Shown: in pieces, positions 1 through 32,236 of the stretch
How positions within the stretch are numbered: the first letter of the stretch is position 1
How the letters are laid out: every line of letters begins with the position of its first letter
Origin: a virus
Strand: one strand, 5' to 3'
IMG/VR virus record: IMGVR_UViG_3300037247_001420
Coordinates: 1-32,236 of that record
Length of the DNA stretch: 32,236 nt
Notes under the pieces: generated by a model
Told to the model about the DNA's origin: nothing
Seen by the model: only the letters and a program-made list of their open reading frames with translations
Databases searched by the model: none
Position numbers and translations under genes: made by a program

Positions 1-127
1 AGTAAAATCAGCGGTGTTATTGTCGAAAAAGATGGTGTATTGCTCGATGGCAATGTTAATAAAATTAATTATACTACTAATATGAGTATACTTAATCCAA
101 CTCCGGGAGAAATTGAAGTATCAAGCT
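1..127. repeat. terminal direct repeat (assembly overlap of a circle), left copy
   Basis: These 127 bases are identical to 32110-32236. The coding frame of the tail-fibre gene continues through the join (32109 is divisible by 3), so the repeat is best read as the overlap left when a circular genome was assembled with k = 127, not as a biological long terminal repeat. Confidence 0.93.
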
Positions 128-2160
128 CGGGTGGTGGTTCGGGTGGTGGTAGTGCAGGGCAGATTGATACAACGGACATAGGTGCAACTCCAACAACGCC
201 AACCGGGATTACTTGTACGATCGTAACTCAAATATCTTTACCCAGCAATTTACAAATGACAACTACGGGTGCAGAATTAGAAGCTAATGAAGATGTGCAA
301 GTAGGTATTTCATCACAATTTACAAAATCCGGTGGTGGAAATGCACAGGTTACATTAGATTTCTTAGCCGATGGGGTGTCAGTAGCAACAAAAAGTGAGA
401 GTATACCCACGGGTGGTAGTGATGGTATTAATGCCGTATTCAATATAAATAAGCAAGATTTTATAGATGCGGGTATTACATTTCCTACAATTATTACTAT
501 TACACAGGAGTCGGATGTTTCAAACACAACAACGGACAACATTGAAATTTACATGAGGGTTACTCTTGATACATCAGATTTCTTAACAAAAGTAGTATAC
601 GATACCAATAATAATGGTAAAGTTGATAAAGCCGATGTTAATGTTAATGGTACATATATTGCAGATACACAAGATACCGATGTAGCGTTGTTAGCGCTGG
701 ATACACAAGTGAAATCTAACTTTGATAAAGATGCTTCGCAAGATATTACAATCGCTAATTTAGGTAATGATAAACAAAACAAAGTACCCGGCGATTTAGA
801 TGCAGGTTTGCCAACGAGTGTATCAGCAGCCATAAATCATAACTTCACAAACAAATTAGCACAAGATGGAAGTCAGGATATGACAGGAGGATTAACATTT
901 TCTCCCGCACAATTTATCAAAGGAGCAATGTCTATTGCCCAAGCAACAGGCGATCCGCTGACAGGAAACTTCCCGCAGCTATATTTTACGGGAGTAGGTG
1001 CTACTTCTAGTTCATTTTTACTAGCGGGGGCTAACGGCGGCGTAACTATTGGTGTCGGACCGGTTGCAGACGGGGGCACGATGTCGGTATTCGGAAGTAG
1101 GCTTGACTTTAAAGGTAATCCGTTAGAAAGTATAGCGGACGCTGTGAATAGTAAAGATGCCGTTAATTTAAGTGTACTAAATGCTAAAATTGATGAAGAG
1201 GTGATATGGTGGGAATCGGACGATTTAGGGGCATCAGTAGCTTACAGTATCGTGTCAGCGGGTTTTCCGGGTTTTGCAAATGTAGGACAGACTTATTGGT
1301 TTAGGTTCGGCGATTCAACGTCAAGTCCGACAACGACAGGGATAACTTTAAATGGAATATTATTAAAAGATAAGTTTAACGCTAATGCACAAATTCGGGA
1401 TGTTAATAATTCGTTTGTAAAATTAGAGTTTGATGGGGCTAATTTAAAAGTTGTGAATAGTACCATCGGCTCAAATAATCCATCAGGCAATACGGACGAG
1501 ACTATCCGTAAATCTGGAGGTAAAGCTGGCGGTACAATAAACTTCCAGGATAAATATAAAGCAATTAATTTAGTCAATCCCACAAATGCACAAGATGCCG
1601 TAACAAAACAGCATTTCGATGATGGATTAACTAATAAATTAAATGTTAATGGAACTAACCAAATGACCGGTGATTTAGATTTTGGCAATAATAAGGGTAT
1701 TAATTTAGCTACTCCAATAGATCCCGATGACGCAGTACCTAAAAGTTATGCAGATGGTTTATCAGGCAAATGGGTTCAAGTTGGGGGTAGTTCCGTAGCC
1801 ACTGCATTATTGGGTGGAGGTATTATAATAACAATGCCCTTAACCGAGACATTAGTTTCAGGGCAACGAATAGCAATAGAAATGTCATCAACATCGACTA
1901 CAACTTGGATTAAACATGTGCAAATACTTAATATAACGGATACATCAGTAGGGGTTATCCTTAGTTTTGAGCGTAGCAATTCAAGAAGTTCATTTAAATT
2001 GAATATTAGTAAATATAGTTCCCAAGTCTTTTTAACAAATGCAAATAATAACTTAGCATTTAGGTACGCAACTCATTATAATTTTAGAGCTTCTACAAAC
2101 ACATTTACAACAGACACAACTAATAGTATGTTTATTTATAGGATATTTAAAATAACATAA
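1..2160 (+). CDS. tail fibre / baseplate appendage protein, C-terminal 719 residues (gene continues from 30565)
   Basis: This is the distal part of a 1,234-residue protein whose start lies at 30565; a TTG at 40 could be mistaken for its start but the frame is open back to base 1 and across the join. It has a Gly-Ser-rich linker (GGGSGGGS, about 45 residues in) and at least two shaft repeats typical of phage fibres: a MTGDLDFGNNKGINLATP-type strand motif followed by DAVPKSYADGL, and an earlier copy NLVNPTNAQDAVTKQHF. The C-terminal 150 residues are Ser/Thr/Asn-rich and probably form the receptor-binding tip. The next gene follows after 13 nt with its own strong SD. Receptor binding is inferred from position and repeats. 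Confidence 0.85.
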   Translation, partial: SKISGVIVEKDGVLLDGNVNKINYTTNMSILNPTPGEIEVSSSGGGSGGGSAGQIDTTDIGATPTTPTGITCTIVTQISLPSNLQMTTTGAELEANEDVQVGISSQFTKSGGGNAQVTLDFLADGVSVATKSESIPTGGSDGINAVFNINKQDFIDAGITFPTIITITQESDVSNTTTDNIEIYMRVTLDTSDFLTKVVYDTNNNGKVDKADVNVNGTYIADTQDTDVALLALDTQVKSNFDKDASQDITIANLGNDKQNKVPGDLDAGLPTSVSAAINHNFTNKLAQDGSQDMTGGLTFSPAQFIKGAMSIAQATGDPLTGNFPQLYFTGVGATSSSFLLAGANGGVTIGVGPVADGGTMSVFGSRLDFKGNPLESIADAVNSKDAVNLSVLNAKIDEEVIWWESDDLGASVAYSIVSAGFPGFANVGQTYWFRFGDSTSSPTTTGITLNGILLKDKFNANAQIRDVNNSFVKLEFDGANLKVVNSTIGSNNPSGNTDETIRKSGGKAGGTINFQDKYKAINLVNPTNAQDAVTKQHFDDGLTNKLNVNGTNQMTGDLDFGNNKGINLATPIDPDDAVPKSYADGLSGKWVQVGGSSVATALLGGGIIITMPLTETLVSGQRIAIEMSSTSTTTWIKHVQILNITDTSVGVILSFERSNSRSSFKLNISKYSSQVFLTNANNNLAFRYATHYNFRASTNTFTTDTTNSMFIYRIFKIT

Positions 2161-2173
2161 AAGGAGATTTTAT

Positions 2174-3025
2174 ATGAAATATGTACAATTACAGTTTCAA
2201 AAAGATTGGGAAGACCCAAAGAATTATATGTTACTAGACTATAATTTAATGGACATTCCCGGAACAATCAACGATGAATTTATGTATGAAACTACACTAC
2301 CGCAAGCATTAAATGACGAATTTGCTGGTGTAATACCATTGTTGGGTAGCATTGAGGATTTTGGGGAATTTGAAGGATTTGCTCATAGTATTATTAGTCC
2401 GATTGGCGAAAGTCCTATAAATCCCGCATTATTTCCATACTCAATAGATGGTATTGTTGACGGAGATTATACCAACGCAGTTATAGTATCAGACCCGGTA
2501 AAATTAGCTAATATGGTCACAGCATTTAAAGATTGGCTAGTTATACGCAATCAAGTTAACTCATCATTTTATAGGTTGCAACACAGCGTAGACTCACATA
2601 TTAGTCAAATTATTAGTGAGTTAAAGCCACAGCAATTAGTGTGGTATAATGCGTGGCTAACTGAAACAAGTACTATTGCACAAGAGCCATACCTACGCGA
2701 AAACATAGTTATCGGTACAGACTACAATAACCACGACTATGTATTAACCGATGCTAACTCGATTGCATTTCAAGAGCTAGTATACACAGAAATAGCAGTA
2801 CGAATTGAGTTAGCGTCATTTTTAGTATCATTGCATAATAGCCACGCGGACACGGTTAATGATTTATTGTGGAAACACGACATTATTAGCACGAGAAATA
2901 TCAAAGGAGTTAGTTATAATAATAAACTGATGAATCCTATTGTAGAAATGATTTATAATAAATGGTTTAACTCTACGCCTGATAAACGACTATCAACGTC
3001 TAGGGCATATAAAGGTAGCAAGTAA
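2174..3025 (+). CDS. hypothetical protein downstream of tail fibre
   Basis: A 283-residue acidic soluble protein with no family I recognise. The start ATG has a strong SD (AAAGGAGAT, 8 nt upstream). No signal peptide or membrane segment is visible. It sits directly after the fibre gene and overlaps the next gene by one base (TAATG), so the genes are translationally coupled. Position suggests a fibre-associated protein, a fibre chaperone or a second appendage protein, but the sequence gives no motif to decide. The middle (about residues 120-165) is helical and rich in Gln, Leu and Trp. Confidence 0.8.
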   Translation: MKYVQLQFQKDWEDPKNYMLLDYNLMDIPGTINDEFMYETTLPQALNDEFAGVIPLLGSIEDFGEFEGFAHSIISPIGESPINPALFPYSIDGIVDGDYTNAVIVSDPVKLANMVTAFKDWLVIRNQVNSSFYRLQHSVDSHISQIISELKPQQLVWYNAWLTETSTIAQEPYLRENIVIGTDYNNHDYVLTDANSIAFQELVYTEIAVRIELASFLVSLHNSHADTVNDLLWKHDIISTRNIKGVSYNNKLMNPIVEMIYNKWFNSTPDKRLSTSRAYKGSK

Positions 3026-3348
3026 TGGCGACGTATGATATACCCAATTCCATAATAATTTTAGGAACTAAATACAATATTGTTACAGATGGACTGTATG
3101 AAAATAAAACATTAATAAAAAATGGTGGATATTGTGATACAACTTCGAAAACAATAGGTATATCAGTGAAATATAATAAAACATCTGATTCGGTTGTTGA
3201 CAATCTACATAGCTTAATCCAAAAAATCTTTAGACACGAACTGATACATGCATTATTTTATGAAGCTGGTTTAACGAATTATTATGAAGACGAATTATTA
3301 GTTGATGCTCTCAGCGTTTTACTTCCGAAAATAAAAAAGTATTTATAA
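3025..3348 (+). CDS. small HExxH metallopeptidase-like phage protein
   Basis: A 107-residue protein with the zinc-binding pattern RHELIHALFYEAGL (about residues 71-84), followed by an acidic helix DELLVDALSVLLPKI near the end. The HExxH helix plus a later conserved acidic helix is the layout of small zincin-like proteins (SprT/ImmA-like in size) that often lie near the end of the late operon in Bacillota phages. Their role is not established; the usual third zinc ligand is probably in the acidic C-terminal helix. The start overlaps the preceding stop by one base. It is too small and lacks binding repeats for a classical endolysin, though a lysis role cannot be excluded. Confidence 0.7.
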   Translation: MATYDIPNSIIILGTKYNIVTDGLYENKTLIKNGGYCDTTSKTIGISVKYNKTSDSVVDNLHSLIQKIFRHELIHALFYEAGLTNYYEDELLVDALSVLLPKIKKYL

Positions 3349-3361
3349 AGGAGATTAAAAT

Positions 3362-3718
3362 ATGATAACAGAAATTTTGACATTTTTAAGAAAAAATTTT
3401 AGAATTGAAACTATAATTGTTTTAGGAGTATGTATTTTTGGGTTTAGTATCTTGAGCACTAAGTTTACCGAAACTACGAACGCACTAAATAATTTAACTG
3501 AACGTATAGAAAAAATCGAAAATGATCGCTTGGAAACTATTTACCAAGCAGCATACGCTGTTCTTAACAGCGACATTGAGTTTCCTGAGGAGTTAGATAC
3601 AAAACCGGCCGGAAAATATGCCCTGAAAATGGGGTGTGAAATTACAGAGATATATGAGCGTTTGTTACAATCTCACAACGCAAGAGCTAGAACATTTTGT
3701 AATTATATATTAAAATAA
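3362..3718 (+). CDS. single-pass membrane protein with coiled coil
   Basis: 118 residues; start preceded by AAAGGAGATTAAAAT. One hydrophobic segment (about residues 18-33, IIVLGVCIFGFSIL) is followed by a heptad-like stretch TTNALNNLTERIEKIEND. This layout (N-terminal membrane anchor plus coiled coil) resembles lysis accessory or spanin-like proteins, but no lipobox or family motif is present. It lies just before a holin-like gene, which supports a role in lysis or the envelope. Function is unproven. Confidence 0.6.
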   Translation: MITEILTFLRKNFRIETIIVLGVCIFGFSILSTKFTETTNALNNLTERIEKIENDRLETIYQAAYAVLNSDIEFPEELDTKPAGKYALKMGCEITEIYERLLQSHNARARTFCNYILK

Positions 3719-3733
3719 AGGTGGTGAAGCAAA

Positions 3734-3985
3734 ATGGAAAAGTTAATAAAAATTATTATCGCAAATAAAAAAACATTATCGGCATTGGTAACAAGTTTAA
3801 TTAGTGTTAGCATCGCGATATGGGGTGCTATTAAAGCTTTCGAGCTTGAAGGTGCTTTATTGTTAGTACCAATAGCAAGTGGTATATTGATTGAAATATG
3901 CGTTCTGATTGGTATTAACGGGAAAGGTTTTGAAACATTTATACAATATAATAATCGTATCAGTACTTATTTTAAACGAAAGTAA
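3734..3985 (+). CDS. holin-like small membrane protein
   Basis: 83 residues with a basic N-terminus, two hydrophobic segments (about 13-33 and 40-61) joined by a short turn, and a basic C-terminal tail (FKRK). Small size, two membrane passes, charged tail and place at the end of the late operon fit a class II holin. SD GGTGG lies upstream. No lysin gene is recognisable beside it, which is unusual; membrane rupture alone could be enough if the host has no cell wall. Confidence 0.6.
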   Translation: MEKLIKIIIANKKTLSALVTSLISVSIAIWGAIKAFELEGALLLVPIASGILIEICVLIGINGKGFETFIQYNNRISTYFKRK

Positions 3986-4000
3986 GTAGAGTTCAACATA

Positions 4001-4146
4001 GCAGTTATTCGTTATGTTAATCCCCGTAACGGTACTGCGCGTTAGGAAAAAGGGGGAGCTCAACAAGACTTCCGTTTCCTTAATTTCTAGGGAACGGGAA
4101 ATCCCGATATCGTAATACCGACATCGGAAATTAAGGAGGTGATAAA
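4001..4146 (+). promoter_or_regulatory. structured leader with mutually exclusive stems (RNA-switch candidate)
   Basis: This gene-free leader is much less AT-rich than its surroundings. A first hairpin pairs 4001-4005 with 4034-4038, enclosing 4010-4014 with 4027-4031. Further on, stem A (4072-4079 with 4090-4097, 8 bp including one G-U) and stem B (4078-4087 with 4127-4136, 10 bp, perfect) cannot form together. Stem B takes in the first half of the SD (AAGGAGGTG, 4133-4141) of the gene at 4147; stem A leaves it free. An inner hairpin (4104-4112 with 4119-4127) completes the layout. No known riboswitch class is recognised. Confidence 0.45.
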
Positions 4147-4383
4147 ATGAAAGAAGCAAATTATTATACTGACGCAAACAATAAAAGCGAGCAAACGATT
4201 AATGCGGAAGTATTCCACCAAAATGTTCTTAATTTTTTAGAACAACAAAAAAATGAAATGTACTTTAATAAATTTCATAAAGATGAAATGACTAACATAC
4301 AACAAGCTATCGACTTGATTGCTTTGAATTTGTATCATGTCAAAATAATCAACCAAAGAGCTCATCAGGAGGATCATAAATAG
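4147..4383 (+). CDS. hypothetical protein downstream of structured leader
   Basis: 78 residues, hydrophilic and helical, with an AAGGAGGTGATAAA SD placed well before the ATG. No recognised domain. Its SD can pair with upstream RNA (see 4001-4146), so its translation may be regulated. Last-but-one gene of the late operon. Confidence 0.65.
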   Translation: MKEANYYTDANNKSEQTINAEVFHQNVLNFLEQQKNEMYFNKFHKDEMTNIQQAIDLIALNLYHVKIINQRAHQEDHK

Positions 4384-4385
4384 AG

Positions 4386-4643
4386 ATGATTAAAATAGAC
4401 ATGGAAAATCATGTTCCACTAGAAACACATAATGAGGAGGGAAAACCAATGAATGATTGTAATAAGAATACAATATCGTTAGTTGTGTATACACAAAATG
4501 GAAAAACATATATGTTTTGCGAAGTAACTAATATCCATGATATAAATGATAAATTAAGTTTTAATTACGAAGGTTTGACAAGTGGGAAAAAATCATGCGC
4601 TAATTTTATTAATATCGCTGGTTATTCGACAATTTGTGAATAA
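4386..4643 (+). CDS. hypothetical protein, last gene of late operon
   Basis: 85 residues from the ATG at 4386, or 64 from an internal ATG at 4449. The internal start has the better SD (GAGGAGGG at 4434-4441), whereas the upstream SD AGGAGG (4369-4374) is some 11 nt from 4386. The core (SLVVYTQNGKTYMFCEV) looks like a small beta-rich fold with three cysteines in the second half. No family recognised. A strong terminator follows at 4687-4716. Confidence 0.6.
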   Translation: MIKIDMENHVPLETHNEEGKPMNDCNKNTISLVVYTQNGKTYMFCEVTNIHDINDKLSFNYEGLTSGKKSCANFINIAGYSTICE

Positions 4644-4685
4644 GTTCCGAAGTCGGTATTCACGACCACGCTAAAAAAATCCCGT

Positions 4686-4767
4686 TAAAAAAAAGAGTTT
4701 ATCAGCTCTTTTTTTTAAAGGAGATTAAGCAAACGAACACCCATTGTCGATTGCACATTTAATTATA
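4686..4767 (-). ncRNA. candidate small RNA unit 2 (promoter 4767-4762, terminator 4716-4687)
   Basis: On the - strand an extended -10 box (TATGGTATAAT, hexamer at 4762-4767) is followed about 45 nt later by the 4687-4716 terminator, giving a transcript of roughly 70 nt with no ORF. The transcript contains TTAATCTCCTTTAAA, complementary to the SD sequences AAAGGAGATT used before 2174 and 3362. The -35 is poor; existence and role are inferred. Confidence 0.3.
4687..4716. terminator. bidirectional rho-independent terminator
   Basis: Perfect 11-bp stem (4687-4697 with 4706-4716) with an 8-nt loop. Runs of A on one arm and T on the other let it work on both strands. It ends the late operon on the + strand and a possible small RNA on the - strand. 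Confidence 0.85.
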
Positions 4768-4776
4768 CCATAAATT

Positions 4777-4816
4777 AAAAAAAACTATCAGAGGCTAGAG
4801 GGAGATAGTTTTTTTT
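4777..4816. terminator. bidirectional rho-independent terminator
   Basis: Perfect 13-bp stem (4777-4789 with 4804-4816) with a 14-nt loop and A/T runs on the arms. Confidence 0.85.
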
Positions 4817-4904
4817 AAGGTGATCTAAAATAGATAGTTAAGATAATTTTGTTTAGCTTACTGACATAGCTTAGATTTATCAAAATTACCCTATATTAAT
4901 TATA
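4777..4904 (-). ncRNA. candidate small RNA unit 1 (promoter 4904-4899, terminator 4816-4777)
   Basis: A - strand extended -10 box (TATGCTATAAT, hexamer 4899-4904) leads into about 115 nt without an ORF that ends at the 4777-4816 terminator. The body contains an 8-bp closing stem (TAATTTTG with CAAAATTA). The -35 region is weak, so this is a prediction. Confidence 0.3.
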
Positions 4905-4918
4905 GCATACATTTTCAA

Positions 4919-4955
4919 AATAAAAACTACATAAGGGGATTATATAGTTTTTATT
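4919..4955. terminator. bidirectional terminator at the convergence of the two operons
   Basis: 11-bp stem (4919-4929 with 4945-4955) with A/T-rich arms. It closes the leftward early operon after the gene at 5035-5292. The rest of the 4644-5034 gap holds only the terminators and promoter-like boxes listed here. Confidence 0.75.
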
Positions 4956-5034
4956 CATAGATATTAGAGATAAATATATTTTTATTTTGATATACCTACA
5001 AAATTATTATAAATGATAATATATTTAATGTCAA

Positions 5035-5292
5035 TTAATTTCCGTACCAATTTTTTAAATCAGCATCCACGTCTTCAAAATCACAAACTTTATTTAATTT
5101 AACTTTTTTTTGTTTTTTATAGGTATTAAGGTCGATTATTTTAATGGTGTTCGATTCGTGATGTTTCGCAGTTATAATAGCATAAGTTAATTCTTGTTTC
5201 AAAATGGCTTTATCTCTTTTCAATTTTCTAATAATCATTATCAAATTAATGATGATGGCCATTAACAAAATAATTATCGTTATGTTATCCAT
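5035..5292 (-). CDS. small membrane-anchored protein
   Basis: 85 residues. Residues 4-21 are strongly hydrophobic (a membrane anchor), followed by a basic segment RKLKRDK and a soluble lysine-rich tail ending in an acidic patch (DFEDVDADL). SD GGAGGTGATAAT precedes the ATG. It is the last gene of the leftward set, separated from the others by a terminator and the structured region 5354-5680. No family recognised; an inner-membrane accessory protein is likely. Confidence 0.65.
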   Translation of the reverse strand: MDNITIIILLMAIIINLIMIIRKLKRDKAILKQELTYAIITAKHHESNTIKIIDLNTYKKQKKVKLNKVCDFEDVDADLKNWYGN

Positions 5293-5353
5293 ATTATCAC
5301 CTCCTAATGATATATACCCCTAAAATATGTAGGGACATACATTATTAATTACT

Positions 5354-5680
5354 AACCATTTTAACCACTTCGTTAAAATGGTTAAATCCGGCATTGCTAG
5401 GTCGGCGGTAATTACCGCTGACCACTATTATAAATGATTGGTATGTCGTTTCATGTCATTTTATGTTATGATGTAATTCTGCAGCGATGACAAGGGTTCG
5501 ATTCCCACACTTAACTTTATTTATTGATACCGTATAAGCGGTGGTCTATGGGTAAAGTGTCCTAGTGAAGGTCATCGGACGATAGAAAACAAGGTCTTAT
5601 AACCATATACCTATGAGGTATTAAGGGATACTCCTATCGTTTCGTTTTAAAGGTATGTCGACTGTCCCAAAACCCTAATA
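5354..5680. ncRNA. structured gene-free region, candidate non-coding RNA
   Basis: About 330 bases without a credible ORF but with dense pairing: a perfect 12-bp hairpin (5354-5365 with 5372-5383); a 24-nt near-perfect palindrome (5400-5423); a 6-bp stem 5453-5458 with 5486-5491; a tRNA T-arm-like GGGTTCGATTCCC around 5494-5506; and a 7-bp stem 5579-5585 with 5634-5640 that encloses a hairpin (5607-5621). The 9-mer GGTATGTCG occurs at both ends of the second half. A terminator follows on the right at 5681-5715. Strand and class are undetermined; no Rfam family is recognised by eye. Confidence 0.4.
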
Positions 5681-5715
5681 AAAAAAACATAATACTTTTA
5701 ATATTATGTTTTTTT
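5681..5715. terminator. bidirectional terminator
   Basis: 14-bp stem (5681-5694 with 5702-5715) made of A and T runs around AACATAATA/TATTATGTT. It would stop leftward early transcription after the 36-aa gene at 5723-5833 and would also stop a + strand transcript of the structured region. Confidence 0.8.
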
Positions 5716-5722
5716 ATATTAT

Positions 5723-5833
5723 TTAAACAAGTCCTCCTCCAATTATTACAATAAAAATATAAAATAACAATGCTGTGAAAGTAATCATAATAATGGTAAA
5801 AGCTATTATTTTAAATAGTATACCAATGTCCAT
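5723..5833 (-). CDS. 36-aa single-pass membrane peptide
   Basis: A short gene with a strong SD (GAGGAGATTAAAA before ATG). The peptide is almost entirely one hydrophobic helix (residues 9-31) with a GGG near the C-terminus. It follows the 76-aa membrane protein gene by 15 nt and is itself followed at once by a terminator. Such mini-proteins often modulate a membrane complex or act as toxins; no function can be read from the sequence. Confidence 0.6.
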   Translation of the reverse strand: MDIGILFKIIAFTIIMITFTALLFYIFIVIIGGGLV

Positions 5834-5848
5834 TTTTAATCTCCTCTT

Positions 5849-6079
5849 TTAAATAATATTGTTTTCCGCATGTATTTTTGGGAATTTTTCCTTTAGTTGA
5901 TCGTTAAGTTGTTTTTTTTGAATCGATGTTAATTCTTTTGGTAAGAATAAAAGTAATGCTCCTAACGGGAAAAATAATATCACTAAAGCAATAATCAAAC
6001 AACCGCGCGGAGCTTTTGCTAAAGCTTCATCTGTCAAATGTTTACGATACATTAAATATGTTGATAAACTTTCTTCCAT
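5849..6079 (-). CDS. small membrane protein
   Basis: 76 residues: a soluble 25-residue N-terminus, a hydrophobic stretch CLIIALVILFFPLGALLLFL (about 27-46, possibly re-entrant because of FPLG), and a charged helical tail. SD GGAGGTGGATAAATAGT. Its ATG lies one base after the stop of the Acb2/Tad1-hairpin-like gene (6081-6230), and its SD is within that gene's end, so the two are coupled. No family recognised. Confidence 0.65.
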   Translation of the reverse strand: MEESLSTYLMYRKHLTDEALAKAPRGCLIIALVILFFPLGALLLFLPKELTSIQKKQLNDQLKEKFPKIHAENNII

Positions 6080-6080
6080 A

Positions 6081-6230
6081 CTATTTATCCACCTCCTTTG
6101 ATAACCACATTTCAGCTTCTTCTAATTTGGTTATTACGATGCTTATTTCCCTTGATCCTTTTAATGTTTTTATCAAAGCTATTATTTTTAGTAATTGTAA
6201 ATATGTTTCGTCTAATATTGTATTTTTCAT
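6081..6230 (-). CDS. 49-aa Acb2/Tad1-hairpin-like protein (possible cyclic-nucleotide sponge)
   Basis: A short gene with SD GAGGAGGATAAATAGC before its ATG. The protein forms two helices; the second has the signature GSREISIVITKLEEAEMWLS (residues 25-44), which closely follows the pattern (S/G)REKSLAxTKLEEAxxWANxAI of the Acb2/Tad1 hairpin domain found in phage proteins that bind cyclic nucleotides and block CBASS or Thoeris signalling. It is far shorter than Acb2 (about 90 residues), so it may be a minimal hairpin that oligomerises. Neighbours are small membrane and hypothetical proteins in an accessory cluster. The family match is by eye; the counter-defence role is inferred. Confidence 0.6.
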   Translation of the reverse strand: MKNTILDETYLQLLKIIALIKTLKGSREISIVITKLEEAEMWLSKEVDK

Positions 6231-6231
6231 G

Positions 6232-6597
6232 CTATTTATCCTCCTCTTTAAAACAATCATGAATTTTTAAATTATTTTCATTGTCGTAATAAAATCTCAT
6301 TCTTTCTTTTTCGGTATCGTAATGATAACAATTTTCATAAATAATAATTGATTCGATTAAATCATTATCATACATCAACTGTTGATAATAATTTTGACGC
6401 TTCTTAATTTCTAACAAACTAAAAGTAGCGATAGGAGCTGTGTTATATACTAATTCTAATAACTCACCATTTTTAGATTCACAAAATTTCCCCATTCCTT
6501 TTTTAAAAAAAATGATTGCATTATATAGAATTTGGTCACGCGCTTCATTGCGTAATTTTAATGCTCTTTCAACTTTCTGTTGTAATGTTAGTTTCAT
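6232..6597 (-). CDS. hypothetical protein
   Basis: 121 residues from the ATG at 6597, chosen over an upstream start at 6621 because GGAGGTTAAATAAA lies directly before it. Helical, charged, with aromatic residues in the second half (YYQQLMYDND, FYYDNENN). No family recognised. One base separates it from the hairpin gene downstream. Confidence 0.65.
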   Translation of the reverse strand: MKLTLQQKVERALKLRNEARDQILYNAIIFFKKGMGKFCESKNGELLELVYNTAPIATFSLLEIKKRQNYYQQLMYDNDLIESIIIYENCYHYDTEKERMRFYYDNENNLKIHDCFKEEDK

Positions 6598-6598
6598 T

Positions 6599-6943
6599 TT
6601 ATTTAACCTCCTCGCCAACAAAATCGCTCATGAATTTGTCAATCCAACCATTCGCGCTATCCTGCGATTGATTGTATGATTTTATTTTTAAAATCTCATA
6701 ATCGATCATTTCTTGGATTATTTTTGCTATGTTAGTTATTTTATCTAAACTTGCGTGTTGCTTAGATAAATCACTTTTTGCTTCTCTAAATGATATATCT
6801 ATTTTTTTTGGATAACAGTATGGATCGCTTTCAATAACATTAACTAATTCATAATATTTTTTGTAGCTAGTTTGATTTGGGTGCATAAGTAGTATATCTA
6901 CTTTTGTTCTTAATTCGTTTAATAAATTGTATTTTATTTGCAT
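6599..6943 (-). CDS. hypothetical helical protein
   Basis: 114 residues, mostly alpha-helical and soluble. SD AAGGAGATAATACC before the ATG. Its 59-nt leader carries two GC-rich hairpins (6958-6969 and 6971-6994). The C-terminus (WIDKFMSDFVGEEVK) overlaps the SD of the next gene. No family recognised. Confidence 0.65.
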   Translation of the reverse strand: MQIKYNLLNELRTKVDILLMHPNQTSYKKYYELVNVIESDPYCYPKKIDISFREAKSDLSKQHASLDKITNIAKIIQEMIDYEILKIKSYNQSQDSANGWIDKFMSDFVGEEVK

Positions 6944-6957
6944 GGTATTATCTCCTT

Positions 6958-6994
6958 GCCCGGACGGGCTGGGAAGCGATGTTTTCTGCTCCCC
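6958..6994 (-). promoter_or_regulatory. GC-rich double hairpin in a 5' leader
   Basis: Between genes 7003-7470 and 6599-6943 the - strand RNA can form a 7-bp stem (bases 6994-6988 with 6977-6971; one G-U that would be a mismatch on the other strand) and then a GCCC/GGGC hairpin (6969-6958) just before the SD. The patch is strikingly GC-rich in this genome. It may be a processing, attenuation or stability element. Confidence 0.35.
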
Positions 6995-7002
6995 GATTTT
7001 TA

Positions 7003-7470
7003 TTATTTTGTGTATTTTTGTACCATATCGATTACTTTTTTGATTTTATAATCGATTGCTAATTTGATTATTTTTGATGGGTTTGTGTCTTTTCTGATAT
7101 TAATATTTTTGTTAGTAAATGCTGCTAGTTTGAATAATTGGCTTCCGAATTCTAGATCGGTTTTTGCTTTTCTGATTATTGATGATGATGCCCATCCACA
7201 GATTTTAGCGTCAATATCCATTTTTGGCTTATCATCGCATTTTTGTAAGTCGGCGATGATTATGTTAGCTAATGATTTTGAAGTAGTATTACCATAACTT
7301 TTTGTTGCTTCAAGCGCATCACCAATTAATTGACCATCTGCTTTTTTTGTTGCTAATAAGCTTTTGATAAAATTAATTTGAGTTTGCGAAGCGTTTCCGA
7401 ATAGTTCACCGTATTTTGAACTTCGATCATTAATTGAATCTCTTTCATTTTGACTAATTTTGTTTAACAT
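7003..7470 (-). CDS. hypothetical protein with a TQxQINFIKSLL-type N-terminal motif
   Basis: 155 residues. Residues 26-76 (SQTQINFIKSLLATKK to SLANIIIADL) follow the pattern xxKQxxFIxxLL...ASxLIxxL found at the start of many phage and plasmid DNA-associated proteins; its exact role is not established. The rest is lysine-rich. SD is AGGGGATTAAACA. It is the first gene after the DnaA-box cluster and the strongest early promoter (7508-7536), and so heads a separate early transcription unit. Confidence 0.65.
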   Translation of the reverse strand: MLNKISQNERDSINDRSSKYGELFGNASQTQINFIKSLLATKKADGQLIGDALEATKSYGNTTSKSLANIIIADLQKCDDKPKMDIDAKICGWASSSIIRKAKTDLEFGSQLFKLAAFTNKNINIRKDTNPSKIIKLAIDYKIKKVIDMVQKYTK

Positions 7471-7507
7471 TGTTTAATCCCCTTTTTTTTAATTATCTTA
7501 CAATTTA

Positions 7508-7536
7508 ATTATAACATACTATATGTAGTATGTTAA
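7508..7536 (-). promoter_or_regulatory. early promoter with embedded palindromic operator
   Basis: On the - strand: -35 TTAACA (7536-7531), 17-nt spacer, extended -10 TGTTATAAT (hexamer 7513-7508). The spacer is filled by a palindrome with 9-bp arms (7513-7521 and 7526-7534, AACATACTA/TAGTATGTT), so a bound repressor would block RNA polymerase. The palindrome matches the core of the one at 14172-14193. Confidence 0.75.
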
Positions 7537-7589
7537 TATTTTATTTACTAATTTAGTAGTTACCTTGTTGTTGTTGAGAAGGTTAAAAA

Positions 7590-7692
7590 TGTGGATAACT
7601 CTCAAAACGACTATATAAGCTATTTTCAAAAAAGTTATGCACATTAAAATGTGGATAACTTTATATTTAATGTGGAAAACTAATATGGATAA
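7590..7692. other. DnaA-box cluster, candidate replication origin
   Basis: Within 103 bases there are three exact TTATNCACA boxes (7590-7598 reverse, 7635-7643 forward, 7650-7658 reverse) and two with one mismatch (7671-7679, 7684-7692). The block is non-coding and lies next to a very AT-rich stretch (7490-7560) that could melt. With no phage polymerase or helicase visible, host DnaA recruitment would make sense. Confidence 0.6.
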
Positions 7693-7694
7693 CT

Positions 7695-8534
7695 TTATTC
7701 TAAAAAACAACCGCACCCACCAATATCAAATAAATCAATTTGTTTTGGCCTATTTTTAATATCTTGTTTTAAAGCTTCCATCGAATAGCTACTTGTTATA
7801 TTATTTTTTGTTTTCTTTAAAAAAGTGTTCTTACCATTATTTATCGATTTTTCTAATTCTAATAATTCGTTAAACCGATCGGGCAACTTCTCTAATAATT
7901 TTTTAAAGTGGCCTTGGCCAGCTTTAACGCATCTACCACCGCAATTATTATGACTAAATCCTAACTTATACATTTTCGGTATCTCTATACAATTTTTTGT
8001 TAAATAATCGTATATGTGTTTCCTATGATAATTTTTATCATCAACCAATGGAAATAAAACTGTATATCCATATTTACTATAATTTTTTTCTATTGGTTGA
8101 CAACGATGAGCTTCCGTATAATCAATGCCCATCACTAAATTATAATTGATTGAGGTTAATGTTCCTAAAAATTCAATACCTTTCACGATTAATGTATTCA
8201 GTTTAAAAACTTCGCCTAAACATTTAAAATCCTTATTCAATAAAATGCTTTTGAATAACCGCATTTTAAGAATGCTGGTGCAATTAGCCATTCGATTGTT
8301 ATATATCACATTTTCTTTTTTCATAAGCTCTGGTGGTGTGTATGGAGCTTTAACATATATAAGTTTAATATCTAGAACATTGATTGTTTGGTGTATGAAT
8401 CTATACAAATCATCATCTTCCCAACCAACATCAATAAACAACGCAATAACATTATTTTTGCCGTATTGGTCAACCATTTTTTTAGCTGACCAGAACGACC
8501 CTAATCCACCGCTAAACGATATTAAATATTTCAT
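7695..8534 (-). CDS. PP-loop ATPase, PAPS-reductase/DndC-like family
   Basis: 279 residues from the ATG at 8534 (SD AGGGGGGACTTAGTA; a start at 8624 would lack an SD and overlap the lipoprotein gene). The PP-loop SFSGGLGSFWSAK (residues 6-18) binds ATP for adenylation; it is followed by FIDVGWEDDDLYRF, a typical second strand. Two cysteine motifs, NNCGGRCVKAGQ near residue 196 and GGCGC at the extreme C-terminus, could bind a metal or Fe-S cluster. Phage members of this family are usually annotated as PAPS reductases but lie away from sulfate assimilation genes; roles in DNA or tRNA thiolation or other base modification are possible. No Dnd partner genes are present. Confidence 0.75.
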   Translation of the reverse strand: MKYLISFSGGLGSFWSAKKMVDQYGKNNVIALFIDVGWEDDDLYRFIHQTINVLDIKLIYVKAPYTPPELMKKENVIYNNRMANCTSILKMRLFKSILLNKDFKCLGEVFKLNTLIVKGIEFLGTLTSINYNLVMGIDYTEAHRCQPIEKNYSKYGYTVLFPLVDDKNYHRKHIYDYLTKNCIEIPKMYKLGFSHNNCGGRCVKAGQGHFKKLLEKLPDRFNELLELEKSINNGKNTFLKKTKNNITSSYSMEALKQDIKNRPKQIDLFDIGGCGCFLE

Positions 8535-8550
8535 TACTAAGTCCCCCCTA

Positions 8551-8838
8551 TTAATTCGTATTATATGTAAAAATAATATTTTGAATATGAATGTAATGGA
8601 TTGTGTATATATCATTTTGGCCACATATTATTTTAACAACACCATTCTCATAAAAATAAACTTCATTTAATACTTTGCCAGCACACACTGTATCGCCCTG
8701 ATTTGATGGACCAATATATCGCAGACTGACTATCGATAAATCTCCTGGCAAGTCTTGTCTGTTCAATATCCGCGTTTCTGATTCAGATGCGCAAGCAACC
8801 AAGAAAATAATTAATACTATTACAAATAATTTTTTCAT
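8551..8838 (-). CDS. phage-encoded lipoprotein
   Basis: 95 residues with a clear lipoprotein signal: MKK, hydrophobic core, then lipobox LVAC with the lipidated Cys at position 16 and a Ser/Glu-rich start of the mature part. The mature domain is small, with two cysteines (VCAG and IICGQ). SD GGAGG overlaps the end of the upstream gene. Early-expressed phage lipoproteins often block superinfection or DNA entry; that role is inferred from type and timing only. Confidence 0.75.
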   Translation of the reverse strand: MKKLFVIVLIIFLVACASESETRILNRQDLPGDLSIVSLRYIGPSNQGDTVCAGKVLNEVYFYENGVVKIICGQNDIYTIHYIHIQNIIFTYNTN

Positions 8839-8840
8839 TT

Positions 8841-9116
8841 TTAGTCCTCCTTTAACTTTAAAATAATTACATATAGCAAAGTAGAAATTGCTGCTATGAA
8901 ACTGATAAAAAATATCATCATAAATACGAAAAATAATCTGAATTGATTGATAATTGTATAATATGCTAAAATATTATACACTATTATTGATAACGGCGGT
9001 AATAAAATTATCGATGAAATTAATCTCCTTACCTTGTTTTTATGAGCTTTTTGGATTAACCAATAGCCCATTAAAATAACTATTACCATGATGATTGATA
9101 TATAAATATTAATCAT
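8841..9116 (-). CDS. three-pass small membrane protein
   Basis: 91 residues from the ATG at 9116 (SD GGTGAT; an ATG at 9128 has no SD). Three hydrophobic segments: about 2-21, 33-54 and 61-85. Paired with the lipoprotein gene two bases downstream, so both products act at the envelope. No family recognised. Confidence 0.65.
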   Translation of the reverse strand: MINIYISIIMVIVILMGYWLIQKAHKNKVRRLISSIILLPPLSIIVYNILAYYTIINQFRLFFVFMMIFFISFIAAISTLLYVIILKLKED

Positions 9117-9300
9117 AATAATCACCATCAGAAGCTAATAAATATTCCATTGCTTCTTGTAAATCATAATTAGATTCGATTAAAGATTCATAGCAACTAT
9201 CTAAATTTATATCCATAGCGTAGATACGTTCTAAGCTCATTTCAATGCAAACTAACCTCAATAATTTATGGGCTAGACACATGATTTTTCGCTTATTCAT
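9109..9300 (-). CDS. hypothetical protein
   Basis: 63 residues, helical, ending in an acidic tail (DGDYYD). No recognised domain. Its 3' end overlaps the start of the membrane-protein gene. The SD upstream of the ATG is modest (AGGAGTGATTAAAA). Confidence 0.6.
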   Translation of the reverse strand: MNKRKIMCLAHKLLRLVCIEMSLERIYAMDINLDSCYESLIESNYDLQEAMEYLLASDGDYYD

Positions 9301-9306
9301 TTTTAA

Positions 9307-9582
9307 TCACTCCTTTTCATCTTCAATTTCATTTAAATAATCATCTATTTTTTGATTAGCAATAGCCGATACTTCGTTTTCTTGTATATCTTTAAATACC
9401 ATCAATTTATATATTTCTATCATAATTTCGGCAATGCTGTCTATCATACTTTCTTTTGATTCGGGTAACGTATATAAATCGAGTGTATTTCCAAGATTTT
9501 CGATATAAGCAACCAAATCATGATAAGCATCAACGGTATCAAAATGTTTATTTAAAGTTTCTAGTTTATGTTTGTTATACAT
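9307..9582 (-). CDS. MazG-like all-alpha protein lacking catalytic acids
   Basis: 91 residues from the ATG at 9582 (AAAGGTGATAAAG before it). The second half, DSIAEIMIEIYKLM then ENEVSAIANQKIDDYL, has the spacing of phage MazG-type NTP pyrophosphohydrolases (EEIADVxIMLEQL then EVxxIxxxKxxR), but the ExxE and ExxD metal-binding acids are not preserved at the usual places. It may be a non-catalytic nucleotide binder or simply a similar helical bundle. Confidence 0.5.
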   Translation of the reverse strand: MYNKHKLETLNKHFDTVDAYHDLVAYIENLGNTLDLYTLPESKESMIDSIAEIMIEIYKLMVFKDIQENEVSAIANQKIDDYLNEIEDEKE

Positions 9583-10066
9583 CTTTATCACCTTTATTTT
9601 CTATTGGTACTATGTAAAATATAATTAATGTTTGATTTTGCAAATAATTATCATTTATAAATTCTCGCGTTCGTAAATCAATTTCGGGATATTTTATTCC
9701 ATCGTCTTGTCTAAAATATCGTTTTCCTACTACAAAGCATTCGCCGTAAATTTCGCTGCCAGTCAAATTAATAAAACGAATTGTATCATTAATTTTGATA
9801 AAATCCTTAATCATATTACGAACACCAATAATTTTTATTGGTTTCTTTTTTGAAATCATTTTCCACATACTGCTTCTAATTTTTAATGTATGAGTTTTTT
9901 GGACAACATGTTTATTTAAACAATCGATAATAAACCCATTCATTTTTCCGGGTGAATTTTTGATTGCATTAATAACAACTTCATATTTAATACGATTAAC
10001 TTTTGTCTGGATTGTGATATACTTTTTTTCTGCCCAAAAGTATTCTTTTTTATAATTTCTTGTCAT
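9575..10066 (-). CDS. hypothetical protein with possible ASCH/PUA-like C-terminal domain
   Basis: 163 residues. The N-terminal 50 are basic with a strand-helix-helix look (YITIQTKVNR then YEVVINAIKN), reminiscent of ribbon-helix-helix proteins. The C-terminal part (KPIKIIGVRN, then IKINDTIRFINLTGSEIYGE) resembles ASCH domains, where GD-I-xF sits in a small beta barrel that may bind RNA or nucleotides. Both comparisons are weak. The gene abuts its upstream neighbour and overlaps the next by 8 nt. Confidence 0.55.
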   Translation of the reverse strand: MTRNYKKEYFWAEKKYITIQTKVNRIKYEVVINAIKNSPGKMNGFIIDCLNKHVVQKTHTLKIRSSMWKMISKKKPIKIIGVRNMIKDFIKINDTIRFINLTGSEIYGECFVVGKRYFRQDDGIKYPEIDLRTREFINDNYLQNQTLIIFYIVPIENKGDKDV

Positions 10067-10399
10067 TTAATCATTCTCCCTTCTAATCCCAATCACTATA
10101 TACTTTTTACGATTTTCGGGTGTGAGTTCGTTTATTGCTTCCCAAGCATCATCGAAAGAAAACCAATTTCTAGCTTTCTCAATGTTAATAACTCCCTCAC
10201 CCCGACCATAGCGTTTAGTGATAATATTCTTAATAATGTAACGTGTAGGCTGTTGGTTATATAAGACCTTCAGGTCACTATATAGTTTATTATCCAGTTT
10301 CTTAACAAGTGTACGCCACTTATTGCGAGCTATTACTATTTTGTTGTGTAAGGCTGTAACCTCTTGCCTAGACATTTCAATCCATTTATTATCGTTCAT
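10067..10399 (-). CDS. hypothetical basic protein
   Basis: 110 residues, basic, helical N-terminal half, then TKRYGRGEGV and an acidic helix DDAWEAINEL. Its start overlaps the end of the 32-aa membrane peptide gene by 11 nt, with the SD (GGGGGAG) inside that gene. No family recognised; basic charge suggests nucleic-acid contact. Confidence 0.6.
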   Translation of the reverse strand: MNDNKWIEMSRQEVTALHNKIVIARNKWRTLVKKLDNKLYSDLKVLYNQQPTRYIIKNIITKRYGRGEGVINIEKARNWFSFDDAWEAINELTPENRKKYIVIGIRREND

Positions 10400-10487
10400 T
10401 TACACTCCCCCATTTGTACATCATTCTGAATAATAAGATTACGAACATTACTAATAAAACAGATTCCACCCAATTTAATTTAATCAT
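10389..10487 (-). CDS. 32-aa single-pass membrane peptide
   Basis: Short gene with SD AAAGGAGAATGAA before ATG. One hydrophobic helix (about 8-20, SVLLVMFVILLF) with basic residues after it (RMMYKWGS). It fills the gap between the MBL-fold gene and 10067-10399 and overlaps the latter, consistent with a real coupled gene. Function unknown. Confidence 0.5.
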   Translation of the reverse strand: MIKLNWVESVLLVMFVILLFRMMYKWGSVNER

Positions 10488-10499
10488 TTCATTCTCCTT

Positions 10500-11270
10500 T
10501 TATTCAAAATCATAAAATTGAGTATCATCAATTTTATCTAAATTGTTAATTTGTGAACCGATAATATTAGGATTCAATTCCACAATTTCACCTTTAAAAT
10601 CATTATCTAGTAATTTAATTAATTTGTTTTTAATTGCTATTTTATTGTAAATACTTCGACTAATATGCGCTAATATAATTTTTTTAGTATTGACATTGAT
10701 ATTTCTATTCAAAAATTCAGCTACTTTTTGAATAGTGAGGTGGCCTTCTTCACTTCCAACTCGTTGATTTTGATAATTATTAGTAGTTTTTAAATAATCA
10801 TCATCGTTATTACATTCAATTAAAAAATAATCAATATCTTTAAATGTTAAATTTTCGACCGAACCGGTATCAGTTATATATAAAAATTTTGTTTTCGATG
10901 TCAAATCATAAATTAGATAATTATAATTTGTAACATCGTGAGGAACTAAAAATGGTGTTATCAATAAATTTTTAATTCTAAAATGTTTCTTATCATAAAT
11001 TGTTTTTTTAATTGTGTTTGAGTGCCTCCAACATAAGCCGGCGTGAGCATAAATTGGTACTGTGATATATTTAAGTAATTCATCAACACCGCGAATATGA
11101 TCGCCATGCTCATGTGTCAATAAAATGCCGTTTATGCCATTACAACCATAATAATTATCCATAATCATTTGTGCCTTTAATCCGCAATCAAGCATGATAC
11201 ACGAACCGCCATATTCTAAAATATGGCAATTCGCGTAACTGCTAGATGATAACGTTATTAGTCTATTCAA
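10500..11270 (-). CDS. MBL-fold metallo-hydrolase of the phage recombination module
   Basis: 256 residues if started at the TTG at 11270, which overlaps the recT stop by 8 nt; an ATG at 11300 would give a 38-nt overlap without an SD. The metal-binding motif THEHGDH (about 52-58) is followed by VPHD, a TDTG aspartate motif and LAHIS, the full set for a two-zinc beta-lactamase-fold hydrolase, with SEEGHLT near the C-terminal third. Members encoded beside recT are common in phages that lack a lambda-type exonuclease, so a nuclease role in end processing is a reasonable inference. Confidence 0.8.
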   Translation of the reverse strand: MNRLITLSSSSYANCHILEYGGSCIMLDCGLKAQMIMDNYYGCNGINGILLTHEHGDHIRGVDELLKYITVPIYAHAGLCWRHSNTIKKTIYDKKHFRIKNLLITPFLVPHDVTNYNYLIYDLTSKTKFLYITDTGSVENLTFKDIDYFLIECNNDDDYLKTTNNYQNQRVGSEEGHLTIQKVAEFLNRNINVNTKKIILAHISRSIYNKIAIKNKLIKLLDNDFKGEIVELNPNIIGSQINNLDKIDDTQFYDFE

Positions 11271-12150
11271 AATCGAGGGGCGCTGCATCAACAAATTCAT
11301 TTACTATTTCATTGGTAGTTTTTTTTGGAGTAGGCGGAGTTTGTACGATTGGCGGATTAATTATGGTTTGTTCTTGTTTATGCTCGATTTCTTGAAAATG
11401 CGAAACATCAGTATCAATGATTTCATCTTCAATAATACCATTACCATTACCATTATTATTATAATGTTTATGCTCGTTTTGTTGAATGATATCCATTAAA
11501 TTGCTATCCGTTTTCGATGTTTCGATGATGTGAGTTGTTAATCTATTAATGACGCTTCTTTTCGCATACTGTTCGCGAAATGTTTTTTTTGTTTTATTAA
11601 ATTTTGACATATCCCATGCTTGCTGAATTTGTTCCATTGTCATAATTTCAGCAAATTTTTCTTTTCCAGCCGAATTTGTCGCAATCGCATACGCACCAAT
11701 GATATTATTACTATCAATATTTTGGAATTTTTGTTTATGGATAATTTCGCTAATAATCCCATTTTTGATAGTATAGTCGACTTCATCTTTTTCGTAAATG
11801 ACACTAGCATTTATTTCTAAATCAAGCGCACGATTGATTGTATACATTTTCCCAGTATATTTAGGGAACCAAGTCATACGATTTTCATAAACAATAAAAT
11901 AACCGTGTTTTTTCGGATAATGTGCTAACAAAACCATATCTAAAAGAGCTTCCGCTTTACTTGATTCCGTAGATTTATGATAATTTTTTGCTTGTTGCAT
12001 TTCTAAAATCGCTTGAGCTAAAGCGTTTCCTTGCCGATAGTCGTTAGGTAAAACAATCCGCCCTTCCGATAATTTTATTTTTATATTATTAGCAACACGA
12101 TCAACCAAACTTTTAGAATTAACTTTTGAAACATTTTGCATATTTTGCAT
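11263..12150 (-). CDS. recT: RecT-family single-strand annealing protein
   Basis: 295 residues from the ATG at 12150 (AGGAG about 10 nt upstream; a TTG at 12159 would be too close to the SD). The central region is typical of RecT: NDYRQGNALAQAILEMQQ, SKAEALLDMVLLAHYPKKHG, MYTINRALDLEINASVIYEKD and FREQYAKRSVINRLTTH. The C-terminus is Pro/Thr/Glu-rich and disordered. RecT coats single-stranded DNA and anneals complementary strands. It starts one base after the ATPase stop and overlaps the MBL-fold gene, so the three form one recombination unit. Confidence 0.88.
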   Translation of the reverse strand: MQNMQNVSKVNSKSLVDRVANNIKIKLSEGRIVLPNDYRQGNALAQAILEMQQAKNYHKSTESSKAEALLDMVLLAHYPKKHGYFIVYENRMTWFPKYTGKMYTINRALDLEINASVIYEKDEVDYTIKNGIISEIIHKQKFQNIDSNNIIGAYAIATNSAGKEKFAEIMTMEQIQQAWDMSKFNKTKKTFREQYAKRSVINRLTTHIIETSKTDSNLMDIIQQNEHKHYNNNGNGNGIIEDEIIDTDVSHFQEIEHKQEQTIINPPIVQTPPTPKKTTNEIVNEFVDAAPLDFE

Positions 12151-12151
12151 A

Positions 12152-14122
12152 TTAAACAATCTCCTCTTTATTTAATTTTATTGTTTTTATTGACTGTTTC
12201 ATAACTCTACAAAAAATGAATTGGGTATTCATTCTAGGCATATCTACAATTTTTTCGGCTTCGTCCAATAAAATCGGGATACGATGGTTTTTTAATTTTT
12301 GAATACCATTAAGCAAATCGAGTGCGATTTTAACTTGCATCGCTGTATTAAGATTTTTATATGGTATATTCTGATAACTAATTTTAAATGTTTCGACAAT
12401 CTGACCTTCTTTAGTAATTTCGGATGTTACAAAATTTAACAATTTAAAATAAGGATTGCACTTACTTTTTATCATATCCGATTTTAGTGTATTAAAAAAC
12501 TTTAATTCATTAATTTTGGTAAGATTTTTTAAATTAGAAGCAACCAATTCCACCCGATCATTGATCGTTTTACTAATATCATTTTTGATTGATTCGACCA
12601 CATTCGATTTTGCTAATTTTTGTGTAATTGTATCTAACTCTGATTGTAAAAAATCATCGACTTCATCAACCATTTTATTTTGATAATTATCTATTTCTGT
12701 TAAAACAAATTTATACTGTTCTTCCAACGATACGATTAATTTTTCGGATTTTGAAATATGTAATCTGATTGTTTTAATCTCTTTTTTAATCTGTTTTTGA
12801 GCATCTGTTTCGATAATCGATTCATAAACCATACTTTCAATTTCTTTAATTTCCTCTATAGCAAGATAAATTTTGTTAGCAAAAGTAATAATTTCTGAAT
12901 CATAATAAATCACTAATTTTTTATATTTCAAAAAATTATTATACAAATCTTGTAATTTAACTTTGCGCTCAAGTTCTAATTTATCTAAATGCTTTTTCTG
13001 AACTTCGTAAGGCAAAATTTGTCCACAATCGCTACATTTGTTATCTTCAATTTTTGGTATTGATTGTTGAATCATTTTACCTTTTTTTGAAAATTGTTCA
13101 CGATCAACGATTGCTTTTTCACGTTCTAAAACTAATCTATCATGTTCAATAATCCAAATATTTTTCTCTTTTTCGCTTTTGAAAATATCATCTTGTCTCA
13201 ATTTTTCGGCATCAAATGCTTTGCTCTTATACATATCCTCCTTTAAAATAATTTTTTCATTGGCAATATTAATTGATGCTTTATTGCTAATTATTTTCGA
13301 TTCTAATTCTAATTTTATTCTCATACTTTGAGATACATGAAAATTTAATGCTTTATTACTGTTAACGATTACATTTCGTTGTGATAATTTTTCAGTCATT
13401 ACATTTTTTTGTAATGTTAATTCTGCAATTTCATCATCATCGATTACATATTGATTTTGAGTTTCAGTTAATGTTTTTATTTTGATTTCTAAATTTTTTA
13501 AATCATCACTAATGCTTTTTTTAGTTGTTAAAAACTGGGTATGTAATAATTCGGATCCGTGCAATAAAATGTCATCTTTAATGTTTAATAATTTATTACC
13601 CTCAAAAACATCTTCATCACTAACTATACCAATTAAATTAAAGATAAAAGCTTTAAAATCCTGCCAATGAAGCCCGATTAAATATTTTGTGTTCGATAAT
13701 GCTTTAAAGTCTTCTTCGTTAAATATGCGATGTTGTAATACATTGTTATAGTCCTTATTGGTATATTTAGTATAGTTTAAATTACCATCCCCATCACACA
13801 AACCAACTTTAATAATTGTGCGACTTTTTTTGTACTCACGACGAATAAAAATATTATCGTTTAATTCTAATTCGACAATTGTATGGACATTTTCATCAAT
13901 CGTATCATTAATTATCGGATTGATGATGAATCCTGTTCGCCCGGGTATGCGATCGTAAATATCTTTACCGAACAAGCACCATGTTATCGATGATAACAGC
14001 GTTGTTTTACCAACACCATTATCACCATAAATCTCGTTTGCGGTGGCAGTAAACGCCATTTTCAAATTACTAATGCCACTAAAATTGCTGATTTTAATGG
14101 ACTTGAAAATTATTTGCTTCAT
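12152..14122 (-). CDS. Rad50/SbcC-like SMC-family AAA ATPase
   Basis: 656 residues. Walker A GDNGVGKTTLL lies at 33-43 behind an N-terminal strand typical of RecN/SbcC proteins. Long coiled-coil arms flank a zinc-hook motif CSDC at about 362-365, and Walker B ILLDEAEKI is near 613-621. It is shorter than cellular SbcC (about 1,000 residues), as in other phage versions. No SbcD-type nuclease gene follows; the MBL-fold hydrolase two genes on may play the nuclease part. The promoter is probably the palindromic element at 14161-14204. Confidence 0.85.
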   Translation of the reverse strand: MKQIIFKSIKISNFSGISNLKMAFTATANEIYGDNGVGKTTLLSSITWCLFGKDIYDRIPGRTGFIINPIINDTIDENVHTIVELELNDNIFIRREYKKSRTIIKVGLCDGDGNLNYTKYTNKDYNNVLQHRIFNEEDFKALSNTKYLIGLHWQDFKAFIFNLIGIVSDEDVFEGNKLLNIKDDILLHGSELLHTQFLTTKKSISDDLKNLEIKIKTLTETQNQYVIDDDEIAELTLQKNVMTEKLSQRNVIVNSNKALNFHVSQSMRIKLELESKIISNKASINIANEKIILKEDMYKSKAFDAEKLRQDDIFKSEKEKNIWIIEHDRLVLEREKAIVDREQFSKKGKMIQQSIPKIEDNKCSDCGQILPYEVQKKHLDKLELERKVKLQDLYNNFLKYKKLVIYYDSEIITFANKIYLAIEEIKEIESMVYESIIETDAQKQIKKEIKTIRLHISKSEKLIVSLEEQYKFVLTEIDNYQNKMVDEVDDFLQSELDTITQKLAKSNVVESIKNDISKTINDRVELVASNLKNLTKINELKFFNTLKSDMIKSKCNPYFKLLNFVTSEITKEGQIVETFKISYQNIPYKNLNTAMQVKIALDLLNGIQKLKNHRIPILLDEAEKIVDMPRMNTQFIFCRVMKQSIKTIKLNKEEIV

Positions 14123-14160
14123 TTTAAATCTCCTTATTTTAAGCTAATAAATTCTTGCTT

Positions 14161-14204
14161 AAAATAATTATAGCATACTATCCGCAGTATGCTATAATTA
14201 TTTT
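14161..14204. promoter_or_regulatory. 44-bp perfect palindrome with back-to-back extended -10 boxes
   Basis: Two perfect 19-bp arms (14161-14179 and 14186-14204) around a 6-nt centre. Each strand reads TATGCTATAAT, so it may fire in both directions; leftward it would serve the ATPase-recT-MBL genes. The inner 22 bp share the AnCATACTA half-site and spacing with the operator at 7513-7534, which suggests one regulator binds both. Confidence 0.65.
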
Positions 14205-14553
14205 ATAATTTGTAACTGATTGTTGTTTTTGTTTCTTCGGGTTCGCAAAAACTTTGATATAATTCTTTATAATTTTTCTCAAGGTCTTTTTCATTAAAAA
14301 CTTCTTTTGTTGTAACTTTCGTGTAATAGTGAGTTGATGAAATTTCTGGATGTTGTTTAGAAAAATCTTTTAACTTAAATTTTGTTGATGTTACTGTTCT
14401 TGTTTTAAAAGTAACATTATCTTCTTCATAAGTTTTGATTTTGTTAGTTCGCATTTCATCTTTAATAACGTCTAAAATTTGTGTTTCCTCTTCATTCAAT
14501 TCTTTGCGTTTTAATTCGATTGATCTCAATCTCTCAATCATTGTCATTGTCAT
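14203..14553 (-). CDS. hypothetical recombination-module protein (Gp157/nuclease-inhibitor-like layout)
   Basis: 116 residues: a charged N-terminal helix (RLRSIELKRKELNEEETQIL) followed by a beta-rich part with TYEEDNVTFKTRTVTSTKF and FSKQHPEISSTHYYTKV. The layout helix + KIKTYEEDNVTF + LKxxxPEIxxxYxK resembles proteins often found beside recT and ATPase genes in Bacillota phages (sometimes labelled Gp157-like or nuclease inhibitor). SD AAGGAGAATACCA. Starts inside the end of the upstream gene (20-nt overlap). Confidence 0.6.
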   Translation of the reverse strand: MTMTMIERLRSIELKRKELNEEETQILDVIKDEMRTNKIKTYEEDNVTFKTRTVTSTKFKLKDFSKQHPEISSTHYYTKVTTKEVFNEKDLEKNYKELYQSFCEPEETKTTISYKL

Positions 14554-14890
14554 TGGTATTCTCCTTTTTTATTTTTTCTAGCATCTCATTCATTAATTTT
14601 GTCGATCTTTTTTCTACAATAGAAGTTTTAAATTCTATATATTTATCAATAAGATCTGAAATTTTTTGTTCTTTTATCCCGAGATTAGCCATAAATTGTT
14701 TTAATAAAAGCATATTAATCGCTATTGCATCGACCATGTTACTTTTTACAATTGATTTTTTTGTGTTTGAAACATAAAAATATTGTAAAGTAGCTTTCAT
14801 CATTTTACTTTGAAAATTTACTAGCATCATTATTTGCTCCGTAGCTCCATAATATTTAAAAATCTTTGCTAATTTATCGTTTTGTGTCAT
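14534..14890 (-). CDS. MazG-like all-alpha protein, probably non-catalytic
   Basis: 118 residues. The order KYYGATEQIMMLVNFQSKMMKA, then SNMVDAIAINMLLLKQFMANLG, then KISDLIDKYIEFK matches the scaffold of phage MazG-like pyrophosphohydrolases (YGxxxQxxxLxEExxELxxA, EMADVxIxxEQ, K-x-x-R), yet the metal-binding glutamates and aspartate are replaced by N, Q, S and A. It may bind nucleotides without hydrolysis. SD AAAGGAGAATTAAA. The C-terminal tail is Asn/Asp repeat-like. Confidence 0.55.
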   Translation of the reverse strand: MTQNDKLAKIFKYYGATEQIMMLVNFQSKMMKATLQYFYVSNTKKSIVKSNMVDAIAINMLLLKQFMANLGIKEQKISDLIDKYIEFKTSIVEKRSTKLMNEMLEKIKKENTNDNDND

Positions 14891-14905
14891 TTTAATTCTC
14901 CTTTT

Positions 14906-15172
14906 TTATTTTCTATCCAATATAGTGCGAATATTTGCTTCTACATCATCTCCCACTTCGTAATTATCGCGAAACTGAACCACTCGCCAAGAGCCTAGAA
15001 TACTTAAATAGGGCATACATTTAGATAATTCAGATAGTTTATTTTTTGCTTCCTGTTCACTATAAAAATATTCTGCATCTGAAATTTCAGTTACTATTTG
15101 ATCTTTCTTGTTTATAAAATTAGCCCCTGAAAATAATTGAGGACACTTAAGAAACCATTTACTATATTCCAT
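14906..15172 (-). CDS. hypothetical protein
   Basis: 88 residues with an N-terminal WFLKCPQLFSGANFINKK segment and a helix YFYSEQEAKNKLSELSK. Its ATG overlaps the stop of the preceding gene by one base. No family recognised. Confidence 0.6.
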   Translation of the reverse strand: MEYSKWFLKCPQLFSGANFINKKDQIVTEISDAEYFYSEQEAKNKLSELSKCMPYLSILGSWRVVQFRDNYEVGDDVEANIRTILDRK

Positions 15173-15423
15173 TATTCATCATCATTTTTATTTCCAAGAT
15201 GCCACCCATATACGATATGATAAAAATTAACTTCGATTACACTGTCATACTTCATACATTTTTTAATTTGCATTAATTTTTTTTTAAAGCGTTTAACAAT
15301 ATATTCATAACCATTATCATTACTTTTTAATACAACAAGCCCCATATTTAAATCGTCAATATCACATAAAAAACTTTGTAAATCATCGTATGCTACTAAT
15401 TCTAATCCCATTGTTAATTTCAT
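15172..15423 (-). CDS. hypothetical protein
   Basis: 83 residues, mixed alpha/beta, ending in a polar NKNDDE tail. SD is GGGAGAATAAAAA. It starts four bases after the 58-aa gene and overlaps the next by one base. No family recognised. Confidence 0.6.
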   Translation of the reverse strand: MKLTMGLELVAYDDLQSFLCDIDDLNMGLVVLKSNDNGYEYIVKRFKKKLMQIKKCMKYDSVIEVNFYHIVYGWHLGNKNDDE

Positions 15424-15426
15424 TTT

Positions 15427-15603
15427 TTATTCTCCCTTTTTTTGAAAAATTTTGTTAAAAAATGATACTTCTAAACTTTTAAAATTAATATTTTTTAATA
15501 TATATTCGTCCGGATAATTTTCACTTTTAACAATTTTTATTAGCTTCCATTCCATATCGTTATAACGATGAATAAAAATATCACCAATTTTATAATTTAC
15601 CAC
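15427..15603 (-). CDS. 58-aa hypothetical protein with GTG start
   Basis: A small gene starting at a GTG, preceded by GGAGGAG with 8-nt spacing; the ATG nearer the SD opens only a four-codon frame. Sequence begins VNYKIGDIFIHRYNDMEWKL, a beta-rich start with a Tyr/Trp pattern, and ends QKKGE. It lies directly after the 57-bp terL-derived repeat. No family recognised. Confidence 0.6.
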   Translation of the reverse strand: MVNYKIGDIFIHRYNDMEWKLIKIVKSENYPDEYILKNINFKSLEVSFFNKIFQKKGE

Positions 15604-15618
15604 TGCTTCATCTCCTCC

Positions 15619-15675
15619 CTAGCCCGCGAAAAAGTCGCGATGATCAATATCAATAACAATAAAATTTTTATTTAT
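15619..15675. repeat. 57-bp exact copy of a terL segment inside the early operon
   Basis: Identical, same orientation, to 19698-19754, which encodes terL residues 401-419. Here it is intergenic except for its last 8 bases, which encode the end and stop of the initiator gene on the other strand. Because this operon is transcribed leftward, its RNA carries 57 nt complementary to terL mRNA. It contains a CGCGA/TCGCG hairpin at 15625-15639. Confidence 0.9.
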
Positions 15676-16084
15676 TGGTTGTTGGCCGCAACCAATTATA
15701 GTATGCTTTCATCTTATCGTCCTTATCGTCCTTATCGTCTTTAGTATCTTTGTTAATGTCGTTTTTGGTCGAATCGTTTTGTTGGAATTTATCGTAATTT
15801 AATAATTTGATTAGATGGTAACGATGCTTCCGAACACAAAAAATTGTCTTATTAATTTCTAATTTATTAATGGCGGTTCTAATACTTTGTTTTGATAAGT
15901 TTGTTTCTTTTTCTAATCGATTTAATGTTGTCAAAAATTCACCCTTACCACACACATTATTTGCTTCAAAATGAGCTTTTAGTAAAAAATGAATGAATAA
16001 CCTTGCAGTGTTTATATCCGAGTATAAACTCCATTTTAAAATATTTCTATTAATCTTTATCCAATTACCATTAACATTTTTTAT
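15668..16084 (-). CDS. replication initiator, phage O/DnaD-type winged-helix protein
   Basis: About 138 residues. A GTG at 15955 would remove the conserved N-terminus; the frame is open upstream and encodes NGNWIKINRNILKW, SDINTARLFIHFLLKAHF and then GEFLTTLNRLEKETNLSKQS and IRTAINKLE, the classic order of Bacillota phage initiators (xGWIKLxRKIxxW..., INTxxLFxHLLLKAN, GQxxTSxxxLxxxTxLSxQxIRTAL). The only start placed correctly for the SD (AAGGA, 16098-16094) is ATA at 16084; no in-frame ATG exists after the upstream stop. The C-terminus has DDK repeats from a 9-bp tandem repeat (about 15712-15738). Such proteins open the origin and load helicase. Confidence 0.75.
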   Translation of the reverse strand: MKNVNGNWIKINRNILKWSLYSDINTARLFIHFLLKAHFEANNVCGKGEFLTTLNRLEKETNLSKQSIRTAINKLEINKTIFCVRKHRYHLIKLLNYDKFQQNDSTKNDINKDTKDDKDDKDDKMKAYYNWLRPTTNK

Positions 16085-16112
16085 ATGATCACTTCCTTAA
16101 AACTTACAAAAA

Positions 16113-16349
16113 TTATTTAATTTCACTAATTTGTATAGCTGATTTTTCTAAAGCCGAAATTTCTAAATCAAGAGCGTTTGCAATTTTAACAATAGTTTTG
16201 TAGCTTATTGAAAAATCACCCTTTAAATAATGCAAAAGATTTGCGATTGTGCTATGACCCATTCTTTCTGCCATGATTTTCAAAGTATATCCAAGCTCAC
16301 ATCTTTTTCGGTAAATCATTATTCTTGATTTTCGTGTTAATCTATAAAT
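16113..16349 (-). CDS. Cro/CI-type (XRE) helix-turn-helix regulator
   Basis: 78 residues if started at the ATT at 16349, 7 nt after GGAGGTG; the first ATG (16319) is 37 nt from that SD. The HTH core RKRCELGYTLKIMAERMG, then STIANLLHYLKGD, then YKTIVKIANALDLEISALEK is typical of the XRE family. As the only clear regulator in the early region, it is the best candidate for the protein that binds the palindromes at 7513-7534 and 14172-14193. With a short C-terminus it is Cro-like rather than a CI with a cleavable domain. Confidence 0.75.
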   Translation of the reverse strand: MYRLTRKSRIMIYRKRCELGYTLKIMAERMGHSTIANLLHYLKGDFSISYKTIVKIANALDLEISALEKSAIQISEIK

Positions 16350-16384
16350 AGTTAATCACCTCCTTTTTATTGGTAGATTACTAT

Positions 16385-16501
16385 TTAATTATAAATAAAA
16401 TAATAGTAATCGTTATCACAATGTTTTATAGCAAATTTTAAATCGGTTATATGGCTAAAATCATAGTTGCCATCATAGTTTTTGACCCAACACTCTACCA
16501 T
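16385..16501 (-). CDS. 38-aa hypothetical peptide, first gene of the early operon
   Basis: Short gene with a strong SD (AAGGAGG, 7 nt before ATG) directly after the early promoter at 16525-16552. The peptide is polar and tyrosine-rich, with two cysteines and an aromatic end (DYYYFIYN). No family recognised. The position suggests immediate-early expression. Confidence 0.55.
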   Translation of the reverse strand: MVECWVKNYDGNYDFSHITDLKFAIKHCDNDYYYFIYN

Positions 16502-16524
16502 TTATAAAACCTCCTTTTATATCA

Positions 16525-16575
16525 ATTATAACATTCTTATAATTCTTTTTAACACCCCCAAAATAATTATAACAT
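16525..16575 (-). promoter_or_regulatory. tandem early promoters (leftward)
   Basis: Two - strand extended -10 boxes: ATGTTATAAT with hexamer at 16530-16525 (possible -35 TTAAAA 16552-16547, spacer 16) and TATGTTATAAT with hexamer at 16571-16566 (no clear -35). They point to the 38-aa peptide, the XRE regulator and the initiator. Confidence 0.6.
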
Positions 16576-16703
16576 ACATTTACCATTTATTATTTATAGT
16601 GTGAAAATTATTTTAAATGTTTTCAACCATTTTTACGGCTACTAACACAAAGTCTAACACGAACTTTTGATTTTACTAACACAAAGTCGTATCGTTTTGT
16701 TGA

Positions 16704-16712
16704 TGCTATACA
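16704..16712 (+). promoter_or_regulatory. extended -10-like box in iteron module 1
   Basis: TGCTATACA with no good -35; an iteron (16677) lies where an activator or -35 contact would fall, 30 bp upstream. The same arrangement recurs at 16823. Confidence 0.35.
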
Positions 16713-16822
16713 TAGGTTTTGAGAGTTTTCCACATTTTGCTAACACGAACTTTTGATTTTACTAACACAAAGTGTAACACGAACTTTCTCTTACTAACAC
16801 AAAGTCGACCACGATTTATTGG

Positions 16823-16831
16823 TGCTATACA
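16823..16831 (+). promoter_or_regulatory. extended -10-like box in iteron module 2
   Basis: Second copy of TGCTATACA, 31 bp after the iteron at 16795. The conserved placement relative to the iterons suggests activator-dependent rightward transcription. Confidence 0.35.
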
Positions 16832-16947
16832 ACACTTTCAAGGGTTTTTTATTTTCGAACTAACACGAGCATAAGAATGTCTTTAAAGAATTAAATACAA
16901 ATGCATTAACCGTACGCTCGCGAGGAAACGAAAAATTTGTCGAATTA

Positions 16948-16976
16948 TTTACTTATTTGTAATTTTATGGTATTAT
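16948..16976 (+). promoter_or_regulatory. promoter of the late (structural) operon
   Basis: -35 TTTACT (16948-16953), 17-nt spacer, extended -10 TGGTATTAT (hexamer 16971-16976), about 60 nt before the small-terminase start. An 8-bp palindrome CTCGCGAG lies upstream at 16917-16924. Confidence 0.6.
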
Positions 16977-17010
16977 TTGTAATATAACTATTTTTTTGGA
17001 GGTGGATTTA

Positions 17011-17052
17011 TTGAAAATTATAAGAAAAATGATTAGATGGCGAAAAGATTAA
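17011..17052 (+). CDS. 13-aa leader peptide overlapping the small terminase start
   Basis: GGAGGTGG is followed after 5 nt by a TTG that opens MKIIRKMIRWRKD and stops inside the terS gene. The terS ATG (17037) lies within this frame and has only a weak SD of its own. Ribosomes finishing the leader could re-initiate on terS. Alternatively the SD serves terS at long range. Confidence 0.4.
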   Translation: MKIIRKMIRWRKD

Positions 17053-17537
17053 CAAAAAAAGAAATTGATTTAATCCTAAACCGTTATGCGAAAACAATGT
17101 CGATATCAGCTGCAGCAAAATTGGTTGGTCGTTCGTGTTCGTCGGTCAAAAAAGCGATTGAAGACAACGATGAACGGCTGCAAAAATTTATTGGCCAACA
17201 AAAAAAATCAATAGTATCCGCCGAAAAAGTTATCCAGGAATATTGGAATACACTTGACAAACTCTCTAGAACCTCACTGAAAAAACTAGAGATGATGATT
17301 AACGATACTGTAGCTAACGAAGTATCAGTTCGCGACCTTGTGCAGGTTCAAAAAATCCGTGGCGACTTGTTTTACCAGATGAAAGCCATACAAATTAGAG
17401 AACGTGAAGTAATCGTTAAAGAGAAAATGCTGGCGTTGCTCGAAAGCAAGGACATCATCAACGATCCGGTAGAAATCATCAATATAATCAACGAAAATGA
17501 TAGAAGCTTTTACAAAAAAAAGGGGAAAATAAAATGA
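17037..17537 (+). CDS. terS: terminase small subunit
   Basis: 166 residues. The N-terminus (RLTKKEIDLILNRYAKTMSI, then AAAKLVGRSCSSVKKAIED) is a helix-turn-helix like those by which small terminases bind the packaging site. A long helical oligomerisation region follows (about 60-135) and the C-terminus is basic. It is the first late gene, before terL as expected, although two extra genes are inserted between them. Its ATG is preceded directly by an in-frame TAG. Confidence 0.75.
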   Translation: MAKRLTKKEIDLILNRYAKTMSISAAAKLVGRSCSSVKKAIEDNDERLQKFIGQQKKSIVSAEKVIQEYWNTLDKLSRTSLKKLEMMINDTVANEVSVRDLVQVQKIRGDLFYQMKAIQIREREVIVKEKMLALLESKDIINDPVEIINIINENDRSFYKKKGKIK

Positions 17538-18307
17538 AAAAATTTATAGTAATTTTATTTATATTCGCAACAATTTTGATTGGTACAGGTATTGCAATTA
17601 CAAATAATAATTTAAGTAATAATTTAAGTGATCCCGAAACAAATTTGATTGAACATGCAACCTTGCCAGGATATGAAATAATTGATAACCATAACGAATT
17701 TAATGATGATCTTTTTGTAAGAAAATTTTTGATTACCGAACCCGAACATTTTTATCAAATAATTTTACATAGAAAAGATTTGAATAATTTTGATGAGATT
17801 CATTTTTTAAATGATATTGATATGGCTGGCTATGAAATTGATTACAATGAGTACGGAAAATATTTGCTTGAATTTGTAATCGAGGGAAATGGCCATACTA
17901 TTTTTAATTTATCATTATCTGATTATTTATTTACAAATGCACAGTACATGACAATGAAAAATTTAACTTTTGAGAATATTCATTTTTTAAATACTCACTG
18001 GCGAATTGGTCGTGTTTTAAGTTTTTTCGATGTTTTTAGTGGTCACATTGAAAATGTTACAGTTAATGCTAGAATTGATGGTACTAGAGCTCAAAATTCT
18101 TTAGACAAAAATCCACATTATGATTCGTATGAATATGGATTATTTGCGAATACGAGTGGTCTTGCTAAATTTTATGATGTGAATTATCAAATATGTTTTT
18201 ATAATGTCGAAGTAGTTCCCAACAGTAATAATTATTCAAATTTTTTGATAGATCAGAGGGGGTATAATATTTTTGAAAATATAAATGGACAAATAAATAT
18301 ATGCTAG
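17534..18307 (+). CDS. secreted beta-helix/GLUG-like protein inserted between terS and terL
   Basis: 257 residues. MKKFIVILFIFATILIGTGI is an N-terminal signal peptide or membrane anchor. The body has the pattern of right-handed beta-helix surface proteins: FLNDIDMAGY (91-100), VIEGNGHTIFNL (115-126), MKNLTFENIHF (141-151) and HIENVTVNARIDG. Such folds occur in adhesins and polysaccharide-active proteins. It overlaps terS by 4 nt (ATGA). An exported protein here is not needed for packaging, so it looks like a moron altering the host surface, or possibly a virion decoration. No catalytic motif is seen. Confidence 0.65.
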   Translation: MKKFIVILFIFATILIGTGIAITNNNLSNNLSDPETNLIEHATLPGYEIIDNHNEFNDDLFVRKFLITEPEHFYQIILHRKDLNNFDEIHFLNDIDMAGYEIDYNEYGKYLLEFVIEGNGHTIFNLSLSDYLFTNAQYMTMKNLTFENIHFLNTHWRIGRVLSFFDVFSGHIENVTVNARIDGTRAQNSLDKNPHYDSYEYGLFANTSGLAKFYDVNYQICFYNVEVVPNSNNYSNFLIDQRGYNIFENINGQINIC

Positions 18308-18501
18308 ATAAGTTAATAAATATTGTAATATCAATCGTCATGACATATTTAATTACCGGCATACTCATAGCGAGCATACTTCTTATTTATGATGTTGTGG
18401 ACCATACCCGAAAACATACTATCAAAACACATTTTTATCGCTATTTAATCGATATGTTCATGTACCCAATATATTTAATAATCGAAAATCAACGGCAATG
18501 A
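18301..18501 (+). CDS. small membrane protein, partner of the secreted protein
   Basis: 66 residues; hydrophobic helix at about 5-31 and a second amphipathic stretch (YLIDMFMYPIYLIIE) near the C-terminus. Overlaps the upstream gene by 7 nt and terL by 4 nt. No family recognised. With its neighbour it forms a two-gene insert between terminase subunits. Confidence 0.6.
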   Translation: MLDKLINIVISIVMTYLITGILIASILLIYDVVDHTRKHTIKTHFYRYLIDMFMYPIYLIIENQRQ

Positions 18502-19886
18502 GAAAAATAGTGATTGATCCTGCTAAAAACATATTAAATAAATTTAAAGAAGTTTATTATTCGAACGCACACTATATTTATTTAAGTGGTGGGCGTGGTA
18601 GTGGCAAATCAACTGCGATTGCTGAAAAAGTCATTGACAAATTTTTATTAAATGCAGGGTCCAACATAATTTGTTTCCGAAAGCATCAAAATACATTGGT
18701 TGGGAGTTTATATACCGCAATTAAAAAAGCGTATATTCGTAAAGGTGCGATCGAAGGTGTTGATTTTAAATTGATACCTTCACGATTGCGAATTATTGAT
18801 AAGCGGAACGGGACGGGTTTTTTCTTTTTTGGATTAGATGACGTTCAAAAAATAAAATCGTTCGAATTGCCTACAGGTTATCCATTATTTTTAATTATAG
18901 AAGAAGCCCAAGAATTAAAAACCATAGCTGAATTAGATGCGGTTTTAGATGCAATTTATACTTTTAATCGAACGATTTTACCTGAAGGGTTAAGGATACA
19001 AATTATATACATCTTTAACCCACTGGGTAATGAGAACGAAGAGTTTAATATCTGGATAGATAATAAAAAATTACTGAATGATCCGGACGATTTATTCAAT
19101 CATTCGAATTATCAGCATTGTATTGATAATTTTACTGGTAAGAGCTTATTAAGCGAATCGATATTAACCGACATCGAAAAGTTAAAGAAAAATGATTATG
19201 AATTATATCAAAATATATTTTTAGGATTACCAACAGGCAACAAAAATACAATCTATAATCCTGATTTAGTTGATATTGTTGATGAGATTGATGCCAAAAA
19301 AATTGTATGCATGATATCGGTAACCGACGCGGGTTACCTGGTATCAGCTTCAGTCCATCAAATTTGGGCAGTGGATAGACAAAAAAGAATGATATTATTG
19401 GACACATCGTATTATTCCCCAACTCCCAATATCAAAAAAAGGATACCGCGCGATTTGCATGAACACATAATGATTGCTCAAACAAAATATCAACAACTGA
19501 CAGCGCAAGACATTGCTCGTGAACTTCATAATTTTTGCTTAAAGGTAGAACGAAAATATAATCTATTTATTAGCAATCATTATATTGATAGCGCAGAAGG
19601 TGCTTTAAAACCACAATTTAGAAATGATTATGGCATTAACTTTCGGAACGTTAAAAAAGCTTCAAAAGAAGCTATGATTGAAAATTCAAGGATACAACTA
19701 GCCCGCGAAAAAGTCGCGATGATCAATATCAATAACAATAAAATTTTTATTTATGAGATGGGTAAGTATCAGTACAAATTATCCAAAAATAATGAAGATA
19801 AGGATAAACAAAATGTAGTAAAAATCGATGACCATAGCTGTGACACGTTCCAATATGCCTGTATAGCGTTAAAAGAATATTTATAA
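18498..19886 (+). CDS. terL: terminase large subunit
   Basis: 462 residues. ATPase: Walker A GGRGSGKST (31-39), adenine-contact region FRKHQNTL, Walker B LFLIIEEA (about 131-138). Nuclease: VTDAGYL (Asp about 276), YIDSAEGAL (Asp about 362) and DDHSCDTFQYA (about 443-453), the three acidic clusters of the RNase H-like headful/cos nuclease. It belongs to the PBSX/Terminase_3 type by its motif order. Codons 401-419 are duplicated exactly at 15619-15675 in the early operon. Confidence 0.92.
   Translation: MRKIVIDPAKNILNKFKEVYYSNAHYIYLSGGRGSGKSTAIAEKVIDKFLLNAGSNIICFRKHQNTLVGSLYTAIKKAYIRKGAIEGVDFKLIPSRLRIIDKRNGTGFFFFGLDDVQKIKSFELPTGYPLFLIIEEAQELKTIAELDAVLDAIYTFNRTILPEGLRIQIIYIFNPLGNENEEFNIWIDNKKLLNDPDDLFNHSNYQHCIDNFTGKSLLSESILTDIEKLKKNDYELYQNIFLGLPTGNKNTIYNPDLVDIVDEIDAKKIVCMISVTDAGYLVSASVHQIWAVDRQKRMILLDTSYYSPTPNIKKRIPRDLHEHIMIAQTKYQQLTAQDIARELHNFCLKVERKYNLFISNHYIDSAEGALKPQFRNDYGINFRNVKKASKEAMIENSRIQLAREKVAMININNNKIFIYEMGKYQYKLSKNNEDKDKQNVVKIDDHSCDTFQYACIALKEYL
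19698..19754. repeat. 57-bp repeat, copy within the terL coding sequence
   Basis: Exact partner of 15619-15675. It lies in frame within the nuclease half of terL (from codon 401), so this is presumably the parent copy. Confidence 0.9.
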
Positions 19887-19902
19887 ATAGGAAGTGGGAT
19901 TG

Positions 19903-21357
19903 ATGTTTAATACTATGCAGAGCATGGGATTATATGGCCATACTGATAAGGGAACTGAACTTACCAATATCAATGAGATAACGAATAAAAGAATATGGTT
20001 AGGGTTATATAAGGGCTATTGTTCATCGATTCATGACAGCAGTTATTGGACAATAGCTAATCCGAATTTTGGTTATCGAATCGCTAGCTTGGGAATGCCG
20101 AAAAAAGTATGTGAATATTTGGCACAACTTATTTTTAACGATAAAATCGAAATCAATATCAGTGACAATAAATTGAATGAATTCGTAAATCAAGTTTTAA
20201 ACAATAATAATTATATTACCAATGCGCAAGAATACACCGAAAAAATGTTTGCACTCGGCGGTAAATTAGAAATAGTATATTTTGATGGAATTAATATTAA
20301 AATTGATTATTATACGGTTGATCAATTCGAAATATTAGAAAACACTAAAACGATGATTACTAGCATTGTCACTTATAATTACACAAAAAATGACGATGAT
20401 GAAACAATCGTATTGGAAACAACATATATTTTTGATGAAATAGAATCAACAAATTCCATCGAAAATAAGCTTTTTAAATACAATTCAAAAGATAAACCAA
20501 AAACAGAAATTTTATTATCCGAATTTTATCCTGAACTTCAAATTTCATTAAAAATAAATAACATGAAACAGCCAATATTTGTTTATACGAAACCTAGATT
20601 AGCTAACAATATTAATTTTGAAAGTCCTGAAGGCATTTCAATTTACGCAAATAGTATTGATATTTTGCGAGAAATTGACCTTACATACGACGGAATGAAA
20701 CCGGAAAGAGAAAGTGCGGAGCGTAAATTACATTTAGCAGAAAGTGTAATTTTTTCTCATAACGATAGTAAAACCGGTATTCCAATCCGATATTATGATA
20801 GTCGAAAACGGATCTACCAAGGAACAGGGGGCGAAAAAACAACTGCTACCGAATTTGATTTGAGATTAGATAAATTCATTGAGGCCATAACATTTAATTT
20901 ATCTATGCTTAGCATGAATATAGGCTTATCGTCCGGAACATTTGTTTTTAATGGTGTTAGCGTTAAAACGGCTACCGAAATAATTAGCGAGAAGTCGGAT
21001 ACTTTCCGCACAAAGATAAATCACGAAAGCGCAATTAAAATTGGGTTAGAACAATTAATACGCAGCATAATTGATTTAGGCGATTCATTTGAATTGGTTA
21101 CCAAAGTTAACGAATACAAAATCAATATCAAATTCGATGATAGCATCATCATTGACGATGAAAAAATCAGAGAAAATGAGCGACTAGATATTGATTTAGG
21201 GACATTACCGAAAAAGGAATATATCATGATTAATTACAATAAATCTGAACAAGAAGCTGATGAATGGTTAGCACAAATTGAAAGCGAAAATGCTTTAGTT
21301 TTTGATAGTGAGCCTGTTATTGAAGAGGAGGTAATAGAAAATGTCGAAACATCGTAA
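19903..21357 (+). CDS. portal protein (SPP1 Gp6-like)
   Basis: 484 residues from the ATG at 19903, preceded by AGGAAGTGG; a GTG at 19894 falls inside that SD. Motifs IWLGLYKGYCSSIHD, PKKVCEYLAQLIF, then NAQEYTEKMFALGGKLEIVY and TAERK-type helix (ESAERKLHLAESVIF) are those of SPP1-like portals of Bacillota phages. The C-terminus is acidic (EEEVIENVETS). The portal forms the dodecameric DNA channel and docks the terminase. Confidence 0.88.
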   Translation: MFNTMQSMGLYGHTDKGTELTNINEITNKRIWLGLYKGYCSSIHDSSYWTIANPNFGYRIASLGMPKKVCEYLAQLIFNDKIEINISDNKLNEFVNQVLNNNNYITNAQEYTEKMFALGGKLEIVYFDGINIKIDYYTVDQFEILENTKTMITSIVTYNYTKNDDDETIVLETTYIFDEIESTNSIENKLFKYNSKDKPKTEILLSEFYPELQISLKINNMKQPIFVYTKPRLANNINFESPEGISIYANSIDILREIDLTYDGMKPERESAERKLHLAESVIFSHNDSKTGIPIRYYDSRKRIYQGTGGEKTTATEFDLRLDKFIEAITFNLSMLSMNIGLSSGTFVFNGVSVKTATEIISEKSDTFRTKINHESAIKIGLEQLIRSIIDLGDSFELVTKVNEYKINIKFDDSIIIDDEKIRENERLDIDLGTLPKKEYIMINYNKSEQEADEWLAQIESENALVFDSEPVIEEEVIENVETS

Positions 21358-21376
21358 ACCGAAACCGCACAAATAG
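21341..21376 (+). CDS. 11-aa very basic mini-ORF between portal and head protein
   Basis: ATG in a shifted frame overlapping the portal end, preceded by GAGGAGG; encodes MSKHRKPKPHK and stops 9 nt before the next gene. The strong SD and extreme basic composition make it more than chance; it could also act only to couple translation to the gene at 21386. Confidence 0.4.
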   Translation: MSKHRKPKPHK

Positions 21377-21385
21377 GGTGATAAT

Positions 21386-22252
21386 ATGAAACGGAAAAAG
21401 CAATTTAATTTATTGTTAAGTAATGAAATTGATGCGATTGGTGAGCAATCATTAAAAAATACTTATGCACAAATGATTGCTAATATCAAACGTGACTCGG
21501 TAAAAATTATTAAACGTGATGGGATAATAACTGCTACGGCAATGAAAAAAATTGTAGTGAAATATAACATTACCAAAATTCATTATTTAAAAATCGTAAA
21601 ATTAGGATATGCTTCGGCCGGCGTTCAGATTGCTTTGCATTCTAGGAAAGCAACATCAGATTTAAAAGTCTATCGTCAAGTTTTAAAGTTTAGTCCTAAA
21701 GTTATTGCATCATCATTGAATAAAGTAATCGAAGGTAAGGGCAGAGTAGCACCTATCTTCAAACAAATTGGTAACATGATTACTCGTGATGATAAAATTA
21801 TGCAGAGGTTAGGAAATAAATACGCTCGGGATATGGAAAAATTAAATCTAAAAATAAAAACTAATCTTAGCCGTGACATTGTTGATCGCTGGAAAAAAGC
21901 AAGTCGTAGCACTTTATTTAAAACAAAAAATGAAGTTGCTAACGCAGTTCGGAAAGATTTCGGTGATAATTTTAGAGTGGAGCGTATTATTCGAACCGAA
22001 GTTCATAGTAGAAATGAAGCGGTAAAAGAAATTCAAGCTATAAATCAGGGTTTTACCACAAAACAATGGTTTACACAACCCGGTGCTAGTAAAAGCGGAA
22101 TACCCAGAGCAACGCATGCAAGACTAAATAATCAAAAAAAACCGATCCAATCATTATTTAATGTTGGAAGTTCGAAAGGCGAATATCCAGGCGACAATCG
22201 GTTAAGCGTTAAGGAAAGAGTAAATTGCGTATGTATTTTAATTTATTCTTAA
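21386..22252 (+). CDS. MuF-like minor head protein
   Basis: 288 residues. The C-terminal third carries the phage Mu F head-morphogenesis signature: IIRTEVHSRNEAVKEIQA, then KQWFTQPGASKS with ATHARLNNQ, and VKERVNCVCILIY at the end. The N-terminal half is long and helical. MuF proteins sit at the portal vertex and may be injected. SD AGGGTGATAAT. Confidence 0.87.
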   Translation: MKRKKQFNLLLSNEIDAIGEQSLKNTYAQMIANIKRDSVKIIKRDGIITATAMKKIVVKYNITKIHYLKIVKLGYASAGVQIALHSRKATSDLKVYRQVLKFSPKVIASSLNKVIEGKGRVAPIFKQIGNMITRDDKIMQRLGNKYARDMEKLNLKIKTNLSRDIVDRWKKASRSTLFKTKNEVANAVRKDFGDNFRVERIIRTEVHSRNEAVKEIQAINQGFTTKQWFTQPGASKSGIPRATHARLNNQKKPIQSLFNVGSSKGEYPGDNRLSVKERVNCVCILIYS

Positions 22253-22264
22253 AAATGATATAAT
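22236..22264 (+). promoter_or_regulatory. internal late promoter before the XRE-like gene and capsid genes
   Basis: Perfect extended -10 TGATATAAT (hexamer 22259-22264) with a 17-nt spacer to TTTTAA (22236-22241). It could boost scaffold and capsid expression. Confidence 0.45.
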
Positions 22265-22286
22265 AAATTAAATTAGGAGGAATATT

Positions 22287-22595
22287 ATGCCACAAATTAG
22301 AAATGATGAATTAGGTCGAGTTATTCGACCTGCTTGGGACAGAATGTTAAATGAAATAAAAAGCGATAATGGTATTAGTGATAGCGATGCTGTTAATATT
22401 TTAGTAGAACGAATTGCTGATGCCACTAGTGGTGGTGCAACGAGTGGTGGTGGTGATGTTTTAGAGCCATCAACTGTATTACAAGTTTTAAGCGGTGACA
22501 TTCAAAATCCATCGATAAATATGCTAGAGGGATTTAGCGAAGTTTTAGGTATCTCAATGGAACGCTTATCGCCACTTCCTGATCAAGATAAATAA
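22287..22595 (+). CDS. hypothetical protein with XRE-like C-terminal half, in the head operon
   Basis: 102 residues. A Gly-rich linker (TSGGATSGGGD) separates an N-terminal helix from PSTVLQVLSGDIQNPSINML then FSEVLGISMERL, which looks like helices 3-5 of a Cro/CI domain (sTVxxIlsGxxxxPSlxxLxxiaxaLgVs). SD TAGGAGGAATATT. A DNA-binding or head-assembly role is possible; the position between MuF and scaffold is odd for a regulator. Confidence 0.6.
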   Translation: MPQIRNDELGRVIRPAWDRMLNEIKSDNGISDSDAVNILVERIADATSGGATSGGGDVLEPSTVLQVLSGDIQNPSINMLEGFSEVLGISMERLSPLPDQDK

Positions 22596-22655
22596 AAAAA
22601 TTAAGACCTAACTATTAAAAGTCATTAAACTTTAATAAAAAAAGGAGTGTTTTAT

Positions 22656-23264
22656 ATGTTAAAAATAAATATTCAATTATTTGCTGATCCACCTGCTGAT
22701 CCACCTGCTGATCCACCCGCTGATCCACCTGCTGTAAAACCGGAATTTCAACCAATAAAATTTGATACACAAGCAGATTATGATAAATTCATTCAATCGC
22801 AAAAAAGTATTGGTAAAGGTGAGATGTTAAAAAAACTCAACGCAACAAGCATTGATGAAATTAATAAAAGGCAAACCGAGTTTAGCAAAATGAAAGAAGC
22901 ACAGATGTCAAAAAATGAAAAAAGAGAACAAGTTTTAAAATCTTACGAAGCAAAAGAAACGAAATGGGAACAAGAGAAGTTTAAAATGACCGCTACCAAT
23001 TCAGCAATCAAGTTAGGTGTAGAGGATAAAAATATTGACAAAGTAATTGCGTTTGCAAAAATTGAAATGGGTGCTGATAAAACTCTTGATATTACTAATG
23101 CAATGAAAAAAGTTATTGTTGATGTTCCCGGCTTAGCCAAAGCTGATGGAAATGTTCAAATTGTGACAGGAATAGGAAATAAAGGTGGGGCTAAATCAAA
23201 AACAGCAATCGACGAAATGGCTGCGGTTTTTGCAAAAAGCTCCTTACACAAAGATGCTTTTTAA
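22656..23264 (+). CDS. capsid scaffolding protein
   Basis: 202 residues from the ATG at 22656 (AAAGGAGTGTTTTAT before it; a GTG at 22647 lies in the SD). The N-terminus MLKINIQLFAD is the common start of Bacillota phage scaffolds. It is followed by four DPPA repeats encoded by four 12-bp tandem repeats (22683-22730), a charged coiled coil (about 55-110), and an acidic/helical end. Located immediately before the capsid gene. Confidence 0.82.
   Translation: MLKINIQLFADPPADPPADPPADPPAVKPEFQPIKFDTQADYDKFIQSQKSIGKGEMLKKLNATSIDEINKRQTEFSKMKEAQMSKNEKREQVLKSYEAKETKWEQEKFKMTATNSAIKLGVEDKNIDKVIAFAKIEMGADKTLDITNAMKKVIVDVPGLAKADGNVQIVTGIGNKGGAKSKTAIDEMAAVFAKSSLHKDAF
22683..22730 (+). repeat. 12-bp tandem repeat, four copies
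   Basis: GCTGATCCACCT repeated four times (third copy has one T to C change), encoding (A)DPPA repeats near the scaffold N-terminus. Copy number may vary between relatives by slippage. Confidence 0.95.
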
Positions 23265-23289
23265 ATAAAAAAAAGAGGAATGATAATAA

Positions 23290-24168
23290 ATGGCAGCAGT
23301 CAATTATGCGACAGAATTTAAACAAGCTTTATCGCAAGCGTTTAAAGCTACGCTACGCACAGAAGGTTTTTGGAACCGTGGCTTTAAATATATTAGTAGT
23401 AAAGTAATTGCTTTACCAACTGTTTCAGCAATCGGTTTTAAACCTCGAGATTTGGACAGTATAACTGCATTTTCACGAAATGTTGATATTTCATATGTTA
23501 CAAAAACTTTATCCCATCAACGAATTTTCGATACAACTATTGATCCTGCGGATGTAATGGGCACTAATATGACATTAACGATTGCTAACGCAAGCCAAGT
23601 ATTCGTTACTGAGCAAAAAATCCCGGAAATGGACGCTTTTTTTGTTAGTAAGTTATTTGCGGAGAAAACAGCTTCACCCACAGCGGCCGATATTAGCACA
23701 ACAGTTTTAACTAATGTCAATGTTCTGGATGAGTTTGATAAATTTAATCAAACAATGACTGGCAATGATGTACCAATCGCGGGTAGGGTAGCATTCATGT
23801 CGGCAGAAACGCTTACTCTTTTGAAACAAGCATTAACTACTAATCGCCGTCTTATGAGCACAGAAGTTATTTTAAATAGAACGATTGAAACTTTAGATGG
23901 CGTAGAGCTTCGTGTCATTCCTAACGCGCGATTTAAGACTGTGTACGATTTCACGACTGGATTTGTGCCGGGGGTAGGGGCTAAAGATATTCGTATATTG
24001 ATGGTTCACATTGACGCTGTAAGTTCACCTTTAGTTATTGACAGTGTTTTTGTTTCTGAACCCAGCGCAGTTACAAAAGGGAACCATCTTTTAGTAATTA
24101 CTTCGGATTGGGATACTTTTATCAATCCAAATAGAGATGTAGCAGTTCAAATTAATCATGTAGCTTAG
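23290..24168 (+). CDS. major capsid protein (HK97 fold)
   Basis: 292 residues following the scaffold, with MAAVNYATEFKQALSQAF at the N-terminus, a mid segment AFMSAETLTLLKQAL and near the C-terminus a P-domain-like VELRVIPNARFKTVYDF. Length and position fit a small HK97-fold shell protein without a protease domain; no separate protease gene is present. SD AGAGGAATGATAATAA. Confidence 0.85.
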   Translation: MAAVNYATEFKQALSQAFKATLRTEGFWNRGFKYISSKVIALPTVSAIGFKPRDLDSITAFSRNVDISYVTKTLSHQRIFDTTIDPADVMGTNMTLTIANASQVFVTEQKIPEMDAFFVSKLFAEKTASPTAADISTTVLTNVNVLDEFDKFNQTMTGNDVPIAGRVAFMSAETLTLLKQALTTNRRLMSTEVILNRTIETLDGVELRVIPNARFKTVYDFTTGFVPGVGAKDIRILMVHIDAVSSPLVIDSVFVSEPSAVTKGNHLLVITSDWDTFINPNRDVAVQINHVA

Positions 24169-24177
24169 GAGGTACAT

Positions 24178-24459
24178 ATGTCTATTGTAAAAAAAGAAAA
24201 TTCGCAGTACACAGTGAGTGAAAGAAATGTTAAAGCGTATTTAAATAAAGGTTTCGTAGAAATTGATAAAATGGGTAAAGTAATAAAAGAAGCTACATGT
24301 ACTCGTATTTACTCGAGTGTAGAAATTGCCAAAATAAAATCTGATGTTGAGAATAAATCTGTTGCTACGATTTTAAAACTGAACAGTGAGATTAAGCAAT
24401 TACAAAATGAAATTACAAAGTCACACGCTGAAATTACAAAGTTAAAATCAACAAAATAA
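24178..24459 (+). CDS. hypothetical coiled-coil protein after the capsid gene
   Basis: 93 residues: a small N-terminal fold (VSERNVKAYLNKGFVEIDKM) seen in Bacillota phage proteins that follow the capsid gene, then a coiled coil with repeated EITK units (EIKQLQNEITKSHAEITKLK). SD is AGGAGGTACAT. A terminator-like hairpin follows at once. Confidence 0.7.
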   Translation: MSIVKKENSQYTVSERNVKAYLNKGFVEIDKMGKVIKEATCTRIYSSVEIAKIKSDVENKSVATILKLNSEIKQLQNEITKSHAEITKLKSTK

Positions 24460-24497
24460 AAATAGCCTAGCCTTTTTTGGCTAAGTTATTTTTTTGG
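24458..24497 (+). terminator. rho-independent terminator inside the late operon
   Basis: Stem TAGCC/GGCTA (24468-24472 with 24479-24483) extended by A/T pairs and followed by TTATTTTTTT. It probably lowers read-through, giving more head than tail protein. Confidence 0.65.
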
Positions 24498-24508
24498 GAA
24501 GGTGAATT

Positions 24509-25069
24509 ATGGATAATAATTTTAGATTTAATAATCGTTTATCTAATTCGATTTATATTATGCCTGACAACGTCGGGAAAACTAATTTAGTTAAAAATTT
24601 GAATGTATTAAATGATCCGGAGATACCATTCGTTGATCGTGATGATGATGATATGATTTGGGATAAACGATTTCGATATTATTTTTTAACGGTTGGATTT
24701 TATAAAGCACAAACGGGTATCGATATGGGTGCTGAAAATAATGGAACAATAATTTTAAAATTATTAGGCCAACAATTAGTACAGCATATTTATTCATTAA
24801 TGCCCCGAGGAAACATCCGGCCAACCGAATATTTAATAGCTAACAATAAAGATGTGCGCACAATCTATACGCAAGCGCTATTTCATTATTGTATGTACGA
24901 TTTTGTTGAGCAAGGTGGCGATATTGGTAAACAACCCGATCAAGATTTACGCAAAAATTTCATGATATCCGAAACTACTAAAAATATTTTAATCAATGGT
25001 GGCGTTTTGAATTTGGGTGAAATGACTAATTTTTTAGTTAGCAAAGATGATTATCGGAGTGATTATTAA
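24509..25069 (+). CDS. head-tail connector protein (probable adaptor)
   Basis: 186 residues, helical, acidic start (VDRDDDDMIWDKRFRYYF). Position straight after the capsid block and before a chain of overlapping connector genes fits a gp6/gp15-like adaptor. No strict motif visible. Stop and next start overlap by one base. Confidence 0.6.
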   Translation: MDNNFRFNNRLSNSIYIMPDNVGKTNLVKNLNVLNDPEIPFVDRDDDDMIWDKRFRYYFLTVGFYKAQTGIDMGAENNGTIILKLLGQQLVQHIYSLMPRGNIRPTEYLIANNKDVRTIYTQALFHYCMYDFVEQGGDIGKQPDQDLRKNFMISETTKNILINGGVLNLGEMTNFLVSKDDYRSDY

Positions 25070-25446
25070 TGATTGCTAGAAATAAAAATGATAAAAGTTA
25101 TGCTTTTCAAAAAATCGGATATTATTTAGAAGTTGATAATTTACAAGTACCAACCGATAAAACCGATACTAGCCATTTGTTTAGATACCGAATTATTAAC
25201 AGTGAAGCCGGATTAACATCACAAAATTTACCCGGATTCGTTAATAGCGATAGTGGGTTAATCATCGAAACAAATATGATTAATTTTGAAATTATTACTA
25301 ATAATAAAGTTTTATTACAAAATATTTCTGAATTCCCGATGGTTATAAAAAGCGTCACAATCGCTAATGACGAAGGTTTCAATAAAAGACAAGGAAAATA
25401 TGGAGCAATATCAAAAGAACGCTATTATACATTAATTTTGGGGTGA
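25069..25446 (+). CDS. head-closure/stopper-like protein
   Basis: 125 residues, beta-rich, with a Ser-Asp turn (NSDSGLIIETNMINFEI) and an end KERYYTLILG typical of stopper proteins. Called from order: adaptor, stopper, gp10-like protein. Starts in a one-base overlap with the adaptor stop. Confidence 0.55.
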   Translation: MIARNKNDKSYAFQKIGYYLEVDNLQVPTDKTDTSHLFRYRIINSEAGLTSQNLPGFVNSDSGLIIETNMINFEIITNNKVLLQNISEFPMVIKSVTIANDEGFNKRQGKYGAISKERYYTLILG

Positions 25447-25457
25447 TAATTTAACAT

Positions 25458-25811
25458 ATGGCTAACTTAAATAATATTATGGCACAATCACTAACAATAG
25501 CACAACAATTAGCGCCATTTGATACGGGTAATACCGCATACAACGCATTAAGTATCTCGCGGTCCAATACAGGATTCACTTTGAGATTATCAGGTGCCAT
25601 CTCGCCTTATGGAGTTGGTATGGATTTAGGCCTCGAAGGATTTTCACCAATTCATATTGGCTGGTTCAGTAATAATATTTTTAATGAGGTTTCTGCAAAT
25701 ATTAGTAATAAAGGTGGATTTAATTTTAATAATATAAAAAGTCCGCTATCAACGCCTCGCCGTGATGCAAAATTATTAAGTCAATTAGGGAACGAGGGGT
25801 TTAAAGTCTAA
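25458..25811 (+). CDS. HK97 gp10-like neck/tail-completion protein
   Basis: 117 residues. APFDTGNTAYNALSI near the N-terminus and YGVGMDLG in the middle match the gp10-like family (apxDTGxLrxsi...Ya..ve.G). It joins neck and tail. The next gene overlaps by one base. Confidence 0.65.
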   Translation: MANLNNIMAQSLTIAQQLAPFDTGNTAYNALSISRSNTGFTLRLSGAISPYGVGMDLGLEGFSPIHIGWFSNNIFNEVSANISNKGGFNFNNIKSPLSTPRRDAKLLSQLGNEGFKV

Positions 25812-26719
25812 TGGCACAAATATCATACTTATTAAGAGATGAATTAGCGAAAAGATTAAATGAAAATACTGAAGGGATAGTATTTAATTTTAATTTTATT
25901 GTATCAGTAAATCTAACTACTAATAATTTAGTCGAAACGCCATTAAATAAATTTGAAAAAACAACAATCGATAGTATTCCGACAATGATGAATACTGTTC
26001 AATCCGATTATTATAAACCGTTGAATCACAAAGACACAAATATGTATATGTATCCGATTTCTTACGAAATTGTATTTTCAGTACCAATTCAGGTTATCGA
26101 AAAAACGACCGATGCAATCGATAAATTTGCATTGGATTTAGTAAATTCGACAATACTTATATCTACTGAAATATTTATCAATATTAACAGTACGCCATAT
26201 TCCTCGCAAGGTACAGGATTTTTAGAGAATGGGGAAATGCGTAATTTAATTCGTGTTAGTCTAAGTGCTATCGTTTTTAAAAATATGTTTTCGAATGATA
26301 TGGTCGAATATGAAATAGAATTATTGAATACTTTTTTCAGAATTTTTCCAGTCGAAAAAGATACAAATATTAACACATCAATCGAAAGCAGTCAAAAAAA
26401 ATCCGATAATCAATTAATATCTTTGCCCGGGAATACGGGCAATAATAGTAATTTTGTTATTTATCTGAATATAAAAAATACAGCGTCACAATTATTATTT
26501 TCATATGTAATCAATCCATTATCTCGAAAAGATCTTCAAAATGTAACGTTAAAAATAACTTACAAAATCATAAAGTTGGAAGCATTAGAATTAATACTAG
26601 AAAATTTTATTGAAACTGAGGAATTATTTACGATTGTTAGTGCAACCGCAGATATTACTACCGGTGATGCGACCCGAATTGTAATTGCTTTAACACCGAC
26701 AAAAAAGGTTACGCAATAA
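25811..26719 (+). CDS. probable tail protein (tail terminator/major tail tube candidate)
   Basis: 302 residues with two beta-rich halves. The first (about 1-185) has a helix-rich start then strands YEIVFSVPIQ, TEIFININ and RVSLSAIVF; the second (about 200-302) has VIYLNIKNTAS and KITYKII repeats. The position after the gp10-like gene suits a tail terminator or tube protein, perhaps a fusion. No other tube protein is evident. Overlaps the next gene by one base. Confidence 0.5.
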   Translation: MAQISYLLRDELAKRLNENTEGIVFNFNFIVSVNLTTNNLVETPLNKFEKTTIDSIPTMMNTVQSDYYKPLNHKDTNMYMYPISYEIVFSVPIQVIEKTTDAIDKFALDLVNSTILISTEIFININSTPYSSQGTGFLENGEMRNLIRVSLSAIVFKNMFSNDMVEYEIELLNTFFRIFPVEKDTNINTSIESSQKKSDNQLISLPGNTGNNSNFVIYLNIKNTASQLLFSYVINPLSRKDLQNVTLKITYKIIKLEALELILENFIETEELFTIVSATADITTGDATRIVIALTPTKKVTQ

Positions 26720-27249
26720 TGGCCTTAAATATTTTTGCAAAAGAAGAAGCATTAAAATCACCTAATCAAAATAAATTATCGTATAATGCTAATCGCGATA
26801 ATGATGGATTAGCATATGCGCAAACATTAAAATCAAAAGGTGTTAATGGATTAGGTGTTTTAGGAGTTGGATTCGCTTCCTATAAATTAATCGATTCAGC
26901 AGTTAATATACATCAATTTTCGAGTGGTAGTGGTAATTTTAAACGACAGTCCGATAATATAAAATTATTGCTACCAATTTTTATCAGCGTCAGTGGATTT
27001 GTACACAATACTTTTAAAATTCGCGCAATCGAAAAACAATTACTCATCTCAAAAAATGTTGTTGCTAGTAATAATTTGGTAAGATTAAAAGCGATAAAAC
27101 GATCGACAATAATGATGATGACAATTTTCATAATCTCGAAAATATCGCAAGAAATTAGCAGAACATACAATACCAAAATTGAAAATAGAGAAATTAGGCA
27201 ATTGCAAAACGAACTAGGATTTAGTAATAAAAATCAAAAATTGAGGTGA
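26719..27249 (+). CDS. short hydrophobic tail protein, paralog 1
   Basis: 176 residues with three hydrophobic stretches (about 43-58, 81-98, 127-142) and a charged helical end IENREIRQLQNELGFSN. Paralog of the next gene: shared IHxxSxGSGNxxRQ (about 66-79) and ENREIRQLQxELGFS. The pair occupies the tape-measure slot, but each is only about a tenth to a fifth of a normal tape-measure length. They may be miniature tape-measure or pilot proteins that insert into the membrane. Confidence 0.65.
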   Translation: MALNIFAKEEALKSPNQNKLSYNANRDNDGLAYAQTLKSKGVNGLGVLGVGFASYKLIDSAVNIHQFSSGSGNFKRQSDNIKLLLPIFISVSGFVHNTFKIRAIEKQLLISKNVVASNNLVRLKAIKRSTIMMMTIFIISKISQEISRTYNTKIENREIRQLQNELGFSNKNQKLR

Positions 27250-27253
27250 TAAC

Positions 27254-27748
27254 TTGGCACAAGATCTTAATATTAATATCAATATTTTAGCTAATGACAC
27301 GCAATCAGTCAAGCCCAATCAAGATACTTTTCAGCCAAGTTTATCAAACAATAATACTGATATAGATACAACTAGCGCCGCGATTTCTAGTGCAGGTTTT
27401 AAAACTGAAATTAAATCGGCATTAAGGTTAGTGGGTGGCAATCTAGGTGTTCGCCAACTTGTCAAAATACACGAAGCATCGACAGGAAGTGGTAATTTGA
27501 ATAGACAGATTCAAGGCGCTACAAATTTAGCTACTACTTTTATTGGTGGTGCTATTGTTGGTAAAAGTATTCTTGGATTAAGCGCAACATTCGGACTTCC
27601 GGGCATTATTGTTGGACTTGTTGCGGTGGGCACTAGTGAAGTTTATCGGCAAATTAGAAGTCAGTATTCTATAGTTTACGAAAATAGAGAGATTAGACAA
27701 CTACAAACAGAATTAGGCTTTAGTAGTACTAATAGTAGATTGAGGTGA
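27254..27748 (+). CDS. short hydrophobic tail protein, paralog 2 (TTG start)
   Basis: 164 residues from a TTG preceded by GAGGTGATAAC; the same TTGAGGTGATAACTTG block ends this gene and starts the next, a sign of duplication. Disordered Asn/Ser/Asp-rich N-terminus, then a GSGNLNRQIQGA motif and a long Gly/Ile-rich hydrophobic region (about 93-130), ending YENREIRQLQTELGFSS as in paralog 1. Confidence 0.65.
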   Translation: MAQDLNININILANDTQSVKPNQDTFQPSLSNNNTDIDTTSAAISSAGFKTEIKSALRLVGGNLGVRQLVKIHEASTGSGNLNRQIQGATNLATTFIGGAIVGKSILGLSATFGLPGIIVGLVAVGTSEVYRQIRSQYSIVYENREIRQLQTELGFSSTNSRLR

Positions 27749-27752
27749 TAAC

Positions 27753-30554
27753 TTGAAAGCATTATTACAAAATATAAATTATGATGTGAATGATGGGTGG
27801 ACGATAAGTGAATTTCGTGACGAAACTTTTGACATAGCAACAATTACAATCGTTACAACCACTAAAATGCCATTTCCTTTTAATATCCCGATCGTATTAG
27901 ATGATGAAAACGGATTTATAAAGAAAATGATTACACGGCTTGACACCTCAATCCTTTCAAGCAAAAATCCGGATATATATACGCACACAATTCAATTAAT
28001 AGAATACACATTTTTGTTAACACTACAAGCTACTCCAACAATAGTTTTCCGCGAAAGATTGAACGATAAAATACATTATAATAGTGTATTTGGAATGATT
28101 GTTTGGGCGATACAAGTTACATTTACAGAATTACAAAATAATCCTCGTCAATTTTCACTTATGCCAATGCAAATTTTATTAGATTTAGATTCGTTCGAAT
28201 TGATAGCGCCTGAGAGCAATCTACATATTGTTTTGAATTTAATTTTAAGCAAATACAATTTTAAAATTGTATTGTTGTCAAGCAACGAACTACTCGCCGT
28301 TTCTTTGAACGAAGTAAATAACACAATCCAAATTGAAGAATTTGATTCATTCCAAGCAATAAATCATGCGAATGAGAGTGGAACATCATACAAAATGAAT
28401 ATCAAAAATGCGATCAACGAAAGGATACAATCAAATTACGATCCTTTCGGAGATTTTGAAGTTCCGGACAGCGAAGACAGTGAGTACAAAGAAAGTAAAT
28501 TATTAATTCGCACAAAATACCCAATTAGCAAAGTTTTAAAATTTACTATCGTCAGATACGGTAATTCTCTCGGGCAAGGTGATAATATTGATGGAGTTTC
28601 CGGAGATGCTAGTAATTTGGTTATTGAAAAAAGTGAATATGATGCGAGTTCGATCGCAAATAATAAAAAACAAAATATTATTTATTTTACGTACGGCACT
28701 AATGAAATAAGAGCGCTAGGTATGGATTGGCAAACTATTTTTGGATTTGGTGGGATAACTTGGAAAGAAATGTATCGAACAACAAATGCTTCTATCCCAA
28801 ATAGTTTTAAAAGAATTGGATATAGTATAAATTATGAAACAATTTTAGATGATTTAACTATAAAAATTGGAAAAGAAAATATACAAGGCAAACCATTCCA
28901 AACTACTATCCAATCTACACAAACAGAGAATATTGTTAATATCCAAAGTATTGGTAATCGGATATATAATGATGTACAGGGTAGTGGCAATAAACGAATT
29001 ACATATCGAATAGCATTAAATAAAAATATTAGTAGTATGTTCAATTTAGGTGATTTTGACGAATTAACAAATAGCGTTGTTACTAACCGTGTTTTTGATG
29101 GGACAACAAATAATGGTATTACAAATCATTCGGTTACATATGATCTAGACGAATTTTATCCACAATTAACCGGAAATATTGATTTACAAGCAGAAATTAG
29201 GCAAAGTGAGATACCCAAACGCAATGAAGCTTTGCGTAGCTATCGTAATTACGACGATTATGTTGAATGGACATTTAATGATTCACCTCCAGTTCATCAA
29301 ACTTTGCTAACGGATTTAGGAATTAAAGTTTTTGCTGGTAATTTCGATTTAGTTAATCGAGCGAGTAGTGATAGTATTTTATTAAGTTTTCTTTTTAAAA
29401 ATCCTGATAGAACTGATAAATCAGATATTTTGATACCTTGCGTCAATTTTTTTTATCAAGGTGTTATTGGTTGGCATTTTAATTTTGATAGTCCGGTAAT
29501 ATCAGCATACAAAAAACAACAAACGCAATTAGATTCGGAATTACCGAATTTATTAGATGAAGTTTTAGGTGTAGCTTATGCTGATGAAAATGGTTTTTTG
29601 GAAGAATTGGGCATAGGAATCGGAAGTCAAATAAAAAATAGAAATATTAATGTTATGCGAAAATTACCGGAAATATCATCGACTGATCAGGACAATTCTA
29701 AAATCATTATCAATACTGATTTTTTTAGGGGTAGTAGTGGAGCTGTGGAAATTGAGGTTACTAATTCTGTGATTGCTGATGATATTGTTAATGCTATTTT
29801 TGAAGCAAATATTAGTAATAAATTTATTAATGAGACTAATGTCATAATTAATATAAATACATTCGATCCCATTCTTATTTCATTCAGATTTAAAATTGAA
29901 GTTAGAACAACTTCAGAAGGATTTTATAAAGTAGCATATAATCAATTAATCGGAATCGGAAATATAAATGTTGATGTTAATATATTTGATACATTAAATA
30001 GTATAAAATATACTTTGACAGGATCTTATTCGGGCAGTGAGATTGAAGTTAATTTCACTAAAATAAATATTAAATATCAACAACAAAATGACCCAGTCGC
30101 ACCAATTTCAAATTTAATTACTATCGCAAAATCATCGAATGAAATCTTGCATTTTAATTACTTACTACACAATTATCCAACTACAAATATTAATACTGAG
30201 GGCGAAATTATTTTAGGTGAAAGATTTTTTAGCAATAATTATTTACAAAATGGGTTTAGAACCCACATTTTTAAACAATCGACTGAAAGATTTCAAAAGC
30301 ATGAGCGTTTTGAGGGTAAAGGAACTATAATTACGGCATCGTTATCTTATAATTTCACGAACGATAGTACCACAATATCCACCAATCTTACTGATCCAAC
30401 AATTAATAGCTGGTGCGTTACGGATACTAACAATCGGTTAATTTTCGCAGTTAATCGTAGTTTAGACGGAAGTCAGTTACCAACTCGTATATTTTTTAGG
30501 TTTTTCCATCGCCGAAACAATGTGCTCCATTTATTTACGACAGAAAGAAATTGA
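27753..30554 (+). CDS. baseplate hub / tail-associated protein
   Basis: 933 residues, TTG start with GAGGTGAT SD. The N-terminal ~220 residues (IPIVLDDENGFIKKMI, TRLDTSIL, YTHTIQLIEYTFLL and RERLNDKI) resemble hub/Dit-type proteins of Bacillota siphophages. The remainder is beta-rich with many Asn/Ile/Ser strands and no clear peptidase or glycosidase signature. It follows the putative tape-measure pair and precedes the giant fibre, the usual place of the distal tail/hub protein. Confidence 0.65.
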   Translation: MKALLQNINYDVNDGWTISEFRDETFDIATITIVTTTKMPFPFNIPIVLDDENGFIKKMITRLDTSILSSKNPDIYTHTIQLIEYTFLLTLQATPTIVFRERLNDKIHYNSVFGMIVWAIQVTFTELQNNPRQFSLMPMQILLDLDSFELIAPESNLHIVLNLILSKYNFKIVLLSSNELLAVSLNEVNNTIQIEEFDSFQAINHANESGTSYKMNIKNAINERIQSNYDPFGDFEVPDSEDSEYKESKLLIRTKYPISKVLKFTIVRYGNSLGQGDNIDGVSGDASNLVIEKSEYDASSIANNKKQNIIYFTYGTNEIRALGMDWQTIFGFGGITWKEMYRTTNASIPNSFKRIGYSINYETILDDLTIKIGKENIQGKPFQTTIQSTQTENIVNIQSIGNRIYNDVQGSGNKRITYRIALNKNISSMFNLGDFDELTNSVVTNRVFDGTTNNGITNHSVTYDLDEFYPQLTGNIDLQAEIRQSEIPKRNEALRSYRNYDDYVEWTFNDSPPVHQTLLTDLGIKVFAGNFDLVNRASSDSILLSFLFKNPDRTDKSDILIPCVNFFYQGVIGWHFNFDSPVISAYKKQQTQLDSELPNLLDEVLGVAYADENGFLEELGIGIGSQIKNRNINVMRKLPEISSTDQDNSKIIINTDFFRGSSGAVEIEVTNSVIADDIVNAIFEANISNKFINETNVIININTFDPILISFRFKIEVRTTSEGFYKVAYNQLIGIGNINVDVNIFDTLNSIKYTLTGSYSGSEIEVNFTKINIKYQQQNDPVAPISNLITIAKSSNEILHFNYLLHNYPTTNINTEGEIILGERFFSNNYLQNGFRTHIFKQSTERFQKHERFEGKGTIITASLSYNFTNDSTTISTNLTDPTINSWCVTDTNNRLIFAVNRSLDGSQLPTRIFFRFFHRRNNVLHLFTTERN

Positions 30555-30564
30555 GGATAAAATT

Positions 30565-32236
30565 ATGGAAAGAAATTTAATCGTAACAATGAAGTTGGAC
30601 GGCGTAGATGCTGAAAGTGTTAAAATGGTTGTTTTGGATGTTAACAATGTATTTAAAAGTGAGGCTGTCACGACTGGCAATTCTTTTAATTCGATACAAT
30701 TATTGTTAAAAGTCCCAAAAAATGTTTATGAATTTGGGACGGCCGTCACAATAACTTTTTCGCATGATAACGATTTTGAAGGTCGACCATTAGTATTTCA
30801 AGGTAGTTTTGATATAAATTTTGATTACTGGACATACAATTTCACATCAGCCGAATTAAATGGTGCAGTTAAAACTAGGACTTCAGAATTAAAGTTTATT
30901 TTAGTATTTAGCTTCACTGAAAATAATCCAGCGAATACAGCAACTAAAAAAGTTGGTTTGTTTAATGATATTTCTAAATTTCCACCAACGATTATTTATG
31001 ATGAAAATTATTATGTATCATTAAATGGACTAATTTATCAGTCCATATCCGGGATATGGACTGACACGGGACTTTTAGAAATTAAAAAAACATCCGGTTC
31101 AATAATTATTACTCAATCCTTAAAAGGTGGATTTTTAGCATCTGTCGAGCCTATCGATGCATCAACAACCGATTTACTTATTGCACAAGTTTCAAAAAAT
31201 ACGGGTGACATTTTAACGATTAATGAATTGCTTGGTATTAACGGAGACAACTTTATTAAAAGTGATTTTGATAATAACTATGCACCCGTAACTATTATTA
31301 GAGATGAAGATATACTAGTAATGAACGATGCCCTTGATAATTTTGCAGTTAAAAGAATTACCATAGCCCAATTACGGGAATTGTTCGGTAGTAACTTCTT
31401 AGGCTACTCCGATTATATTGACTTATTACCTGATCCATTTACCGATCCTGATCTAAACAAAGATATTCCGTTTACAGCTATTGTTATTTTTGAAGGGACT
31501 AGCACAGGTGGTAGTTTAGTTAAGCTATTAACTATTCATCAATGGATAACCGAAACAGGCGACCCTGAGGGTTCACAGTACACATGGTTTGACACAGGTG
31601 AGAAGGGTTTTGTTACACAAGAGGAGTTTGAGGTACTAGAAGCGTTAGTAGCTACTAAGTCCGATAAATCTGATACGGGATTATATGATGAATTTTCAGC
31701 ACCTATAAAAGCTTTGGTTGCTGCTGCTCCCGTACAAACAGAAAGCATAGAAAATGCTGTTGATGTTATTTTTGATAACTCAGCAATAATTGATGCCGGT
31801 AATATGAAAAAAAACTCATACGCAACTTCATCAAATACGATAGTTGATAAAGCATTTTCAGATGAAGATGACAATAACATTAAAGCAACATATGAAACTA
31901 AAACAAATGCTTCAGCACAAATAGCATTAAAACAAAATATTGCCGAACCTTTACTTGGTACGACGGATAAAACTATTCCCGGTAGCATAAACGAGGTTTT
32001 AAGCACTCAGGGAGGGCAAGCAGTTTTAATAGGTAATAATGCAAGCACAATAAGTGCCAATACCGGAAATATTGATGGTAATGCTAGCGATATAACCGAT
32101 TTACAAAATAGTAAAATCAGCGGTGTTATTGTCGAAAAAGATGGTGTATTGCTCGATGGCAATGTTAATAAAATTAATTATACTACTAATATGAGTATAC
32201 TTAATCCAACTCCGGGAGAAATTGAAGTATCAAGCT
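30565..32236 (+). CDS. tail fibre / baseplate upper protein, N-terminal part (continues at position 1)
   Basis: The ATG at 30565 (SD GAGGAT) opens a frame without a stop to the end of the window; after the 127-bp overlap is removed it continues at base 1 to 2160, giving 1,234 residues (515 before the join). The first ~130 residues (VTMKLDGVDAESVKMVVLDV and beta strands) resemble the BppU-type baseplate-anchoring domain. Later segments have KSDKSDTGLYDEFS, TNASAQIALKQNIAEP and TTDKTIPGSINEV, which are common shaft motifs of phage fibres. Confidence 0.82.
   Translation, partial: MERNLIVTMKLDGVDAESVKMVVLDVNNVFKSEAVTTGNSFNSIQLLLKVPKNVYEFGTAVTITFSHDNDFEGRPLVFQGSFDINFDYWTYNFTSAELNGAVKTRTSELKFILVFSFTENNPANTATKKVGLFNDISKFPPTIIYDENYYVSLNGLIYQSISGIWTDTGLLEIKKTSGSIIITQSLKGGFLASVEPIDASTTDLLIAQVSKNTGDILTINELLGINGDNFIKSDFDNNYAPVTIIRDEDILVMNDALDNFAVKRITIAQLRELFGSNFLGYSDYIDLLPDPFTDPDLNKDIPFTAIVIFEGTSTGGSLVKLLTIHQWITETGDPEGSQYTWFDTGEKGFVTQEEFEVLEALVATKSDKSDTGLYDEFSAPIKALVAAAPVQTESIENAVDVIFDNSAIIDAGNMKKNSYATSSNTIVDKAFSDEDDNNIKATYETKTNASAQIALKQNIAEPLLGTTDKTIPGSINEVLSTQGGQAVLIGNNASTISANTGNIDGNASDITDLQNSKISGVIVEKDGVLLDGNVNKINYTTNMSILNPTPGEIEVSS
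32110..32236. repeat. terminal direct repeat, right copy
   Basis: Exact copy of positions 1-127. Removing one copy gives a circle of 32,109 bp. The repeat lies inside an open reading frame in both places and in the same phase. Confidence 0.93.

Follow-up and report, generated by a model that had tools for sequence, protein, structure and literature searches.

In phage PAK_P3, early antisense RNAs over structural genes have been described and proposed to silence them, and the OOP RNA of phage lambda is named in the same study as the classic phage antisense RNA (PMC4933390). In phage T4, terminase-dependent amplification has been described around the pac site, which in this phage occupies the 3′ end of gene 16, encoding the small subunit (PMC3012670). 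Templated insertions or duplication-deletion scars arise by illegitimate recombination in phage and bacterial genomes. Phage recombinases of the RecT/Red type work on short or diverged homology (PMC3945230). Our literature searches returned no paper combining phage terminase with antisense RNAs, and none combining partial terL duplications with illegitimate recombination.

The DNA analysed here (the window, 32,236 nt, IMG/VR record IMGVR_UViG_3300037247_001420) contains a fragment of its own terL in the early region. Positions 15619-15675 are identical to 19698-19754 in 57 of 57 bases and in the same plus strand orientation, and the block corresponds to codons 401-419 (of 462) of the terL ORF (LAREKVAMININNNKIFIY), as the initial annotation had stated. 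We regard the early block as the scar of a single, recent event, either a templated insertion or a duplication-deletion, with a probability of roughly 0.72. Positions 1-127 of the window recur at 32110-32236 with the match ending at 127 bases, and the record forms a single circle of 32,109 bp. The length of the end overlap suggests a k-mer overlap from an assembly with k=127. The features around both copies are listed in Table 1.

Table 1. Features surrounding the two copies of the 57-bp block, with coordinates of the window.
Feature	Position	Strand	Basis and remarks
terL (terminase large subunit), intact	18498..19886	+	PHROG 2, E 1e-31; tblastn about 35% to TerL of the A118/A500 type
Original of the block inside terL	19698..19754	+	ungapped alignment with 10 related TerL proteins
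Derived copy of terL codons 401-419	15619..15675	+	exact match; lies between two early genes that run leftward; leftward RNA would be antisense to terL
DnaD-like / replisome-organizer N-terminal protein, 138 aa if from ATA	15668..16084	-	PHROG 2514, positions 4-133 of 270, E 1.2e-15
58-aa early ORF of no known family with a GTG start, situated downstream of the block	15427..15603	-	ORF list, family search
Shine-Dalgarno GGAGGAG of the 58-aa ORF	15612..15618	-	sequence, scan; directly abuts the block, lies outside it
Perfect 8-bp inverted repeat, ATTGGTTG-7-CAACCAAT	15674..15696	.	right junction; outermost 2 bp of one side inside the block
Leftward promoter motif TATGTTATAATT, extended -10-like, ahead of the early genes	16565..16576	-	motif scan

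An exact-match scan of both strands of the circular unit identified the 57-nt pair as its longest exact repeat, followed by a 34-mer in the repeat cluster at 16.6-16.8 kb, a 24-mer that belongs to a local tandem repeat, and some local palindromes; the remaining dispersed pairs reached at most 18 nt. Apart from the local repeat regions at 16.64-16.82 kb and 22.68-22.74 kb there is nothing comparable, and the 57-bp pair is the only long dispersed repeat in the phage genome. Since 100 simulations with a first-order Markov model gave no repeat longer than 24 nt, the match cannot be of chance origin, which bears out the initial annotation on this point. The same annotation took the lack of drift to imply recent origin or selection, which is too strong towards selection. 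The probability of finding no difference in 57 sites is 0.56 at 1%, 0.32 at 2% and 0.05 at 5% divergence; the exactness is therefore compatible with several percent of neutral divergence and does not imply constraint. A small hairpin within the block (CGCGA-AAAAG-TCGCG, 15625-15639) is present in terL too (sequence and fold).

The encoded TerL is about 35% identical to the terminases of the Listeria phages A118 and A500 (tblastn). Because the stretch encoded by the block aligns without gaps in ten related terminases (...NSRIQLAREKVAMININNNKIFIYEMGKYQYKL... vs ...NVQDLLAQGRFFVLDTPRNKIFLEEHRKYQWD...), the terL copy is, judging from this alignment, the original and the early copy the derived one. 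A likely terS within 17037-18501 encodes 166 aa with a weak helix-turn-helix match, and two extra ORFs lie between this terS-like gene and terL; one of them encodes a 257-aa protein that has an N-terminus of signal-like or membrane type. In the related locus L048, a gene similar in size to the likely terS is found directly before terL.

At the early locus homology ends abruptly on both sides of the block, with only 5 of 30 flanking positions matching on each side, and flank homology is thus absent from both breakpoints. The last two codons and the TAA stop of the DnaD-like gene lie wholly or partly in the block; the copy had been called mostly non-coding, which is nearly right except for the first 8 nt on the minus strand, which form the end of this gene including the TAA. 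When the flanks are joined without the block, the DnaD-like frame ends with ...RPTTRRR-TGA inside the spacer between Shine-Dalgarno and start of the 58-aa ORF. This is a compact junction like those between neighbouring genes (gaps of 3, -1, 15 and -20 nt), compared to a present gap of 64 nt, and the block therefore fits an insertion into a formerly tight gene junction, possibly with loss of ancestral sequence. The two outer pairs of the inverted repeat at the right junction depend on block bases, and the repeat is possibly a fork-stalling feature. We considered whether the insertion had truncated the DnaD-like gene, which is unproven: most of the annotated homologues looked at have 229-261 aa, and one has 128 aa. 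The consecutive genes for an HTH_3 protein (16113-16343, minus strand) and the DnaD-like protein seem to start with ATT and ATA, respectively. Both codons are preceded at normal spacing by strong Shine-Dalgarno sites (AAAGGAGGTGAT and AAGGAAGTGATC, respectively), and the DnaD-like homology reaches upstream of the first ATG, GTG or TTG. Rare start codons such as ATT and ATA are known from IF3-sensitive genes.

On the scar reading, a copy of 57 bp of terL would have been placed where the DnaD-like gene meets the 58-aa ORF, probably during phage replication or recombination. The polymerase template might have switched to terL and back again, or a tandem duplication that fused 19754 to 15676 might have preceded a deletion fusing 15618 to 19698, and both routes would yield the identical product. 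The phage encodes a RecT-like annealing protein as well as an SbcC-like subunit. The block would have persisted because the Shine-Dalgarno and start of the next gene were spared and only the last residues and stop of the preceding gene were altered. In being a short exact copy of a distant locus with abrupt ends, no homology beyond them and a one-off occurrence, the block resembles templated insertions and duplication-deletion scars; it differs from them in that no ancestral empty site or microhomology is demonstrable here. Such a scar is most likely neutral. It would represent a snapshot of phage genomes capturing their own pieces at gene junctions, where a captured piece can supply the stop codon of a neighbour and an accidental antisense overlap.

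Gene-like ORFs from 16.3 kb to about 5 kb are all oriented leftward. Early transcription had been claimed to run leftward through the block; the ORF directions and the leftward extended -10-like motif at 16576-16565 are the only signs of this, and early leftward transcription across the block appears plausible, with read-through from 16576 as a possible source. In a consensus scan, neither a promoter-like site immediately upstream of the block (minus strand) nor a terminator-like site at the block itself was identified, and searches for Rfam families and tRNA/tmRNA genes gave no match. The leftward motif TATGnTATAATT is enriched, with 15 matches vs 6.0 expected in shuffles, and its copies at 4761-4772, 4898-4909, 7507-7518, 14166-14177 and 16565-16576 probably represent an early promoter type with an extended -10. 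A candidate internal promoter at about 15690 (GCATACTATAATT) was rejected, since the TG of the phage motif is missing from it and the motif scan did not report it even with one mismatch allowed. At 14160-14205, between two early genes, we found a perfect 20-bp inverted repeat with a 6-nt loop, each arm of which has TATGCTATAATT on one strand, and which could be a divergent promoter pair or a bidirectional terminator. A cluster of ACTAACACAAAGT / CTAACACGAACTTTTG repeats at 16640-16821, between the leftward early and the rightward late genes, is possibly a replication origin (iterons) or an operator region.

The direction of the copy does allow antisense pairing with terL mRNA, as had been proposed, with a predicted interaction of -102.6 kcal/mol over the 57 complementary nt. 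Early leftward RNA might accordingly delay terminase, through RNase III cleavage or a translation block, until the early RNA falls, or late mRNA might destroy leftover early mRNA. The position of the block among successive early ORFs pointing leftward, with a promoter-like motif ahead of it, would suit this, but both versions taken jointly are unlikely. The block has no promoter-like or terminator-like site of its own, its RNA fold is ordinary (z -0.38), and the target lies about 1.2 kb into terL, not at the translation start or another control site. It is also a single instance: no other early/late complementarity exceeds 14 nt, which argues against a general antisense strategy, and distant relatives show no analogue. 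Lambda OOP resembles the locus in the idea of a small phage antisense RNA, but has its own promoter and a cis overlap, neither of which was found here. The early RNAs of PAK_P3, antisense to late packaging or structural genes, set a precedent for the would-be functional outcome; however, they are nearly all cis-encoded inside genes, 15 of 20 in the structural region, and their early expression was measured (PMC4933390), whereas here a relocated 57-nt copy would be the source. It is similarly doubtful that the relocated fragment was co-opted as a trans-acting early antisense element holding back terminase, or clearing early mRNA, until the early-to-late switch. If true, this would outline how a duplication can evolve, by a simple route, into an antisense regulator that acts on late genes in trans.

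That a chimeric molecule or a misassembly placed the terL piece in the early region is improbable as well. The block is seen in one metagenomic record only, and near-identical records may be absent from the searches, but a misassembly through repeat collapse is unlikely, as the k of 127 suggested by the end overlap exceeds the repeat length; with this k, 57 bp would be too short for a de Bruijn misjoin and both flanks would require spanning support. A chimera would need two joins and yet still yield a tight gene junction. The direct repeats might instead serve as a recombination substrate, amplifying or excising the 4,079-bp segment between them (the repeat-rich region, the putative terS and most of terL), loosely like the amplification of T4 gene 17 (terL) around the pac site (PMC3012670), with which it would share repeats near terminase genes that could recombine. 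The shared orientation, the length of 57 bp and the encoded RecT-like protein are in accordance with this very improbable reading. However, amplified units would carry a terL cut after codon 419, an excised genome would lose the first 400 codons of terL, and no alternative junction is apparent in the record; amplification in T4 is terminase-dependent, whereas the segment duplicated here would lack an intact terL. Recombination between the repeats would more probably be a consequence of the repeat than the reason for it. Least credible is a packaging (pac or cos) site duplicated in the early region: the source gene is a terminase, but nothing marks terL codons 401-419 as such a site, whereas that of T4 is in the small-subunit gene and other pac sites are generally found in or near terS. 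Terminase delay, recombination site and packaging site, all suggested in the initial annotation, thus found no positive support, also in view of the missing counterpart of the terL fragment among the terL-centred relatives checked. Its last alternative, a fresh duplication, is favoured by the exact copy, the unrelated flanks and the terL stretch being native in ten relatives.

Scans of IMG/VR with terL, RecT and the DnaD-like gene and of GTDB contigs with terL returned no close relatives, and MCP scans returned only relatives at 31-44%. The TerL proteins of relatives are 32-38% identical. As these searches yielded only distant relatives (best TerL 38%, best MCP 44%) and no close relative with an empty insertion site, the event is neither polarised at that site nor dated. 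An exact search of IMG/VR with 27 nt of the block gave no match, nor did blastn of 14500-20500 against phages or of 15560-15760 against plasmids. We surveyed 80 terL-centred IMG/VR loci together with MCP-centred loci for exact repeats of at least 24 nt and more than 500 bp apart. The count comprised 104 loci with a length of 8 kb or more (1.96 Mb in total, with many near-duplicates); shorter loci were excluded, among them L048 with the closest TerL (38%). Repeats of this kind occurred in 10 of the 104 loci, several within repeated or paralogous genes (e.g. L078, L108, L115), and the longer ones that were checked were paralogous genes. A 182-bp repeat in the Listeria prophage L078 was rejected as an analogue, being the 5′ part that two paralogous genes have in common, in frame. 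None of the repeats in the 104 loci, whose phages are all distant relatives, overlapped terL, and no second isolated out-of-context gene fragment was found among them. Out-of-context exact repeats of this length therefore appear to be rare, though not biologically strange; the rarity is compatible with a scar yet leaves room for selection. L047 (PP511318.1, Dulem virus 31), a tailed-phage genome of 35.8 kb with tail tape measure and baseplate genes, is filed as Microviridae, apparently a taxonomy slip.
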